From Hyphomicrobiales bacterium (GTDB lineage: Bacteria > Pseudomonadota > Alphaproteobacteria > Rhizobiales > NORP267): a stretch of 64,000 nucleotides of DNA. The stretch lies in NCBI GenBank assembly GCA_021775875.1, contig JAJFHA010000018.1:1-64000 (forward strand), in the 5' to 3' direction. The translations under genes were made by a program, and so were the position numbers. Below are positions 1-64,000 of the stretch, in pieces; the stretch's first letter is position 1; every line of letters starts with the position of its first letter. The notes below the pieces were generated by a model. The model had not been told where the DNA came from and searched no databases. It saw nothing but the letters and a program-made list of their open reading frames with translations.

Positions 1-143
1 TGCTGGCACTGAGCACGCCAGCACTGGCCGGGACCGGAACACAGTCGATGACCCCCGTCACCGACCGTGATCTGGTCACATCACAAACGGGCGCCCCGAT
101 TGATGGATGCCCCCCAATTGCCCGGTTCACAAACAATCTCTAA
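1..143 (+). CDS. 3' end of a small, probably secreted protein
   Basis: An open frame enters from the left edge and stops at TAA 141-143. The visible residues begin LALSTPALAGTGTQS, which reads like the end of a Sec signal peptide with an A-x-A-type cleavage site, so most of the mature protein (about 37 residues) may be visible. It ends IARFTNNL. No family was recognised and the start lies outside the window. The rho-independent terminator just after the stop supports this being the last gene of a plus-strand unit. The secretion call is inferred from only a few residues. Confidence 0.5.
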   Translation, partial: LALSTPALAGTGTQSMTPVTDRDLVTSQTGAPIDGCPPIARFTNNL

Positions 144-158
144 CCGGACAAAGCTTCA

Positions 159-191
159 GGATCCGGGACATTAGTCCCGGATCCTTTTTTT
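159..191 (+). terminator. Rho-independent terminator
   Basis: A perfect 11-bp stem (GGATCCGGGAC / GTCCCGGATCC) with the loop ATTA is followed at once by seven T residues. It lies 15 bases past the stop of the plus-strand gene that enters from the left edge. No T-run exists on the other side, so it acts on the plus strand only. Confidence 0.93.
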
Positions 192-197
192 GTGGGG

Positions 198-1175
198 TTA
201 GTCCCCGGCACCAAGAACCGTTTCCTCGTCTTCGATGAACCAGGCGGGTGTCCGGTACCCTGCAATTTTGCGTTTTTTCATCAACGTTTTGTAGATGGAT
301 TTTCTGTCCGGGTCGCGATTGACCTTGTGCTGATAGGGACAAACATCGACGCAGATATGGCAATATTCATTCCGGAACCGCGACGCTTCGTAGCATGTGG
401 CGGTATCGACCTGCCAGCGTTTAACGCCTTCGGTAACGATATAATCCTCACTTGAGCGGATAGCACCGGGTGGGCAATTTTGTTCGCAAATCCGGCATTT
501 TTCGCACGTATCCTGCACGCCGAAAATATTTGCTTTGCCTGCGATGATAGGCGCGTCAGTGACCACAAATCCTGGCCGGAAACCGGCTCCAAAATCAGGG
601 TGGATCAAGCTGCCATGCTTGCCCAATTCCCCCATGCCACATGCAAGTAGCGCCGGGATCGCCATTATTTCTCCGGTGCCATTATGATCGGCGATGGCGG
701 AAAATCCAAGCGACCGGATATAGGCGGCAAGCTCCGTCGAGATACGGGCGCATTCCACGTAAACTTCAAACGCTTCCCGCTCGACCGCAAGTGCTCCATC
801 CAATACCTTGCCATAGTCTTCCGCGACGACGATTGAGATAATGTAACGGGGTTTAAATTCTGATCCCACATTGATCATGGTCGAGGTTAGTTCAGCAAAG
901 CCAATATCGCTGCCGCCCAATTCCAACCCTTTGGCCTTGATGAGTGCCGAGATTTGAGCCGGGTCGCTGCCTTCAGGTTGTGTGTCATTCACGCGCCCAT
1001 CGCGGAGTGGCGTATAGGCGGTCCATCGATGCATCACAGCATTGACATCAAATTTGCGGGTCTTGGGGCTGTCTTTCCGAAACAATGGAATTTCCGATAG
1101 ACCTTTCTGTATCATAATCTCGTTAGCCAACGGGTCATCCGGTCCCCCGCGCCTGAATTCTGATGTGCCTTTCAT
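198..1175 (-). CDS. Reductive-dehalogenase-like iron-sulfur protein (cytoplasmic)
   Basis: This 325-residue protein belongs to the reductive dehalogenase/epoxyqueuosine reductase superfamily. Residues 165-215 carry the family's GELGKHGSLIHPDFG segment, which in characterised members lies in the corrinoid-binding part. Two 4Fe-4S ligand sets follow: C224, C227, C230, C234 and C261, C272, C275, C279, each ending in CP. No Tat signal or membrane segment is present, unlike respiratory RdhA proteins, so it should be cytoplasmic. The ATG is chosen over an upstream TTG because AGGGAG lies just before it. It follows the LuxR/GAF gene on the same strand. A catabolic (non-respiratory) dehalogenation or other B12-dependent reduction is possible, but the substrate is unknown. 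QueG was considered, but the regulator and transporter context does not suggest tRNA modification. Confidence 0.7.
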   Translation of the reverse strand: MKGTSEFRRGGPDDPLANEIMIQKGLSEIPLFRKDSPKTRKFDVNAVMHRWTAYTPLRDGRVNDTQPEGSDPAQISALIKAKGLELGGSDIGFAELTSTMINVGSEFKPRYIISIVVAEDYGKVLDGALAVEREAFEVYVECARISTELAAYIRSLGFSAIADHNGTGEIMAIPALLACGMGELGKHGSLIHPDFGAGFRPGFVVTDAPIIAGKANIFGVQDTCEKCRICEQNCPPGAIRSSEDYIVTEGVKRWQVDTATCYEASRFRNEYCHICVDVCPYQHKVNRDPDRKSIYKTLMKKRKIAGYRTPAWFIEDEETVLGAGD

Positions 1176-1230
1176 CCCAAAACTCCCTATCAACCACCAA
1201 ACCGGTAAAATTGTCTTTCCAGACAAAAGA

Positions 1231-2187
1231 TCATTTTAGTGTTGGCTGTCTGGCTTCTGAACGCAATTCACTCACCATACGCGCGTTCTCGATTGCGATG
1301 ACACTTTGATCGGCGAATATTTGCGCCAACTGCATGGTTTTTTTGTCGAACGGCCGCAGTTGCTGCCGGTAGATTGTAAAGGCACCGATCAGGCGTTTTC
1401 CTGCGAGCATCGGGATCGCCGCAAATGACCGCGCACCCCCCAAAGTTGCGGTCGCATATCTCAAGGGGTCATCTGTTCTGTAGATCTCTTCGGCACATAC
1501 ATCTATGATGTTTACAATGTCGTGGCTGGCTGCCATGCGGCCAATAGCGGTTTGCGGGCTGGGTTTATAATCACCCTGCTCAACCCACCATTGGTGAAAG
1601 ACCGGTGGAATGCCTTTGGTATATGATGCGCTGAAACCGCTTTTTCCCTTATATTCCAGCAACAGTCCGAATTCGGCGTCACACAATTCGAGCGCATATC
1701 CGAGCACCGACTCGATGACTTCGGCGATCCGGCCTTCAGACCCACTGATTATCCGGAGCACCTCGCTGAGTGTACGCTCGCGGCTGATTGCTTCCTCCAG
1801 GTTCAGTGCAAGTTCCGAGATTATTGCCGTCTGGTCAGTTTGGCTCTTTCGCTGCGGCTTGCCCCCTTCAAGTATCTTATGCAATTCGAGCTTTGAGGAC
1901 ACTTCCAATTTTCGGTAAATCGTAGCCAGATGCGTTCGCACGGTGGAGGGCGCGATAAAGAGCTGTTCGGCAATACGGTGATAATTGTCACCTCGTGCAT
2001 AGGCGTGGGCGATCTCAAGCTCTCGTGGACTTAGGCGATCTTCGCTCAACGACGGCTCTCCCCAGAGCAGTGTTTCAAATACTCCGATTTTGCGGCCTGT
2101 CTGGTCGGGTGGCAATACCGCAAATGCTGTAGACCAAATACTACAAATATCATGGCTAAATACAGCATGTGCCCGATATCCGTGCAA
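1231..2187 (-). CDS. LuxR-type regulator with C-terminal GAF domain
   Basis: A LuxR/GerE helix-turn-helix lies at about residues 52-107 (LSPRELEIAHAYARG ... APSTVRTHLATIYRKL). It is followed by a GAF domain at about 140-305 that could bind a small ligand. This order is reversed from most LuxR proteins, where the DNA-binding domain is C-terminal. The first 50 residues match nothing recognised. The only usable start appears to be TTG with a poor ribosome binding site, so the N-terminus is uncertain. The gene lies 55 bases before the dehalogenase-like start on the same strand and is divergent from the MFS carrier, so it probably controls both. The ligand is unknown. Confidence 0.8.
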   Translation of the reverse strand: MHGYRAHAVFSHDICSIWSTAFAVLPPDQTGRKIGVFETLLWGEPSLSEDRLSPRELEIAHAYARGDNYHRIAEQLFIAPSTVRTHLATIYRKLEVSSKLELHKILEGGKPQRKSQTDQTAIISELALNLEEAISRERTLSEVLRIISGSEGRIAEVIESVLGYALELCDAEFGLLLEYKGKSGFSASYTKGIPPVFHQWWVEQGDYKPSPQTAIGRMAASHDIVNIIDVCAEEIYRTDDPLRYATATLGGARSFAAIPMLAGKRLIGAFTIYRQQLRPFDKKTMQLAQIFADQSVIAIENARMVSELRSEARQPTLK

Positions 2188-2256
2188 CTCTGTGTGTACT
2201 AGTCTCTTTATGAATCATTGTTGCAATCAGCGTCTTCACCAACGGAAAATTCAAAA

Positions 2257-3420
2257 ATGAAAACCACGCGCTGGCACATACTTTTCCTGCTGTTTATCGC
2301 CCGTATAGGCCTTGGATTTCAATTTCAAACCATGGGCTCCGTCGCCAACGAACTGGTTGGGGAATTAGGCTTGAACTACACCCAGATAGGAAGCCTGATC
2401 GGTTTCTTCATGGTGCCGGGAATGTTCCTTGCATTGCCAGCGGGGTTTGCCGGTCGTTTCATGTCGGATCGGTTTATTGTGGGGGCCGGCCTTCTGGCAT
2501 TGGCGGCTGGCGGAGGTTTGGCTGCGGTTGCAGACAGTTTCAATTTTTTCGCAATCGGACGTATGATCTGCGGTGTTGGCTTCGTGGTCTCGACAATGTT
2601 TTTGACCAAGATCGTGGCGGACTGGTTCTCAGGCAAAGAATTGGCAACGGCGATGAGCGTGTTGGTGATGTCCTGGCCGTTGGGTATTGCAATGGGGCAG
2701 CTTGGCCATGGCTGGTTGGCGGTCAATTACGATTGGCGTTGGGCCTTTATCGTGGCATCGCTCTATTGTCTGGTGGGTGCCTTGTTGGTCATGTTTTTTT
2801 ACCGCGAGGCTCCGGAGACCAATAAAGCGAAACTCAGTTTCAAGTTCACCCTAAATCGGAATGAGGTCGTGCTCACCATTATTGCCGGTTTGGTCTGGTC
2901 ATTCTTCAATGCCGGATATGTGGTTTATCTAAGTTTTGCGCCCCGCGTTTTGGTGAGCAATGGGTATGAAATTGTCGCCGCGTTAGGAATTGTAAGCCTT
3001 GCGAGCTGGGTCATGATTTTCTCGGGCACAATTTGCGGCCAAATTGCAGATCGCAGCGGCCGACACGATGCGGTTCTCTATATTTGTATTGCAGCAGCGA
3101 TGCTAGCTTTGATGATGTTGTTTGTGGCACCCCTCGCGATCCCGTCAAGTCTGTTATTTGGCTTGATGGGGGTGGCACCCGCCGGAATTATCATGGCCCT
3201 GACTGCCAGCGCGATGAAGCCGGAAAACCGGGCGCTCGGCATGGGGCTTTTCTTTACTTGCTATTTTGTAGTGCAGGCGCCAGCGCCCGCGATCGCCGGA
3301 TGGCTCTATGATTGGACGGCAGATGCCTTTTGGCCAATCCTGTTCTCAATCTCGTTGTTTTTTGCTACCGCTTTGACAAATGTAGCTTACAGGATTGTGC
3401 AGAAACGCATGCCCATATGA
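2257..3420 (+). CDS. MFS transporter
   Basis: This 387-residue protein has about twelve hydrophobic segments and begins with a membrane helix right after MKTTRW. The loop between helices 2 and 3 reads AGRFMSDRF, close to the major facilitator signature G-x-x-x-D-R. Aromatic and small residues alternate as in anion/organic acid carriers of the NarK/OFA-like branch, but no substrate can be named. ATG at 2257 is preferred over an upstream TTG because the membrane helix begins shortly after it; the ribosome binding site is weak. It is divergent from the LuxR/GAF gene and followed by the Rieske-FMN enzyme on the same strand, which suggests it imports or exports that pathway's substrate. Confidence 0.85.
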   Translation: MKTTRWHILFLLFIARIGLGFQFQTMGSVANELVGELGLNYTQIGSLIGFFMVPGMFLALPAGFAGRFMSDRFIVGAGLLALAAGGGLAAVADSFNFFAIGRMICGVGFVVSTMFLTKIVADWFSGKELATAMSVLVMSWPLGIAMGQLGHGWLAVNYDWRWAFIVASLYCLVGALLVMFFYREAPETNKAKLSFKFTLNRNEVVLTIIAGLVWSFFNAGYVVYLSFAPRVLVSNGYEIVAALGIVSLASWVMIFSGTICGQIADRSGRHDAVLYICIAAAMLALMMLFVAPLAIPSSLLFGLMGVAPAGIIMALTASAMKPENRALGMGLFFTCYFVVQAPAPAIAGWLYDWTADAFWPILFSISLFFATALTNVAYRIVQKRMPI

Positions 3421-3538
3421 AACTTCGCTCTTATGTGCGGTTGCTTTGCTTTGACTAAATCCAATAAAGGCCCCAAGTTCTCCAAAAGCAAATCTGCGCA
3501 AACAGGCAGTTTTGAACCTGGCAAGGGTGGGCAACGAA

Positions 3539-5149
3539 ATGAACAAAATTTCAATAGTAAAATTTAACGACTTGAAAGACCGCAAACCAGAATATGCGCT
3601 TGTAGGCGAAGTTGATCTGGTGGTCGTGCGGATTGATGATGAAGCATCGGTATTTTATGGCCGCTGCCTCCATCGTGGAGCATTAATGGCGGACGGTTTT
3701 GTGAGCGGCGACAATCTGATTTGCGGCCTCCACTATTGGGATTACCGGCTGGATACGGGCGTATCTGAATATGCCAACAAGGAAGTGTTGCCCAAATTCG
3801 TATCCTGGATCGAAGATGGCCAGGTATTGGTCGACGAGGACGAGATTAATTCATGGGCCGAAGCCAACCCGCAGCCATTCAACCGCGATAAGTATCTTGG
3901 ACTTTACGCCGATACCAGCCACGGCACCGAGGAAGAACCATATAACGGAATGATCCAGCGCTACGCGCGTGACGGGTTATCGAAAACCGGACATCATGGC
4001 ATTGTCGAATCCATGGGCGTGCCGCGGACCCAGTTGCCTGATTGGGATGATATCCAGATTTTGACGGCCCAATTGCATAAACCTCCAATGCTTGATGATG
4101 ATCCGGTTGGAACCGAAATTGTTATCGGGCCAAACGCACAACAGCCTTTGAAACTGGATATTCCACTATTCGTATCTGACATGAGTTTCGGTGCCCTTTC
4201 GGCTTCAGCAAAGGTGGCATTGGCGCGCGGCGCGGAGCTTGCGGGCACCGGCATTTGCTCCGGTGAAGGCGGCATGTTGCCGGAAGAGCAGGAAGCCAAT
4301 TCGCGTTATTTTTATGAGCTGGCATCAGCACGGTTTGGCTTTGACTGGGACAAATTATCGAAGGTCCAGGCGTTTCATTTCAAGGGCGGGCAAGGCGCTA
4401 AAACCGGCACAGGAGGGCATCTGCCCGGTTCCAAGGTCAAAGGTAAAATTGCTGAAGTACGCGGTTTGAATGAAGGCGAGCCTGCGGTATCCCCGCCACG
4501 ATTTCCTGAATGGACGGAGGTATCCCAAATCAAGGATTTCGCCGACGAAGTGCGAGACCGCACAGGCGGCATTCCAATAGGATACAAGCTCTCCGCCCAG
4601 CATATTGAAAAAGATATCGACGCCGCGCTGGAAATTGGCGTCGATTATATTATCCTTGATGGTCGGGGCGGCGGCACTGGTGCCGCGCCGATAATTTTCC
4701 GGGATAATATTTCTGTCCCTACCATTCCGGCATTGGCCCGCGCCCGGCGGCATTTGGACAAAAACGGCCCCGGCAATATCACGCTGGTAATCACTGGAGG
4801 TTTGCGCAAGCCAGCCGATTTCATCAAGGCCCTGGCGCTTGGGGCAGATGCTGTGGCGCTCTCCAATTCGGCCATGCAGGCCATCGGCTGCGTTGCCATG
4901 CGCGCCTGCCACACCAACAATTGCCCGGTCGGGATAGCCACCCAGAAGCCCCATCTGGTCAACCGGCTGGTTGTTGAAAAATCAGCCAATCAATTGAAGA
5001 ATTTTTTCGAAGCTTCGGTAGAGCTGATGCAAGTGATGGCCCGCGCCTGCGGCCATGACCATCTCTCACAATTCAATATTGAAGACCTGACCACCTGGAA
5101 AAAAGAAATGGCGGAATTGTCCGGCGTTGGCTTTGGCGGTGTTGGTTAG
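3539..5149 (+). CDS. Rieske domain fused to glutamate-synthase-type FMN domain
   Basis: Residues 1-100 form a Rieske-type [2Fe-2S] domain with ligands C43, H45, C62 and H65 (CLHRG ... CGLHYW). Residues about 150-530 are the FMN-binding glutamate synthase domain, with glycine-rich stretches (HFKGGQGAKTGTGGHLPG, DGRGGGTGAAP) and a C-x5-C-x4-C [3Fe-4S] motif, CVAMRACHTNNC. No glutaminase domain or NAD(P)H-binding domain is present, so ordinary GOGAT activity is doubtful. The three centres suggest an electron-transfer flavoenzyme. ATG is preceded by a G-rich site (AAGGGTGGG). It lies 118 bases after the MFS gene and converges with soeC, 14 bases away. The reaction is unknown; a link to the dehalogenase-like protein is inference from proximity. 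Confidence 0.85.
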   Translation: MNKISIVKFNDLKDRKPEYALVGEVDLVVVRIDDEASVFYGRCLHRGALMADGFVSGDNLICGLHYWDYRLDTGVSEYANKEVLPKFVSWIEDGQVLVDEDEINSWAEANPQPFNRDKYLGLYADTSHGTEEEPYNGMIQRYARDGLSKTGHHGIVESMGVPRTQLPDWDDIQILTAQLHKPPMLDDDPVGTEIVIGPNAQQPLKLDIPLFVSDMSFGALSASAKVALARGAELAGTGICSGEGGMLPEEQEANSRYFYELASARFGFDWDKLSKVQAFHFKGGQGAKTGTGGHLPGSKVKGKIAEVRGLNEGEPAVSPPRFPEWTEVSQIKDFADEVRDRTGGIPIGYKLSAQHIEKDIDAALEIGVDYIILDGRGGGTGAAPIIFRDNISVPTIPALARARRHLDKNGPGNITLVITGGLRKPADFIKALALGADAVALSNSAMQAIGCVAMRACHTNNCPVGIATQKPHLVNRLVVEKSANQLKNFFEASVELMQVMARACGHDHLSQFNIEDLTTWKKEMAELSGVGFGGVG

Positions 5150-5163
5150 GGGAAAAGCAGCGA

Positions 5164-6102
5164 TCAAGCCCGGTCGGTGCCGTAATAGAGCATCGCTACA
5201 TGTTCGGCCTCGGCAAAGAACAGCCAGCGCTCGACGATGATCCCAATTGCCGCCGAGATCAGTGCTAAGGTATAAAGCGGCTGCGCCCAACTCATAGTCA
5301 TGGCGAGCGCAACAAACAGCATCGGCAAGATGAACAGGCAAGCAAGCGTAACACGGCGCAACTTGGTAGCGTGTTTGCGCCCGACCCGGAAACCCATTTC
5401 CCGCATAACAAAATTCGGCATGGTGTGAGGCGGCGTAAGCGGTCGAACCTTGGCTTCGGTCTCTATTCCAAGCGCCATCGCAGTCGTGTAATTGCCTTTA
5501 TCGCGGTCAATTCGATACCAATAGCTGCGCTTTATCATGAGAGCTACAAACAGCGATCCGACACCCGATATAGCCACCCAAAGAGGTACTTGATCAAAAA
5601 TTGCCAGGATCAGCAGAAATAGTAATGTGCCCGTTGCGGCCGCGGCGGCAAGATAGAAAACAGGGACCAGGGCCAAATTCCAATGGCGGATTGTGCGCAA
5701 GGACGCGTAAATCATGCCGGTGCAATAAACTGTCACCGACGCCCCTAATGCAGCAAGAATGGCAAGCAAGGGAAGGGATTTTGTATCCCAATCAAACAAC
5801 CAGATCAGACCCATGAGGCCAGCCGGGATATAGGTCAGGATTGCCGCAACTCCTTCTCGCGACAGCCAGGAACTACGCCATTGGGAAAACGCCCTGTGCG
5901 CCCGTTCCGGGTGCCCCAGATGCAGCATCGACGATAACAGCCCGACTGTGACCAGCGCCAGCGCTACAACCAGCATGGTCAATCCGCTCCAGCGATCAAG
6001 GGGCAACTGTCCGCTCAATAATCCGAGCGATATCCAGAATAACAATCCGTATCCGGCCCCGGATGCGGTTGTGAAAAGGATGACGGAATAGGCTGGGTGC
6101 AT
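5164..6102 (-). CDS. soeC: DmsC/NrfD-type membrane anchor subunit, probable SoeC
   Basis: This 312-residue integral membrane protein has about eight hydrophobic segments and is of the DMSO reductase anchor (DmsC) family. In SoeABC it ties the catalytic and iron-sulfur subunits to the cytoplasmic face of the membrane and passes electrons to quinone. It is the last gene of an A–B–C run, 12 bases after the B subunit. The soe assignment rests on the whole set: no Tat signal on the A subunit, one four-cluster B subunit, and this anchor. A different DMSO-reductase-family substrate cannot be excluded. Confidence 0.75.
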   Translation of the reverse strand: MHPAYSVILFTTASGAGYGLLFWISLGLLSGQLPLDRWSGLTMLVVALALVTVGLLSSMLHLGHPERAHRAFSQWRSSWLSREGVAAILTYIPAGLMGLIWLFDWDTKSLPLLAILAALGASVTVYCTGMIYASLRTIRHWNLALVPVFYLAAAAATGTLLFLLILAIFDQVPLWVAISGVGSLFVALMIKRSYWYRIDRDKGNYTTAMALGIETEAKVRPLTPPHTMPNFVMREMGFRVGRKHATKLRRVTLACLFILPMLFVALAMTMSWAQPLYTLALISAAIGIIVERWLFFAEAEHVAMLYYGTDRA

Positions 6103-6114
6103 AACTGGTTTTTC

Positions 6115-6864
6115 TTATCTTGAAAGGACGCGGTCGGCCCAGGCAAATAGTTTTTCGGTAGCGGAATTATCGGCGGCTGGGATAGTTTCGCTGGCTTGGG
6201 TTCCAGCTTCGATATTTGAATTCCGGCGCGGGCGCGGCGGTAGATATTTATTGACCGGCTTGTAACCAAAATCTTCGAGCAGGCCATAGCCATCGCGGCT
6301 GGCAACGCTTTTTGAAACGTCACTGTCGGCGTCGCCTAAATCGCCAAAAGCGCGCGCACCGGTCGGGCAGGCCCGGACGCAAGCCGGGATCCGCTCACTC
6401 TCGGCCAGTGTATCGTTGTAAATCCTGTCGACGCAAAGGGAGCATTTTTTCATGACACCATCGTCATGGTCATATTCCCGCGCCCCATACGGGCAAGCCC
6501 ATGAACACAGTTTGCAGCCAATGCAGGTATCAGGATTGACCAGAACGATGCCGTCTTCTTGGCGTTTATAGCTCGCGCCTGTTGGGCAAACGGTGACGCA
6601 ATCTGGTTCTTCGCAATGCATACAGGCGCGGGGAAAATGTAATGTCCGGCTGTCTTCACCTTCGCCAATCTCATAGGAATGAACCCGGTTCAGCCAGGCC
6701 CCGGACGGGTCCGCGCCATATGGGTCATGGTCGGACAAGGGGGCGGAATAGCCGCCGGTATTCCATTCCTTGCAACTGGTGGCGCAGGCCTGACAACCAA
6801 CGCAGATATCCAGATCGATAACGAGACCAAGCTTTTTGGATGTTGGAGCGGGGAGACTGGTCAT
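6115..6864 (-). CDS. soeB: Four-cluster ferredoxin subunit of molybdenum oxidoreductase, probable SoeB
   Basis: This 249-residue protein carries four cysteine groups typical of DmsB/SoeB electron-transfer subunits: CVGCQACATSC, CMHCEEPDCVTVC, CIGCKLCSWAC and CSLCVDRI ... CVRAC. It should carry electrons from the molybdenum subunit to the membrane anchor. Its ATG overlaps the end of the A subunit by four bases (ATGA), which indicates translational coupling. The C-terminal 60 residues are variable. No export signal is seen, consistent with a cytoplasm-facing complex. Confidence 0.8.
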   Translation of the reverse strand: MTSLPAPTSKKLGLVIDLDICVGCQACATSCKEWNTGGYSAPLSDHDPYGADPSGAWLNRVHSYEIGEGEDSRTLHFPRACMHCEEPDCVTVCPTGASYKRQEDGIVLVNPDTCIGCKLCSWACPYGAREYDHDDGVMKKCSLCVDRIYNDTLAESERIPACVRACPTGARAFGDLGDADSDVSKSVASRDGYGLLEDFGYKPVNKYLPPRPRRNSNIEAGTQASETIPAADNSATEKLFAWADRVLSR

Positions 6865-9710
6865 TTGCTGCGCCTTTTGAAATCTGCCCCATAAGCAAGT
6901 TTGGTTAGTGATGTCGGCTGGCTTGAATTTCCGACTGGCTCAAATTTTGGCGAGGTTTCGCCAGACCCGTCGGCTTTTTCAATCGAGACCCGCAAATCAA
7001 ACCACGCCGCCTGGCCGGTAATTGGATCAGAGTTTGAATAGCGATAGTCACCGCCTTCCGGCAATAATTCAGAGATTAGATGGTTTAGCAAAAATCCCTG
7101 ATTGGATTCAGGGGCATCATCATCCAGTCCCCAGGTTCCGCGCCGTTTGCCAATCGCGTTCCATGTCCAGACCGTGTCTGGATTGACCCCGTCCATCAAT
7201 TGCACCTGGCATTTGACCCGTCCCTGATTGGACGAAAGCCAGACCCAATCGTCGTCTTTCACATTGATGCTATCGCCGACAGAATGGTGGATGTAGAGCC
7301 GGTTCGCAGCGGTGATTTGCCGGAGCCATGCATTCTGACTGCCCCACGAATGATACATATGCATCGGGCGCTGGGTGATGGCGTGAAGTGGATATTTTGC
7401 GGTCGAAACCATGTCTTCTTCAAAGGGCCGATACCAGAAGGGCAGGGGGTCGAAATATTTCGCGATCCTGTCCCGGTGCAATTCCGGCGGAGTTATCTCG
7501 CCATGGCCTTCCGCAGCTAGTCGAAAGACTTGCATCGGTTCGCTGTAGAGCTGAAATATTGTCGGCGTTGCAGTCGGGCGAAAGCCAACTTCGACCGCCC
7601 AGTTCAGGTAATCCAGATTGGCATGCTTGAAATAGGCCTGTTCCGGTTTCAGATGCTGGACGAAAAAAGACCCGTTTTCGATATAGCGATCCAATTGGTC
7701 CGGGTTAACCTCGCCGGTTCCAAATTTTGAACCATCCTTGCCGCGCCACCCGGCCAGCGGCCCAACGCCAGGGGCGCGTTCGTGATTGACGATATAATCG
7801 GGATAGCCGCCAGGATATTTCGGCGTGCCGTCATCGTTGGTGAAGCCCGGTAATTTGAGCCGCGCACCAAGATCGATCAGCACTTCCTGAAATGGCCGCA
7901 CGTCCCGATCAGGCTCAACAACCGGATGGCGGATTGCATCAGCAGCGGCATCCGCTTCCGAAATCGGGCGATCAAGCAGCGAGATGCAATCCCATCGCTC
8001 CAGATAGGTCGTATCTGGCAGGATCAGGTCGGCATACGGCACCATCTCGGAATAAAAGGCATCGGAATAGATAATTTTTGGAATTGTATAGGTGCCGTCT
8101 TCGTTTTTCGCTGTCAGATCGCTGATGGTGTCGGCCACATTCATGGTCGAATTCCATGCCATGTTGGCCATGTACATGAACAAGACATCGATCCCGTAGG
8201 GGTCGCGGGCGGCGGCGTTATGTATCACCATATGCATCAGGCCGTGGGCGGCCATCGGCGCTTCCCAGGTGAATGCTTTGTCGATGCGGGCAGCATTTTC
8301 GCCGTCAAACAAAAGATGTTCCGGCCCGAGCGGAAACCCTAAATGGGGTCCACCAAGGGGTTCGTCCGCGTGAACGTCTTTCGGCGCGCCGTGGGGCCGC
8401 AATCCGGGCGGAGCCGGTTTTGGATAAGGTGGTTTGTAACGAAACCCGCCCGGGCAATCGATCGAACCCAGCAGAATCTGGAGGATGTGGATCAACCGGC
8501 AGGTTTGAAAACCGTTTGAATGGGCCGAGATGCCGCGCATCGCGTGCATCGATACAGGCCGACCGATCATTTTGTCGTGCTTGCGCCCCGCCCAATCGGT
8601 CCAGGGCTGGTCCAGTATGATTTCCTGCTCAAAGGCAACTTCGGCCAATTCAGCCGCGATCCGGCGGATATCTTCAGCCGGGACTCCAATATCTTCCGCG
8701 ACCGCATCCGGGGAATATTCAGGCTCCAGATACCGCTCCGCCATCAGCTCGAATACCGGACGCGCGGTGCGGCCATCGGCCAGGGTACGGGAGCCAACAA
8801 GCGCCGGCGCGATATCAACATTCATGCCGCTGGCAAATGTAGCGCTTGTCTGGTCGTAGACCAGCGGGTCGCCGTTTTCGTCGCGGGCAAACAATCCGTG
8901 GTCAGCAGCGCCGGGGTCCTGAATGACCAACCAGGGCGCATTTGTGTAACGCACCAGATAGTCGAGATCGATCTTCTGCGCCTTGAACAATTCATGAATC
9001 AAGGCTCCGACAAACAGACCATCGGTGCCGGGCCGTACACCAACCCACTCATCAGCAACAGCCGAATAGCCGGTGCGAATTGGGTTGACTGAGACAAATT
9101 TGGCACCGCGAGATTTGATCTTGCCGATCCCGATCTTGATCGGGTTCGATGCGTGGTCTTCGGCAACGCCGAACATCAGTAGATATTTTGTGAGGTCCCA
9201 GTCGGGATCGCCAAATTCCCAGAACGAGCCGCCGAATGTATAAAGCCCTGCAGCGGCCATATTGACCGAACAAAAGCCTCCATGGGCGGCAAAATTAGGG
9301 GTCCCGAACTGGATCGCCCAATAGCCGGTTAAGGACTGGCTTTGGTCACGTCCAGTAAAAAACGCCAGCCGTTTGGGGTCTTTGGCACGAATGGGCTCCA
9401 GCCAACTTGTAGCGAGTTCCATCGCTTCGTCCCAGGAAATTTCCTCAAATTCGCCGGAACCACGTGGCCCAACCCGTTTCATCGGAGCTTGCAGGCGGGC
9501 CGGCGAATAATGCTGCATGATCCCGGCGCTACCCTTGCCACATAGAACGCCTTTGTTGACCGGGTGATCAGGATTGCCTTCGATGTAGCGAACCTTGCCG
9601 TCTCTCAGATGAACCCTGATGCCGCACCGACAGGCGCACATATAACAGGTCGTTGTGGCAACATGGTCGCCCACCGGATTATCGAGATCAAGTTTTGGTT
9701 CAAAATTCAT
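6861..9710 (-). CDS. soeA: Molybdopterin oxidoreductase catalytic subunit, probable sulfite dehydrogenase SoeA
   Basis: This 949-residue member of the DMSO reductase family should use bis-MGD. C22, C25, C29 and C57 near the N-terminus (CYMCACRC ... GVLCGKG) would bind a 4Fe-4S cluster. C147 in HGGFCSVN is a plausible molybdenum ligand, by inference. There is no twin-arginine leader, so the enzyme faces the cytoplasm, as in SoeABC sulfite-oxidising complexes of purple sulfur bacteria and roseobacters. The length and the B/C partners also fit. Oxidation of cytoplasmic sulfite from sulfonate or other organosulfur breakdown is the likely role. No sulfonate genes are nearby, so the substrate remains inferred. 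A candidate promoter with a perfect TATAAT lies upstream. Confidence 0.78.
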   Translation of the reverse strand: MNFEPKLDLDNPVGDHVATTTCYMCACRCGIRVHLRDGKVRYIEGNPDHPVNKGVLCGKGSAGIMQHYSPARLQAPMKRVGPRGSGEFEEISWDEAMELATSWLEPIRAKDPKRLAFFTGRDQSQSLTGYWAIQFGTPNFAAHGGFCSVNMAAAGLYTFGGSFWEFGDPDWDLTKYLLMFGVAEDHASNPIKIGIGKIKSRGAKFVSVNPIRTGYSAVADEWVGVRPGTDGLFVGALIHELFKAQKIDLDYLVRYTNAPWLVIQDPGAADHGLFARDENGDPLVYDQTSATFASGMNVDIAPALVGSRTLADGRTARPVFELMAERYLEPEYSPDAVAEDIGVPAEDIRRIAAELAEVAFEQEIILDQPWTDWAGRKHDKMIGRPVSMHAMRGISAHSNGFQTCRLIHILQILLGSIDCPGGFRYKPPYPKPAPPGLRPHGAPKDVHADEPLGGPHLGFPLGPEHLLFDGENAARIDKAFTWEAPMAAHGLMHMVIHNAAARDPYGIDVLFMYMANMAWNSTMNVADTISDLTAKNEDGTYTIPKIIYSDAFYSEMVPYADLILPDTTYLERWDCISLLDRPISEADAAADAIRHPVVEPDRDVRPFQEVLIDLGARLKLPGFTNDDGTPKYPGGYPDYIVNHERAPGVGPLAGWRGKDGSKFGTGEVNPDQLDRYIENGSFFVQHLKPEQAYFKHANLDYLNWAVEVGFRPTATPTIFQLYSEPMQVFRLAAEGHGEITPPELHRDRIAKYFDPLPFWYRPFEEDMVSTAKYPLHAITQRPMHMYHSWGSQNAWLRQITAANRLYIHHSVGDSINVKDDDWVWLSSNQGRVKCQVQLMDGVNPDTVWTWNAIGKRRGTWGLDDDAPESNQGFLLNHLISELLPEGGDYRYSNSDPITGQAAWFDLRVSIEKADGSGETSPKFEPVGNSSQPTSLTKLAYGADFKRRSK

Positions 9711-9785
9711 GCTGCGACCTGCCGGATGGGCAGGTCAGATCGGGGAACGCTTGAACGACCGTGGCACAAGCAATTTGTCCCAATT

Positions 9786-9814
9786 ATTATATTTTGCAAA
9801 ACACGATTCCCCAA
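9786..9814 (-). promoter_or_regulatory. Candidate sigma-70 promoter of the soe operon
   Basis: Read on the minus strand, TTGGGG (9809-9814) and a perfect TATAAT (9786-9791) are separated by 17 bases and lie 76 bases upstream of the soeA start. The -35 element is a weak match. The surrounding 186-base gap is AT-rich and holds no gene. Confidence 0.5.
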
Positions 9815-9896
9815 TATCATTTATTAGCAATATCTAATATCACTTTTGACAGGATCAGAAAAACAAATTTTTTGGATAGGTCCGTGAATGCAGGTT

Positions 9897-11246
9897 TTAA
9901 ACGGCGCGACTGTGACGGGCGCTGCTCTTTTCCCAATATTCGTCAAAGCAGGCTGCGATGTTTCTAATATATGGCTTACCAGTCTCTGTCACCTTGACCA
10001 CGGAACAGGAAATTTCAACAAGGCCGTCATCCTGCAATGGTTGGAGTGCGGCAAGGACGGGGAGGAACCTGTCTTTGGCTCTGCCAGTTTCCTGATCGAA
10101 ATCGTTCAGATCAATTTCAAAATTGCACATCAATTTTTCAATGATGGACCCAACCAGATTGTCGTTCCCGGAAAATTCCAGGCCCCGCACGATGGGTAAT
10201 CTGCCTTCAAATATTGCTTCGCGGTATTTTTTTACGTTCGGTTCGGTCTGAACAAACCCGGATGTGAACGAGCCGATTGAGGACGCCCCGAAGCCGATCA
10301 GAATATTGGCCGGGTCCGCTGTGTAGCCCTGGAAATTACGCCTTAGCGTACCACCCTTCTGGGCGCGTGCCATGGCGTCATCAGGCTTCGCGAAATGATC
10401 AAGACCAATTCGGTCATAGCCACATTCAACCAGCGTATCCCGTGCCGCATCGGCCTGGTCCAGGCGTTCCTGTCCGCCCGGCAACAGCTTTTCATCAATC
10501 GCCCGCTGGTTCTTTTTGAACCACGGCACATGGGCATAGCCAAATACAGCAAACCGGTCAGGCTTCAGTGAGGCGGCCATCATGGCTGATTTGCGAACAT
10601 GCTCGACTGTTTGGCCGGGCAGGCCGTACATCAAATCCATATTGATGCTGGAAATGCCCACATCGCGCAATTGCCCGACCAATTTGACGACTTGATCGAA
10701 AGGTTGGATCCGGTTGACGTTTTTCTGGATGTCCAGCGAGACATCCTGAATACCCATGCTGATACGTACATTCTTATAGCCTGCAAGCGCCTTGATATGA
10801 CCGTCATCAAGACTTCGCGGATCAACTTCGACAGCAATTTCGGCGTTACTTTCAAAAGTGAATGCGGCCATCAACCGTTCGATTACCGCTATCAATACAT
10901 CGGGCTTCAGGTAATTCGGTGTTCCGCCGCCAAAATGCAGATGCTTCACTTTTGCCAAGCCAGATACGCATTCGCCCACTCTGGAAATTTCCGCGTGCAA
11001 TGCTTCAACATATTGCGCCACCCGGTCTTCGCTGTTGGGGACGCTGGTGTGGCACCCGCAATACCAACAGAGGGTTTCGCAAAATGGCACATGGACATAA
11101 AGTGACAGGCTGTCGTCTGACGATATGCTTTCAAGCCATCTCCGGTAGATGTGTTCATCCACCCGGTCGTGAAACTGGGTGGCTGGCGGATAGCTGGTAT
11201 AGCGCGGGACCGCAGCAGTCGCGTATTTGGAGATGAATTTTGTCAT
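9897..11246 (-). CDS. hemN: Oxygen-independent coproporphyrinogen III oxidase
   Basis: HemN is a radical-SAM enzyme that decarboxylates coproporphyrinogen III to protoporphyrinogen IX without oxygen in heme synthesis. The 449-residue length fits true HemN. The cluster ligands C56, C60, C63 with C65 are in CETLCWYCGC, after the HemN-type N-terminus with RYTSYPPATQF. The GGGTPNYL motif follows. It reads toward soeA on the same strand, with a 186-base gap that has its own promoter, so the two are probably separate units. The FNR-like box 35 bases upstream suggests induction under low oxygen. Confidence 0.95.
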   Translation of the reverse strand: MTKFISKYATAAVPRYTSYPPATQFHDRVDEHIYRRWLESISSDDSLSLYVHVPFCETLCWYCGCHTSVPNSEDRVAQYVEALHAEISRVGECVSGLAKVKHLHFGGGTPNYLKPDVLIAVIERLMAAFTFESNAEIAVEVDPRSLDDGHIKALAGYKNVRISMGIQDVSLDIQKNVNRIQPFDQVVKLVGQLRDVGISSINMDLMYGLPGQTVEHVRKSAMMAASLKPDRFAVFGYAHVPWFKKNQRAIDEKLLPGGQERLDQADAARDTLVECGYDRIGLDHFAKPDDAMARAQKGGTLRRNFQGYTADPANILIGFGASSIGSFTSGFVQTEPNVKKYREAIFEGRLPIVRGLEFSGNDNLVGSIIEKLMCNFEIDLNDFDQETGRAKDRFLPVLAALQPLQDDGLVEISCSVVKVTETGKPYIRNIAACFDEYWEKSSARHSRAV

Positions 11247-11280
11247 AGGCTACATATACCTGTTCTTCGCTCTCTGTGAC

Positions 11281-11294
11281 TTGAGACAGATCAA
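11281..11294. promoter_or_regulatory. FNR-like binding site upstream of hemN
   Basis: TTGAGACAGATCAA matches the FNR/FnrL consensus TTGAT-N4-ATCAA at nine of ten defined positions. It ends 35 bases from the hemN ATG. FNR control of hemN is well established in other proteobacteria; here it is inferred from the site alone. Confidence 0.65.
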
Positions 11295-11394
11295 CTTATT
11301 TGGTTGTGCGAAGTCAAAAATCAGGCATTGTTATGAGGGGTTTTGCTTGAACTTTCCACCTGCAGTCACATCTCAAAAATTTCATAATCCGCGA

Positions 11395-12291
11395 ATGAAA
11401 ATCATATCCATGTCTTCCGTAAATTCAGAGAATACTGACAGCGCGAAACCCAATCTCCTTCTGGGGATTGGCCTCATGACGTTGGCGATGTTGATCATTC
11501 CTCTGGTAGATGGCCAGGCGAAATATCTTAGTGGAAGCTATTCCCCTTTTTTCATTAGCTGGGCGCGGTATGCGGCGGCATGTTTGATTGTCATTCCGAT
11601 TTCGTTGATGCGGCACCGGGCAAGTTTTTTGCCCAGGACCCAACGCGGCGCGCATTTCCTGCGTACCATTTTTCTGATGGCGGCGATGACATGCTACTTC
11701 TTTGCTATTTCCTTGATCCCGATGGCCACGGCGATCAGCGCCTATTTTATCGGGCCGGTGATCGCCACGCTGTTGGCTGTGTTTTTTCTCGGCGAGCGAC
11801 TTACAACCAGAAAAATTCTTGCGTTGTTGTTGGGTTTTTGCGGTGCGTTGATCATCCTTCGGCCAACTGGTGATATTGAGCCGGGCATCTTACTGGCGAT
11901 GTTAAGCGGGGCTTTATTCGCTCTCTACATGATCGCCACACGGCGCGCATCTCGTCAAAGCGATCCGATCAGGACCCTCGCATTTCAATGCCTGGTCGGC
12001 ACGATCATATTAACACCGCAAGCATTGTGGGCCTGGTCGGCACCGTTATGGGAGCATTGGTATCTGTTTCTTGGCATGGGTTTCTTTTCCGCGTTTAGCC
12101 ATCTGCTCTCGATCGCCGCCTTCCGCTACGCAGAAGCATCAACCCTCGCTCCCTTGGTTTATGTCGAATTGGTAGCAACCGCGATTGTTGGCTACCTGTT
12201 CTTTAGTGAACTGCCTGACGCTGGTACATGGATCGGGGCGGCAGTCATCGTTGCTGGCGGGTTGCTGCTGATTCAGCGCGTGAAATCTTGA
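11395..12291 (+). CDS. EamA/DMT-family transporter
   Basis: This 298-residue protein has ten hydrophobic segments arranged as two EamA repeats, the usual layout of drug/metabolite exporters related to RhaT and YdcZ-type carriers. ATG at 11395 is chosen because the hydrophobic part starts about 25 residues later; a second ATG at 11410 is possible and neither has a strong ribosome binding site. It is divergent from hemN, which shares the 148-base upstream gap holding the FNR-like box. It ends four bases before the convergent DUF6356 gene. The substrate is unknown. Confidence 0.85.
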   Translation: MKIISMSSVNSENTDSAKPNLLLGIGLMTLAMLIIPLVDGQAKYLSGSYSPFFISWARYAAACLIVIPISLMRHRASFLPRTQRGAHFLRTIFLMAAMTCYFFAISLIPMATAISAYFIGPVIATLLAVFFLGERLTTRKILALLLGFCGALIILRPTGDIEPGILLAMLSGALFALYMIATRRASRQSDPIRTLAFQCLVGTIILTPQALWAWSAPLWEHWYLFLGMGFFSAFSHLLSIAAFRYAEASTLAPLVYVELVATAIVGYLFFSELPDAGTWIGAAVIVAGGLLLIQRVKS

Positions 12292-12294
12292 TGG

Positions 12295-12507
12295 CTAACC
12301 CCGGTTGGCGGTACGGGTATAAAGTTCGCGTGTAATTTTGCTCGCTGTCTTCTCAAATAGAGCCGGAATGAAAGCATGCACCAAAGCTGCCCCTCCGGCA
12401 GTCAGCAATTGCACAGAAAACCAGGATGCAAACCGCAAATGCTGAAAATAGGTCTCTTCGACTGAAGATGGATGATCAATAAAAAGACGTTTCAGTGTCT
12501 GAACCAT
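12295..12507 (-). CDS. DUF6356 family small protein
   Basis: This 70-residue protein resembles the alphaproteobacterial DUF6356 family: an N-terminal FIDHPSSVEETYFQHLRFA segment, a single hydrophobic helix (about residues 30-50), and a basic tail. The family has no known function. AAGGAAG sits well placed before the ATG. It is likely a small inner-membrane protein. It converges with the DMT gene and is divergent from the Lrp-type regulator. Confidence 0.8.
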   Translation of the reverse strand: MVQTLKRLFIDHPSSVEETYFQHLRFASWFSVQLLTAGGAALVHAFIPALFEKTASKITRELYTRTANRG

Positions 12508-12623
12508 AGGGACTTCCTTCTTGGTGCAAGGGTTGGTTTCAGGCAGAAGAATAGCTGTGGTTGTATGAAATTGTTTCCCAAATATCCTTTACTATACGAA
12601 TATTTTGTGATTTTTTCCCAATT

Positions 12624-13085
12624 ATGCCCAATAAATTAGACAAAATAGATCGATCAATCCTGCGAGAGTTGCAAAATGATGCGTCAGCGGGAATCGAGGT
12701 TTTGGCGGGAAAAGTGCATTTATCGCGCAATGCCTGCTGGCGTCGGGTCAAGCGTCTGGAAGAGCAGGGGGTTATTCGTGGGCGCGTAGCGCTGGTTGAC
12801 CCCGATGCTCTCGGCTTGGGATTATCTGCCATAGTCCTCATCCGGACAAACGAACACGACAAAGTCTGGCTCGGTAAATTCCGCGACGCGGTGCGGACCA
12901 TGCCGCAAATCCTCGGTGCCCATCGCATGACTGGGGATCTGGATTATGTGCTGCGGGTGCGGGTCGAGGATATGAAATCCTATGACGCTTTCTATCAGGA
13001 CCTGATCGCGCGGGTGGATATTGCAGATGTATCTGCGAGCTTCGTGATGGAGGATATCAAGGATACAACGGCACTTGCGGTGTGA
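12624..13085 (+). CDS. Lrp/AsnC-family transcriptional regulator
   Basis: This 153-residue protein has an AsnC winged helix-turn-helix at about residues 5-60 (LDKIDRSILRELQND ... LSRNACWRRVKRLEEQG) and a ligand-binding RAM domain after it (TGDLDYVLRVRVEDM). The ATG at 12624 gives the standard family N-terminus. Family members sense amino acids and form octamers. The upstream 117 bases hold an AAATAT/ATATTT inverted pair (12580-12585, 12600-12605) that could be an operator. It converges on the AgcS gene, so control of that amino acid symporter is possible but not shown. Confidence 0.9.
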   Translation: MPNKLDKIDRSILRELQNDASAGIEVLAGKVHLSRNACWRRVKRLEEQGVIRGRVALVDPDALGLGLSAIVLIRTNEHDKVWLGKFRDAVRTMPQILGAHRMTGDLDYVLRVRVEDMKSYDAFYQDLIARVDIADVSASFVMEDIKDTTALAV

Positions 13086-13100
13086 TGTGTTGCGTTGCAT

Positions 13101-13130
13101 AAAAAAGAGCTGGCAAACAAATGCCAGCTC
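13101..13130 (-). terminator. Rho-independent terminator of usp–agcS
   Basis: On the minus strand a perfect 9-bp stem (GAGCTGGCA / TGCCAGCTC) with a six-base loop is followed by six T residues. It lies 46 bases past the AgcS stop. The plus strand side has TCTCTT after the stem, so some bidirectional use is possible for the converging regulator. Confidence 0.9.
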
Positions 13131-13175
13131 TCTCTTAGTCGTTTTTGATATGGGAAATTACTTCCCGAAATCAGA

Positions 13176-14678
13176 TTATTTCTCGACTTTCGTGATTTCG
13201 CCACTTGCCAATTTGGCCTGGTAATCTTTAACCAGCTCTTTCACTTTCGGCATCAGGAAGTAGAGGCCGATAATGTTGGCAATGGCCATTGCAAAGATCA
13301 TCGCATCCGAGAAGTCGATAACCGGTCCAAGGCTCATGGACGATCCGATTATGACGAAGATGCAGAAGATCAGCTTGAAGGTAAGTTCCTTCGTTTTGCC
13401 TTCACCAAACATGTAGGTCCATGCTTTCAGGCCGTAATAAGACCAGGAAATCATGGTGGAGAAAGCGAACAACACGGCTGCGATCGCCAGGATGTATCCG
13501 AACCCTGAAAAGCTGGATTCAAACGCCTGTGATGTTAGAGCAATACCCGTTACTCCGCTGCCTGGTGCCCAGGAGCCCGTGATGATGATCACCAACGATG
13601 TCATTGTGCAGATCACAACGGTATCGATGAACGGTTCCAGCAAAGCAACATAACCTTCTGTTGCCGGATGGTTTGTTTGCACCGCTGAATGGGCGATGGA
13701 GGCAGACCCGATGCCGGCTTCGTTGGAAAATGCTGCGCGCTTGAAACCCTGGATCAGGGCACCAACTGCGCCGCCTGCAACTGCGGTCGGTGCAAAAGCA
13801 CCAGTGAAGATTGCGCCGATGGCTTCAGGGATGGCGGTGATGTTGAGCAGAATAATGATCAACGCTGTGCCAACATAAAGGATCGCCATGCCGGGAACGA
13901 CCTTTTCGGTGACCCGGGCGATGGATTTGATGCCGCCGATAATCACGAAGCCAACAACGGCTGCCATGATCAAACCAAACAACCAGCCCTTGCCTTCAAA
14001 GAAAGGAAGGATGCTGGAGATTTGCACGAACGACTGATTGGCCTGGAACATGTTCCCGCCACCAAGTGCGCCAAAAACACAGCAGATCGAAAAGAAGATC
14101 GCCAGAAACTTGCCAAGCGAGGCTTTGCCTTGCTCAGACAGTCCCTTCGAGAGGTAATACATTGGTCCGCCTGAAACGGTTCCGTCTTCATATTCGTTTC
14201 TGTAATGCACACCGAGAATACATTCGGTGAATTTTGCCGCCATACCGAGCAACCCCGCCAGGATCATCCAGAATGTAGCACCGGGCCCGCCGATATAAAC
14301 GGCAACCCCCACGCCGGCAATATTACCTAGCCCGACGGTTCCCGATAGAGCCGTTGCAAGCGCCTGGAATGGCGTCACTTCACCGGCATTTTTCGGATCG
14401 AAATAGTCCCCCCGGACAATTTCAATGGAATGTTTGAAGCCGCGAAATTGGATGAAACCAAAATACACTGTGAACACACAAGCGGCGATGACAAGCCAGC
14501 CCACGATCAACGGAACATTGGCGCCGAACATCGGCACTGAATAAAATACCGTGCTGACGATCGGGTTGACGATCGGCCCGACAAAGTCGCTGATCATCTG
14601 GTCGATGCCACCTTCAGCGTGAGCCAAAGTCGTCATCAACGGCAGGCTCGCACCTGCCCATAGAATACGTTTTAACAT
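13176..14678 (-). CDS. Alanine/glycine:cation symporter (AgcS family)
   Basis: This 500-residue sodium:alanine/glycine symporter has the family signature [20 protein letters not shown] followed by GATFWM, and about eleven membrane segments. The first 22 residues ([21 protein letters not shown]) look like a cleavable signal peptide ahead of the usual first helix, a variant seen in some members. ATG has a G-rich site upstream. The usp gene lies 36 bases before it on the same strand, and the terminator at 13101-13130 closes the unit. Substrate range beyond alanine/glycine cannot be read from sequence. Confidence 0.93.
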
Positions 14679-14714
14679 TGGGAATTCCCCCTTATAGAAT
14701 TTTGGCTTGATGCC

Positions 14715-15146
14715 TTATGGGACGATGGTGAGTGGCACCGGAGCCATCTGCGCCAGCGTCAAAACCAATCCACCCAATATCCGTTGGGCAATGGCGGAAT
14801 CACCAGTACGTCCGATAACGATCTGGTTGGCGCTTTTTTCCTTGGCGATATCACACAAGCTGTCCGCAACATGGCCGTGGCGAACCTCGCATGTGGCGTT
14901 TACCCCCGCTTTGTTCAGATCATCAGTAACCGGCTGCACGATTTTGTAGGCACGATCGAGTTCTTGCTCACGCCGTTTATGGCGTTCTGCCAGTTCATCA
15001 GGTGTATGGAAGCTGTAAGGCGACCATTCAAGCACCAGAACCAGATGCAAATGTGCACCCGAATTCTTGGCGCGATCACGCGCATAATCGACGGCCCGGC
15101 CTGAATGCCCTGAGCCATCAAAACCTACGATATTAACGTCGGCCAT
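14715..15146 (-). CDS. Universal stress protein (UspA family)
   Basis: This 143-residue protein starts MADVNIVGFDGSGHSGRAV and carries the nucleotide-binding G-x2-G-x9-G pattern near its end (GRTGDSAIAQRILG), so it probably binds ATP. GGGGAG just before the ATG favours this start over upstream candidates. It precedes AgcS by 36 bases, which fits the common pairing of Usp domains with transporters. A role in modulating that symporter is inference. Confidence 0.9.
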   Translation of the reverse strand: MADVNIVGFDGSGHSGRAVDYARDRAKNSGAHLHLVLVLEWSPYSFHTPDELAERHKRREQELDRAYKIVQPVTDDLNKAGVNATCEVRHGHVADSLCDIAKEKSANQIVIGRTGDSAIAQRILGGLVLTLAQMAPVPLTIVP

Positions 15147-15266
15147 ATGATTTCTCCCCATTTCGGCGTTGCCAGCACCGCCTGAAAGAAGGATCCAGCG
15201 CACTTATATCGTGCGATTCAAACGGCAAGGTCGGACAACGTCGACCTAGTTTTGTAGTTATCCTTC

Positions 15267-15284
15267 TGCCTAGTATTCTAGGCA
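15267..15284. promoter_or_regulatory. Inverted repeat, candidate Lrp-type operator
   Basis: TGCCTAG and CTAGGCA form perfect 7-bp arms around TATT. The site sits between the divergent usp–agcS unit (start 15146) and the Lrp-type gene (start 15368), where an autoregulator would bind. No T-run follows, so it is not a terminator. Confidence 0.5.
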
Positions 15285-15367
15285 ATATAACTGGTAAAAG
15301 GCTCTTTTCTCAGAGTAATATTGGTCAAAAGCCCTAAAAGATGAAAATATGAAGGAAAAAAGACTAA

Positions 15368-15832
15368 ATGAAATCACAAATAGATTCAATTGACCGACGC
15401 ATTCTGGCTGAGCTGCAATTGGACGGGCGTTTATCGATTGTTGAATTGGCAAGCCGGATTCACCTGACAAAAACGCCCTGTACCGAACGGGTGCGACGGT
15501 TGGAGAGAACGGGAATTATCAAGGGATATAGGGCTGATCTAGATGCAGAAGCCCTTGGAGCCGGGTTTGTAATTATTGTGCATGTGACCTTGGCCAAGAC
15601 AAGTGAAGATGCGTTCGAGCAGTTTAACAATGCTGTTAAAAGCATTCCTGAAATTCAGAGTTGTTTTCTACTGGCAGGGCAATTTGACTACATGTTGATG
15701 GTCCGGACCACGGACATCGCTCATTACCGGAATGTTCTGGGAGATAGGATCGGGCAACTGCCGGGGGTGCAACAGACCAATTCTTTTGTCGCCATGGAGA
15801 TCGTCAAAGACAACAGATCGATCCCGCTCTGA
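15368..15832 (+). CDS. Lrp/AsnC-family transcriptional regulator
   Basis: This 154-residue protein has an AsnC helix-turn-helix at residues 5-60 (IDRRILAELQLDGRLSIVELASRI ... LTKTPCTERVRRLERTG shortened here) and a RAM ligand-binding domain. AAGGAA precedes the ATG. It is divergent from the universal stress protein–AgcS pair and converges with the BCCT carrier. The inverted repeat between it and usp makes local control of the symporter the best guess. The LTKTPCTERVRRLE recognition segment resembles that of proline/alanine-sensing members, but the effector is not determined. Confidence 0.92.
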   Translation: MKSQIDSIDRRILAELQLDGRLSIVELASRIHLTKTPCTERVRRLERTGIIKGYRADLDAEALGAGFVIIVHVTLAKTSEDAFEQFNNAVKSIPEIQSCFLLAGQFDYMLMVRTTDIAHYRNVLGDRIGQLPGVQQTNSFVAMEIVKDNRSIPL

Positions 15833-15857
15833 TTTGGCTTTCCCGCTCCGGGTTGTT

Positions 15858-15895
15858 AAAAAAAAAGCCCCCGCACCGATATGGCGCGAGGGCTT
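15858..15895 (-). terminator. Rho-independent terminator of the BCCT gene
   Basis: On the minus strand AGCCCTCGC pairs with GCGGGGGCT (nine pairs, one G-T wobble) around an 11-base loop. It is followed by nine T residues and lies 45 bases past the BCCT stop. Confidence 0.88.
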
Positions 15896-15939
15896 CTGCA
15901 TTCTTGATCAGCTTGATGTCGCCAAGTGAGCGATATCGA

Positions 15940-17565
15940 TCAGCCTTCCTTCAGGGTTTGCCGTAGCCCCATATAGAGACTGACACACATGGCCAGCAGG
16001 ACGATCGTGAACGGGAAGCCCGTTGACACCGCCATGGCCTGCAACGCGGTCAGGGCTTGCGACCCGCCCACCAGCAGCAGGACGGCTGCCACGATGCCTT
16101 CAAACGTGCACCAGAAGACCCGTTGCGCTGCGGGCGCATCGGTCTTGCCGCCAGCCGTGATGGTATCGATCACCAGCGAGCCGGAATCTGATGAGGTAAC
16201 AAAGAATACCAACACCAAAATGATCCCAAGGAACGAAGTGATTGTTGCCAGCGGCAACGGTTCCAGCATCACGAACAACTTCAATGGAAGAGCCGCGTCT
16301 TTGACCGGAGCAGCAGCATCCGCGATCACTTGGGTTACCGCCGTACCGCCAAATGCACCCATCCACAAAACCGATACGAATGTTGGAATGACAATCACGC
16401 AGAAAATGAATTCGCGGATCGTGCGACCGCGGGATACGCGGGCGATGAACATGCCGACAAATGGCGACCATGAAATCCACCAGGCCCAGTAGAACGATGT
16501 CCAGCCCTGGCTGAAGTTGGCGTCTTCACGACCAAACGGCATCGAGAGCGGGATGACTTCTTTCACGTATGCAATGCCGCCGGATACGATCGTATCGAAG
16601 ATGGCACCTGTCGGGCCAACGATGATGACGAACAAAAGCAACAAAGCTGCGAGGGCGATATTGATCTCGGAAAGAATTTTCACACCGCCATCAAGCCCGC
16701 GCAGAACTGATATCAGTGCCATCCCTGTAATGATGGCGATCAACACTACTTTCGCAACATTGCCGGTGCCCCAGCCAAACAGGAAGTTGAGACCCGCAAG
16801 CGCTTGCTCGGTACCAAAGCCCAATGATGTGGCAAGGCCGAACAGGGTGGCAAATACGGCGAGGGTATCGATGGCGTGACCCCACCAGCCCCAAACCCGT
16901 TCACCGAGCAGGGGATAGAATGCCGACCTTAAGGTAAGCGGCAGGCCGCGATTATAGGTGAAGAATGCAAGCGATAACGCAACCACTGCGTAGATCGCCC
17001 AAGGGTGAAGCGCCCAATGGAAAATTGTTGCAGCCATGCCCAGATTGCGCGCAGCAATCGGGTCACCAACAGCCGCCCCAAGCGGAGCCCAGTCGGTACG
17101 TGCACCGTCTACAACGCTGATACCGCCCATCGATGAGGCATAATGCGACATGGGTTCGGAAACGCCGAAAAACATCAGGCCAATGCCCATGCCAGCGGCG
17201 AACAACATCGCGAACCAGCCCAGATAGCCATAATCGGGCTTGGCGTCTTTACCACCCAATCTGATTTTGCCCATCGGGGTGACCATCAAAAAGATGCAAA
17301 ACAGCACAAAAATATTGGCTGAACCGAGGAAAAACCAGTCAAAGTTAGATGTCAGGAACGGTCGCAGCCAGCCGAAAAATTCGGTGGCACCTTCCTGAAA
17401 CATCAGGGTTACAAGAACGAATGCGATGATCGACAAGCCCGAAATCAAAAAGACTGGATTGTGAATGTCGAGACCGAATGGAGTAATATTGTGTTGCCCG
17501 GTTTCATAATCTGTATCAACCGGATGTGGTGCTTCCTGCTCGGAAGTATCAGATGAGTCCGCCAT
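15940..17565 (-). CDS. BCCT-family betaine/carnitine/choline-type transporter
   Basis: This 541-residue protein has about twelve membrane segments and the BCCT core motif WTSFYWAWWISWSPFVGMFIARVSRG split across helices 8 and 9 (WAWWISWSP and GMFIARVSRG visible). The first 45 residues are acidic and hydrophilic. GGGAGGAG upstream of ATG 17565 favours that start over TTG at 17589. Such carriers take up glycine betaine, choline, carnitine or DMSP with sodium or protons. The exact substrate is not decidable. It has its own terminator, and a 353-base leader region with a hairpin. Confidence 0.92.
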   Translation of the reverse strand: MADSSDTSEQEAPHPVDTDYETGQHNITPFGLDIHNPVFLISGLSIIAFVLVTLMFQEGATEFFGWLRPFLTSNFDWFFLGSANIFVLFCIFLMVTPMGKIRLGGKDAKPDYGYLGWFAMLFAAGMGIGLMFFGVSEPMSHYASSMGGISVVDGARTDWAPLGAAVGDPIAARNLGMAATIFHWALHPWAIYAVVALSLAFFTYNRGLPLTLRSAFYPLLGERVWGWWGHAIDTLAVFATLFGLATSLGFGTEQALAGLNFLFGWGTGNVAKVVLIAIITGMALISVLRGLDGGVKILSEINIALAALLLLFVIIVGPTGAIFDTIVSGGIAYVKEVIPLSMPFGREDANFSQGWTSFYWAWWISWSPFVGMFIARVSRGRTIREFIFCVIVIPTFVSVLWMGAFGGTAVTQVIADAAAPVKDAALPLKLFVMLEPLPLATITSFLGIILVLVFFVTSSDSGSLVIDTITAGGKTDAPAAQRVFWCTFEGIVAAVLLLVGGSQALTALQAMAVSTGFPFTIVLLAMCVSLYMGLRQTLKEG

Positions 17566-17589
17566 GTCTGGCTCCTCCCATTGAATCAA

Positions 17590-17942
17590 TTAGCGTGCCG
17601 GTTTTCCGGCATCTATCATTTTGTGGCAGGCAAAAACTGGCAATATTTCGTGCGCCTACGGTATAATAAAATAAATGTGGCGAACCGGGGCAACTGATCA
17701 ATGAGCGACGTTTATGTGACAATTTACGACTTTCGTCTAATTTGCTGTAATCCTGCTTTGATTTGTGGATTTTCGTAAAAAGACATATAAATTCAATATC
17801 TTAAATATAAAAATGTCACACTCATGAAGCGAATTTCGTTTTTGCAGACATGAAAGGCATTCACTTCGCCGCCGAAAATGGTAAGGACCGGAAAAGGCGG
17901 GTTTAACCGTCTTTCGGATTGGATCTTTAGGGAGACAGCGGC
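17590..17942. other. Intergenic region between divergent BCCT and hydroxyisourate hydrolase genes
   Basis: No gene is visible in this AT-rich gap. It holds a perfect 6-bp hairpin (TGCCGG-TTTT-CCGGCA, 17596-17611) in the 5' leader of the BCCT transcript, 31 bases from its start. An imperfect GCGAATTTCG palindrome lies near 17829-17838. Promoters for both neighbours must be here, but no clear consensus pair was found. Confidence 0.5.
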
Positions 17943-18296
17943 ATGGCCGGTATCACCACACATATTCTGGATGTGTCAGGAGGAATTCCCGCTACCGGGG
18001 TGAGCGTAGAATTATATCGGCAATCCGGCGAGACCTGGGACATGGTCCGTGAATTGGTGACCAATGTCGACGGGCGGACCGATGAGCCGATCCTCAAACC
18101 TGAAGAAACCACGATTGCGGTCTACGAATTGCGGTTTCATATCGGCGATTATTTTGCTGCCAAAAACAATGACGAAGACGACGTGCCGTTTCTGGATATT
18201 GTCCCGGTCCGGTTTTCAATTTCTGAATTGACCCGGCATTACCACGTTCCCCTGCTTGTCGCGCCCTGGTCCTACACAACTTACCGGGGCAGTTGA
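17943..18296 (+). CDS. uraH: 5-hydroxyisourate hydrolase
   Basis: This 117-residue transthyretin-like enzyme hydrolyses 5-hydroxyisourate to OHCU in urate breakdown. The family's C-terminal signature HYHVPLL ... PWSYTTYRGS is intact, as are N-terminal H7 and R45-region residues of the active site. Unusually, no urate oxidase, OHCU decarboxylase or allantoinase is near it. It is followed, 166 bases on, by the ketopantoate-reductase-like gene. Function is well supported by family; pathway partners must be elsewhere. Confidence 0.93.
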   Translation: MAGITTHILDVSGGIPATGVSVELYRQSGETWDMVRELVTNVDGRTDEPILKPEETTIAVYELRFHIGDYFAAKNNDEDDVPFLDIVPVRFSISELTRHYHVPLLVAPWSYTTYRGS

Positions 18297-18462
18297 CTGT
18301 TTCCGGGCATTTTTCGCTGAAAGCGCAAAATTGTAAAAACTGTATGTCCCTTTCCGGCATTGTCTGCTTGCCCCGATCTTGGGAAAATCAGGCAAGTTGC
18401 TTTAGGTGAATGTTGCTCTGGAAAATTTTATCCGGGTGCAAAAATCAGGAATGAGGAAGACC

Positions 18463-19530
18463 ATGTCCGCTAAATACAACATGCTCGCAATGGGCGCATC
18501 TTACGGATCTCTGCTAGGCATCAAGATGCTGATGGCGGGTCATAACATCAAGTTTGTATGCTTGCCCGAAGAAGCCGATCTGATCAATGCCGAAGGAATT
18601 ACGGTCCGTCTGCCGGTGCGTGGTCAGGACGAACTTATTGAGATTAAATCATCTGATTATGCTGGTCAGGTATCGGCCGCCAGCCCGGACAATGTTGACC
18701 CAGCAGACTATGATCTGGTCGCCTTGGCCATGCAGGAACCTCAATACCGCTCACCTGGTGTCCGCGAATTGCTCGACAAGGTTGCCAAATCCGGCAAGCC
18801 TTGCATGTCGATCATGAACATGCCGCCGCTGCCATATCTTGCGCGCATTCCGGGCCTCGATACCTCCGCCCTGACAGATTGTTATACCGACGCCACGGTC
18901 TGGGAGAATTTTGACCCGAGCCGGATCACGCTTGCAAGCCCCGACCCTCAGGCATTCCGTCCGCCCGAAGAACCAGCCAACGTTTTGCAGGTTGCACTAC
19001 CAACAAATTTCAAAGTGGCTCGGTTTGAATCTGATGACGACACTGCCATGATCCGCCAGATCCAGAGCGACATTGAAGCGCTGCGGTATGACACCGGCAA
19101 CGGCGAAGTAGAACTTCCGGTCAAGTTGAAGGTTCACGAGTCGGTTTTTGTGCCGCTTGCCAAATGGTGCATGTTGCTGACCGGCAATTACCGTTGCATT
19201 GGCGTCGATGAAGCCCGCTCGATCCGCGAAGCTGTCCACACCGATCTGGACCAGTCTCGCGAAGTTTATGAATGGGTCGGCGCACTATGCCGCCAACTCG
19301 GAGCGGATGCTGGCGATCAGGTGCCGTTTGAAAAATACGCTAACGCAGCGCAAGGACTTGCCAAACCATCGTCAGCTGCCCGTGCGTTGTTTGCCGGTGC
19401 GCCAAATATTGAGCGCGTTGACAAGCTGGTTCAGAAAATTGCCGCCCAGCAAGGCAAGCAATGGGACCTGATCGATGAAATTGTCGCTCGTGTCGATGCC
19501 CGCCTGGAGATGAACCGCAAGGCGTCCTGA
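18463..19530 (+). CDS. Ketopantoate reductase-like dehydrogenase
   Basis: This 355-residue protein has an N-terminal Rossmann fold of the ketopantoate reductase (ApbA/PanE) type, with the motif MGASYGSLLGIKMLMAGH at residues 8-25. The C-terminal half is only loosely like PanE and is longer than usual. ATG 18463 is preferred because GAGGAAG lies at the right distance; a GTG at 18406 is possible. True PanE function is doubtful, as divergent relatives act on other 2-oxo or opine-like substrates. It lies just before the MarR-controlled D-amino-acid cluster. Confidence 0.7.
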   Translation: MSAKYNMLAMGASYGSLLGIKMLMAGHNIKFVCLPEEADLINAEGITVRLPVRGQDELIEIKSSDYAGQVSAASPDNVDPADYDLVALAMQEPQYRSPGVRELLDKVAKSGKPCMSIMNMPPLPYLARIPGLDTSALTDCYTDATVWENFDPSRITLASPDPQAFRPPEEPANVLQVALPTNFKVARFESDDDTAMIRQIQSDIEALRYDTGNGEVELPVKLKVHESVFVPLAKWCMLLTGNYRCIGVDEARSIREAVHTDLDQSREVYEWVGALCRQLGADAGDQVPFEKYANAAQGLAKPSSAARALFAGAPNIERVDKLVQKIAAQQGKQWDLIDEIVARVDARLEMNRKAS

Positions 19531-19592
19531 TTTCGACCCGCTAGCTTTTCTATTTTGGGTTTTGACAAGTAGCGGGTTTTGCTTTATCAAAT

Positions 19593-19610
19593 TTGTTGCA
19601 TATACAACTT
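19593..19610. promoter_or_regulatory. Candidate MarR operator, upstream of the marR-like gene
   Basis: TTGTTGCATATACAACTT contains the arms GTTG and CAAC and matches 13 of 18 positions of the palindrome at 20102-20119. It ends 33 bases before the regulator start, which suggests autoregulation. Confidence 0.7.
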
Positions 19611-19643
19611 TGAAGGAATATTGGGCCGTATATAGAGAATTCA

Positions 19644-20084
19644 ATGGTTTCAGAGGTTTCAGAAGAAAATCATGTTGATCGCGAGATCAGTTGCATTGCT
19701 TTCCGGTTGCGCCGGTTGGCGCGGCTGGCCACCCGCTATTATGAACGTGAACTAAAAGGCACCGGCCTGACCGTCCAGCAATTCTCGATGATAAACATAT
19801 TGGGCACCCGCGGCCCAATCAATGCGGGTGATCTGGCGAATATCCTTGATCTGGAAAAATCAACCCTCAGTCGTAATGCCATGGTTCTGAAAAAGCTGGG
19901 TTTCATTGCCCTGGCCTTTGATGAAATGGGCCGAGCGCCGCTGACCCTGACGCCAAAGGGTGAGAAGATACTGGCCAGGGCAATGCCAAAATGGAGAAAA
20001 GCCCAGGCCGCTGCCCATCAGGCTATTGGCGACGATGGCTGGACCATGCTCGACCGGATGGTCACAGCACTGGAATTTAAATAG
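19644..20084 (+). CDS. MarR-family transcriptional regulator
   Basis: This 146-residue protein has a MarR winged helix-turn-helix at about residues 45-110 (GDLANILDLEKSTLSRNAMVLKK), with dimerising helices at both ends. It precedes a DMT carrier, RidA, DadA and a racemase-family gene on the same strand. Two matching palindromes, one before this gene and one before the DMT gene, make it the likely repressor of both units. The ligand is unknown but could be a D-amino acid or a related imine/keto acid, by context only. Confidence 0.92.
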   Translation: MVSEVSEENHVDREISCIAFRLRRLARLATRYYERELKGTGLTVQQFSMINILGTRGPINAGDLANILDLEKSTLSRNAMVLKKLGFIALAFDEMGRAPLTLTPKGEKILARAMPKWRKAQAAAHQAIGDDGWTMLDRMVTALEFK

Positions 20085-20101
20085 AAAATTTTTTACCCAA
20101 C

Positions 20102-20119
20102 AAGTTGTAACTACAACTT
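20102..20119. promoter_or_regulatory. Candidate MarR operator, upstream of the DMT–ridA–dadA operon
   Basis: AAGTTGTA-AC-TACAACTT is a perfect inverted repeat with 8-bp arms. It ends 17 bases before the DMT start, where bound protein would block transcription. The same TACAACTT half with following TTG occurs at 19603-19612. Confidence 0.8.
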
Positions 20120-20136
20120 TGAGTATGGAGACCTGA

Positions 20137-21072
20137 ATGTCATCTGCAAATGTCCCGGATAACCCGCCGAAAGCCAATCTCTCCATGGGCATTGTCGAAT
20201 GGCTGATATTGCTGGCCACCGCGACCATGCTTGGCAGCGCGTTCCTGTTTGCCAAAGTTGCGATTGATGAAGTTCCACCCTTGACCATCGCCGCTGTTCG
20301 CGCGGGTCTGGCTTTGCCGCTGGTATGGGGATTCATGAAACTGAAAAACCTTCGGCTACCGCCTCCGGGTGCAACATGGGGACCGCTGATCCTGATCGGG
20401 CTGCTTGCCGGGGCCATTCCGTTTGCCACCATAGCGCTCGGCCAACGCTACATTTCCAGCGGTCTTGGCGGCATCCTGTTCGCTACCATCCCCGTATTCA
20501 GTGTCATCCTGACGCCCCTGATCACCAGAGAAGAGAGGTTTTCAACACCTCGGCTTATAGGTGCCGGGGTCGGTCTGTTGGGTGTGATTATCGTTATCGG
20601 CCCGGCGGCGCTCGCTGGTTTGAATCAGCATTTGTTTGGCGCGGCGGTAACCCTGTGCGCGGCTCTGGCCTATGCCCTTGGGACAATCCTGGCGCGGCGA
20701 CAGATATCGACCCCGCCAACCGTCATTGCAGCGGCCCAATTGCTTGTCGCCACCCTCGTCCTTCTTCCCCTCAGCCTGATTGCGGACCAACCCTGGAACC
20801 TGACGCCCGGCATCGCGGCCCTCTCCAGCCTTGCCGGGTTGGCATTGTTCTCAACCGCCATTCCGATGGTGTTGTTGTTCTGGTTGGTCCGCAACGCCGG
20901 CGCTATAAATGCGTCCCTCGTAACCCTCTTCATCCCCTTGGTGGCGGTCGGCCTCGGGGCGCTCATTCTGGACGAGCGTCTGCCCTGGCAGGGCCTTGTC
21001 GGTCTTGCTGTCATCCTGGCGAGCGCCGCCTTTATTGCTCGTCAGGCCAGCAAATCCGCAAAGCCCCGATAA
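20137..21072 (+). CDS. EamA/DMT-family transporter
   Basis: This 311-residue protein has ten hydrophobic segments in two EamA repeats (for example GSAFLFAKVAIDEVPPLTIA in helix 2 and its loop). GGAG lies before the ATG. It is the first gene after the MarR palindrome and is followed by RidA 86 bases on. Exporters of this type often move amino acids or their derivatives; here the neighbours suggest an amino acid or its toxic intermediate, by inference. Confidence 0.88.
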   Translation: MSSANVPDNPPKANLSMGIVEWLILLATATMLGSAFLFAKVAIDEVPPLTIAAVRAGLALPLVWGFMKLKNLRLPPPGATWGPLILIGLLAGAIPFATIALGQRYISSGLGGILFATIPVFSVILTPLITREERFSTPRLIGAGVGLLGVIIVIGPAALAGLNQHLFGAAVTLCAALAYALGTILARRQISTPPTVIAAAQLLVATLVLLPLSLIADQPWNLTPGIAALSSLAGLALFSTAIPMVLLFWLVRNAGAINASLVTLFIPLVAVGLGALILDERLPWQGLVGLAVILASAAFIARQASKSAKPR

Positions 21073-21158
21073 AGCAGTCACAGGTAAATTTATCCACCCC
21101 CTTGACCCTGCCGGTCGGGTCGCTGAAACTTGTGGCAATCAAAAAGGGGACAAAAACA

Positions 21159-21512
21159 ATGACACTCAAACGCATCAAAGTCGGCGACCGCATGAGCCAG
21201 GCCGTTATCCATAACGGCGTTGTCGCAACCGCAGGTCAGGTGGCCCAGGGCGCCCCCGGCGGCACCATGGCCGAGCAGACGGCTGATATTTTGAAGGCCA
21301 TCGACGCATTGTTGGCGGAAGCGGGCACCGATAAATCAAAAGCCATTTCGGCAATGATCTGGATCACCGATATGGCGGATTTTGCGGAGATGAACAAAGT
21401 CTGGGACGCTTGGGTTTCGCCCGGTAATGCGCCCGGTCGTGCGTGTGTCGAATCTAAACTGGCCGCACCGCAATTCAACGTAGAGATCGCGATCACAGCC
21501 GCGGTCGAATAA
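21159..21512 (+). CDS. RidA/YjgF-family enamine/imine deaminase
   Basis: This 117-residue protein is of the RidA/YER057c/UK114 family, which hydrolyses reactive enamines or imines formed by amino acid oxidases and dehydratases. The C-terminal PGRACVESKLAAPQFNVEI segment is the family signature, with the substrate-binding Arg in GRAC. AAGGGG precedes the ATG. It sits directly before DadA, whose product is an imino acid, so removal of that intermediate is the natural role. The start is well defined. Confidence 0.92.
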   Translation: MTLKRIKVGDRMSQAVIHNGVVATAGQVAQGAPGGTMAEQTADILKAIDALLAEAGTDKSKAISAMIWITDMADFAEMNKVWDAWVSPGNAPGRACVESKLAAPQFNVEIAITAAVE

Positions 21513-21529
21513 TCCGCCGGAGACGAGCC

Positions 21530-22777
21530 ATGCAAATTATGGTTTTGGGAGCGGGTGTCGTTGGGGTTGCTGCCGCGTGGCAATTACTCAAGGACGGCCA
21601 TGAAGTCACGGTCATTGACCGGGCAGATGGACCTGCGACTTTCACCAGTTTTGGCAATGCCGGGCTGGTCGCGCCCGGTCATTCCTATGCCTGGTCGTCG
21701 CCCGTGGCACCGGGTATGATGTTTAAATCATTGTTGAACCGGGATCAGGCAATCCGCTTTTCGCCGAAATTCTCTGTTGCCCAATGGCGCTGGATCGGCA
21801 AATTTATGAAACAATGCAACGCCGAAAGCGCGGCGCTGAATACCGCCCGCAAATCTCAACTTTGCATCTATTCACAAGCGATGCTCAACGAAGTGGTCGC
21901 GGAAACCGGTGTGAAATATGACGGCCTTGATGGCGGACTGATTTATTTCTACCGGACTAAGGCGGCATTTGATGCAGCCGTGACCCGCGCTCAAATATTG
22001 CGTGATAACAGGTTACAGATCGATGTGCTGGACCGGGACCAGACCGTCGCCAAAGACCCTGGCCTTGCACCCGCCGCCGACCAGATTGTCGGGTCTTTGC
22101 TGGCACCGACCGATGGCAGTGGGGATTCCAATCTGTTCACAATCGCGCTTGCCAGAAAATGCGCCGATGCCGGATGCACATTTCGCTACGGCGAAGAGAT
22201 CAAAAACGTGCGCACCAAGGGCAACGAGGTTACGTCAATCGTCACCAGCAAGGGCGAATTATCCGCCGACGCTTATGTGCTTTGCCTCGGGGTATACAGC
22301 CCCCATCTGGCGCGCCAGTTGAATATCGATCTGCCGATCTATCCGGTGAAAGGATATTCGGCGACGTTGAAGATTTCGGACCCGGAAAGAGCGCCGCAAA
22401 TTGGCGGCGTGGATGAAGAGAACCTGCTCGCCTATTGCCCGATGGGTGATCGGTTACGTCTGACCGCAACGGCAGAAATTGCTGGCTATTCGACATCCTT
22501 CAAACCTTCTGATTTCAGCGCCATGTTGTCGAAAGCCAAAGCTTTGTTCGACAGCGCGGTGGATTTCGATACGCCTGAATATTGGGCGGGTTTGCGGCCC
22601 ATGACGCCAACCGGGTTGCCGATCATCGACCGCTCACCATTTGAGAATTTATGGATCAATACCGGCCACGGCCATATGGGCTGGACCATGTCAAACGGGG
22701 CGGCTCGTATTCTCGCTGATTTGGTCGCACAGAAACAGCCAAGTGTCGCACGGGATGGAATGCGGTATGACGCCTGA
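21530..22777 (+). CDS. dadA: D-amino acid dehydrogenase small-subunit type FAD oxidoreductase
   Basis: This 415-residue protein of the DAO family has an N-terminal FAD-binding motif VLGAGVVGVAAAWQLLKDGHEVTVID and a C-terminal GLRPMTPTGLPIIDR segment followed by TGHGHMGWTMS, as in DadA. It should oxidise D-amino acids to 2-oxo acids and ammonia, passing electrons to the respiratory chain. GGAG before the ATG and a 17-base gap place it in one operon with ridA. The substrate may be D-alanine or a D-amino acid made by the racemase-like enzyme that follows. Confidence 0.88.
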   Translation: MQIMVLGAGVVGVAAAWQLLKDGHEVTVIDRADGPATFTSFGNAGLVAPGHSYAWSSPVAPGMMFKSLLNRDQAIRFSPKFSVAQWRWIGKFMKQCNAESAALNTARKSQLCIYSQAMLNEVVAETGVKYDGLDGGLIYFYRTKAAFDAAVTRAQILRDNRLQIDVLDRDQTVAKDPGLAPAADQIVGSLLAPTDGSGDSNLFTIALARKCADAGCTFRYGEEIKNVRTKGNEVTSIVTSKGELSADAYVLCLGVYSPHLARQLNIDLPIYPVKGYSATLKISDPERAPQIGGVDEENLLAYCPMGDRLRLTATAEIAGYSTSFKPSDFSAMLSKAKALFDSAVDFDTPEYWAGLRPMTPTGLPIIDRSPFENLWINTGHGHMGWTMSNGAARILADLVAQKQPSVARDGMRYDA

Positions 22778-22790
22778 GGGAGATGTGGCC

Positions 22791-23561
22791 ATGAGCCAAT
22801 GCGAAATAATCGAGAATATTCCCTTCACCACCGATGCCGGGATCGGTGCGCGGGCACGTATTGGCGTCGTAGTGCTCGCGACCGACTATACGGTTGAGCA
22901 CGAATTCCGGAAAATTTTCACAATCCCGGATGTGGATTATTACGAAGCGCGGATTAAAAACTCCACCGCAATTACGCCCGAAAGCCTTGCCGCCATGGGG
23001 CCGCTGATCACAGATACGGTTGATTTGATCCTGCCCGGCGACAAGCTGGACGTGGTGGCGTTTGGTTGCACCTCGGCATCAATGGTGATGGGGGCAGAAG
23101 CCATCACCAAACGCATCCACGCCGCCCGGCCTGACACCAAAGCCACCAATCCGATCAGCGCCGCGTTCGCCGCTTTTGATGCGTTTGGCGCAAAGAAAAT
23201 TGCGGTGCTGACCCCGTACCGCCAGGACGTCAACGACATCGTCCAGAATTATATCGAGACGGGCGGCTATCAAGTTCCTGTCTTTGGCTCGTTCAATGAA
23301 GAGCATGACCCGACGGTTGCTGCGATCGATACAGCGAGCCTGCGCAACGCCGTAGAGACGATCACCAAAGACCGGGACGTGGATTGCGTATTTGTTTCCT
23401 GCACCTCAGTCCGCCTTGTGAATGCAGTTGCTGATATCGAAGCCGATCTGGATATACCGATTACATCCTCCAACCACGCCATGGCCTGGCATTGCCTGCG
23501 ACTTGCTGGTGTCACGGATAAAATGGATGGCCTGGGCAGGTTGTTCCAACTGGCGCTGTAA
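22791..23561 (+). CDS. Aspartate/glutamate racemase or maleate isomerase family protein
   Basis: This 256-residue enzyme has two catalytic-type cysteines, C93 (FGCTSAS) and C204 (VSCTSVR), in the two symmetric halves typical of Asp/Glu racemase, maleate isomerase, arylmalonate decarboxylase and EutA-like proteins. GGGAG lies nine bases before ATG 22791. It starts 13 bases after dadA and is the last gene of the operon. A racemase or cis-trans isomerase that feeds DadA is the likely role; which substrate is not clear. Confidence 0.85.
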   Translation: MSQCEIIENIPFTTDAGIGARARIGVVVLATDYTVEHEFRKIFTIPDVDYYEARIKNSTAITPESLAAMGPLITDTVDLILPGDKLDVVAFGCTSASMVMGAEAITKRIHAARPDTKATNPISAAFAAFDAFGAKKIAVLTPYRQDVNDIVQNYIETGGYQVPVFGSFNEEHDPTVAAIDTASLRNAVETITKDRDVDCVFVSCTSVRLVNAVADIEADLDIPITSSNHAMAWHCLRLAGVTDKMDGLGRLFQLAL

Positions 23562-23855
23562 TTATATCGAACTCGAATAAGGGAGCGTAATTGTCCAGAT
23601 CCGGGCAATCTATTTCAAAGCCTCCTGAAGTGGGTTACCCCCCATTTGTAGATGGTCGGCGAGCATCACCATTCTGGCTATGGAAGTGATCCTCTCTAGC
23701 GGCATGGCCAGACGCTGTTTTTGTCGATCCAATCGATCTTTTTTGTAATGAACAAAGGTGTCAGTTGATTGAACAAGGTAATATCTATTATGAAGAAACA
23801 CATCACCAGACGGTTCAATCAGAATTCGTGAAATTAGAAGTAGGAAGCCTGTAAC
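23562..23855. other. Intergenic region with no visible gene
   Basis: These 294 bases between the racemase-like gene and the GFA gene hold no convincing open frame, terminator or repeat. Transcription of the GFA gene must start here or read through. Confidence 0.4.
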
Positions 23856-24281
23856 ATGACCAGCATCAAGGGAAGCTGCCTTTGCGGATCTGTTGAATTT
23901 GAAATTTCTGCGGAGCCAAAATTTGTAGGCAATTGTTATTGCGAGGATTGTCGTAAATCGAGCGGAACCGGCCATTGCACCAATATCATTGTGCAGGCGG
24001 ATGGTGTATCAGTCACCGGAGATTTGAAATTCTTTGATCAACCGGCAGATAGTGGCAACGTCATCAGCCGCGGGTTTTGCCCCGATTGCGGGTCAGCGAT
24101 TATGACCCGAAATTCCGTAAGACCGCATATGGTCGGCGTGCGTGCCTCAAGCCTTGATGACCCGGATCAGATTACACCCGGTGTCAACGTTTATACCTGT
24201 CGTGCGCCATCTTGGGACCAGCCTGACGAAAGCATTGCGTCGTTTGATAAAATGCCACCGCCTGCTCCGGCTTCCTCGTAA
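23856..24281 (+). CDS. GFA-family (CENP-V/glutathione-dependent formaldehyde-activating type) protein
   Basis: This 141-residue protein has the zinc-binding pattern of the GFA fold: CLCG near residue 8, CYCEDCRKSSG near residue 27, and FCPDCGS near residue 73. Most members do not act on formaldehyde; their functions are unknown. The gene is followed 23 bases later by a methyltransferase. No signs of operon linkage to the racemase cluster are seen. The family call is firm, the role is not. Confidence 0.9.
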   Translation: MTSIKGSCLCGSVEFEISAEPKFVGNCYCEDCRKSSGTGHCTNIIVQADGVSVTGDLKFFDQPADSGNVISRGFCPDCGSAIMTRNSVRPHMVGVRASSLDDPDQITPGVNVYTCRAPSWDQPDESIASFDKMPPPAPASS

Positions 24282-24304
24282 TTTCAAAGACCACAATAGG
24301 GTAG

Positions 24305-25261
24305 ATGATGTTCAACCAGATTTTATCTGTTTTCACGCGCCTGAAGCCATACAAATATGTCGGCCAAAATGTGCTGTGTAATTTGTGTGGCTCTTCCAGG
24401 CGTGAAACCGTTGGCACGCGGGACCGCTATTTGAATCCGTTACACACTGCAATGTGTACGGATTGTGGTCTGGTTGCGACCGATCCGATGCCAACGGAAG
24501 AAGAGGTCACAAAATATTATACCCGTGATTATCGCAAGCACTACCACAATATAGAGGCGCCGCGAGAAAAGGATGTGCGTGCGCATTCGGCCCGTGCAGT
24601 GGAACGTTATGCTGCGCTTTCTTCAGCGATGCCAGCGGGAGCCAAAGTATTGGATGTTGGGTCTGGTGGCGGTGAGTTCGTTGCCTGCCTGCAGAAAAAC
24701 GGCGTCGATGCCTCGGGTCTGGAACCCAATGAAGGTTTCGCGAATTACTCACGAACAACCTATGACATTCCGGTTATCAGTGCCATGTGGCCGGACGTGA
24801 AAATAGAGAAAGACAGTCTTGATTTTGTGACAGCCCATCATGTGTTGGAGCATTTTCGCGACCCCTGCGCGGCCCTGATACGTTTCCGGGAATGGCTTAA
24901 ACCCGGAGGCCATCTGTACATTTCCGTGCCTGATATTTGCAATGCCGCAAATACGCCAATGTCCCGCTTTCACTTTGCGCATGTGTATAATTTCACCCCG
25001 CAAACACTGCGTATGATGGCATTCAAGGCCGGTTATGAGGAAGCCGATATTTTTGAGACTGGCACCACAACTGTTGTTTTCAGGAAAATTGATGCACCAG
25101 ATCCAAACTGGTTTTTCGCAACCGAACACGCAGCAAGAATGCGGGAATTTTTCGCGACCAACACAAATATGCGTTTCATTTTTTCAGGAAAAGTTATGCA
25201 ACGATGGCTAGATAAGTTGAAGGCATCAATTGATAAGCGCCAGGCCAGGGTAGCTCACTAA
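24305..25261 (+). CDS. Class I SAM-dependent methyltransferase with N-terminal zinc ribbon
   Basis: This 318-residue protein starts with a zinc-ribbon-like CNLCGSSRR ... CTDCG at about residues 25-60. The SAM-binding motif I (VLDVGSGGGEF) is near residue 116, and motif post-I/III region HHVLEHFRDP follows, as in Methyltransf_23 proteins. Such fusions commonly modify sugars in surface polysaccharide clusters. It converges with waaF, 7 bases away, at the edge of the LPS heptose genes, so a role in surface glycan methylation is reasonable inference. Confidence 0.85.
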   Translation: MMFNQILSVFTRLKPYKYVGQNVLCNLCGSSRRETVGTRDRYLNPLHTAMCTDCGLVATDPMPTEEEVTKYYTRDYRKHYHNIEAPREKDVRAHSARAVERYAALSSAMPAGAKVLDVGSGGGEFVACLQKNGVDASGLEPNEGFANYSRTTYDIPVISAMWPDVKIEKDSLDFVTAHHVLEHFRDPCAALIRFREWLKPGGHLYISVPDICNAANTPMSRFHFAHVYNFTPQTLRMMAFKAGYEEADIFETGTTTVVFRKIDAPDPNWFFATEHAARMREFFATNTNMRFIFSGKVMQRWLDKLKASIDKRQARVAH

Positions 25262-25268
25262 AACCGCC

Positions 25269-26273
25269 CTAAATTTGAAGAGCTTGCGCAACCCGATCGA
25301 CGGAAATCAGATTGAGGCAGTCCAGATGCCCAAGCGGGCATGTGCGTTTGAAGCAGGGGCGGCAATCAAGCTCTGTTTCCAGTATTTTGGCATCCTCTGA
25401 AAGTGGTGGCGTCATGGCAGGGCTCGACGACCCGAAAAGCGCCACCAGCGGCAATTGAAGTGCCGCAGCTACATGCATCAAACCGGAATCATTGCTGGCC
25501 ACGCTGCTAGTCAGGCTCATCAGATCAACTGCTTCAAGAAGCGAAGTTTTGCCGCAAAGGTTTTTCACCCGATCCGGGTCTAGGCCGTTGGCGATTCTGT
25601 CTCCGCTCGCCACATCTTTGGGACCACCAAAAATCCAGACCTGATGATTCTGGCCGGAAATCTGTTCGGCAAGTGCCTGAAATTTTTCAAGCGGCCATTG
25701 CTTGGCCGGACCATATTCGGCACCGGGACAAAGCCCAATTATTGGTCGGGCCAGAGATAAGCCGTTTCGCTTCACATATTGCTTTGCTGATAATTGGTCC
25801 GCGTCCAGTTTTGGGTGCGCATATTCAGGACGATGTGACGAGGGTCTCGCCTGGGCCAAAGCAACAAAACGCTCGACCGTCAGTGGCAGCAGGTTTTTGT
25901 CCAGATGGTGCATCTGATTGACAAATAAATGGCGAGCTTCACCCTTATATCCACGCCGTTGTTTTATGCCGGCCAGCAGCGGCACAATTGCCGACTTGAT
26001 CGAATTTGGAAGAATGATGGCGAGATCGAAATTCTCGTTTTTCAGGGATCGGGCAAGTCTGTACCGCGCACTGATGTCGATACGACCACTGCGGGCATCC
26101 AGCGGCCATCCGGTTTTTACTTCAGGCATTCTCATCGTAATTGGTAAGGCAGCAGTGGGCGCAGCGACATGAATTTCACAGTCCGATTCATCGGCTTTCA
26201 GGGCCATGAACAGGCTCTGGGCCATGACCATATCGCCAACCCATGACGGGCCAATCACAAGAATTCGGGTCAT
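25269..26273 (-). CDS. waaF: LPS heptosyltransferase II
   Basis: This 334-residue GT9 enzyme adds the second heptose to the LPS inner core. It starts MTRILVIGPSWVGDMVMAQSLF, the WaaF form (WVGDMVMAQ), and contains LCPGAEYGPAKQWP and NDSGLMHVAAAL motifs for ADP-heptose binding. The start overlaps the hldD stop by one base (TAATG). It is the last gene of the waaC–hldD–waaF run. It ends 7 bases from the convergent methyltransferase. Confidence 0.95.
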   Translation of the reverse strand: MTRILVIGPSWVGDMVMAQSLFMALKADESDCEIHVAAPTAALPITMRMPEVKTGWPLDARSGRIDISARYRLARSLKNENFDLAIILPNSIKSAIVPLLAGIKQRRGYKGEARHLFVNQMHHLDKNLLPLTVERFVALAQARPSSHRPEYAHPKLDADQLSAKQYVKRNGLSLARPIIGLCPGAEYGPAKQWPLEKFQALAEQISGQNHQVWIFGGPKDVASGDRIANGLDPDRVKNLCGKTSLLEAVDLMSLTSSVASNDSGLMHVAAALQLPLVALFGSSSPAMTPPLSEDAKILETELDCRPCFKRTCPLGHLDCLNLISVDRVAQALQI

Positions 26274-27229
26274 TATTTTTCCCGATTGCCCACATTCAAT
26301 TTGTCGAGATAGCTGGCGACACCATCCTCAACATTCATAAATTCTGGCTCATACCCAGCTTCACGCAACAGCCCAAGGCGGGCTTCGGTGAAGCTTTGAT
26401 ACGACCCCTTCAAATGGTCAGGAAACGGAATATAACGAATATCCCCCTTATTGTGCCAAGAGATAACCGCGTTGGCGACATCGTTGAAGGTCTGGCTTTT
26501 GCCGGTGCCGACATTGAAAATGCCGCTCTTTTCCGGGTTATCAAGGAACCATAAATTAACCTTGACGGCGTCATCCACATGGATGAAATCACGGAGTTGC
26601 GCACCATCGGCATAGCCGTCCGTGCCTTCGAAAAGACGCGCTTCACCTTCATCGCGAACCTGATTGTTGAAATGCCACGCGACGCTCGCCATGCTGCCTT
26701 TGTGATTTTCATTCGGCCCGTAAACGTTGAAATAACGCAGCCCTGTCACTTGAATTTCAATCTGGTCGCGGTGGCGGCGGACATATTGATCAAAAAGCCA
26801 TTTGGAATAGCCATACACATTGATCGGTCGGTTGGTGTCCTGGCTCTCGTCAAAATTAGTGCCTGCGCCGTAAGTGGCAGCCGACGAGGCGTAAATATAT
26901 TGCGCCTTGTTTTCGTTGCAATACCAGAGCAATTCCTTTGAGCATTCATAATTATTGTCCATCATGAAGCGGCCATCCCACTCGGTCGTATCCGAGCAGG
27001 CACCTTGATGGAATATTGCTTTGAGCTTGCCGAATGATTGGCCGGCTCTTATTTTTTCGCGAAACGCTTCAACGTCCAGAAAATCTGCGATATTAGCATC
27101 GGCAATATTGCGGAATTTCCGGCCATCGCTGAGATCGTCCACAACGAGAATGTCGTCAATGCCACGGGCGTTTAATCCGCGAACGATGTTTGAGCCAATG
27201 AACCCGGCGCCGCCGGTAACAATAATCAT
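26273..27229 (-). CDS. hldD: ADP-L-glycero-D-manno-heptose 6-epimerase
   Basis: This 318-residue short-chain dehydrogenase family enzyme converts ADP-D-glycero- to ADP-L-glycero-D-manno-heptose. It has the NAD(P) motif GGAGFIGSN at residues 6-14, the family sequence SSAATYG, and the catalytic YGYSK. It lies between waaC and waaF with a 4-base overlap at its start and 1 base at its end, so it is translationally coupled. Confidence 0.96.
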   Translation of the reverse strand: MIIVTGGAGFIGSNIVRGLNARGIDDILVVDDLSDGRKFRNIADANIADFLDVEAFREKIRAGQSFGKLKAIFHQGACSDTTEWDGRFMMDNNYECSKELLWYCNENKAQYIYASSAATYGAGTNFDESQDTNRPINVYGYSKWLFDQYVRRHRDQIEIQVTGLRYFNVYGPNENHKGSMASVAWHFNNQVRDEGEARLFEGTDGYADGAQLRDFIHVDDAVKVNLWFLDNPEKSGIFNVGTGKSQTFNDVANAVISWHNKGDIRYIPFPDHLKGSYQSFTEARLGLLREAGYEPEFMNVEDGVASYLDKLNVGNREK

Positions 27230-28311
27230 TTTACATTTCGACCAGACGTTGAAAGCTGGTTCCTATCATGGTTTGCCAGCATATCGTGCAACTCGCGTGA
27301 AACTTGGTCAACATTGATAGCCGCCATGCAGCATTTCTCATTATCTGCTTCTTTGCATTGCCGCCGGTAACAGGGCGCGAGCGGAAATGTGGAGACAATC
27401 ATGCGCTGTAATTTTCCATAATGGCCAATCAGTTCCGGGTCAGTAGGTCCAATCAGTACCAGGCCAGGAACATCAAAAGCAGCGGCGATATGGCCCAACC
27501 CGCTATCAACCCCGGCAACGGCCCGGGCGTTGGCGATGATTTTTCCAACTTCGACAATCGAGAGTTTTGGCAACACATGCACATGCGCCAGATTTTTGCT
27601 TAACCGCTGCGCCCGGTCATGCTCGTCGTTACTGCCCCAGGGGATCAGAACATCAACCGTGCGCTCGTTAAATTCTTCCGCAAGCTGACGCCATCGCGAT
27701 TCCGGCCATGTCTTGGTTGTCCACGCACTCCCGTGCAGAAACATCAGATAATCAGACGGCAACTCGTGTTGTTGCAAAAATTCAGATGCTTCCGATTTCC
27801 ATTTCCGCGCCTCGAGGGAATATCGCGCCGGGTTATCGTTACGAGCATAATTCAGGGCCTTTGCAAAAAGCTGGCGTTGTCGCTCTATCGCATGCTGGTT
27901 TTTGGAAACCTGGATACGGTTTTTGTAGAGCGCTGCAGCCAAGGGTTCCCGGGCGCTCTGAAAATTAAAACCGAAAGTGGGAGCCTTGTTGATAAACACC
28001 AGATTGGCGCTTTTCAGAAGCCCTTGCGCATCAATGACGCAATCATAAGTTTCACCGCGTAATTGCCGCCGCAACTTTCGCCATTGGCTGATAGCCATCG
28101 GCAGACCGCCAAGACCCTGCTTGCGGATCGTTCGATAGGGGACCGGAATTACATTTTCGACAGCCGGATGCTGGCTTACCATTTCAGCGTAAGATTCTTC
28201 AATCACCCAGTCCACGCGAAGATCAGGGATCGCCGCAAGTGCATCGGAAAGCGCCGGCAAGGCGTGTACGATATCGCCGAGTGAGGTGAGTTTGATCAAA
28301 AGAATGCGCAA
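27226..28311 (-). CDS. waaC: LPS heptosyltransferase I
   Basis: This 361-residue GT9 enzyme adds the first heptose to Kdo. The N-terminus MRILLIKLTSLGDIVHALPAL is diagnostic (shown here in part; SLGDIVHALPA). The start is TTG: no in-frame ATG exists upstream and the canonical N-terminus begins exactly there. VDSGLGHIAAAF is the nucleotide-sugar loop. It overlaps hldD by four bases. The TTG with weak ribosome binding site suggests modest translation. Confidence 0.95.
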   Translation of the reverse strand: MRILLIKLTSLGDIVHALPALSDALAAIPDLRVDWVIEESYAEMVSQHPAVENVIPVPYRTIRKQGLGGLPMAISQWRKLRRQLRGETYDCVIDAQGLLKSANLVFINKAPTFGFNFQSAREPLAAALYKNRIQVSKNQHAIERQRQLFAKALNYARNDNPARYSLEARKWKSEASEFLQQHELPSDYLMFLHGSAWTTKTWPESRWRQLAEEFNERTVDVLIPWGSNDEHDRAQRLSKNLAHVHVLPKLSIVEVGKIIANARAVAGVDSGLGHIAAAFDVPGLVLIGPTDPELIGHYGKLQRMIVSTFPLAPCYRRQCKEADNEKCCMAAINVDQVSRELHDMLANHDRNQLSTSGRNVK

Positions 28312-28352
28312 AGTATCAGAACTGCCATTTTTGGTTTTTTCAAGCCCGTCGC

Positions 28353-28964
28353 CTAAAGTTCAACATCGCCCAGACAGTCGGCAAACTCGATTTTATAATC
28401 GCTTTCGAATTCTTTTACGCGCGACCGTTCAGCTTGGCCATGCCCCGTTGCAACATGTATCAGTCGACCAACACCCGCCGCAATCCCTGCTTCAATATCG
28501 GATCGTTTGTCCCCGACCAATATTGATTGGCGCAAGTCCACATCAAATTTCTCCAATGCGAATGTGAGCATCCCGGCACCCGGTTTGCGCCAGTTGCAAA
28601 TTTTATTGAATTCGCCTTTTCCTTTTTCAGGATGGTGCGGACAAAGAACGACACAATCATAAATAATGCCGTCTTGTGCCGCGAGTTCCTGCACCCGCGC
28701 CTGCACCGCAAGTGCCTCGTCCCAACCATAATATCCACGCCCGATACCGGATTGATTGGAAATGATCACGATCCGGAAACCAGCATCGCGAAACCGCTGG
28801 ATTGTCTCGTGGCTGCCGGAAATGATCGCAACTTCGGCGGGGTCGCGAATATATTGTCGGTCTTCAATAATAACGCCGTCCCGATCAAGAAACAGCACTG
28901 GACGTCGATCCTTCATGGAGCGTTGGTTGAATTCGTACCAATGATGATCAGGTGTAAACGGCAT
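28353..28964 (-). CDS. gmhB: D-glycero-beta-D-manno-heptose-1,7-bisphosphate 7-phosphatase
   Basis: This 203-residue HAD phosphatase removes the 7-phosphate in ADP-heptose synthesis. It has the DxDGV motif (FLDRDGVI) near residue 27, a zinc-loop CPHHPEKG segment with downstream CNWRKP, and the DKRSDIEAG acidic motif. Compared with E. coli GmhB it has about 15 extra N-terminal residues. It sits 41 bases before waaC on the same strand. Confidence 0.94.
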   Translation of the reverse strand: MPFTPDHHWYEFNQRSMKDRRPVLFLDRDGVIIEDRQYIRDPAEVAIISGSHETIQRFRDAGFRIVIISNQSGIGRGYYGWDEALAVQARVQELAAQDGIIYDCVVLCPHHPEKGKGEFNKICNWRKPGAGMLTFALEKFDVDLRQSILVGDKRSDIEAGIAAGVGRLIHVATGHGQAERSRVKEFESDYKIEFADCLGDVEL

Positions 28965-29001
28965 TTTTCCGCGCTGATATAGGGGGTTTTATGCCCCGGA
29001 A

Positions 29002-29568
29002 TTAATGTCCATGATCGATACCATGACACAGCATGTGTCCGATCATGATGTGAGCTTCCTGAATTCGGGCGGTGTTGTTTGAGGGCACGATAATTTGATG
29101 GTCAGAATGTGCGCCGCTTATGCCGCCATCCCGCCCGGTCAGGCACCATGTAGCGATTTCGCCCTGACCGGCTTCATCAAATGCAGCCATGATATTTGGT
29201 GACGTGCCCGATGTGGTCAGCCCGATCAATATATCGCCGCTGCGCCCGAGCGCTTCGACCTGACGGGAGAAAATCCGCTCAAAGCCGAAATCGTTACCCG
29301 CAGCCGTCAGCGCTGAAGTGTCCGTTGTAAGGGCGATGGCAGGCAAGCCCTTGCGCTCGACCTCGAACCGCACGGTCAGCTCTGTCGCAATATGCTGGCT
29401 GTCAGCAGCGCTGCCACCATTGCCGCACAGCATAACCTTGTTGCCTTCCCTGAACGCCTTGTTGCAGGCGTCAATCAGGTCGCCGACAAGGGGGAGCAGG
29501 TTTCGGCATTTCTCAATCATCGCCAGATGATCATCGATTTGTTGTTCGTATATTTCCACGGATACCAT
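29002..29568 (-). CDS. gmhA: Sedoheptulose 7-phosphate isomerase
   Basis: This 188-residue SIS-domain enzyme makes D-glycero-D-manno-heptose 7-phosphate, the first step to ADP-heptose. Motifs include CGNGGSAADSQHIATEL and TTSGTSPN, and the zinc-ligand-rich C-terminus ends MLCHGIDHGH. It is the first gene of the gmhA–gmhB–waaC–hldD–waaF run and divergent from hldE across 119 bases. Confidence 0.95.
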   Translation of the reverse strand: MVSVEIYEQQIDDHLAMIEKCRNLLPLVGDLIDACNKAFREGNKVMLCGNGGSAADSQHIATELTVRFEVERKGLPAIALTTDTSALTAAGNDFGFERIFSRQVEALGRSGDILIGLTTSGTSPNIMAAFDEAGQGEIATWCLTGRDGGISGAHSDHQIIVPSNNTARIQEAHIMIGHMLCHGIDHGH

Positions 29569-29687
29569 GTTTCCGGATTTTCTTGGCTGGTTTGCACGTT
29601 AAGTGCCATATATATGACAATTGTAGGCTTGGACAATTATGTTCGGCCAAAAGACTGCAAACAAGCCTAACGGATAAACTTGCAAAT

Positions 29688-31151
29688 ATGTCAAAAGAGA
29701 TACCCCTCAATCACTTTCTTGAGGCAATCGACAATTTTTCCAAAGCCCGGATTCTTGTCGTCGGCGACGTGATGATGGATCATTTTGTCTATGGCTCCTC
29801 AACACGAATTTCACCCGAGGCGCCAATCCCCGTATTGGCACGTGAAGGGCAGAATTCCATGCTGGGCGGCGCGGCCAACGTTGCCATGAACCTGTTGTCG
29901 TTTGGTGCTCATGTCGGATTGATAGGTCTGGTCGGAGACGATACGGAAGCGGATCAGGTAACAGCTTTTTGCCAGGAACATGGACGTCTTGATGCGCGTC
30001 TTGTTCGCGACCCCGGCAGGGCAACTACGGTCAAGACCAGGTTTGTTGCACAATCTCAACAATTGTTGCGGGTCGACCGGGAAACCTCCCATCCGGTAAC
30101 AGGTACCGCGCATAACGACATTCTGGCGGCCTATGATGATTTACTGGTGGCGACGGATATCGTCATCCTGTCGGACTATGCCAAAGGTTTGCTCACCTCT
30201 GATATGTGCCACGATTTGATCGACCGCGCCGGGAAAGCTGGAAAAAAAATTCTGGTTGATCCGAAAAATCCGGATTTCGCGGTCTATGGAGGTGCTCACC
30301 TGATTTGTCCGAATTCCCTGGAAATGGCTGCTGTCACCGGAATTGAAGCAACAGATAATAATCTGGCCGAACGGGCCTGTCGGGCTGTCCTTGATCAGTT
30401 TGATATATCCGCAATTGCGTTATCCCGCGGTGCGGCCGGTATTTCATTGCTTGAGCGAGACCAGAAATCAGCGATCCATATCGCCTCGCGCGCCCAGGCA
30501 GTATACGACGTATCAGGCGCTGGTGACACGGTGATTTCAGCGATTGCGGTTGGGCTGGTCTCCAACCTTGCTCTGCCTGAAGCCGTTGAACTTGCCAACC
30601 GTGCGGCTGGAATCGTGGTCGGTAAAGTAGGGACCGGGATCGTGTCGAGGCGGGAATTGCGGGTGGCACTCGGCAACACCTCACACCGCCATCCGGTGGA
30701 CACTGAGGAAGCAATTGACCGGGTCGGTATCTGGCGCGAGACCGGCAACCGAATTGGATTTACCAATGGTTGCTTTGATATCCTTCACCTGGGCCATCTG
30801 CACTCGCTGGAGGAAGCACGAAAACATTGCGACAAGCTGGTTGTGGGTGTGAATTCGGACAGCTCAGTAAAAATCCTTAAAGGGGAAGGGCGCCCAATCC
30901 AGGACCAGGCCACCAGAGCACGCATTTTGGCGTCCCTCGAAATGTGCGACCTTGTTGTCATTTTCGACAATGAAACGCCGAAGGATCTGATCGCGCAATT
31001 GCTCCCCAATGTCCTTTTCAAAGGCGCGGATTATGAGGGCAAGGAAGTTGTTGGCGCGGCCATAGTGGAGAAAAATGGCGGCGAAGTAATTTTGCTGCCG
31101 CTTATTCCCGAGACCAGCACGACGGCAACGATCGCCCGCATGCGCGATTAG
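29688..31151 (+). CDS. hldE: Bifunctional heptose 7-phosphate kinase/heptose 1-phosphate adenylyltransferase
   Basis: This 487-residue fusion has an N-terminal ribokinase-like domain (residues about 10-320; GGAANVAMNL, DVSGAGDTV) and a C-terminal nucleotidyltransferase domain with FTNGCFDILHLGHL, the HxGH motif. It does the two chemical steps on each side of GmhB. ATG 29688 gives the family N-terminus; longer starts add unrelated residues. It is the only heptose gene on the plus strand, sharing the upstream gap with gmhA. Confidence 0.95.
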   Translation: MSKEIPLNHFLEAIDNFSKARILVVGDVMMDHFVYGSSTRISPEAPIPVLAREGQNSMLGGAANVAMNLLSFGAHVGLIGLVGDDTEADQVTAFCQEHGRLDARLVRDPGRATTVKTRFVAQSQQLLRVDRETSHPVTGTAHNDILAAYDDLLVATDIVILSDYAKGLLTSDMCHDLIDRAGKAGKKILVDPKNPDFAVYGGAHLICPNSLEMAAVTGIEATDNNLAERACRAVLDQFDISAIALSRGAAGISLLERDQKSAIHIASRAQAVYDVSGAGDTVISAIAVGLVSNLALPEAVELANRAAGIVVGKVGTGIVSRRELRVALGNTSHRHPVDTEEAIDRVGIWRETGNRIGFTNGCFDILHLGHLHSLEEARKHCDKLVVGVNSDSSVKILKGEGRPIQDQATRARILASLEMCDLVVIFDNETPKDLIAQLLPNVLFKGADYEGKEVVGAAIVEKNGGEVILLPLIPETSTTATIARMRD

Positions 31152-31188
31152 GATCCTGCCCCCAAGTCTGCGAAGCTGGATTCAAATA

Positions 31189-31938
31189 TCAGCGCCGGTC
31201 AGCCTGATGCTGCAACTCGACAAGTTTTGCATATTTATAAAATGAGGCTTCGGCATTGTAGATCGCGATCATCATACCAGCGCGGCCATCCAAAAACCCG
31301 CGCTTTAAAAAATAAGTGCGGATAAATGCCCATGCCCCGCGGCTGAGAGCCTTGGGCATGGATGATCTTTTGCCAGCCTTGAACAACATCTCAGCGCCCA
31401 GCGTTGAATATTGGTTCATCTTGGCAACTACATCATCAATCTTGCGGGCGGTATCGTGCATCAAAGGGCTGGTGAGCGTTCCTACCGGCCCATCTACTTC
31501 AATCGCTTCATGGACAAGGGCCGGCGTGAATGCTCCTTGCTCGCGCCGAAAAAGCCGGAGAACATGCTCCGGCCACCAGCCGCTATGGCGAATTTCACGC
31601 CCACAATAGCTGGAGAGGCGCGGCAATCGGTAAGCAAAAAATTCAGTAGAATTGATCGCAGCCTCTATTTCCGTGCGCAGGGAACTCGTGACGATCTCAT
31701 CGGCGTCGATGGATAAAACCCAATCGCCATTTGCCTTGTCCAGCGCGCGTTGCTTTTGCAGACCAAATCCGGGCCAGTCGGTGACATAAACCAAGTTTGT
31801 AAATTGCTTGCAGATTTTGACCGTATCGTCATCGCTACCTGAATCCAGCACGACAATTTCGTCGGCCCATTCAACCGCCTGCAAGCAGTCGGCAATAATG
31901 TCCGCTTCATTTTTGGTAATGACGATAACACTCAGCAT
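31189..31938 (-). CDS. Family 2 glycosyltransferase, WaaE/LgtF-like
   Basis: This 249-residue GT2 protein starts MLSVIVITKNEADII, and has the nucleotide-sugar motif SIDADE (DxD type) near residue 78. The C-terminal RGFLDGRAGMMIAIYNAEASFYKYAKL segment is that of inner-core glycosyltransferases related to WaaE and LgtF, which add glucose to heptose I. It converges on hldE, 37 bases away. The acceptor is inferred from family and place. Confidence 0.88.
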   Translation of the reverse strand: MLSVIVITKNEADIIADCLQAVEWADEIVVLDSGSDDDTVKICKQFTNLVYVTDWPGFGLQKQRALDKANGDWVLSIDADEIVTSSLRTEIEAAINSTEFFAYRLPRLSSYCGREIRHSGWWPEHVLRLFRREQGAFTPALVHEAIEVDGPVGTLTSPLMHDTARKIDDVVAKMNQYSTLGAEMLFKAGKRSSMPKALSRGAWAFIRTYFLKRGFLDGRAGMMIAIYNAEASFYKYAKLVELQHQADRR

Positions 31939-32263
31939 GGCAATTTGGCGCGTCCCGGTCAGGCCAGAGGTTCATCAAGACGTATTGCATAAACCTGGTG
32001 AGCTTGGAAACACATTCACGGAGCACGCCGTCTCTCGGTTTACTTTACGTCAGCATTTGTGGGGGTTTTTAACGCCTTTTCAATAGATCAATGTGACCTT
32101 GTATTTCAGATATGAATGTTCGCGATTTTTTTGTGTCTTCAAATACAGCTGACATAGAGTCAGGGAATACAAAATTGAATTACTGCGACGAAAATTTCGG
32201 ATTTATGATAGCGCCCTGTTGCGCCCGTTTTAGCATGTGGAATGTCCGTGCACGGAGCGAGCA
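31939..32263. other. Intergenic region without a visible gene
   Basis: This 325-base gap separates the divergent glycosyltransferase and histidine kinase genes. It is AT-rich toward the kinase side and should hold both promoters. No clear promoter pair, repeat, RNA hairpin or small gene was recognised. Confidence 0.4.
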
Positions 32264-34192
32264 ATGATGCCTGAGATATGTAAAGATGGACTGCATGATT
32301 TGCTCCAGGAGCAGATCGATTTGTCGATCGAGCAGTCTGAATCCGGTGAAATTGATTATCGCAATCTATTGTCGATGGTCAGCAACTCGTATCAGAAAGC
32401 TGAGCAGGATCGTAACCGGGCAATGCAGAATGTCGGGTTGATGTCAGACGAAATGCGCAATTTGCATTTCGATGTAGAAAAAGAGACCAATGCCCGGATC
32501 CAGGCTGAAGCCAGGCATTTCGAAGCCATCAATGAACTCGATATGGGTTTCGCTTATTATGACCCGGATGACCGGCTGCTGGCCTTCAACAGCCAATATC
32601 AGGATATCCTGTTCCCAGGCACGCCGGACCGAATTGCCCTGGGGCAGACATTTGAGCAGATATTGAGAGTTTATCAGGATTTGCAGCGTGACGCTGAGGG
32701 CGGAGATCCTGACCTGGATGAAACACTCAAAGAGCAACTGCACCGTCATCAAAACCCAGATATACCGTCCGCAAATCAGGCGCACGACGGGCGTTGGTAT
32801 TTGATTAGTGAAAAGAAAACCCGCGAAGGGGGCATCGTCGCCATCCTCACGGATATTACCGAAATCAAGCAACGCGAATTTGCAATGCAGCGAAACGAGC
32901 AATACGCCGATCTGTTGAATGACGTGATTATGGAATTGACGCACAGTAAAGCGGTTTTGACAGGTGACCTCGACACTTCGCTGCGCGAAATATCGGAAGT
33001 CGCTGCTAATGTGCTGAAAGTCGAACGGGCCAGTATTTGGTTGTTTGATGTTGGTCATGCCGTGATTCAATGCAAAAATATGTATGAAAAGACTCCCGGC
33101 ACACACAATATCGGTCCTGAATTGCTTGTGACAAAATTCCCAATTTGTTTTGCTGAGATCAACAACAACAAGACGATCGCCGTAAATGACGTCGAAAAAG
33201 ATGAACGGGTCAAAGAGCTGCTTGAAGGTGTTTTGCATCCGCACGACATTCATTCGCTGATTTATGCGCCTATTAAAGGCCCGGGATTCGCCGAAGGTAT
33301 AATTGCCATCTGCCATGTGGGAGGATGCCGGGAATGGAACTCGGCAGAGATTAAATTTGTTTCCGGTTTGGCGGATATTGCCGGAATGGCTCTTAAGGCC
33401 AACGACCGCCGGCGTTCGCGAACGCGTATGCTTCAGGCGATAGAACGTGCGGAACTTGCCAATCGTTCAAAATCAGAATTTCTTGCCAATATGAGCCATG
33501 AATTGCGGACGCCGCTGAATTCCATTCTTGGCTTTGCGGAATTGTTGCAACTCGAACAGGTTGAAGCTCTAACTCAGGAGCAAACTGCCGAATATGCGGG
33601 TGATATTTTTAACAGCGGTAGACATTTACTGGATTTGATCAACGATATTCTGGACATTTCAAAAATCGAAGCGGGCAACTTTGAATTGCGAGAAGAGTGG
33701 GTTGAGATAGAGAACATCTTCACAGTCTGTGTTCGTTTGATCCAAGAACGGGCGAACGATCAGGGTCTGGAATTGGAGGTAGATGTTCCGTTCGATCTTC
33801 CTACTCTTTGGGCTGACGAGAGAGCGCTTAAACAGATCCTTCTTAATCTACTCTCGAACGCTACTAAATTTACCCCCTCAGGTGGCAAAGTGACAATCAG
33901 TGCGGGGATTGATCCCAGCGGGAATTTCCGGCTGGCAGTGACCGACACCGGCATTGGAATTGCGCAGGACGATCTACAGAAAACGTTCCTGCCATTTATC
34001 CAGTTAGACAACAATTCTACGCGCAAACATGCAGGCACAGGACTTGGGTTACACTTGGTAAAGTCACTAGTTGAAATGCATGGTGGGAAACTTGATATCG
34101 AAAGCCAGCCTGGGGTCGGTACGTCCGTCGTCGCACAAATTCCGGGGCAGCGAATTCAGATGGAAAGCAATAAAATTCGTGATGTTGGGTAA
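32264..34192 (+). CDS. Soluble PAS–GAF sensor histidine kinase
   Basis: This 642-residue kinase has no membrane segment. Domains in order: coiled-coil start (to about 85), PAS (about 90-210; [15 protein letters not shown]), GAF (about 225-390), HisKA with H412 in [12 protein letters not shown], and HATPase (about 520-635) with [19 protein letters not shown] and GTGLGL. GGAG precedes the tandem ATG at 32264. No cognate response regulator is adjacent; the nearest is the sigma-54 activator at 35374-36798, reading the other way. It may sense a cytosolic ligand or redox state. Confidence 0.9.
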
Positions 34193-34213
34193 GGCCAGTG
34201 CGTTGCCTTAAAA

Positions 34214-34247
34214 TTTCATACGTCCATATATTTCATGCGTCCGTATG
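34214..34247. repeat. Tandem TTTCATRCGTCC repeats with CATACG/CGTATG arms
   Basis: TTTCATACGTCC (34214-34225) recurs as TTTCATGCGTCC (34231-34242), 17 bases on. CATACG (34217-34222) and CGTATG (34242-34247) are also inverted. It lies between the converging kinase and MerR genes. Function unknown; no T-run follows. Confidence 0.5.
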
Positions 34248-34252
34248 ATGTT

Positions 34253-34684
34253 TCAACTTGAAATGCTGTCCCGGTCGGCCAGAAACCTGTTCGTCTCTTT
34301 AATCTGTTCGTTCAACAGGTTGCTCTGATCCTGGAGCTGTTTCAAATGCCGGGTCAAGCTCAGACCAACCATCTCTTTCTGAATTTCTTTGCCTCGCGCC
34401 TGGTGATAGGCGTTTAGGATTTCACCTACTTCGGCCAATGGCATTCCGATCCGCCGTGCGCGGGAGATAATTTGCATATGAACAAAGTCGCGCCGGGAAT
34501 AGAGCCGTGCGTTGCCACGCCTATCGGGCGCAAGCAGACCCTTCTGCTGGTAAAAGCGAAGCGTCCGGTAACTGACGTTAAACTCGTCAGCCATCTCTGA
34601 GATCGTCCATGGTCGCGCCTGTCCGGGAACAGGCGCCTCCTCGTCGTTGTTGGACGTGTCTCTCCCTTCAGTCTGATCAGCCAT
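34253..34684 (-). CDS. MerR-family transcriptional regulator
   Basis: This 143-residue protein has a MerR helix-turn-helix at about residues 26-95 (WTISEMADEFNVSYRTLRFYQQKGLLAPDR, RLYSRRDF). A coiled-coil dimer helix and a 25-residue Asn/Asp/Glu-rich N-terminus flank it. It has no cysteines suited to metal sensing, so it is more like the regulators seen beside acyl-CoA metabolism genes than metal-responsive MerR. Its target is unclear because no such genes adjoin it. Confidence 0.9.
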   Translation of the reverse strand: MADQTEGRDTSNNDEEAPVPGQARPWTISEMADEFNVSYRTLRFYQQKGLLAPDRRGNARLYSRRDFVHMQIISRARRIGMPLAEVGEILNAYHQARGKEIQKEMVGLSLTRHLKQLQDQSNLLNEQIKETNRFLADRDSISS

Positions 34685-35071
34685 ATTTGTTGACCTGAAC
34701 CCACATTATTATTATCGGCGTGATTAAACCAAGTCTGCCTGCCAGGCATCGCAATTTAAACCCTCTTGTTACGGAATATTGGTTTTTACGGAGCCTGTCA
34801 ATTTTACAAGAAACCTATGTATATCAAATAGTTAAATTGACGTAACGGCATTTTCAGAGATTTCCATCGATAATAAACGTTCAAATAAATTACACTCAGG
34901 GAGCCTGGACAAAAGAGCGGTTTCCCTAGGGAAAGGATAACCAGCATTAAAAATTTTGTAAATTACTCACCTGGTTGGGGGGGGTGAGATCACGCAGACG
35001 TTATCACTTGAGTAGGGGAAAACTGTTTATCGTCCAGTTTTTTAAATTAACAGACCCAAGCATGAGCGAAT
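34685..35071. other. Intergenic region with a perfect palindrome and a short hairpin
   Basis: These 387 AT-rich bases hold no protein gene. Visible elements are a perfect 14-bp palindrome TTTCCCTAGGGAAA (34921-34934), a run of eight or more G near 34977-34984, and a weak hairpin AACTG/CAGTT followed by T residues at 35021-35043. The latter could end a small plus-strand RNA, but no promoter was identified. Confidence 0.45.
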
Positions 35072-35338
35072 TCAAGACGGGAAAGTGACTGCTTCGATTC
35101 GGTTTCCGTCCGGTTCTAGAATGAATGCTCCAATATAATTTGTCATCGTGCCTTGGCTGTCTCCGGGCCTGCCATCACACCCACCACCATTCAGCCAAAA
35201 TTTCGGGTAGTGTTTTCCAATCCCCCGTGTGGCCGGACACTTGACCAATGGCGACAAACCAAGAGGGTCCAGAATTTTTGTGTAAAAATCTGCATTTTTA
35301 CACAAATCTGAAACCGGGATGGAAGCATGAACAATCAT
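35072..35338 (-). pseudogene. Internally deleted VOC/glyoxalase-family gene
   Basis: The 88-residue frame starts like a VOC (glyoxalase/bleomycin resistance) protein: MIVHASIPVSDLCKNADFYTKIL, then FWLNGGG. It ends with the VOC sequence YIGAFILEPDGNRIEAV. The usual middle of about 35-40 residues, with the second beta-alpha unit (HVAF ... AVDAFH), is missing, so the protein is too short to fold as a normal VOC dimer. The join is in frame. It lies 35 bases downstream of the sigma-54 activator on the same strand. It may still be made, but activity is doubtful. Confidence 0.65.
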
Positions 35339-35373
35339 TCAACGCCCCTGGTTTGAAATCTTGGGTCCTGACC

Positions 35374-36798
35374 CTAGATTCCAAATTGTTCGGGCCAGGA
35401 ATTCATTTTGCGATAGATGGTGGAAGGACTGACGGCCAGCGCCCGAGCGGTTTCCACAATATTACCGCCGCATAGGCGAATGGCATTTTCAATAATACCA
35501 CGTTCCTGAATGGCGAGCGGTTGTATGCCGGATGCAGAAATATCGGGTGCCATCTCCGACAGGTCACACGCCATGGAGGCAGCGATATCAGAACTGATCG
35601 ATAATGAACTGTCGGCAAGGGTAGCCTGCAACATACCGCTTGTTATTTCATCACCATGGTTGAGAACAACAGCCCGTCTGACGGTATTTTGCAATTGGCG
35701 CACATTGCCGGGCCAGGGATGAGCGCTGAGCAGGGCGACGGCATCGTCGGTGAATTTTAAGAATGCAGCGTCTTCTTCCAGAGTAAATCTAGTCAGGCAG
35801 GCTTCCGCGATCCGTAAAATATCATCGCAGCGATCTCTCAATGGCACAAGCTTGAGAGGCAGGACATTCAATCTGTAATAAAGGTCTTCGCGAAATCGCT
35901 TGGCTGAAATTTCTTCAACGGGATTTCGGTTGGTTGCGCAAATGAATCGGATATCCAAAGTACGCGGTTGGCTGTCGCCGACCCGCTGGATAATCCCGGA
36001 CTGAATGAACCTCAACAATTTAGCTTGAAGCGCAAAATCCATTTCGCATAGTTCGTCAAGAAACAAAGTCCCTCCGTCGGCCAGTTCCGCGGCGCCTGCC
36101 CGGTCGCTTTCCGCACCTGTAAAGGCTCCTTTGATGTGGCCGAAAATTTCACTCTCCATGAGATCACGGGGAATGGCGCTACAATTTAGTGCTATAAATG
36201 GTTTATTGCACCGTGGGCTATTTGCATGAACTGATCTGGCGGCGAGTTCTTTTCCGGTCCCGCTTTCACCGGTAATGAATACCGGCGCGCTAGACGGCGC
36301 GACCGCTTCAATCATCTCGTAAAGGTGTTTCATGGCCGGACTTGTGCCGATAAATTCGTCAAAATCTGCAGCTGGCTGCTTGGCTATATCATTGCCATCC
36401 GCACTGCCCGAAGCGCGGTCCTGAATTTCTGAAAGGGTTTTGGCGATTGTGTCTTTGCCAACCGGTTTGATCATAATGTCATCGGCTCCGGCTCTGACCA
36501 GAAGTACCGCATTGCGGACCGAAATATTTGCGGCGGCGATCAGAATTCTACCCTGATGCCCGGCATTGCGAATTTTCCCGATGAGCGCTTCAGCCTCGCC
36601 AATATATCCCGGATCCAGAATGAATGTGGCGTCCGGGTGCTCTTCTGACATGGTCAGAAGTTCAGAAGCAGCTATTTGGGTAATTTCAATTTGGCTGTCG
36701 CGTCCCTTGGCGGTTTCCCGCAATTGGCGCTGAAATACTGGATCGTCATCTACGACGATAATTTTATCGGATAAACTCCGTCGGCAATCTGTACTCAT
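35374..36798 (-). CDS. Sigma-54-dependent response regulator (NtrC/LuxO type)
   Basis: This 474-residue protein has a receiver (residues 12-125; D17-D19, D62, K111), a sigma-54 AAA+ domain (about 148-375) with Walker A GESGTGKE (177-184), GAFTGA (224-229) and TLFLDE, and a Fis-type helix-turn-helix at the end (ETARALAVSPSTIYRKM). The conserved receiver Thr/Ser is Ala89, so phosphorylation switching may be altered. It is divergent from the aminotransferase. The nearest kinase is at 32264-34192, a possible partner by proximity only. Confidence 0.92.
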   Translation of the reverse strand: MSTDCRRSLSDKIIVVDDDPVFQRQLRETAKGRDSQIEITQIAASELLTMSEEHPDATFILDPGYIGEAEALIGKIRNAGHQGRILIAAANISVRNAVLLVRAGADDIMIKPVGKDTIAKTLSEIQDRASGSADGNDIAKQPAADFDEFIGTSPAMKHLYEMIEAVAPSSAPVFITGESGTGKELAARSVHANSPRCNKPFIALNCSAIPRDLMESEIFGHIKGAFTGAESDRAGAAELADGGTLFLDELCEMDFALQAKLLRFIQSGIIQRVGDSQPRTLDIRFICATNRNPVEEISAKRFREDLYYRLNVLPLKLVPLRDRCDDILRIAEACLTRFTLEEDAAFLKFTDDAVALLSAHPWPGNVRQLQNTVRRAVVLNHGDEITSGMLQATLADSSLSISSDIAASMACDLSEMAPDISASGIQPLAIQERGIIENAIRLCGGNIVETARALAVSPSTIYRKMNSWPEQFGI

Positions 36799-36882
36799 GA
36801 CCGACTGACCCCTTACGCGAACATGAAACTAAAACTCGGTTATCAAATTCTTGCAAAACAGGGTAAAGAAAGGGTGTGCGGA

Positions 36883-36899
36883 TTTGCATTTTGTGCAAA
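36883..36899. promoter_or_regulatory. TTTGCA/TGCAAA inverted repeat, candidate operator
   Basis: TTTGCA-ttttg-TGCAAA lies in the 164-base gap between the divergent sigma-54 activator and the aminotransferase, 64 bases before the latter's ATG. A third TTGCAAAA is at 36851-36858. It may be an activator binding site. Confidence 0.45.
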
Positions 36900-36962
36900 C
36901 TGTTGAATTCTGCCTGAGACCGAAAATATTCGGCAACAGGACTAGCGTGAGGGAGAGATCGA

Positions 36963-38312
36963 ATGACGGAAGCATTCAACAAGAATGCCGGTTGGGAAGC
37001 GACGCCCAATAATCTGGAACCATTTTGGTTGCCGTTTACCCCGAACAGGAATTTCAAAAAAAATCCGCGCATGATCTCCCGTGCCGAAGGGATGTTTTAT
37101 TATACCACTTCCGGCGACGCCATCATCGACGGTACAGCCGGTCTGTGGTGCTGCAACGCGGGTCACGGGCGCACGAAAATCGTCGAAGCCATCCGCCAGC
37201 AGGCAGGTGAGCTGGATTACGCACCGGCGTTTCAGTTTGGGCACCCGAAAGTCTTTGAGCTCGCTTCCCGCCTGACCATGATGGCGCCGGGTGATCTCGA
37301 TTATTGTTTCTTCTCGAATTCAGGCTCGGAGGCTGTTGATTCCGCTCTCAAGATAGCGATTGCCTACCACAACATTTCTGGCAACGGGTCCCGGACCCGC
37401 CTGATTGGGCGGGAGCGCGGATATCACGGCGTAGGCTTTGGCGGCATTTCTGTCGGAGGTATCGTCAACAACCGAAAATTTTTTGGAAGCTTGCTGGCTG
37501 GAACCGATCATCTGCCACATACATATAACCGCGCCGAAACCGCGTTCACCAAAGGTGAACCCGAATGGGGTGCTGATCTGGCTGACAAGCTGAGCGATAT
37601 TGTCACCCTGCACGACCCTTCAACAATCGCCGCTGTTATCGTTGAACCCATGGCGGGTTCCACTGGCGTCTTGCCGCCGCCAAAAGGCTATCTCAAGCGT
37701 CTCCGCGAAATTTGCGATCAGCATGGCATTCTGCTGATTTTTGATGAAGTGATCACGGCTTTTGGCAGGCTCGGGTTTGCGACCGCTGCCGAACGCTACG
37801 GGGTGGTTCCCGATATGATGACTTTTGCTAAAGGTGTCACCAGCGGCACCGTGCCGATGGGTGGCGTTCTGGTGCGCGATCATGTCTATCAAACCTTCAT
37901 GAATGGTCCCGAACACGCTATCGAATTGTTCCATGGCTACACTTATTCAGGCCATCCGCTGGCAGCCGCAGCCGGAATTGCATCTATGGATGTCTATCAG
38001 GAAGAAGGCTTGTTTGAGCGGGCCTTGTCGCTGGAAGATCAATGGGCCGATGCAGCCATGAGCCTGAAAGGCAAACCCCATGTGGTCGATATCCGCACCA
38101 TTGGTCTGGTTGCAGGGATCGATCTGGAATCGCGCAAGGACGCGGTTGGAGCCAGAGGGTTCGAATTGATGGAGCGCGCCTATAACGAAGAGGGCCTGAT
38201 GGTCCGGGTCACAGGCGATACGATTGCGCTCTCGCCGCCGTTGATTATTGAGGAAAGACAGATTGCAGAAATTTTCGAAAAACTTGGAAAATTGCTGAGT
38301 AATCTCGACTGA
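36963..38312 (+). CDS. Class III aminotransferase, omega-amino acid:pyruvate type
   Basis: This 449-residue PLP enzyme resembles beta-alanine/omega-amino acid:pyruvate aminotransferases. It has FSNSGSEAVDSALKIA for phosphate binding, IFDEVITAFGRLG with the PLP-ring Asp, and K290 in TFAKGVTSG as the Schiff-base Lys. The N-terminal FWLPFTPNRNFKKNPRM stretch is typical of the beta-alanine group. GAGGGAGAG sits before the ATG. The divergent sigma-54 activator likely controls it. The amine substrate (beta-alanine, taurine, putrescine) is not settled by sequence. Confidence 0.9.
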   Translation: MTEAFNKNAGWEATPNNLEPFWLPFTPNRNFKKNPRMISRAEGMFYYTTSGDAIIDGTAGLWCCNAGHGRTKIVEAIRQQAGELDYAPAFQFGHPKVFELASRLTMMAPGDLDYCFFSNSGSEAVDSALKIAIAYHNISGNGSRTRLIGRERGYHGVGFGGISVGGIVNNRKFFGSLLAGTDHLPHTYNRAETAFTKGEPEWGADLADKLSDIVTLHDPSTIAAVIVEPMAGSTGVLPPPKGYLKRLREICDQHGILLIFDEVITAFGRLGFATAAERYGVVPDMMTFAKGVTSGTVPMGGVLVRDHVYQTFMNGPEHAIELFHGYTYSGHPLAAAAGIASMDVYQEEGLFERALSLEDQWADAAMSLKGKPHVVDIRTIGLVAGIDLESRKDAVGARGFELMERAYNEEGLMVRVTGDTIALSPPLIIEERQIAEIFEKLGKLLSNLD

Positions 38313-38421
38313 TAACATGTGGCCGATTGCGGTTCGGCGCTGCGCGGCGTAATAATGAATGAGTTCACCGAATCAGCTTGGGTGAAATTCGGGGCGGCGG
38401 ACGCTGGTACGAGGAAAAATT

Positions 38422-39762
38422 TTGAGCCGGATAATGAGTTTGCTGATCGCATTATTTGTGCTGGCGATTGCCGGTTCATTTGCGATTGTCTTGCATCTGC
38501 GTCTCGGGGCCACTGTTCCAGTGGCCGCTCTGGCGGGCATCACGACCGCGCTCGCAATTGGCATGATACACATGATCGCGGCGCGCGGACGAGACCGGCG
38601 CAAAGTGCGCGGCGAAATTCGCGACCTGCTCCATACCGATACCCGTCTTGGCAAAGCCATGCAGGAAGTGCACCAACGCCTTGAAGATATCGATCAGCTT
38701 GAGAAGCGTCTGGAAGCCTACGAAGCCAATTTGGAAAACCGGGTCGCAGATTTGGTGGACCGTCATGTCGTCGAAAGTGTTGATGGCCTGATCGACATGC
38801 GCATTGATGACGTCAAAACAACGCTCGTCAGCGAAATACAAATGATCGAGACCCTGGTCAAACAGCTTGCCGAAGGGGTTAAAACCGGCGCTGCCATCAG
38901 ACCAGCAGCAAACGGCGCTTTGAATGGAGCCGATGCTGAGCCCCCTGTCATCGATACTCCGCTTGGCCATATGGATGACAGCGATGTTTTAGATATGGTC
39001 CGCAAGTCGATTGAAGATAACCGGGTTGATCTTTATCTGCAGCCGATGGTGACCCTGCCGCAGCGCAAGGTAAGATATTATGAAGCCCTGTCACGGTTAC
39101 GGTCAGATGACGGCAATCTGATTTTCCCGTCGGACTATATCCGCGTAGCGGAGCCTGCCGGTATCATGCCGATGATAGACAATCTGTTGCTTTACAGAGG
39201 CGTCCAGATAGTCCGGCAATTGACCCGCCGAAACAGCGAGATAGGGGTCTTCTGCAATATTTCCGCCCATTCGTTGGTGGATGCTGAATTCTTCCCGCAA
39301 TTTGTCGATTTCATGGAGCATAACCGCTCTCTTGCCGGTTCCATGTATTTCGAGCTGGCCCAATCTGTTGTCAAAGGACTGGGGCCGGTTGAAGTGGAAA
39401 GCATGTCGGCGCTTGCCAGCCACGGGTTCCGCTTTTCAATGGATCATGTCACGGCGCTCGATTTCGATCCCAAGGACCTGACCGAACGCGGTTTCAAGTT
39501 TGTAAAAATTCCTGCTGATCTGCTGCTGAGCGGTGGAGACGATAACGGCGCACAAATCCATCCCGCTGACCTGAGCAATCTGCTGTGGCGCAACGGCATT
39601 AAGCTTGTTGCTGAAAAAATAGAATCCGAGGCAACCGTCGTCAACTTGCTGGATTACGATGTCACACTGGGGCAGGGGTTCCTGTTTTCTGAGCCCAAGC
39701 CGGTACGTAGTGACGCGCTCAAAGATGGTCCCAGTGACGAACAACTCAGCAAAGCCGTCTGA
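38422..39762 (+). CDS. Membrane EAL-domain protein with degenerate loop 6
   Basis: This 446-residue protein has two N-terminal membrane helices (to about residue 53), a coiled-coil (60-150), and an EAL domain (about 190-430). E221-A-L is intact (YYEALSRL), as are N279, E311 and K362. The usual DDFGTG loop is replaced by MDHVTALDF around D341-H342, so cyclic-di-GMP hydrolysis is uncertain. TTG at 38422 has GAGG seven bases upstream; ATG at 38434 is an alternative. It precedes the HAD gene by 17 bases. Confidence 0.88.
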   Translation: MSRIMSLLIALFVLAIAGSFAIVLHLRLGATVPVAALAGITTALAIGMIHMIAARGRDRRKVRGEIRDLLHTDTRLGKAMQEVHQRLEDIDQLEKRLEAYEANLENRVADLVDRHVVESVDGLIDMRIDDVKTTLVSEIQMIETLVKQLAEGVKTGAAIRPAANGALNGADAEPPVIDTPLGHMDDSDVLDMVRKSIEDNRVDLYLQPMVTLPQRKVRYYEALSRLRSDDGNLIFPSDYIRVAEPAGIMPMIDNLLLYRGVQIVRQLTRRNSEIGVFCNISAHSLVDAEFFPQFVDFMEHNRSLAGSMYFELAQSVVKGLGPVEVESMSALASHGFRFSMDHVTALDFDPKDLTERGFKFVKIPADLLLSGGDDNGAQIHPADLSNLLWRNGIKLVAEKIESEATVVNLLDYDVTLGQGFLFSEPKPVRSDALKDGPSDEQLSKAV

Positions 39763-39779
39763 GCTATTTCCCAGATCAG

Positions 39780-40619
39780 ATGACAGAAATCGTGCTACCA
39801 GATATTGCCCATTTTGAGCTTTTGGCCGCAAACTATGATTGTGTCCTGTGCGATATTTGGGGTGTCATCCATGATGGCGTCACGGTCGATATGCAGGCGG
39901 TTGAGGCGCTTCAGAAATTCAAAACCGGTGGCGGCCGGGTGATTTTATTGACCAACGCACCGCGGCCAGCAGCTTCGGTCGCGCGGCAATTGGCTGGTCT
40001 GGGGGCACCAGATGATTGCGGAGATGCGATAGTGACATCAGGCGATGTCACCAGGAAATTGTTGCAGGAGCGCCGCGCCAAAAAAATCTGGCATTTGGGT
40101 CCTGAACGGGACAACGGCGTTTATGCCGGATTATCCGTGAACCTGTGTGAGCGCCAGGAAAGCGAAGTGATCCTTTGTACCGGCCTGTTTGAGGACGACA
40201 CCGAAACGCCGGAAGATTACCGCACGATATTCGAAGAATGTCTGGCCGCCGGGCAGGAAATGATTTGTGCCAACCCGGATCTGATGGTTGACCGAGGCGG
40301 AACACTTGTCCCCTGTGCCGGCGCATTGGCAGAACTATATGGGACTATTGGCGGCGCAGTAGTTTATGCTGGCAAGCCGTGGCGGCCGATCTACGATATG
40401 GCGATGGAGATAGCTGGCAATATCGTCCGCGACCGGGTGCTGGCGATTGGAGATTCAATCCGCACAGATATGCGGGGTGCTCACAATTGTGGGTTTGATG
40501 CTTTATTTATCGAAGGCGTAATTTCAGCAACGGAGCGAAAAGACGGCAAGACAATCGAGGCCGTTTTTACAGAGGCAGGAATTAGACCAGTTGGCGTTCA
40601 AAAAAGTCTGGTTTGGTAA
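39780..40619 (+). CDS. TIGR01459-type HAD-superfamily hydrolase
   Basis: This 279-residue HAD-IIA protein has the motif CDIWGVIHDG near residue 24, TNAPRP (motif II), and the acidic AIGDSIRTDMRGA motif near the end. The family is common in alphaproteobacteria and is of unknown substrate, related to NagD-type sugar-phosphate phosphatases. It follows the EAL gene closely and converges on the CheZ-like gene, 17 bases away. Confidence 0.92.
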   Translation: MTEIVLPDIAHFELLAANYDCVLCDIWGVIHDGVTVDMQAVEALQKFKTGGGRVILLTNAPRPAASVARQLAGLGAPDDCGDAIVTSGDVTRKLLQERRAKKIWHLGPERDNGVYAGLSVNLCERQESEVILCTGLFEDDTETPEDYRTIFEECLAAGQEMICANPDLMVDRGGTLVPCAGALAELYGTIGGAVVYAGKPWRPIYDMAMEIAGNIVRDRVLAIGDSIRTDMRGAHNCGFDALFIEGVISATERKDGKTIEAVFTEAGIRPVGVQKSLVW

Positions 40620-40636
40620 TTTACACCGGAAACCTT

Positions 40637-41350
40637 TTAGCCAAACAAAGCGTCGATATTGTCCTGGTTCGGCTCTTCCTCACCATCATCTGCAAACATG
40701 TCGTCGATTGAATTTTGCTGGATGGCGTCTTTCGAGTCCTGCGGTCCGTGCAGGATCAAGTCTTCGCGGCGCTTGGCTTCGCGCTGCTCTTCTTCAGACA
40801 ATTCCGGGTCGCCGTCCATGGCACCAATGGCGTTGGAAAATTTGCTGATCCTGGATTCAATGAAGCTGAGGGTTTCAACAACTTTGCTGATCCGCTGTCC
40901 GGTCAAATCCTGGAACGAACAGGCTTCCATAATCTTGATAACGTTATCGTTGATTTCTGCCTGATACGCATCGCTGTCTGATGTATCCGCCATCATCATT
41001 GCTTCGGCGCAGGTCATGATAGTCTCGGTGGCTGCTTCCGTTGTCTCTACGATAGCGTCAAGCTCGTGCCCGGCATCCGGGATACGGCCATTTTTGATAT
41101 CGTTCGGGCGAAGAGCACCAATTTCGGTGCGCATGTTAGCGATATGCGTACTGATATCCTTGAATTCCGCATAAATAGTGGAATCCAGGGTATCAAAGAA
41201 ATTATGTGCCGAATGGGTCATGGCTTCTGCAAGCGCCATAACATCCATCAGGGACAGGTCTTCGCGGGTTTTTCCGTTGAATTGTTCAACAATATCGCCC
41301 ATCGCGGCGATGGCATCGCGGTTTTTAGCTTCTACTGGCTTTGCGGACAT
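40637..41350 (-). CDS. cheZ: CheZ-type protein phosphatase
   Basis: This 237-residue helical protein carries the CheZ catalytic stretch SFQDLTGQRISKVVE, with D148 and Q152 equivalent to the Asp and Gln that dephosphorylate CheY-P. Its tail has the CheY-binding-like NQDNIDALF at the very end (228-236), preceded by a second, similar QQNSIDDMF (211-219). CheY lies 85 bases upstream on the same strand, consistent with a CheY–CheZ pair, with a hairpin between them. Confidence 0.9.
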   Translation of the reverse strand: MSAKPVEAKNRDAIAAMGDIVEQFNGKTREDLSLMDVMALAEAMTHSAHNFFDTLDSTIYAEFKDISTHIANMRTEIGALRPNDIKNGRIPDAGHELDAIVETTEAATETIMTCAEAMMMADTSDSDAYQAEINDNVIKIMEACSFQDLTGQRISKVVETLSFIESRISKFSNAIGAMDGDPELSEEEQREAKRREDLILHGPQDSKDAIQQNSIDDMFADDGEEEPNQDNIDALFG

Positions 41351-41390
41351 GGTTCCCCCCTATCCTTTTTGCGCGTGCCCTTTAACAGGC

Positions 41391-41406
41391 CGTGCGGTTC
41401 CGCACG
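41391..41406. repeat. Perfect inverted repeat between cheY and cheZ
   Basis: CGTGCGG-TT-CCGCACG is a 16-base perfect palindrome. In the cheY–cheZ transcript it would form a stable hairpin with a GAAC loop. There is no following T-run, so it is not a standard terminator; it may be an RNA processing or stability element. Confidence 0.75.
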
Positions 41407-41435
41407 ACCCATGATTTTTTAGGGCAATTGAACCG

Positions 41436-41819
41436 CTATTCGCCGAATACGGCGTCAATTTTTGATTTTAGCGTCGCGGCGTTGAAAGGCTTCACGATGT
41501 AATTGTTCACACCAGCCTTTTTCGCAGCAATAACATTCTCGGTTTTGGATTCAGCCGTCACCATGATGAAAGGCGTGCGGGAAATATCTTCGTCGCCGCG
41601 TACTTCCTTGAGCAGCTCATAGCCGGTCATGGGTTCCATATTCCAATCGGAAATGATGAGGCCGTATTTGCGTTCCTTGGCCTTTGCAAAGGCTTCGGTG
41701 CCGTCAGCGGCGTCATCAACTTCATTAAAACCAAGCTGTTTCAGCAGATTCCGGATAATCCGGATCATGGTTTTATAATCGTCGACCACGAGGATCGGCA
41801 TTGTGGGATCTATCGCCAA
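41436..41819 (-). CDS. cheY: Chemotaxis response regulator CheY
   Basis: This 127-residue single-domain receiver has D13/D14 (VVDDYKTM), phosphoacceptor D58 (ISDWNM), T88 (MVTAES) and K110 (VKPF). The start is TTG (MAIDPTMPILVVDD): the family begins just so, and ATGGAG lies eight bases upstream. The ATG at 41801 lacks a good site. It precedes cheZ and is probably its substrate. No other chemotaxis gene is in the window. Confidence 0.95.
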   Translation of the reverse strand: MAIDPTMPILVVDDYKTMIRIIRNLLKQLGFNEVDDAADGTEAFAKAKERKYGLIISDWNMEPMTGYELLKEVRGDEDISRTPFIMVTAESKTENVIAAKKAGVNNYIVKPFNAATLKSKIDAVFGE

Positions 41820-42082
41820 TTTTTTTACTCCATCAAGCGGTGGACCCAAAATGGATTCCGCCTATTGCCATAAGGCGCCAAGCGCCCACCCAAATATGAA
41901 TTCCAGAGAATCTCACATTCCAATCAAGAAAATAGCGCCATGGCTTAAAAAATAGGTTAATGCAGGTTCGAATCTCAATTTTGGTGACAAAGCGCTTGAA
42001 GGAGTCGTGCAGCGCCTCAATTGATGCTAAGTAACAAACTGAAATTTAAATCCGGTATCCCTGACAACCAGCACGTTATCCC

Positions 42083-43075
42083 ATGAAAATTATCAGCGAA
42101 CTGAGCGCGATCTCAACAGAGCTGCGCGGCACCGTATTGGCGTTGGGCAATTTTGACGGTGTTCACAAGGGGCATCAAGCCGTATTAGGCGCAGCGCAGG
42201 ATGCCGCTATCAAGTTGGGTGTGCCTTGTGGGGTTATGGTTTTTGAACCCCATCCACGCGAATTTTTTAACCCGTCCAGCCCGGTTTTCAGAATTACGCC
42301 GATTGAGGCAAAACTGGAAGTATTCAAGGCGTTGGGGCTGGATTATTGTATAGTGGTTCCCTTTAACGAGGAATTTTCACAGCAATCAGCAGCAGATTTT
42401 GTCGCTGAAGATCTGGTGGCCAGGCTCGGCGTCAAGCATGTAGTTGCCGGATACGACTTCCATTTCGGTAACAAGCGTCAGGGCAATCCGGAATTTTTAA
42501 TCCAGCAGGGAAAAATTTTCGGTTTTGAGACAAGCATCGTTGCGCCGCTTGAGATGGACAGTGAGCCTTATTCATCAAGCGGTATTCGGGTGTTGCTGGA
42601 AGCTGGCAATGTAGCCGGAGCAGCAAACAACTTAGGCTATCGCTGGTTTGTGCGCGGCCAGGTTGTTGATGGAGACAAGCGTGGCCGCGAGCTTGGATTT
42701 CCAACCGCTAATATGGCAATGCCGGAATCATGCCGGATGCAACTTGGAATATACGCAGTTCGTATGCGCCGCTTTGGACCAGATGGTATGAACATCCATG
42801 ACGGCGTAGCAAGCTACGGGGTGCGCCCCACCTTTGGTGGCGGCAAGGCATTGCTTGAAACATTTCTGTTTGATTTCGACGAAGACATATACGGCGAAAC
42901 CGTCGAAGTAGCGCTTGTCGGGTTTATCCGCCCTGAAGCCAAATTTGATAGTGTCGATGCGCTTGTAGAGCAAATGCATAAAGACAGCATTGAAGCCAAA
43001 GCCATTTTGGTGGAGGCGGCCGGAAAATCCACGTCGCTCGACCAAAATCTTAACGCCCGGACCCGTAAACTCTGA
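42083..43075 (+). CDS. ribF: Bifunctional riboflavin kinase/FAD synthetase
   Basis: This 330-residue enzyme makes FMN and FAD. The N-terminal nucleotidyltransferase has LGNFDGVHKGHQ; the C-terminal kinase has RELGFPTANM near residue 203. A 263-base gap precedes it and holds no gene. It is followed by ileS (108-base gap), the conserved ribF–ileS–lspA order. Confidence 0.95.
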   Translation: MKIISELSAISTELRGTVLALGNFDGVHKGHQAVLGAAQDAAIKLGVPCGVMVFEPHPREFFNPSSPVFRITPIEAKLEVFKALGLDYCIVVPFNEEFSQQSAADFVAEDLVARLGVKHVVAGYDFHFGNKRQGNPEFLIQQGKIFGFETSIVAPLEMDSEPYSSSGIRVLLEAGNVAGAANNLGYRWFVRGQVVDGDKRGRELGFPTANMAMPESCRMQLGIYAVRMRRFGPDGMNIHDGVASYGVRPTFGGGKALLETFLFDFDEDIYGETVEVALVGFIRPEAKFDSVDALVEQMHKDSIEAKAILVEAAGKSTSLDQNLNARTRKL

Positions 43076-43183
43076 CCCGCAAATTCTGCTCCATAAATTC
43101 TGGCATGTCGTGCTGGATTGTTGCACGTGCGGTTGCTAATAAGGCCCGGACCGGGAAGCCCGGATTTGATCAGGTAAAATTTC

Positions 43184-46100
43184 ATGACTTCTGAGAAGAA
43201 TAAAAATACAGGCGATAACGGTGAGATGGATTACAAATCCACAATTCTGTTGCCCCAGACAGAATTCCCCATGCGTGCCGGCTTGCCGAAAAAAGAGCCG
43301 GAAATTCTGCGCAAATGGCAGGACATGAACCTGTATAAGCGCCAGCGCGAAGACGCCGCCGGACGCCCCCGCTATGTTCTTCATGATGGTCCCCCCTATG
43401 CCAACGGGCATCTGCATATCGGCCACGCGCTCAACAAGATCCTGAAAGATGTCGTAGTCCGCTCCCAGCAAATGCTTGGGTATGATTCCAATTATGTGCC
43501 GGGCTGGGATTGCCACGGCCTGCCGATTGAATGGAAAATCGAAGAAGAATATCGCGCCAAAGGCAAAAACAAGGACGAAGTCCCGGTCAACGAATTCCGA
43601 CAGGAATGTCGCGACTTCGCCGCCAAATGGGTCAAGGTCCAGGGCGAAGAATTTCAGCGCTTCGGGGTGATCGGTGATTTTAAAAATCCCTACACCACCA
43701 TGGCCTTTGAATCTGAGGCCGTGATCGCCGCCGAATTGATGAAATTCGCCAAATCCGGCCAGCTCTACCGGGGCTCCAAACCGATCATGTGGTCGGTGGT
43801 CGAACGCACAGCCCTCGCCGAAGCCGAAATCGAATATCACGATTACACGTCCGACACGGTCTGGGTGAAATTCCCGGTGAAGGATTTAACATTCCCGTTC
43901 GAAGGAAGTTCCAAACTTGAACCTAATCAGGAAATGCCTCTGCATGATTTGACCGCTGAGCAGATTCTATCGGTCAAGGAACCACATATTGTTATTTGGA
44001 CAACAACTCCCTGGACCATTCCAGGCAACCGCGCGATCTCGTTTTCACCGAAGATTGAATACGGACTCTATAAAGTATTAACCGCCGAGAATAGTTTTGG
44101 TCCTCAACCAGGTGAGCAACTGATATTTGCTGATTCCCTTGCAGAAAAATGTGCAACGCAAGCCAAAATTAAGCTTGAGCGAATGTTCAGTATTTCTTCA
44201 AATTACCTGAAAGAATGGACCTGTGACCACCCACTCAAGGGGCTAGCGGACGAATACAATTTCAAAGTCCCTCTCATTCCCGGCGATCACGTCACCGACG
44301 AAGACGGCACCGGCTTTGTGCATACCGCGCCCGGCCATGGCCGGGAAGATTTTGAAGCCTGGATGGATGCCGCCCGCGACCTCGAAGACCGTGACATTGA
44401 TTCCACAATCCCGTTCACCGTTGACGACGGCGGTTATTTCACCGAAGACGCGCCGGGCCTTGTGGGCAAGCGCGTCATCACCGACAAGGGCGACAAGGGC
44501 GACGCCAACGAGGCCGTCATCTCGGAGTTGATCGGGCGGAGCAATCTGTTCGCACGTGGCCGCCTCAAACATCAATATCCCCATTCATGGCGCTCGAAAA
44601 AGCCGATCATTTTCCGCAACACCCCGCAATGGTTTGTCTATATGGACCGCGATATCGAGGGTGAAGGCGATACCTTGCGCGCCCGTGCCCTGAAGGCGAT
44701 TGACGAGACCCGGTTTGTGCCAAAGGCTGGCCAGAACCGCCTTCGCGGCATGATCCAGGGACGGCCTGATTGGGTCTTGTCCCGGCAACGCGCCTGGGGT
44801 GTGCCGATCTCGGTTTTCGTCAACGAGGATGGTGAAATTCTGAACGATGACGCCGTAAATCAGCGCATCATCGACGCCTTCAAGTCTGAGGGTGCCGACG
44901 CCTGGTTTGCTGATGGCGCGAGGGAACGTTTTCTCGGCAAGGACCATTCCGCAAGTGATTGGGAACCGGTGACCGACATCCTCGATGTCTGGTTCGATTC
45001 AGGCTCCACCCACGCATTTGTGGTTGAAGCCCGCGACGATTTGAAAGTGACCCGCCCTGCCGATGGCGGTGACGATTATGTGCTTTATCTGGAAGGGTCA
45101 GATCAGCATCGTGGCTGGTTCCATTCCTCCCTGCTGGAGAGTTGCGGCACCCGTGGCCGGGCACCGTTTGACGCCGTTCTAACCCACGGTTTCACAATGG
45201 CCGAAGACGGTCGTAAGATGTCCAAATCTCTGAACAATCAGGTATTTCCGCAAAAAATCATCGAACAATATGGTGCCGATATTCTGCGCCTCTGGGTGAT
45301 GAATACGGATTACGCCGATGACCAGCGCATCGGTCCGGAAATCATCAAATCCAATGCCGATGCTTACCGGCGTCTGCGCAATACAATCCGCTTCATGCTC
45401 GGCAATCTGTCGGACTTTGACGAATCCGAGCGCGTCCCGGTTGACGAAATGCCGGAACTGGAGCGCTGGATTTTACATCGCCTCAGCACCCTCGATGCGC
45501 CTGTTCGCGACGGCTATCGCGATTTCGCCTATCAGAAATTGTTCACAACCTTATTCAATTTCTGCACGCTGGACCTGTCGGCATTCTATTTCGATATCCG
45601 CAAGGATACGCTCTATTGCGAGCCGGCATCCTCGCTGGAGCGTCGCGCCTGTCGTACGGTCCTGCACGAATTGTTCAACTGCGTCGTGCTCTGGCTGGCA
45701 CCGATGCTGTGCTTCACCATGGAAGAAACCTGGCAGTCCCGGTTTCCGGACGAAGATGATAGCGTCCATTTGAAACAATTTCCCGATAGTGAAATCCTGG
45801 CAGGGTGGCGCGACGACGAACTGGCAGATAAATGGCGCGAAATTCGCGCCGCCCGCCGGGTTGTAACCGGCGCTCTGGAAATTGAACGAGCTGACAAGCG
45901 GCTCGGATCAAGTCTCGAAGCAAACCCGGTCATGTATGTATCAGATCCCGGTTTACTGGCCGCGCTCGAAGGTCTCGATATGGCCGAATTATGTATTACT
46001 TCTGGTCTGGAAATTCGACCCCTCGAAGACGCACCGACAGTTGCCTATCGCCTGGCTGAGGCTAGCGACAAGGTTGCTGTTATTGTGCAGCATGCAGATG

Positions 46101-46198
46101 GTCAGAAATGTGCCCGTTGCTGGATGGTTCTTGAAGATGTCGGATCAGACACCAACCACCCCACAATCTGTGCCCGCTGCGCTACAGTTGTGGGATGA
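43184..46198 (+). CDS. ileS: Isoleucyl-tRNA synthetase
   Basis: This 1004-residue class I synthetase has the HIGH motif ([10 protein letters not shown]) near residue 76, the editing-domain [10 protein letters not shown], the KMSKS motif, and a C-terminal zinc finger CARCWMV ... CARC. Bases 43921-44280, inside the editing domain, are clearly AT-richer than their surroundings. Its TGA overlaps the lspA start by four bases (ATGA). Confidence 0.97.
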
Positions 46199-46707
46199 GC
46201 GAGCCGGCACGAATGTTTGACCGAACAAGAGTCTGGTGCCTTCTGATTGCCGGAATAATGTTCGGGCTCGATCAACTGCACAAATACTGGATGCTGCATA
46301 TCTTCGATATCGCGCAGAAGGGTCGGGTAGAAATAAATTCTTTCTTCGATCTTTTGCTGGTCTGGAATCGCGGCGTCAGCTACGGCTTGTTTTCCAGCAA
46401 TGGTGAGACAGCGCGGATCATTCTGATTGTTCTGACATCCCTTGCTATTGTCTCAATTCTGATTTGGATGTTTCGCACTTCTTCGCATTTTACTGCCTTT
46501 GCATTGGCATTTATAGCGGGTGGTGCTGCCGGAAATCTAGCGGATCGAATAATATATGGCGCGGTTGCCGACTTTTTCTCGTTTCACGCTTTCGGTTTCA
46601 GCTGGTATGTTTTTAACCTTGCTGATACGGCAATAGTTGTAGGCGTTGCCGGACTGATCTATGAATCATTGTTTGTTCGTCACAAAAGTGCCGCAAACGA
46701 CCAATAG
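46195..46707 (+). CDS. lspA: Signal peptidase II (lipoprotein signal peptidase)
   Basis: This 170-residue four-helix membrane aspartic peptidase cleaves prolipoproteins. The catalytic aspartates lie in GNLADRI ... AVADFF and FNLADTAIV. It overlaps ileS and is followed, 49 bases on, by a lipoprotein gene, a likely substrate. Confidence 0.96.
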
Positions 46708-46756
46708 CTGCGGAATATATATATTTAGGCTCAGCGCGGCACCAGTGGAACCAAGT

Positions 46757-47524
46757 ATGGTAATGAGTAAATTCAGTATGCGAAATCACAAGACGGGCTT
46801 GGTTTTGGCCCTGACCGGGGTGTCTTTAATAATGCTTGGCGGCTGCTCGCGACAGCAATTTGATAATGTTGTGGGTGGTGATATTACACAATCGGCCACC
46901 AACGCGCTTTCCGCGATTATGGGCGTGGATATTGTGGATGATGATGGGCCAAGAGATGGCCAATTGGACCCACGTTCGCCACTGGTATTGCCGCCTGGTG
47001 GCCGCTTGCAAGCGCCAGCAGACAAGGAACGTGATACAGCCCTTCTGACATCACAATGGCCGGATGATCCTGACGAGCGCGCACGCCGCGAAGCCGAGGA
47101 ACAGGCGCAGTTGGATGCAGTGCGAAATATCAAGGAGGAAACACGGCTTCCTGGTGGCATCGCTACATCCGAGCCACTGGCTCTTGATGAACTGGCAGCG
47201 GGCACCATTGAGCGCGATCCCAATTACTCTTCCGCCGAAGAAGTGACAAACCGACAGCTTGCCTCTCGGGCTATGACCCCTGAAGAATTGCTGGAACGAC
47301 GTCGAGGGTCGAACCGACAGCCGCAACCCCCGGGTCCTCCGATCAAGGATGCTGCGACACAAGGTGCGTTAATTCCGACAGCGGCAACACCGGCAAATCC
47401 CACCGAGCGGCAATTGGTTGTACCGCCAAATATGCAGGATGCGCCTCCCGCTGGTGCAGGCGTTGTAGAGCAGGAACGCCCTAGTGTTTGGCGTCGGATG
47501 CAGTTCTGGCGCGACGATTCTTGA
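46757..47524 (+). CDS. DUF3035 lipoprotein
   Basis: This protein of 255 residues has a lipoprotein signal: LALTGVSLIMLGGC, with Cys after GG as lipobox. The rest is low-complexity, rich in Pro, Gln and Glu, as in DUF3035 alphaproteobacterial lipoproteins that sit next to lspA and M16 peptidases. ATG at 46757 is chosen; ATGs at 46763 and 46778 also give a signal peptide. Function is unknown. Confidence 0.85.
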   Translation: MVMSKFSMRNHKTGLVLALTGVSLIMLGGCSRQQFDNVVGGDITQSATNALSAIMGVDIVDDDGPRDGQLDPRSPLVLPPGGRLQAPADKERDTALLTSQWPDDPDERARREAEEQAQLDAVRNIKEETRLPGGIATSEPLALDELAAGTIERDPNYSSAEEVTNRQLASRAMTPEELLERRRGSNRQPQPPGPPIKDAATQGALIPTAATPANPTERQLVVPPNMQDAPPAGAGVVEQERPSVWRRMQFWRDDS

Positions 47525-47553
47525 TCGAATTTTTTGTAAAATCAATTCTGTCT

Positions 47554-47581
47554 TTGACAGCGCGATTGCGGTGACTATTCT
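47554..47581 (+). promoter_or_regulatory. Candidate sigma-70 promoter of the M16 pair
   Basis: TTGACA (47554-47559) and TATTCT (47576-47581) are 16 bases apart, 57 bases before the start of the first M16 gene. The -35 is perfect and the -10 is four of six. Confidence 0.55.
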
Positions 47582-47638
47582 CACTTTCGGCTGGCATCCA
47601 GCACGCAATCAACGTGTATCCTTGAGGGAGGAAATCAC

Positions 47639-49009
47639 TTGAAAACTTACCGTCAAATGTTGAGGGCCTCGCTCTGTCTGCTCGCTATTTTCTTATTTTT
47701 TGATGTTCCTTTTGCAAGGGCGCAATCTCAAAGGTTTGCGCCAGATGCGGTTACCTTCAATCTTGAAAACGGATTGCAGGTTGTCGCCATTCCTGATCAT
47801 CGTGCACCTGTAGTAACCCACATGGTCTGGTACCGGGTCGGATCGGCGGATGAACCGTCTGGAAAAAGCGGCGTCGCGCATTTTCTCGAACATCTGATGT
47901 TCAAGGGGACGACTAACAATCCAGACGGCGCCTTTTCCGCGCGGGTTGCCCAGATAGGTGGTCAGGAAAATGCGTTCACTTCGACGGATTATACCGGATA
48001 TTTTCAGCGGGTGGCCAAAGAATGGCTGCCTCTGATGATGGAATTTGAAGCCGACCGGATGGCTAATCTGGTGCTCAATGATGCCGAAGTGGCAAGCGAG
48101 CGTGATGTAATCCGCGAAGAACGTCGCTCCAGAGTGGACAATAATCCAGGGTCGCAACTTGGCGAAGAATTGCGAGCGGCGCTCTACCGCTCTCACCCCT
48201 ATGGCCGCCCGGTGATCGGATGGGAACATGAGATCGCTGCACTCAATCTAGAAGATGCGATTGAATTCTATGATACTTATTATTCTCCAAACAATGCGAT
48301 TCTGATTGTAGCAGGTGACGTCGAGCCGGAGGAAGTTCGGGCATTGGCTGAAAAATATTACGGCCCACTTGAACGCCGCGCCGAGTTTGGCCCTAGGGCG
48401 CGCGCTGTTGAACCAACTCACCGCGGCCCGCGGCGAATTGAAATCAACAATGAATTGGTCCGCCAACCGAGTGTACAGCGCTTGCATGATGTACCAAGCT
48501 ACACGACGGCACCTGCAGGAGATGCCGAAGCGCTTGATATGCTGGCCGAAATATTGGGAGGTGGCACCACAAGCCGCCTGTATCGGGCTTTGATAATTGA
48601 TCAACGCGTCGCCACCGGAACATCGGCCTGGTATTCTTCTTCAGGTCTCGATTCCGGGAAATTCGGTTTCTATGCGTCACCACGTCCTGGCACCGAACTT
48701 GTTGATCTGGAAAACGCAATTCTTGAAGTTGTCAACGATATAAGAGCGAACGGCGTTACGGAACAGGAAGTTGTGCAGGCCCGCACCAACATGGTCGCGG
48801 CGGCTGTATTTGCACAGGATAGTCAATCGGCGCTGGCCCGGGTGTTCGGTGTGGCGCTGACAACCGGACAGACTGTGGAGGATGTACAGGACTGGCCGAA
48901 CCGAGTAGCCCAGGTTACGGCTTCTGATATTCAACGCGTAGCGGAACAATATCTGGACCCAATTAGGTCAGCAACCGGGTTTCTCCAAATTACTTCCAGT
49001 GCGAATTAG
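47639..49009 (+). CDS. M16-family zinc metallopeptidase (active subunit)
   Basis: This 456-residue pitrilysin-family peptidase has a signal peptide (about 28 residues, ending VPFARA) and the inverted zinc motif HFLEH (HxxEH) near residue 80 with a downstream Glu. It should act in the periplasm. TTG is the start: GGAGG lies before it and the signal peptide starts there. The neighbouring M16 gene lacks the zinc motif, so the two likely form an active–inactive heterodimer, known in other M16 pairs. Confidence 0.93.
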   Translation: MKTYRQMLRASLCLLAIFLFFDVPFARAQSQRFAPDAVTFNLENGLQVVAIPDHRAPVVTHMVWYRVGSADEPSGKSGVAHFLEHLMFKGTTNNPDGAFSARVAQIGGQENAFTSTDYTGYFQRVAKEWLPLMMEFEADRMANLVLNDAEVASERDVIREERRSRVDNNPGSQLGEELRAALYRSHPYGRPVIGWEHEIAALNLEDAIEFYDTYYSPNNAILIVAGDVEPEEVRALAEKYYGPLERRAEFGPRARAVEPTHRGPRRIEINNELVRQPSVQRLHDVPSYTTAPAGDAEALDMLAEILGGGTTSRLYRALIIDQRVATGTSAWYSSSGLDSGKFGFYASPRPGTELVDLENAILEVVNDIRANGVTEQEVVQARTNMVAAAVFAQDSQSALARVFGVALTTGQTVEDVQDWPNRVAQVTASDIQRVAEQYLDPIRSATGFLQITSSAN

Positions 49010-49023
49010 GATTTTACCAAACC

Positions 49024-50412
49024 ATGACTGAATCCAATTCAAAACTAAATTTTGAGCAACCGGCCCTGGCACGTTTGGCCCGGAACCTCGTTGTCATTTT
49101 AGCAATCGCAATTTCATTCAATTTTGCAAAATTCAGCGATGCCAACGCTACAAATATAGAGCGAGTTGTTAGTCCCGGCGGCATCGAGGCCTGGCTGGTA
49201 GAGGACCATTCGCTTCCGCTTATTACCTTCAAATTTGCGATGGAAGGCGGCGCGGCGCAGGATCCGGACGGAAAATCCGGGCTCGCCAATCTGGTCTCCG
49301 GATTGATCGATGAAGGGGCCGGGGATATGGAGTCTCAAGCCTTTCAGGGTAGATTGCAGGAACTTGCTATAAGCCTACTTTTTCACGCAAGACGGGACAC
49401 TTTTGAAGGCAGCCTGAAGACCTTGACGGAGCATAGTGAAGAAGCCTTTCGCCTATTGAGGCTGGCGTTGAACGAGCCGCGTTTCGATGATGAACCGGTG
49501 GAGCGTATCCGCGCCCAGGTGCTGACCGGCATCCGTGCAAGTTTGCAAAGTCCCAACGAGATTGCCAGTTACGCCTGGATGAATATTGCCGTACCAGGTC
49601 ATGTTTACGCGCGCGAATTGAACGGCACTATCGATAGTGTGAACGCCATAACCAATGACGATTTGCATAATTATGTTGCCCGGGTCTTAGCTAAAGATAA
49701 CCTGATGATTTCAGTGGTCGGTGATATTGATGCCGATCGCCTGGCCCCGCTCCTTGATGAAATTTTTGGTGATCTGCCAGACGCAGCCACTCTTGCCGAT
49801 GTGACAGATGCGACCCCGGTTTCAGGACCTGTACTGGATATCATCGAAATGGACATCCCGCAGGCGATTGTGCGTTTCGGACATGCTGGTCTGGCTCGCA
49901 ACGATCCGGATTTTATCCCGGCCTATATCGTCAATCATATTCTTGGAGGAGGTAGTTTCTCGTCCAGGCTGTATGCCGAAGTCAGGGAAAAACGGGGCTT
50001 GGCCTATTCCGTCTATTCTTATCTTTTTCCTTTGGATCACGCGGCTTTTTTCTCCGGCGGTGTTGCCACACAGAATGAGCGTGTGGGGGAAACAATTTCG
50101 ACATTGAAGGATGAAATTCGCCGAATGGCCGATGAAGGGCCGACCGAAGAAGAACTCGCGAGCGCAAAATCCTTTCTGATCGGGTCTTACCCGCTCCGGT
50201 TTGATACCGGAGAAAAAATCGCGGAGCAGCTTATTGGTATTCAGAACGCGAATCTTGGCATAGAATACATCAATGATCGTAATGGTATGATTGAAGCTGT
50301 GACAATTGAAGACGTGCGCCGGGTGGCTCGCGATCTCCTCACGGCTGATAATTTAATTGTTACTATTGTTGGAAGACCTGTCGGCGTCACCGAGATCAAT
50401 ATAGACGGCTGA
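49024..50412 (+). CDS. M16-family protein (inactive partner)
   Basis: This 462-residue protein has an N-terminal hydrophobic segment (about residues 20-40, possibly a signal peptide after a hydrophilic start) and two M16 repeats, but no HxxEH zinc motif: the position reads GLANLVSGLIDEGAG. It starts 14 bases after the active M16 gene and probably partners it. Its TGA is 24 bases before the pgi start. Confidence 0.92.
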   Translation: MTESNSKLNFEQPALARLARNLVVILAIAISFNFAKFSDANATNIERVVSPGGIEAWLVEDHSLPLITFKFAMEGGAAQDPDGKSGLANLVSGLIDEGAGDMESQAFQGRLQELAISLLFHARRDTFEGSLKTLTEHSEEAFRLLRLALNEPRFDDEPVERIRAQVLTGIRASLQSPNEIASYAWMNIAVPGHVYARELNGTIDSVNAITNDDLHNYVARVLAKDNLMISVVGDIDADRLAPLLDEIFGDLPDAATLADVTDATPVSGPVLDIIEMDIPQAIVRFGHAGLARNDPDFIPAYIVNHILGGGSFSSRLYAEVREKRGLAYSVYSYLFPLDHAAFFSGGVATQNERVGETISTLKDEIRRMADEGPTEEELASAKSFLIGSYPLRFDTGEKIAEQLIGIQNANLGIEYINDRNGMIEAVTIEDVRRVARDLLTADNLIVTIVGRPVGVTEINIDG

Positions 50413-50436
50413 CGTAAACCGCGAGCGGGAGCGGCC

Positions 50437-51768
50437 TTGTCAGATTTATATACACATTCCATCGAATTATGTCTTGAAACTTCTATTGGCAGCAGCGGCC
50501 TGACAGAAGCTGATCTCAATTTCGAAGTTTCGCGGACTGCCGATATTCTGGCGCGGTTGCGGGATGCCCGGGACAGCGCTTCAATGCCACTGCTGTCATT
50601 GCCGTCAAATATCGACGATCTAGACGAGATTATAGCAACGGCTGATAAAATACGGGCGTCATCCAGCGACGTGATCATTTGCGGGACCGGGGGCTCGAGC
50701 CTTGGCGGCCAGGCGCTTGCTCAACTTGCCGGATGGCACACACCGGCGGGTTCTGAAACTAGAGCTTTGCAGGGGCGTCCCTATCTGCATTTTCTGGATA
50801 ATATCGACGCGTCGAGTTTTGATGATCTGGTTAGCAAGCTTGATCTGACAACAACCCATGTGATTGTAATTTCCAAGTCCGGGACAACCGCTGAAACGCT
50901 TTCCCAGGCAATTTTGCTGTTGACCGAATTTCAGCAACATGGCCTTGGTGATAAAATCGGCGAACATTTTTGCATAATCACAAAACCCGATGCCATCAAG
51001 GATAACGGGCTCCGGAGACTAGCTGCAAAATTTTCGATGTTGATGATTGATCATCCTGCAGATTTGGGCGGCCGGTTTTCAGTGCTTTCCTGTGTTGGAT
51101 TACTCCCGGCCGCCATAGCCGGTGTTGATATTGTCGCCATACGCCGCGGCGCGGCCAAAACCCTGAACATGGCGCTGGATGTTTCTGCGCCAATCGGTTC
51201 AGCCCCGGCCTTGGGTGCAGCGACGGCAGTTGCTTTGGCACGGGAGTTTGGAATTAGCTGTTCTGTTCTGTTTGCTTATGGCGACCGGTTGGAGCGCTTC
51301 ACTCGCTGGTATGTTCAGCTTTGGGCCGAGAGTGTTGGCAAAGACGGGCTGGGCACCACGCCGCTGGCAGCGCTCGGACCGGTCGATCAGCATAGCCAGT
51401 TCCAGCTCTTTCTCGACGGACCAGGTGATAAATTTTATACCATTCTGGCAACCAACGCGCGTGGTAAGGGGCAGATCATTGATCCTGATCTGGCGCAGGA
51501 AGCCGGGGTTGCAAACCTTGCCGGGCACGCATTGGGTGATCTGGTCGAATCGATGCAACGAGCCACCATCGAGACCCTTGCGCGGAATGGCCGACCGGTG
51601 CGAGAATTCTTCATTGATTCTCTCAATGAAGAATTAATGGGCGGGTTGATGATGCATTTCATGTTGGAAACAATTATCGCCGCTGAATTGCTGGGGGTTG
51701 ATCCGTTTGATCAACCTGCTGTTGAAGAGAGCAAAGCCCTGGCGCGGGAAATGCTCACCGATTTATAA
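50437..51768 (+). CDS. pgi: Glucose-6-phosphate isomerase (short form)
   Basis: This 443-residue SIS-fold enzyme has GTGGSSLGG, SKSGTTAET and the C-terminal catalytic segment GDLVESMQRATIET. It is shorter than E. coli Pgi (549) and belongs to the shorter alphaproteobacterial type. The start is TTG with GCGGGAGCGG upstream. It should interconvert glucose 6- and fructose 6-phosphate. It lies between the M16 pair and mutL. Confidence 0.93.
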   Translation: MSDLYTHSIELCLETSIGSSGLTEADLNFEVSRTADILARLRDARDSASMPLLSLPSNIDDLDEIIATADKIRASSSDVIICGTGGSSLGGQALAQLAGWHTPAGSETRALQGRPYLHFLDNIDASSFDDLVSKLDLTTTHVIVISKSGTTAETLSQAILLLTEFQQHGLGDKIGEHFCIITKPDAIKDNGLRRLAAKFSMLMIDHPADLGGRFSVLSCVGLLPAAIAGVDIVAIRRGAAKTLNMALDVSAPIGSAPALGAATAVALAREFGISCSVLFAYGDRLERFTRWYVQLWAESVGKDGLGTTPLAALGPVDQHSQFQLFLDGPGDKFYTILATNARGKGQIIDPDLAQEAGVANLAGHALGDLVESMQRATIETLARNGRPVREFFIDSLNEELMGGLMMHFMLETIIAAELLGVDPFDQPAVEESKALAREMLTDL

Positions 51769-51792
51769 ATTTGCCCGTAAGGAGTGGCTGGT

Positions 51793-53604
51793 TTGGCCGT
51801 CCGTAAACTCTCGGATTCAGTTATCAACCGCATCGCTGCCGGTGAGGTGGTCGAGCGCCCGGCCAGCGCCGTCAAGGAACTGGTCGAAAACGCGCTGGAT
51901 GCCGGTGCCCGCAATGTGGAAATCGTTGCTGAGGTCGGAGGCCTCGCGCTGATCCGGATTATCGATGACGGCCACGGCATGGACGAGAGGGATCTCGCTT
52001 TGTCGGTTGAGCGCCATGCCACATCAAAACTCAATGATGAAGAATTGCTGCGGATCAACACGCTGGGGTTTCGGGGCGAGGCGCTGCCGTCAATAGCTTC
52101 TGTGGCGAAATTGACCATCACCACCCATGCTAAGAATGCTCCCCATGGTTGGGAATTGACCGTGAATGCTGGACGCAAATCTCCGATCCGGCCAGGTTCA
52201 TTGCCGAGGGGAACGCGAGTTGAAGTAGAAAACCTGTTTCGTCCAACTCCGGCCCGGCTTAAATTCCAAAAATCTGAACGTTCGGAAAATGCAGCTATTA
52301 CCGATATAGTCAAGCGCCTTGCAATGGCCAATCCGGAAACCGGATTTTCGCTGACGACGGGAGAGCGTATATCGCTCACTCTGCCGCCAACAACCGGGTT
52401 GTTTGATGACGCCCGCCTGGCCCGTCTTTCGCGGATCATGGGGGCTGAATTTGCTGATAATGCTCTGAAAATTGATGCAACGCGCGAGGGCTTGAGGTTG
52501 TCCGGATATGCCGGACTACCAACCCTCAACCGGGCCAATGCCGGGATGCAATATCTGTTTGTGAATGGCAGACCAGTGCGCGACAAATTGTTGTTTGGCG
52601 CAGTGCGCGGGGCCTATGCCGATGTCCTGCATCATGGCCGACACCCGTTATTGGCTTTGTTTGTTGACCTGCCACCGGTCGATGTGGATGTGAATGTGCA
52701 CCCGACAAAAGCCGAGGTGCGGTTTCGTGACCCGGGCCTTGTGCGCGGGTTGATTGTCGGGGCGCTGAAGGCTGCCTTGCACAATGCCGGTCACCGCGCC
52801 TCCACAAGTGTCGCTTCAGCGTCTCTGGCGGCGTTCCGGCCAGAATCGGGTTTTACTGGCCAGACTTATCCATCGGGCTGGTCACCGGCAGGGGGCAATC
52901 CGGTTGGCTTTGCCGAAGGCGGTAGCGGGATCCAAACAGCCGAAACCCTTGGGTTTGGGCCTCAGGCATCCAGTGGAGATATCGCGCCTTCGCTCGCCGC
53001 CCCGGCGGCAGACCAGCTTGATCGGCCATTGGGCGCGGCACGGGCGCAAATCCACGAAAATTACATCGTCAGCCAGACCCGCGATGGCCTGATCCTGGTT
53101 GACCAGCACGCCGCCCATGAGCGCATTGTCTTTGAAACGATGAAAGCATCATTGGCAGCATCCGGCGTTGCCAAACAAGGGCTCTTGATCCCTGAAATTG
53201 TAGAACTTGATGCGGCAGAAGCGGATCAATTGGCCGCGCGGGCTCCGGAATTGGCCGATCTCGGTCTGGTGATTGAGCCTTTTGGCAATGGCGCAATTTG
53301 TGTGCGTGAAGTGCCCGCGATGCTTGGCGAAATTGACATTGCCGGTTTGATTAAAGATCTGGCCGCTGATCTGGCCGATATCGAAATGACGGTCGGGTTA
53401 AAGGAAAAGCTGGAAGACGTCTGCGCCACCATGGCGTGTCATGGCAGTGTCCGGTCCGGGCGACGGCTCAATGGTCAGGAAATGAATGCGCTATTGCGGC
53501 AGATGGAAGAAACGCCATTTTCCGGCCAGTGCAATCATGGCCGCCCGACTTATGTGGAACTGAAACTCGCGGATATCGAGCGGTTATTTGGTAGGCGGGG
53601 CTAG
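51793..53604 (+). CDS. mutL: DNA mismatch repair protein MutL
   Basis: This 603-residue protein has a GHKL ATPase N-domain ([21 protein letters not shown]) and a C-terminal dimer domain. The endonuclease motif [12 protein letters not shown] matches DQHA-x2-E-x4-E, so this is a nicking MutL, as expected where MutH is absent. The TTG at 51793 has AAGGAG at eight bases; GTG at 51784 overlaps that site and is less likely. It follows pgi by 24 bases. Confidence 0.96.
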
Positions 53605-53611
53605 GAGTTTG

Positions 53612-54184
53612 TCATGCTTCGTCCGACAACGTCATGAATATAATTTCGCTTTCCCCCTGCCTGCGCCGGTCCTGCTCTGTGAAGCCGGGCGGGGAACCGA
53701 ATTCCGCAGCCGCGCTTTCTTCCACCATGATGATAGCATTGGGCGCGATCCAGCCTCCCTCGCGACAGGCGATGAGGGCCTTGGTCGCCAGGTTTTGGCC
53801 GTAAGGCGGATCGGCGAAAATAATCGAAAATTGACCAGATTTTCCAGCCTCTCCCAATTTAGTGGCGTCGCGCTTGAAAAGTCGTGTTGTGCCACCGGCT
53901 CCAAAAGTCTCGATATTTTGCCGGATCAGGCCCCGCGATGTGGCAGCATCATCGACAAACAACACAAATTTTGCCCCCCGCGAAAGGGCTTCAAAACCAA
54001 GTGCGCCGGTTCCTGCAAATAAATCAAGAACCCGCGCATCGGGAACCGGATCATCAAATTGACCGCGGGATAGAATGTTAAAAATCGTTTCGCGCAACCG
54101 GTCGCTGGTGGGGCGCAACCGTTGATCTTTGGCCGCTGGACTGGCGAGACTGCGCCCGCGATATGTGCCGCCCACGACCCGCAT
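53612..54184 (-). CDS. rsmD: 16S rRNA (guanine966-N2)-methyltransferase
   Basis: This 190-residue enzyme has the SAM motif VLDLFAGTGALGFEALSRGA near residue 52 and the catalytic DPPY near residue 125. The start MRVVGGTYRGR is typical of RsmD. It overlaps the rluB stop by one base (TAATG), so the two rRNA-modifying enzymes are coupled. It converges with mutL. Confidence 0.95.
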   Translation of the reverse strand: MRVVGGTYRGRSLASPAAKDQRLRPTSDRLRETIFNILSRGQFDDPVPDARVLDLFAGTGALGFEALSRGAKFVLFVDDAATSRGLIRQNIETFGAGGTTRLFKRDATKLGEAGKSGQFSIIFADPPYGQNLATKALIACREGGWIAPNAIIMVEESAAAEFGSPPGFTEQDRRRQGESEIIFMTLSDEA

Positions 54185-54963
54185 TAGCGCGCCGGGACCT
54201 TGAGCCCGGCATCGTGAATGCGCTTCTTGCCAAGTTGATCCCGCAATACTTGTGGTGCGATCTCTTCTACTTCTCCAACTTTCAAGCCGCCGAGAATGAA
54301 AGGGCCGTAGGAGATCCGTATCAATCGGTTCACGGTCAGGTCAAGGCTGCGGAGAACATTCCGGACTTCCCGGTTTTTACCCTCTTTGAGGGTCACCATC
54401 AGCCAGCTGTTATGGCCTTGCTGGCGCTCCAGTTTGGCTTCAATGGGTCCGTATTTTATACCCTCAACGATTGTACCATTCGCAAGCCGCTCCAGCGCTT
54501 TTTCCGATACCCGGCCATGCACCCGGACCCGGTAGCGCCGGGTCCAGCCGGTATCCGGCAATTCCAGCATGCGCGACAGCGCCCCGTCATTGGTCAAAAG
54601 CAACAAGCCTTCAGACGTTAAATCCAGACGCCCCACGGAAATCAACCGGGGCAGGTCATCGGGCAATTTATCAAATACAGTGGTCCGTTCCTGGGGGTCA
54701 GAATGAGTTGTGACCAACCCGGACGGTTTATGGTACCGCCACAGTCGGGTAAAATCGGCACGCTTGATCCGCTCCCCGTCAAATGTGATGACGTCGTCCG
54801 GCCCGACCAGAACAGCCGGGGTTTTTAATGTGACGCCGTTGACATCAACCCGCCCGGCTACAATCCAGCGCTCAGCTTCGCGCCGGGAACAAACCCCCGC
54901 ACGCGCCATAACTTTGGCGATCCGTTCGCCCGTTGGGATGACAGGTTCTGAATTGTCAGACAT
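54184..54963 (-). CDS. rluB: 23S rRNA pseudouridine synthase RluB-type
   Basis: This 259-residue protein has an N-terminal S4 RNA-binding domain (RIAKVMARAGVCSRREAE) and an RsuA-family catalytic domain with GRLDLTSEGLLLLTNDG, whose Asp is the catalytic residue. It is of the RluB/RluF type that modifies 23S rRNA near position 2605. It is divergent from tadA across 42 bases. Confidence 0.92.
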   Translation of the reverse strand: MSDNSEPVIPTGERIAKVMARAGVCSRREAERWIVAGRVDVNGVTLKTPAVLVGPDDVITFDGERIKRADFTRLWRYHKPSGLVTTHSDPQERTTVFDKLPDDLPRLISVGRLDLTSEGLLLLTNDGALSRMLELPDTGWTRRYRVRVHGRVSEKALERLANGTIVEGIKYGPIEAKLERQQGHNSWLMVTLKEGKNREVRNVLRSLDLTVNRLIRISYGPFILGGLKVGEVEEIAPQVLRDQLGKKRIHDAGLKVPAR

Positions 54964-55005
54964 CGTCTCTTGACCTCAAAGGTTCGACGCGGCAGTGAAG
55001 GCGTC

Positions 55006-55485
55006 ATGACGGCGAAACTTTCAGAAACATCTGCTACCCGCAAGGGGCAATGGATGGATCACGCCATGATATTGGCAAAAAAAGCCGCCGACCTTGGTGA
55101 AGTGCCGGTTGGGGCGATTGTCGTATCCCCAAACGGAGATTTTCTGGCAGATGCCCATAACGAGGTGATTTCCGGTTCGGACCCGGCGGGTCACGCGGAA
55201 ATCCTGGCGCTCCGCCGGGCGGCTGAGAAATTCGGTTCCGAACGGCTCACTGGATGTGATCTTTATGTAACGCTGGAACCTTGCACAATGTGCGCGGCGG
55301 CGATTTCGTTTGCCCGCATCCGCCGGCTTTATTTCGCAGCATTCGACGTGAAAGCCGGGGCGGTTGAAAACGGCGTGCGGTTTTTCAACGCCGACACCTG
55401 TCATCACAGTCCGGAAGTTTACGGTGGCGTTGGCGAAACGGCAGCGTCCGAATTGCTGAAATCCTTCTTCGCTGCCCGGCGCTAA
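55006..55485 (+). CDS. tadA: tRNA-specific adenosine deaminase
   Basis: This 159-residue zinc deaminase makes inosine at the wobble position of tRNA-Arg. The zinc site is HAEILALR and PCTMCAAAI. ATG 55006 gives a near-normal length; the upstream TTG 54970 is less likely. Its stop overlaps that of the convergent patatin gene by four bases. Confidence 0.94.
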   Translation: MTAKLSETSATRKGQWMDHAMILAKKAADLGEVPVGAIVVSPNGDFLADAHNEVISGSDPAGHAEILALRRAAEKFGSERLTGCDLYVTLEPCTMCAAAISFARIRRLYFAAFDVKAGAVENGVRFFNADTCHHSPEVYGGVGETAASELLKSFFAARR

Positions 55486-56330
55486 TCGGCTCTCGCCAGA
55501 ATCTCTTCGATTTTCCGTTTCAACTCATCCTTGAACGGGATAGCAGCAGTGAGAATTTCATCGATCTTGAGAAAATCCAGCACCTTGAAATTGTCCGTCG
55601 GGGGGCGCAATAAAATTTCCGGGCTGAAATCCTCTAGCTTTTTGGCGGTTATGGTTTGAGACAGGATTTGCATCGCCCCAAACACAACACTGGTCGGCGA
55701 GGGTAGGGGTTCATCCTCTTCTTCAACCGGACCACCCATTACATCAAGGGCGATTGTGATGCCTGTTTTTGGCACATGATCAAACGGTAGCGCGTTGGAC
55801 GCCCCGCCGTCGATCAAGACACGGCTATCAATGACCACCGGTTTGAATATGGCTGGAAGCGCGATGGATGCGGCAACGGCCGACCGCATGTCGCCGTTGC
55901 GGAACAATGTTTCGTGCCATCCGAAATAGTCGGTGGCGACAATGGTCAGCGGGATTTCAGTATTTTCAATGAGGCTGGAAACCGTTGGCGGCAAAACGGT
56001 TTCAAGAACCTGCTCGGCGTCAAACTGGCCAAGTTTCGCCGTTCCCCACCCGAGTGTGACCTTTGGCCGGATGCCCCATATTTTAGCGAGCAACGCGCCT
56101 TTATTATTCAGGATGCGGGTTGTGTGTTCGCGAATTTCAGCGCCCGAAACCCCGCTCGCATAGGCCGCCCCCATGATCGCGCCCATGCTGGTCCCGGCAA
56201 TATGGGCTGGTCGCAAACCAAGCTCGTCAAAGGCTTCCAGCGCCACAATGTGGGTAAGCCCGCGCGCACCGCCGCCGCCAAGCACAAGTTGGATATCTTT
56301 GTCAGACCCGGAACGTCGCACCGTGTTCAT
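55482..56330 (-). CDS. Patatin-like phospholipase family protein
   Basis: This 282-residue protein has the oxyanion loop GGGGARG near residue 21, the nucleophile motif GTSMG near residue 50, and the catalytic-dyad Asp in LIDGGASN near residue 178. It likely hydrolyses lipid esters in the cytoplasm or inner membrane face. Its ATG overlaps the end of the phosphotransferase gene by four bases, so an earlier ATG at 56360 is less likely. Confidence 0.93.
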   Translation of the reverse strand: MNTVRRSGSDKDIQLVLGGGGARGLTHIVALEAFDELGLRPAHIAGTSMGAIMGAAYASGVSGAEIREHTTRILNNKGALLAKIWGIRPKVTLGWGTAKLGQFDAEQVLETVLPPTVSSLIENTEIPLTIVATDYFGWHETLFRNGDMRSAVAASIALPAIFKPVVIDSRVLIDGGASNALPFDHVPKTGITIALDVMGGPVEEEDEPLPSPTSVVFGAMQILSQTITAKKLEDFSPEILLRPPTDNFKVLDFLKIDEILTAAIPFKDELKRKIEEILARAD

Positions 56331-57418
56331 TTGGCCCCGGCCCGTATGGCATATTGCCATGCAAGTGCTGCCAGCGGCTGGACCCGCGCCCCCATTTGTT
56401 CGGCAACCGAACTTGCCGCCGTCCCGTCACGGACCCGGCCAACAATGCCCTGCAAAATGGCGGCGAGGCGGAACAGGTTATAGGCAAAATAGGTGTCAAT
56501 ATCAGGAATGCCGCTGCGCCCAGTCGCTTCGCAATATTCGGCGACATATTCGTCAATGCCTGGAATACCGAGCGCCTCAAGATCAAGGTCGACGAGGCTG
56601 CCCGGCCCAACCCCGGTTTCAGATTCCGGCATAATCCACTGCATCAGATGATAGGTGAAATCTGCAATCGGGTCTCCAAGCGTCGATAATTCCCAATCCA
56701 GAACCGCCAGAATTTCGGGGCGGTCGGGAGCCAGAATGGCGTTATCGAGACGAAAATCGCCATGGATCAACGCCGCCGGGCCTTCTTCCGGCAGGTTTTC
56801 CGGGAGCCAGGCAATGAGATGCTCCATCTCGGCAACTTCGCTGGTTTCTGAGGCTTTATATTGCTTTGACCAGCGACCCACCTGACGCGCTACATAATTT
56901 GCCGGTCTGCCAAAATCACTCAATCCCACCGCGTCGATATCAGTGGTGTGAAGCTTGGCCATGGTTTTGTTCAGTTCGTGAAAAATTTCACGACGTTCGG
57001 CTTTATCGACGCCAGGCACATGGGCATCCCAGATTACCCGTCCCGCGACAAAATCCATTACGTAAAATGCCGTGCCGATAACGTCATCATCCTCGCAAAG
57101 GATATGCGCTTTCGGCACTGGAAAATTGGTCTGGTTGAGGGCGCTGATAACCCGGTATTCGCGGTCCACCGCGTGCGCCGATGGCAGCAATTTTCCGGGG
57201 GGCTTTCGCCGCAACACATAGGCGCCTGATCCCGCTTCAATTTTATAGGTGGGATTGGATTGCCCACCCTTGAATTGGCTCAGCCTAATCGGCCCGGAAA
57301 ATCCGGGTATTTCGGATTTCAGATAGGCTTCCAGACGGGCCTCATCGAATTTGAAGGCGTCGCTGACCTCGCGGGTGCCGGAGAAAGTTTCCTGACGATC
57401 AATAGGGGAATTGTCCAT
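56327..57418 (-). CDS. Aminoglycoside-phosphotransferase-fold protein (ACAD10/FadE-linked type)
   Basis: This 363-residue kinase-like protein has HGDFRLDN (Brenner catalytic loop) and DWELSTLGDP (metal-binding Asp), as in the phosphotransferases that phosphorylate 4-hydroxyacyl-CoAs or are found fused to acyl-CoA dehydrogenases. It is probably not an antibiotic resistance gene. It overlaps the patatin gene and follows the hydrolase gene by 3 bases, so the three form an operon with purD. Confidence 0.88.
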   Translation of the reverse strand: MDNSPIDRQETFSGTREVSDAFKFDEARLEAYLKSEIPGFSGPIRLSQFKGGQSNPTYKIEAGSGAYVLRRKPPGKLLPSAHAVDREYRVISALNQTNFPVPKAHILCEDDDVIGTAFYVMDFVAGRVIWDAHVPGVDKAERREIFHELNKTMAKLHTTDIDAVGLSDFGRPANYVARQVGRWSKQYKASETSEVAEMEHLIAWLPENLPEEGPAALIHGDFRLDNAILAPDRPEILAVLDWELSTLGDPIADFTYHLMQWIMPESETGVGPGSLVDLDLEALGIPGIDEYVAEYCEATGRSGIPDIDTYFAYNLFRLAAILQGIVGRVRDGTAASSVAEQMGARVQPLAALAWQYAIRAGAK

Positions 57419-57421
57419 AGG

Positions 57422-58324
57422 TTATTTTTTAAGGAAAGGCAGCAGGTTTTCAAGGGTATCTGTTGGATTTTCTTCTGCCATGAAATGTCCTGAATCAATC
57501 GCCTGACCGCTGACATCTTTGCCCCATTCCTGCCAGACCGCCAGCGGGCCGTCGGTTTCGCCAGGAATTCCGGCATCTCCCCAAAGCGCCAATAGCGGGC
57601 AATTGATCAGATTGCCCTTTTCGCGATCCATCTCATCGGCACGCAGATCATAGGTTTGCCCGGCGCGATAATCTTCGCAGGTTGCCCGCACATGCTGTTT
57701 TTGCGAAAAATGGTGGCGGTAATGAGCCAGCGCTTCATCGCTGAATCCAGACAGGTCTTTGCTCTTGGTCCAGCTTGCAATTGTATATTCGAGGAATTCT
57801 ACAGGGGCCTTCTCGATCAGCATTTCGGGCAACGGAAACGGTTGGGCCAGAAACAGCCAATGATAGGTTTTCATCGCCAGTTGGACGGTAAAATTATGCC
57901 ACATGGCATGGGTTGGAATAATATCCAGCACCGCAAGGCGGTTGACCTTGTCGGCATAATCTAGCGCCATGCGATACCCGACGCGTCCGCCGCGATCATG
58001 ACCAACGATGCGGAAATCATCACATCCGAACGATCCCATGACTTCGACCAGATCGTTCGCCATGGCGCGTTTTGAATATGTGAAATTGAGCGGATCTGCC
58101 GGCGGACACGAACTTTCGCCATAGCCCCGTAAATCAGGGATCACCAACGTAAAATGTTCGCTCAATTCAGCGGCAACCTTGTGCCACATGACATGACTTT
58201 GCGGATAACCATGGATCAGCAAAAGCGGCGGGCCAGACCCGCCCTTACGCGCAAAAATGGTTGCATCAGGGGTGTCTATCAGGTGGGATTCAAAGCTTGG
58301 AAACAGGTCGATCAGTTCAGCCAT
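57422..58324 (-). CDS. Alpha/beta hydrolase, fluoroacetate dehalogenase-like
   Basis: This 300-residue alpha/beta hydrolase has an Asp nucleophile in GHDRGG, rather than Ser. With ATG at 58324 every key residue of the well-studied fluoroacetate dehalogenase falls at the same number: D110, R111, R114, D134, H155, W156, W185, Y219, H280. These are the nucleophile, the carboxylate-binding arginines, the acid and His of the triad, and the halide pocket. It should therefore cleave the C-halogen bond of 2-haloacids. The numbering is from recall of the family, so it is inference. AGGTGG precedes the ATG. It overlaps purD by eight bases. Confidence 0.82.
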
Positions 58325-59600
58325 TTTTATCCACCTTTTCGCGCTCGATTGCACGCCAGCCAATATCGTTGCGGTAAAAACCCTCCGGCCAGTCAATGTC
58401 TATGATTCTGGCATAGGCCAAATCACGCGCTGCACGGACGGTCTTGCCGCGCGCTGTTACCGCAAGCACGCGCCCGCCACTTGCTACGATATTATCGCCG
58501 TCCCGTTTTGTCCCGGCATGGAAAATCACAACATCATCGCTTGCGTCATCAATGCCTCCAATGCGGCTACCCTTTTTATAATCTCCCGGATAGCCCTTTG
58601 TCGCCATCACAACGGTAAGAGCCGGGTCATCGTGCCATTCTACCATGTCGGGTGAGAGCCGGGCTTCGCTTGTCGCGGCGAGGATTTCAAGCAAATCGGA
58701 TTTAAGACGCATCGCTAGCACCTGACATTCCGGGTCGCCAAAGCGCACGTTATATTCGATCAGTTTCGGTCCTTCATCGGTGATCATCAGACCCGCATAG
58801 AGAATGCCTTCAAACGGCGTCCCGGCTGTTTTCATCGCGGCGAGGGTTGGCTCGATGATATCATTCATAGTCCGCGCGATCATGGCGTCGGTCATGACAG
58901 GTGCCGGAGAGTATGCACCCATACCGCCGGTATTCGGTCCCTCATCATTGTCGAAGGCGCGTTTATGGTCTTGAGCTGTTGCCAGCGGCACGGTCGTTTT
59001 GCCGTCCGAGAGGACAAAAAAGCTCGCTTCTTCGCCCACAAGAAATTCTTCAATCACCACTTCATTGCCAGCCTTGCCGAAGCGCCCGTCGAAAATTTCA
59101 CTAATTGCGGCAATGGCCTCGGCAACTGTTTCAGCAACCGTCACGCCTTTGCCCGCAGCCAGGCCGTCAGCCTTGACTACAATCGGTGCGCCGTGGTCGC
59201 GGACCCAGGCTTCGGCGGGGGCCTGTTCGCTAAATCTGGCATAGTCGGCGGTGGGTATATTGTTGGCGGCGCACAAGTCTTTCATAAAGCCTTTGGACGC
59301 TTCAAGCCGGGCACCGGCAGCGCTTGGACCAAATACCGGAATACCGGCTTGGCGCAAATCATCTCCAAGCCCGTCGGCAAGCGGGTCTTCTGGACCGATC
59401 ACTACGAGCTGGATCTTTTTTTCTTTGCAGAAATCAACGACCGCACAATGGTTGCCAGAATCAAGCGACACGCATTCGGCCAGGTTTTCAATGCCGCCAT
59501 TTCCCGGCGCACAAAAAAGTTTGTTCAGCGACGGGCTTTTGGCGATGGCCCAGCAAAGGGCATGTTCCCGTCCGCCAGACCCAATGATCAGGACATTCAT
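58317..59600 (-). CDS. purD: Phosphoribosylamine–glycine ligase
   Basis: This 427-residue ATP-grasp enzyme makes GAR in purine synthesis. It has [15 protein letters not shown] at the start, the ATP-grasp [13 protein letters not shown], and [10 protein letters not shown] for metal binding. A GTG just before the ATG is ignored. It is the first gene of a run with the hydrolase, phosphotransferase and patatin genes on the minus strand, and divergent from xseA. Confidence 0.96.
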
Positions 59601-59709
59601 CACGGTGTTGTTCCGTTCTGTTTTCGGGGGTGAAGAATCCTTTCTCGTCTTGTAGCATTGTCCGGAATATGACTAAACCTGATCGAGCGAGATTATTCCG
59701 GCAATTTTC

Positions 59710-61146
59710 ATGACAGATAGTGAACCTACAAACCTGGTCGAATATTCGGTTTCCGAATTATCGAACGCATTGAAGCGCACGGTCGAAGATACTTATGGCC
59801 ATGTGCGGGTGCGCGGCGAGCTTGGCCGTATTTCGCGCCCGGGTTCCGGCCATATTTATCTTGATTTGAAAGATGAGAAATCTGTTATCGCCGGGGTGAT
59901 CTGGAAGGGTGTGGCGACAAAAATGCGCATCGCTCCAGAGCAAGGTCTCGAAGTGATCGCGACCGGCAGGCTCACCACTTATCCCGGCCAGAGCAAATAT
60001 CAGATTGTCATTGAATCGATTGAACCAGCCGGTGTCGGTGCGCTGATGGCTCTGCTGGAGGAACGACGCAAAAAATTCCTCGCCGAAGGTTTGTTCGAAG
60101 ATGCCCACAAAAAGCCGACCCCCTATCTGCCGGATGTGATTGGTGTCGTAACGTCTCCGTCCGGTGCAGTGATCCGCGATATTCTACATCGTTTGGGCGA
60201 CCGGTTCCCGCGCCATGTTTTGGTCTGGCCCGTTCGGGTCCAGGGGGAGACCAGCGCCGGCGAAGTCGCCGCCGCCATCAACGGATTTAACCAACTCGGC
60301 GAAGAAGGCGCGGTGCCGCGGCCAGATCTGTTGATTGTCGCCCGGGGCGGCGGGTCGGTCGAAGACCTGTGGGGGTTCAACGAAGAAATTGTGGTACGCG
60401 CCGCTTTTGCAAGCAATATTCCTCTAATCTCAGCTATCGGCCACGAGACCGACTGGACCCTGCTCGATCATGTGGCGGATATGCGCGCGCCAACGCCGAC
60501 AGCGGCGGCAGAAGCGGCGGTGCCGGTGCGTTCAGACCTGATGGCCAATCTCGATGATCTGGAACGACGGCGCAGGCGCGGCATGGTGCGTCAACTGGAA
60601 GAACACCGCGCCGGGTTGCGAGCCGCAACGCGCGGGCTGCCACGACTTGTTGATCTGCTCGCGGTGCCGCGCCAACGCCTCGATTTAGCGGCGACACGCA
60701 TCGGGCAATCGTTGAAGCTATTCACTTCTGGGCACCGTAACCGCCTGTCGGTGATCACCGCCCGCCTGTCGTCGCGAACGCTGTTGCGCGGTATCATTAT
60801 CCATCAACAACAGATTGCTGATCTGAGTGGGCGGATGTCTCGCTCCATACGTCAGCGACTGGAGAAAGCCGCCAATGCTCTCAAAAGTCAGGCAGGCCTT
60901 ATGAGAACTCTCAGTCATCAAGGGGTATTGGCACGCGGGTTCGCCCTTATTCGCGATGAGGCGGGGGGTGTGATCCGCTCAATTACAGGTCTTACACCGG
61001 GCCGTGAGATTGCGATTGAAGTGGCGGACGGAAGTGCGCAGGCAATTGTCTCGCCCGGCGATGGGGCTGCTGAAACAACCAAAAAGCCAGCTGCGAAACC
61101 CAAAGCGCGCAAGCCTGTTGGTGGCAATCAGGGAAATCTGTTTTAA
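59710..61146 (+). CDS. xseA: Exodeoxyribonuclease VII large subunit
   Basis: This 478-residue nuclease subunit has an N-terminal OB fold ([24 protein letters not shown]), the catalytic domain with [13 protein letters not shown] and [11 protein letters not shown], and a coiled-coil. Its C-terminal tail is a basic, Ala/Lys-rich stretch ([13 protein letters not shown]). The small subunit xseB is not in the window. The divergent purD gene starts 109 bases upstream. Confidence 0.96.
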
Positions 61147-61211
61147 GCCCGGACTGGAATCATCCTTCAATCCGCGTTATCTAAAGACAAAAGCAAGCAG
61201 GCGTTGAATTC

Positions 61212-61439
61212 ATGAACCGGTTTGAACCGACATTTCCAGCAGGCACAGAAGCAAAGTTGCATTATGGCGACGGTGATTTCGAAATTGTCCGCAACGGCAA
61301 TTTTGTTCGCTGCGCGGTCACCGACAAAATTATCCCGCTGGACGAATTGCGCTATTGGAGCGTTGATTTGCAGGAAGCCTATGCGACGGCAGATATCGGT
61401 TTCAAACGTTATTCTGAACTTCGGTCCGACAAAAACTAA
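61212..61439 (+). CDS. DUF2093 family protein
   Basis: This 75-residue protein matches DUF2093: EAKLHYGDGDFEIVRNGNFVRCAVT and IPLDELRYWSVD LQEAYA. The family is limited mainly to alphaproteobacteria, usually next to xseA, and has no known function. It converges with lpxK, five bases away. Confidence 0.92.
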   Translation: MNRFEPTFPAGTEAKLHYGDGDFEIVRNGNFVRCAVTDKIIPLDELRYWSVDLQEAYATADIGFKRYSELRSDKN

Positions 61440-61444
61440 CGATT

Positions 61445-62440
61445 CTATTTTCCTAATTTGGTCTGGATCAGAGCCGCCAGCCCGTCGCCCTCAATCACCA
61501 ATTCCACGGGTAGGCCGGTCGCTGATTTTTTCAGTTCTTTCTGTACGCTTTCATTTGAAATCCGCACGAGGTCTTTTTCAGTTGTGAATAAAGCCGCGTC
61601 CAATAGTTTAGCTCGGCCAATTAAATACCGCGCATCTGCATCACTAAAAACATGATGATCAGGATAGGGAATCGTATCCACAATCTCAGCGCCGGTTTCT
61701 CGAACGGTCTGGAAGAATTTTTCAGGCCGCCCGATACCGGCAAACGCCAATATCTTTTTTCCCGAAATTTGCGGGGCATCAGCGGATGGCTGGATCGCAG
61801 CCTGGAAACAGGGGATCGCGGCGGATTTGGCTTGCGCTGAAACCTGCGCCCCGGCTTTGCCTGCATCCACCAACAAAACCGCATCTGTATGACTCAATTG
61901 AAATCCAAGTCGGGCCCGCAATGGCCCTGCCGGTATAACCTGCCCGTTGCCGATACCGGTCTGACCATCCACGATTGCGATTGTAATGGTTTTTTTCAGG
62001 GAAGGGTCCTGCAAACCGTCATCCATGATGATGATATCAGCACCTGTCTCAATCGCCGCCTGCGCCCCCGCCTGTCTGTCCTTTGCAACAATGACAGGTC
62101 CGGTGCGGCCAAGCAGCAAGGGCTCGTCACCAACTTCATGTGCCTGATGTCGGGCCACATCCACCAAAACAGGGCCAATGGCACTGCCGCCATATCCTTT
62201 GGAAAGGAAGACAGGATTATAGCCTTGAGAAATTAAATGCTTTGCGATCGCGATCGCAGTCGGTGTTTTGCCAGCGCCGCCAGCGGTGAAATTGCCAACG
62301 CAAATCACAGGAATTTTGGTATCTTTTGGCTTCGCAAAGGCAAACCTCAAACGCGTTGCCAAATGATAGGGCGCTCCGGCCACCGCCAGCAAACCCGTCA
62401 GCGGCCCGGCAGGCCTTGACCAAAAAGAGGGGGCACGCAT
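61445..62440 (-). CDS. lpxK: Tetraacyldisaccharide 4'-kinase
   Basis: This 331-residue membrane-associated kinase phosphorylates the lipid A precursor. The P-loop NFTAGGAGKTP is near residue 50, and a hydrophobic N-terminal helix lies before it. MDDGLQDPSL is the family's second motif. It follows waaA by seven bases, so the two are in one unit. Confidence 0.95.
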   Translation of the reverse strand: MRAPSFWSRPAGPLTGLLAVAGAPYHLATRLRFAFAKPKDTKIPVICVGNFTAGGAGKTPTAIAIAKHLISQGYNPVFLSKGYGGSAIGPVLVDVARHQAHEVGDEPLLLGRTGPVIVAKDRQAGAQAAIETGADIIIMDDGLQDPSLKKTITIAIVDGQTGIGNGQVIPAGPLRARLGFQLSHTDAVLLVDAGKAGAQVSAQAKSAAIPCFQAAIQPSADAPQISGKKILAFAGIGRPEKFFQTVRETGAEIVDTIPYPDHHVFSDADARYLIGRAKLLDAALFTTEKDLVRISNESVQKELKKSATGLPVELVIEGDGLAALIQTKLGK

Positions 62441-62447
62441 GGCAGGA

Positions 62448-63737
62448 CTAAACCTTGCCCGGGTAAAACGGACGCAAGGCTTTCAAGGTAAACTCCAGAG
62501 CCCCGGTCAATCTGGTTACGATTTCAAGGCTCTGGCGCGCTATGCGGTGCCGGGACGCGGGCTTGGCCAGCATTTGACGTATCGCGTCAGCCAGTTCAAG
62601 CGAATCCTTTACCACAATGGCTGCCGCTGCCCGGTCGAGGGCCGTATATATGGCTTCAAAATTATGAATATGGGGACCATGTATAACGGCTGCACCAAGT
62701 TTGATCGGCTCGATGGGGTTTTGTCCCCCATGACTGACCAGTGACCCGCCCATAAAGACCGCGTGGCCTGCCGTGCAAAAAAGGCCCAACTCACCAAGAG
62801 TATCAGCGAGATAGATATCAATATCGTCTTCGAGCGGTTCATTCAGGGAGCGTTGCGCGATTCTGAAATCCCTGCGATTCAGGTTTTTGGTGATATCGTC
62901 GCCTCGTTCCGGATGTCGGGGCACGATAACTGTCAACAGGTCGGGCATGTTCCGGCGTGCAATATCATGGGCGTCCGCCATCATGTCTTCTTCGCCCGGA
63001 TGGGTGCTGACCGCGACCCAGAGCGGACGGCTCCCGACCCGGAGGTTAAAATCGCTGAGAGCAACCAGATCTACTGGCGGCGGCGGCGCATCGAATTTCA
63101 GGTTACCGGAGACCATCAGGTTCGGCACGCCCAACTGGCTTAACCGAGCGCCATCCTGCTCGCTTTGAGCGATGCAGAGATCGAACCGCCCGAGAAGATG
63201 CCGAATTGTTTGCGGTGCGCTTTGCCAGCGGCGGAAGGACCGATCCGACATGCGACCGTTGACCATAACCACCGGGATATTTTTTTCATCCAGCATCTCA
63301 AGCATTGTCGGCCAAAGCTCAGACTCCACATACAATGCCAGATCAGGTTTCCAATGCCCGAGGAAGGCCCTGACACATGCAGCAATATCAATTGGCGCAT
63401 ATTGGTGAATGAGGTTGGGTACAGCCCGCTGTTCCACCATAGCAGCAGATGTGACTGTGCCTGTGGTCAGTAGAATATACTTGCTTGGACTGTCTTGCAG
63501 CAAGCGGACGGCAAGGGGAAGAACGGCGGTAGTTTCACCAACACTTGCCGCGTGAATCCAGATCAATGGTCCTTCAGGGCGCGGTATATTGGTTATCCCT
63601 GAACGCTCGCCAAGGCGGGTTTCATCCTCTTTGCCCCGGTCTACCCGTCGTTGCAGATAAGGCCGAGTCAGGGGGCGAAAGACAGTGCCGACCATTCTGT
63701 ATATGCGAATTGGGAGGGGCGTATCAGGTTTTGTCAT
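62448..63737 (-). CDS. waaA: 3-deoxy-D-manno-octulosonic acid (Kdo) transferase
   Basis: This GT30 enzyme of about 430 residues adds Kdo to lipid A precursor. It has HAASVGETTAVLPL near residue 62, ESELWPTML, and the C-terminal FMGGSLVSHGGQNPIEP motif. The start is uncertain: ATGs at 63737, 63746 and 63758 all overlap the upstream gene. 63737 is chosen as giving a typical length. It lies between DUF374 and lpxK, the usual order. Confidence 0.94.
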   Translation of the reverse strand: MTKPDTPLPIRIYRMVGTVFRPLTRPYLQRRVDRGKEDETRLGERSGITNIPRPEGPLIWIHAASVGETTAVLPLAVRLLQDSPSKYILLTTGTVTSAAMVEQRAVPNLIHQYAPIDIAACVRAFLGHWKPDLALYVESELWPTMLEMLDEKNIPVVMVNGRMSDRSFRRWQSAPQTIRHLLGRFDLCIAQSEQDGARLSQLGVPNLMVSGNLKFDAPPPPVDLVALSDFNLRVGSRPLWVAVSTHPGEEDMMADAHDIARRNMPDLLTVIVPRHPERGDDITKNLNRRDFRIAQRSLNEPLEDDIDIYLADTLGELGLFCTAGHAVFMGGSLVSHGGQNPIEPIKLGAAVIHGPHIHNFEAIYTALDRAAAAIVVKDSLELADAIRQMLAKPASRHRIARQSLEIVTRLTGALEFTLKALRPFYPGKV

Positions 63738-64000
63738 TCTTGCCATCCACAATTTCATAGGCGCGTCGGGTGGCGTCCTTCAATCCGTTTTCCACCTGCT
63801 GGCGGAAAATCTCCATCCCTTCGCGTGTCGTATCAGATGGCACCATGATCGGTTCGCCTGCTGCAAATGCCCCCCTGCTGAAAGGGAGGTTGAGAGAGGA
63901 TTTGTCCCACGAATTTACGTCAATTCTGCGGCTGGTTGCGATGGCGATCGGAAAGATCGGTCGTCCGCTGGCTTTCGCCAAAGCGACAATTCCACGCCCT
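63724..64000 (-). CDS. DUF374 lysophospholipid acyltransferase-like protein, 5' end cut
   Basis: The C-terminal 91 residues of a DUF374 protein are visible; the start lies beyond the right edge. The motif GIVALAKASGRPIFPIAIATSRR is the conserved core that precedes the acyltransferase tail. Its stop overlaps the waaA start. Members are thought to act in lipid A or phospholipid synthesis. Confidence 0.85.
   Translation of the reverse strand, partial: GRGIVALAKASGRPIFPIAIATSRRIDVNSWDKSSLNLPFSRGAFAAGEPIMVPSDTTREGMEIFRQQVENGLKDATRRAYEIVDGKNDKT

Follow-up and report, generated by a model that had tools for sequence, protein, structure and literature searches.

A short putative corrinoid reductase of the reductive dehalogenase superfamily, probably one of three separate units at an alphaproteobacterial locus

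Introduction

Reductive dehalogenases (RdhA) have been described as respiratory and as catabolic enzymes. PceA from Sulfurospirillum multivorans is an exported, Tat-dependent respiratory enzyme. The catabolic NpRdhA from Nitratireductor pacificus has about 700 aa and carries a vestigial duplicated domain, according to PMC10463259. The debrominase Ros_A3X954 from Roseobacter MED193 is stated to be without Tat in PMC13101508. Characterised members of the short lineage considered here, or of a second short RdhA lineage, did not turn up in the searches made. Literature on the short RdhA lineage or on the Rieske-GltS cluster was not found either, in searches that mostly covered sources other than subscription journals.

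We analysed a stretch of 64,000 nucleotides from a Hyphomicrobiales bacterium (contig JAJFHA010000018.1), hereafter the window. A first-pass annotation had joined four of its genes into one system for sensing, import and reduction, in which a Rieske-FMN flavoprotein would supply electrons to a dehalogenase-like enzyme. Our results favour three separate units lying side by side, not one system, and we give this reading a probability of about 0.7. The first unit is probably an orphan cytosolic corrinoid reductase, a putative dehalogenase.

Results

All four genes are present as first annotated, and a hairpin was added to the list:

198-1175, minus strand: RdhA-like gene, coding for 325 aa when read from the ATG at 1175 (as an open frame it covers 198-1226 and reaches a TTG at 1226)
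1231-2187, minus strand: LuxR/GAF regulator, with an N-terminal GerE helix-turn-helix (HTH; E 1e-13) and a C-terminal GAF domain (E 3e-11)
2218-3420, plus strand: MFS transporter (MFS_1, E 9e-42), by eye probably starting close to the ATG at 2257
3512-5149, plus strand: flavoprotein with a Rieske [2Fe-2S] domain (E 1e-10) and a Glu_synthase (FMN/[3Fe-4S]) domain (E 9e-89)
158-185, no strand assigned, reported on plus: terminator-like hairpin (12 pairs, with a T run after the stem) lying downstream of the RdhA-like gene

A Met matching the ATG at 1175 is the first start codon in four orthologs (L017, L019, L020 and L022), and this ATG is thus the likely start of the RdhA-like gene; by eye, a GGGAG ribosome site lies upstream of it. 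The LuxR/GAF gene is upstream on the same strand, with 55 bp from its stop to the RdhA-like ATG. The MFS gene is divergent from it and shares a strand with the Rieske-FMN gene, 91 bp away. As the window begins at contig base 1, 197 bases from the RdhA-like gene, the region to the left of this gene is visible only to that base, and within the contig no membrane-anchor gene was seen beside it. The hairpin is a consensus match only, the longest stem of four found in positions 1-5300 (mean of 7.5 in shuffles). An Rfam scan of the window at gathering score returned neither a cobalamin riboswitch nor any other family, and a promoter scan (8 matches against 4.6, sd 1.8, in shuffles) was not used.

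The 198-1175 protein had been described as an RdhA-superfamily member with two 4Fe-4S sites and no Tat leader. Its family and its cluster sites are borne out by profiles, conserved residues, tree and fold. TIGR02486 matches it at 96.2 bits (E 3e-27), below the curated cut-off of 160.35, and phmmer finds NpRdhA at E 1e-29 and PceA (4uqu) at E 2e-17. Matches of this strength to reductive dehalogenases go far beyond what chance would give; identity to NpRdhA is 21-24%. PF13486 gives no match (Pfam, E<=0.001); the Sulfurospirillum plasmid protein L064, annotated as a reductive dehalogenase, likewise has none at E<=0.01, so this model misses annotated reductive dehalogenases. The two cluster motifs are CxxCxxCxxxCP and C..CxxCxxxCP. 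Over 35 aligned rows, their cysteines C224, C227, C230, C234, C261, C272 and C275 are invariant and C279 is kept in at least 90%, while Y139 and R200 are invariant in all 35. In the alignment, Y139, N165 and R200 are the equivalents of PceA Tyr246, Asn272 and Arg305, and Y139 and R200 align with NpRdhA Tyr426 and Lys488. No Tat leader is visible by eye, considering both the sequence and the starts of the orthologs.

An AlphaFold2 model of the protein (pLDDT 83.8, pTM 0.86) compares with NpRdhA at Z 27.8 (rmsd 2.9 over 288 residues), with PceA (4ur3) at Z 27.0 and with QueG at Z 16.5; the protein is predicted to have the cobalamin-binding nitroreductase-like core fold. In a 75-row tree it falls within a 14-row clade (support 100/100) on a deep separate branch of length 1.37, and nine QueG rows form a separate group (100/100) on the opposite side. 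Clustering with QueG, which the first-pass annotation had named as a result that would count against it, was not seen in this tree. In tree and alignment, the label PceA stands for the Sulfurospirillum sp. SP plasmid protein L064 and the label BhbA for the Comamonas sp. 7D-2 plasmid protein L062, whose records say reductive dehalogenase only.

The redox-cofactor arrangement and the active-site Tyr are common to QueG as well, according to PMC4646009, and TIGR00276 matches the protein at 33.7 bits, as might be expected of a QueG paralog or a second epoxyqueuosine reductase. However, the cut-off of that profile is 200 bits, and QueG_DUF1730 (PF08331) has no match in the protein, whereas the genome's own QueG, a single gene on another contig, reaches 82.9 bits and also has weak HEAT matches. 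That QueG has Asp in place of the PceA-type Asn and no Arg at the place of Arg305, and both tree and fold put the RdhA-like protein with RdhA. QueG membership was rejected on scores, tree and fold, and we regard a QueG-type function as extremely improbable.

It is harder to dismiss, though still doubtful, that the clade is some other cobalamin-dependent reductase, acting for example in C-O or C-S cleavage or on an epoxide as QueG does. The TIGR02486 score under cut-off, the lack of a PF13486 match and the deep separate branch would suit such an enzyme. In addition, the NpRdhA substrate-binding residues Ser422 and Arg552, which serve the phenol hydroxyl, are replaced in the alignment by Ala135 and Glu263, so the substrate may be no halophenol, or not halogenated at all. 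One clade member, L017, lies directly behind a gene for a pyrogallol-hydroxytransferase-like molybdenum enzyme. Against this reading, the Tyr-Asn-Arg set of PceA is kept and the fold is closest to RdhA.

A catabolic RdhA of the NpRdhA/BhbA type, with a vestigial duplicated core and with or without a C-terminal PDOR reductase, was also considered and set aside, as the protein has a single core. Among the frames examined, those of the BhbA type measure 1,070-1,215 aa, and those of the NpRdhA type that look complete measure 695-742 aa, against 325 aa here.

RdhA-superfamily genes occur in 29 of 240 sampled alphaproteobacterial genomes, and 15 of these 29 have them only at scores under the curated cut-off; the clade of the window's protein is present in 13 other genomes. 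Besides QueG, the window's genome has five RdhA-superfamily genes. A paralog in the same genome, C15:205585, has 427 aa, a PF13486 match of 26.3 bits and the same CAICMRVCP motif. The second short RdhA type is mostly 315-385 aa. Of 72,556 plasmid records, 9 match the RdhA-like protein; identity stays under 30% in every case, and no match extends over 80% of the query.

The idea of a single sense-import-reduce system finds no counterpart in the other genomes examined. LuxR, MFS or Rieske-GltS genes flank the RdhA clade at none of 16 loci (E<=1e-8). These come from 13 distinct genomes besides the window's, three of which are represented by two loci each. Flanks extend at least 8 kb on both sides at 8 of the 13 distinct loci; one flank is short at the other 5, and a neighbour could therefore be missed there. 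Conversely, no RdhA, LuxR or MFS gene is near any of 18 Rieske-GltS loci, nor at the locus of genome G005. Neighbourhoods elsewhere without the Rieske-FMN gene had been named beforehand as counter-evidence, and these were found: none of the 13 other genomes with the RdhA clade has the full-length Rieske-FMN form, and none of the 9 other genomes with this form has the clade. In G005, of the same genus, Rieske-GltS is present at 87%, and a search at E<=1e-40 returned no member of the RdhA clade. G001, of the same family, has the RdhA at 75%, and a Rieske-GltS search (E<=1e-20) matches there only inside a 1,630-aa glutamate-synthase frame. Nearest to an exception is G680, where the RdhA and a CDGSH-type relative, at 69% in the FMN part, lie on different contigs; G403, G588 and G673 have relatives of the FMN part at 42-43%. 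It counts against separate units that G588 and G680 combine the RdhA clade with an MFS homolog of 38% identity and with a GltS-FMN relative that is more distant or of CDGSH type, though on separate contigs.

Clustering of the neighbours at 35 loci of the RdhA clade and the other short RdhA lineage revealed no conserved partner beside either. L021 and L029, same-genus copies of L020 and L030, and the duplicates L024-L026 were left out. RdhA genes and open frames antisense to them were set aside, the antisense position being confirmed by coordinates for the three cluster representatives. The families that then recur most widely are one resembling a TRAP DctM permease by eye, at 6 loci, and the EamA permeases, at 4 loci including that of the window; neither is specific.

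In a first LuxR search, which had no positive control, none of 28 chosen genomes had a match at E<=1e-15; the search was redone on 240 genomes of the class, with the window's genome as control. Matches then appeared in nine other genomes, among which only that of G591 spans both HTH and GAF. This homolog (63% identity) is divergent from an MFS gene whose product is 36% identical to the window's. The two LuxR-MFS intergenic regions share no convincing operator motif, the longest common word being 9 bases in opposite orientation. MFS homologs of 31-38% identity occur in 11 other genomes. G779, where the homolog is divergent from a 500-aa PF13486-positive RdhA of another lineage, also carries a member of the RdhA clade (L022). 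In G004, two weak RdhA-like frames lie at a distance of 4.5-5.4 kb from the MFS homolog, a further point against separate units.

These data bear on a module of three genes, in which the LuxR/GAF protein would sense a (halo)aromatic compound, the MFS carrier import it and the RdhA-like enzyme reduce it, with the Rieske-FMN protein outside. Such a module would agree with the 55-bp spacing on one strand, with the recurrence of the divergent LuxR/GAF-MFS pair in G591 near a LigB-type ring-opening dioxygenase, and with the arrangement in G779. However, a 17-kb stretch around the G591 pair, reaching 6.7 kb beyond it in one direction and 8.1 kb in the other, contains no RdhA, the short RdhA of that genome lying about 340 kb off; an RdhA is adjacent in 1 of the 11 genomes with an MFS homolog (G779), and there of another lineage; and MFS or LuxR genes are found at 0 of 13 RdhA-clade loci. 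We consider a module of this kind quite unlikely.

The inclusion of the flavoprotein, so that it passes electrons to the RdhA-like protein, appears very unlikely. Proximity speaks for it, including the 91 bp to the MFS gene on the same strand, and the premise that catabolic reductive dehalogenases need an external reductant holds for truncated ones such as NpRdhA, as given in PMC10463259. However, the RdhA clade and the full-length Rieske-GltS form stand together in no other genome examined. Several homologs of the flavoprotein have other partners: a Rieske-TPP enzyme, a ferric-reductase/Rieske membrane protein or a Na/H exchanger. Profile searches found no NAD(P)H or ferredoxin-reductase domain in the protein that would point to a role as electron donor to RdhA. 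Moreover, the redox potentials of Rieske centres are usually above those of RdhA clusters and of Co(II)/Co(I). Some homologs have a CDGSH-like N-terminus. We judge the Rieske-FMN gene to be an independent neighbour, outside any RdhA system.

Discussion

From the first-pass interpretation we retain a cytoplasmic, by eye Tat-less protein, which profiles, residues, tree and fold place in the RdhA superfamily and apart from QueG; the four-part system, absent from the other genomes examined, is given up. The G591 pair and the G779 adjacency stay as two weak positives. In the three-unit reading that we prefer, the 198-1175 protein would be a minimal cytosolic corrinoid/iron-sulfur reductase of the reductive dehalogenase superfamily. 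Cobalamin would sit in its nitroreductase-like core, electrons would reach Co one at a time through two [4Fe-4S] clusters, and Tyr139 together with Arg200 would supply a proton during cleavage of a substrate bond, most likely carbon-halogen. As the neighbourhoods show no conserved partner, the electron source may be a ferredoxin or flavodoxin of general use in the cell. The LuxR/GAF and divergent MFS genes would form the second unit, a regulator-transporter pair, and the RdhA-like gene, which lies behind the regulator here, may be co-transcribed with LuxR/GAF. The third unit would be the Rieske-GltS flavoprotein, standing alone and belonging to a family that has other partners of its own. The MFS-RdhA adjacency in G779 could mean that a link between import and reduction is commoner than sampled, and a system specific to this one genome's lineage would be compatible with its absence elsewhere.

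Going further, the 14-row clade might constitute a third, undescribed lineage among class III cobalamin enzymes, next to the RdhA and QueG groups: a one-domain cytosolic reductase of about 320 aa in Alphaproteobacteria, its substrate natural and not necessarily halogenated, and imported here by the adjacent MFS carrier under LuxR/GAF control. This proposal is tentative and, in our view, unlikely. If the short RdhA types dehalogenate, there would be more halogen turnover outside organohalide respiration; if they do not, class III cobalamin chemistry would be wider than dehalogenation and queuosine synthesis. Knowing that the four genes do not form a conserved unit in the genomes examined spares a misdirected electron-transfer experiment.

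Among known systems, the glutamate synthase FMN/[3Fe-4S] domain (7mfm) resembles the 3512-5149 protein in its FMN barrel region and in three cluster cysteines that align with GltS, but an N-terminal Rieske domain stands in place of glutaminase. A full glutamate synthase was set aside, as no glutaminase domain is among the Pfam matches (E<=0.001).

For the RdhA-like protein, NpRdhA (4ras, 6zxu) is similar in its cobalamin-binding core, its two [4Fe-4S] motifs, its catalytic Tyr with a basic partner (Lys488 there, Arg here) and the absence of a fused reductase from both; it differs by its greater length, against one domain of 325 aa. All three active-site residues of PceA have equivalents here; PceA is Tat-dependent, and by eye no Tat leader is visible in the RdhA-like protein. 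Ros_A3X954 and T7RdhA (TMED77) are likewise marine and have two 4Fe-4S motifs, whereas PF13486 is found in Ros_A3X954 and has no match here; the paralog C15:205585 may resemble that type. Finally, QueG (5d6s) shares the class III cobalamin fold, the two clusters and the active-site Tyr, but the RdhA-like protein has no DUF1730 match and carries the RdhA-type Asn and Arg.

Gene layout

The first-pass annotation had placed four genes at the left end of the window. Frame listing and domain searches recover all of them, in the orientations that it gave.

Features at the left end of the window
158-185, left of the RdhA-like gene: terminator-like hairpin of 12 pairs (consensus match)
198-1226, minus strand: RdhA-like gene (open frame; profile match)
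1231-2187, minus strand: LuxR/GAF regulator gene (domain matches)
2218-3420, plus strand: MFS transporter gene (domain match)
3512-5149, plus strand: Rieske-GltS gene, encoding the Rieske-FMN protein (domain matches)
5164-9710, minus strand: operon-like run of DmsC-type anchor, iron-sulfur subunit and PhsA-like molybdopterin enzyme (profile matches)

For the RdhA-like gene, the ATG at 1175 is the most probable start: the corresponding Met is the first start codon in four orthologs. Contig C10 and the window share their first base, so the view to the left of this gene ends there. The 5164-9710 run is convergent with the Rieske-GltS gene, with 14 bases between them, and is followed by hemN; we take it to resemble a SoeABC-type sulfite dehydrogenase. 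A second GAF-domain protein of the window is a PAS/GAF histidine kinase (32237-34192).

A short RdhA lineage distinct from QueG

Judged by its sequence, the RdhA-like protein belongs to the reductive-dehalogenase superfamily. This identity, proposed earlier for the 198-1175 product, is upheld by profile and phmmer scores, active-site residues, fold and tree. The protein scores 96.2 bits (E 3e-27) against the curated dehalogenase model TIGR02486, under the cut-off of 160.35, and 33.7 bits against the QueG model TIGR00276 (cut-off 200); neither PF13486 nor PF08331 matches it at E<=0.001. Among solved structures, phmmer ranks NpRdhA first (E 1e-29), followed by the menaquinol-complex RdhA 8q4h (E 2e-19) and PceA (E 2e-17); QueG is reached at E 0.27. 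PceA Tyr246, Asn272 and Arg305 align with Y139, N165 and R200 (numbered from the ATG), and NpRdhA Tyr426 and Lys488 align with Y139 and R200; the roles of these active-site residues are described in PMC4646009 and PMC7565698. In 35 aligned sequences twenty positions never vary; they include Y139, R200 and all but one of the eight cluster cysteines, the exception being present in at least 90% of the sequences.

Fold and tree concur. The AlphaFold2 model (pLDDT 83.8, pTM 0.86) superposes on NpRdhA with Z 27.8 (288 residues, rmsd 2.9), on PceA with Z 27.0 and on QueG with Z 16.5, and Foldseek ranks the three in the identical order. In a 75-row tree, in which long branches were flagged, the window protein lies inside a 14-row clade with support 100/100. 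Nine QueG rows stand apart (100/100), which together with the Z of 16.5 argues for an RdhA-like protein that is not QueG. The clade is also separate from another short lineage, holding 21 of 22 short rows (L166 alone is outside), and from 30 PceA-like, NpRdhA-like and BhbA-like rows; these two groups have supports of 82/84 and 82/92, and the branching order among groups is without resolution.

Counting the window genome, matches to the window protein occur in 2/6 genomes of the family (E<=1e-40), 2/397 of the order and 9/385 of the class (both E<=1e-42). A scan of named genomes gave eight loci, four of which duplicate genomes already counted (G001, G403, G588 and G680). Thirteen distinct other genomes thus carry the clade; identity is 68-77% in eight of them and 41-52% in five. 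A wider TIGR02486 census at E<=1e-15 gave matches in 29 of 240 class genomes, with 14 exceeding the cut-off. The window genome itself has a single QueG and four further RdhA-superfamily genes, the five lying at C15:44600, C21:66287, C2:276450, C15:205585 and C27:21133; of the four, two are short (332 and 328 aa), one is NpRdhA-like (719 aa) and one is PF13486-positive (427 aa).

Linkage of the four genes

The proposal that the four genes form one sense-import-reduce redox system finds no support, as in the loci examined the other three were found neither around the clade nor around Rieske-GltS. No LuxR/GAF, MFS or Rieske-GltS homolog was found at E<=1e-8 in 16 clade loci, which represent 13 distinct genomes (three taken twice); eight of the 13 distinct loci extend at least 8 kb on each side, L016, L018, L019, L023 and L028 having a short side. 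Likewise, no RdhA, LuxR/GAF or window-type MFS gene was found at 18 Rieske-GltS loci (13 alphaproteobacterial, three haloarchaeal and two from Vibrio). The RdhA-like and Rieske-GltS genes dissociate within the family: in G005, a genome of the same genus, Rieske-GltS (87%) occurs without any clade member, and in G001 the RdhA (75%) occurs without a Rieske-GltS ortholog. Full-length Rieske-GltS occurs in nine other genomes (G739, whose frame is ended by the contig end, was left out), and the RdhA clade in 0/9 of them. Against dissociation count a CDGSH-type relative in G680 (69% from residue 138), on a contig other than that of its RdhA, 42-43% relatives of the FMN part in G403, G588 and G673, and a 38% MFS homolog in G588 and G680, again on contigs apart. 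By calculation, hardly any overlap would be expected by chance either in samples of this kind; the data therefore indicate a lack of association and not avoidance. The minimal RdhA lineage, which escapes the curated models, retains its interest.

A regulator-transporter(-RdhA) link stays alive with modest probability, because of two positive links. LuxR/GAF matches at E<=1e-8 were found in 9/239 other genomes, eight covering the GAF part only in frames of 439-3,044 aa. The one spanning both domains, in G591 (63% over residues 44-307; L154:5750-8869), is divergent from an MFS gene 36% identical to that of the window; a LigB-type ring-opening dioxygenase adjoins the pair, and no RdhA lies in the 17 kb read around it. 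Homologs of the window MFS occur in 11 other genomes (three from the E<=1e-40 search alone, eight from the E<=1e-50 search). In G779 (L099:6173-9097) the homolog is divergent, across 240 bp, from the gene of a 500-aa RdhA that scores 92.9 bits against PF13486 and has a very long branch in the tree. In G004 two adjacent, partly overlapping frames (L100:12882-14947), 4.5-5.4 kb from the homolog, resemble RdhA/QueG weakly, at 49 and 61 bits; of these, the frame that was scanned matches neither PF13486 nor QueG_DUF1730. The stretches read from the other nine genomes contain no RdhA.

The Rieske-FMN protein and its partners

The Rieske-FMN protein has the Rieske ligands (by eye) and the GltS [3Fe-4S] cysteines (by alignment). 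Profile searches recognised no NAD(P)H or ferredoxin-reductase domain in it, so that, taken alone, it does not stand out as a source of electrons. Several homologs adjoin a Rieske-TPP enzyme of ~660 aa that shares 57-73% identity with the G005 version and is also present on two haloarchaeal plasmids; further neighbours are a ferric-reductase/Rieske membrane protein, a ~255-aa unknown protein and a Na/H exchanger. These partners occur in varying subsets at L096 (G005), L068 (G646), L069 (G682), L072 (G491) and the plasmid loci L079 and L080, and possibly form an undescribed multi-Rieske redox module crossing domains. In the window, frames of 100 aa or longer include none of them. Separately, in homologs at L075, L076, L077 and possibly L078 (68-69% in the FMN part) a CDGSH-like motif, judged by eye (L077 seen in part), replaces the N-terminal Rieske domain.

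Proposed function and known systems

By analogy with its family, the RdhA-like protein would hold base-off cobalamin in its core, and two [4Fe-4S] clusters would carry electrons from a general ferredoxin. Tyr139 would give the proton, assisted by Arg200, and a carbon-halogen bond would be cleaved in a compound of imported or internal origin. At L017:6106-10987 a pyrogallol-hydroxytransferase-like molybdenum enzyme and its Fe-S subunit directly precede a clade ortholog on one strand, which hints at aromatic metabolism in that genome. At L002:2484-3029 and L028:5818-6354, immediately upstream of RdhA-like genes from separate lineages, proteins are encoded that by eye resemble peroxiredoxins.

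A dedicated redox partner may not be needed, because a ferredoxin pair that was not physiological supported NpRdhA in vitro (PMC10463259). The genome's own QueG keeps the Tyr but, unlike the RdhA-like protein, has Asp where PceA has Asn, and lacks the Arg. In NpRdhA, PMC7565698 states, Ser422, Arg552 and Lys488 hold the phenol hydroxyl; the alignment places Ala135 and Glu263 at the Ser422 and Arg552 positions, and the substrate pocket therefore differs from that of NpRdhA.
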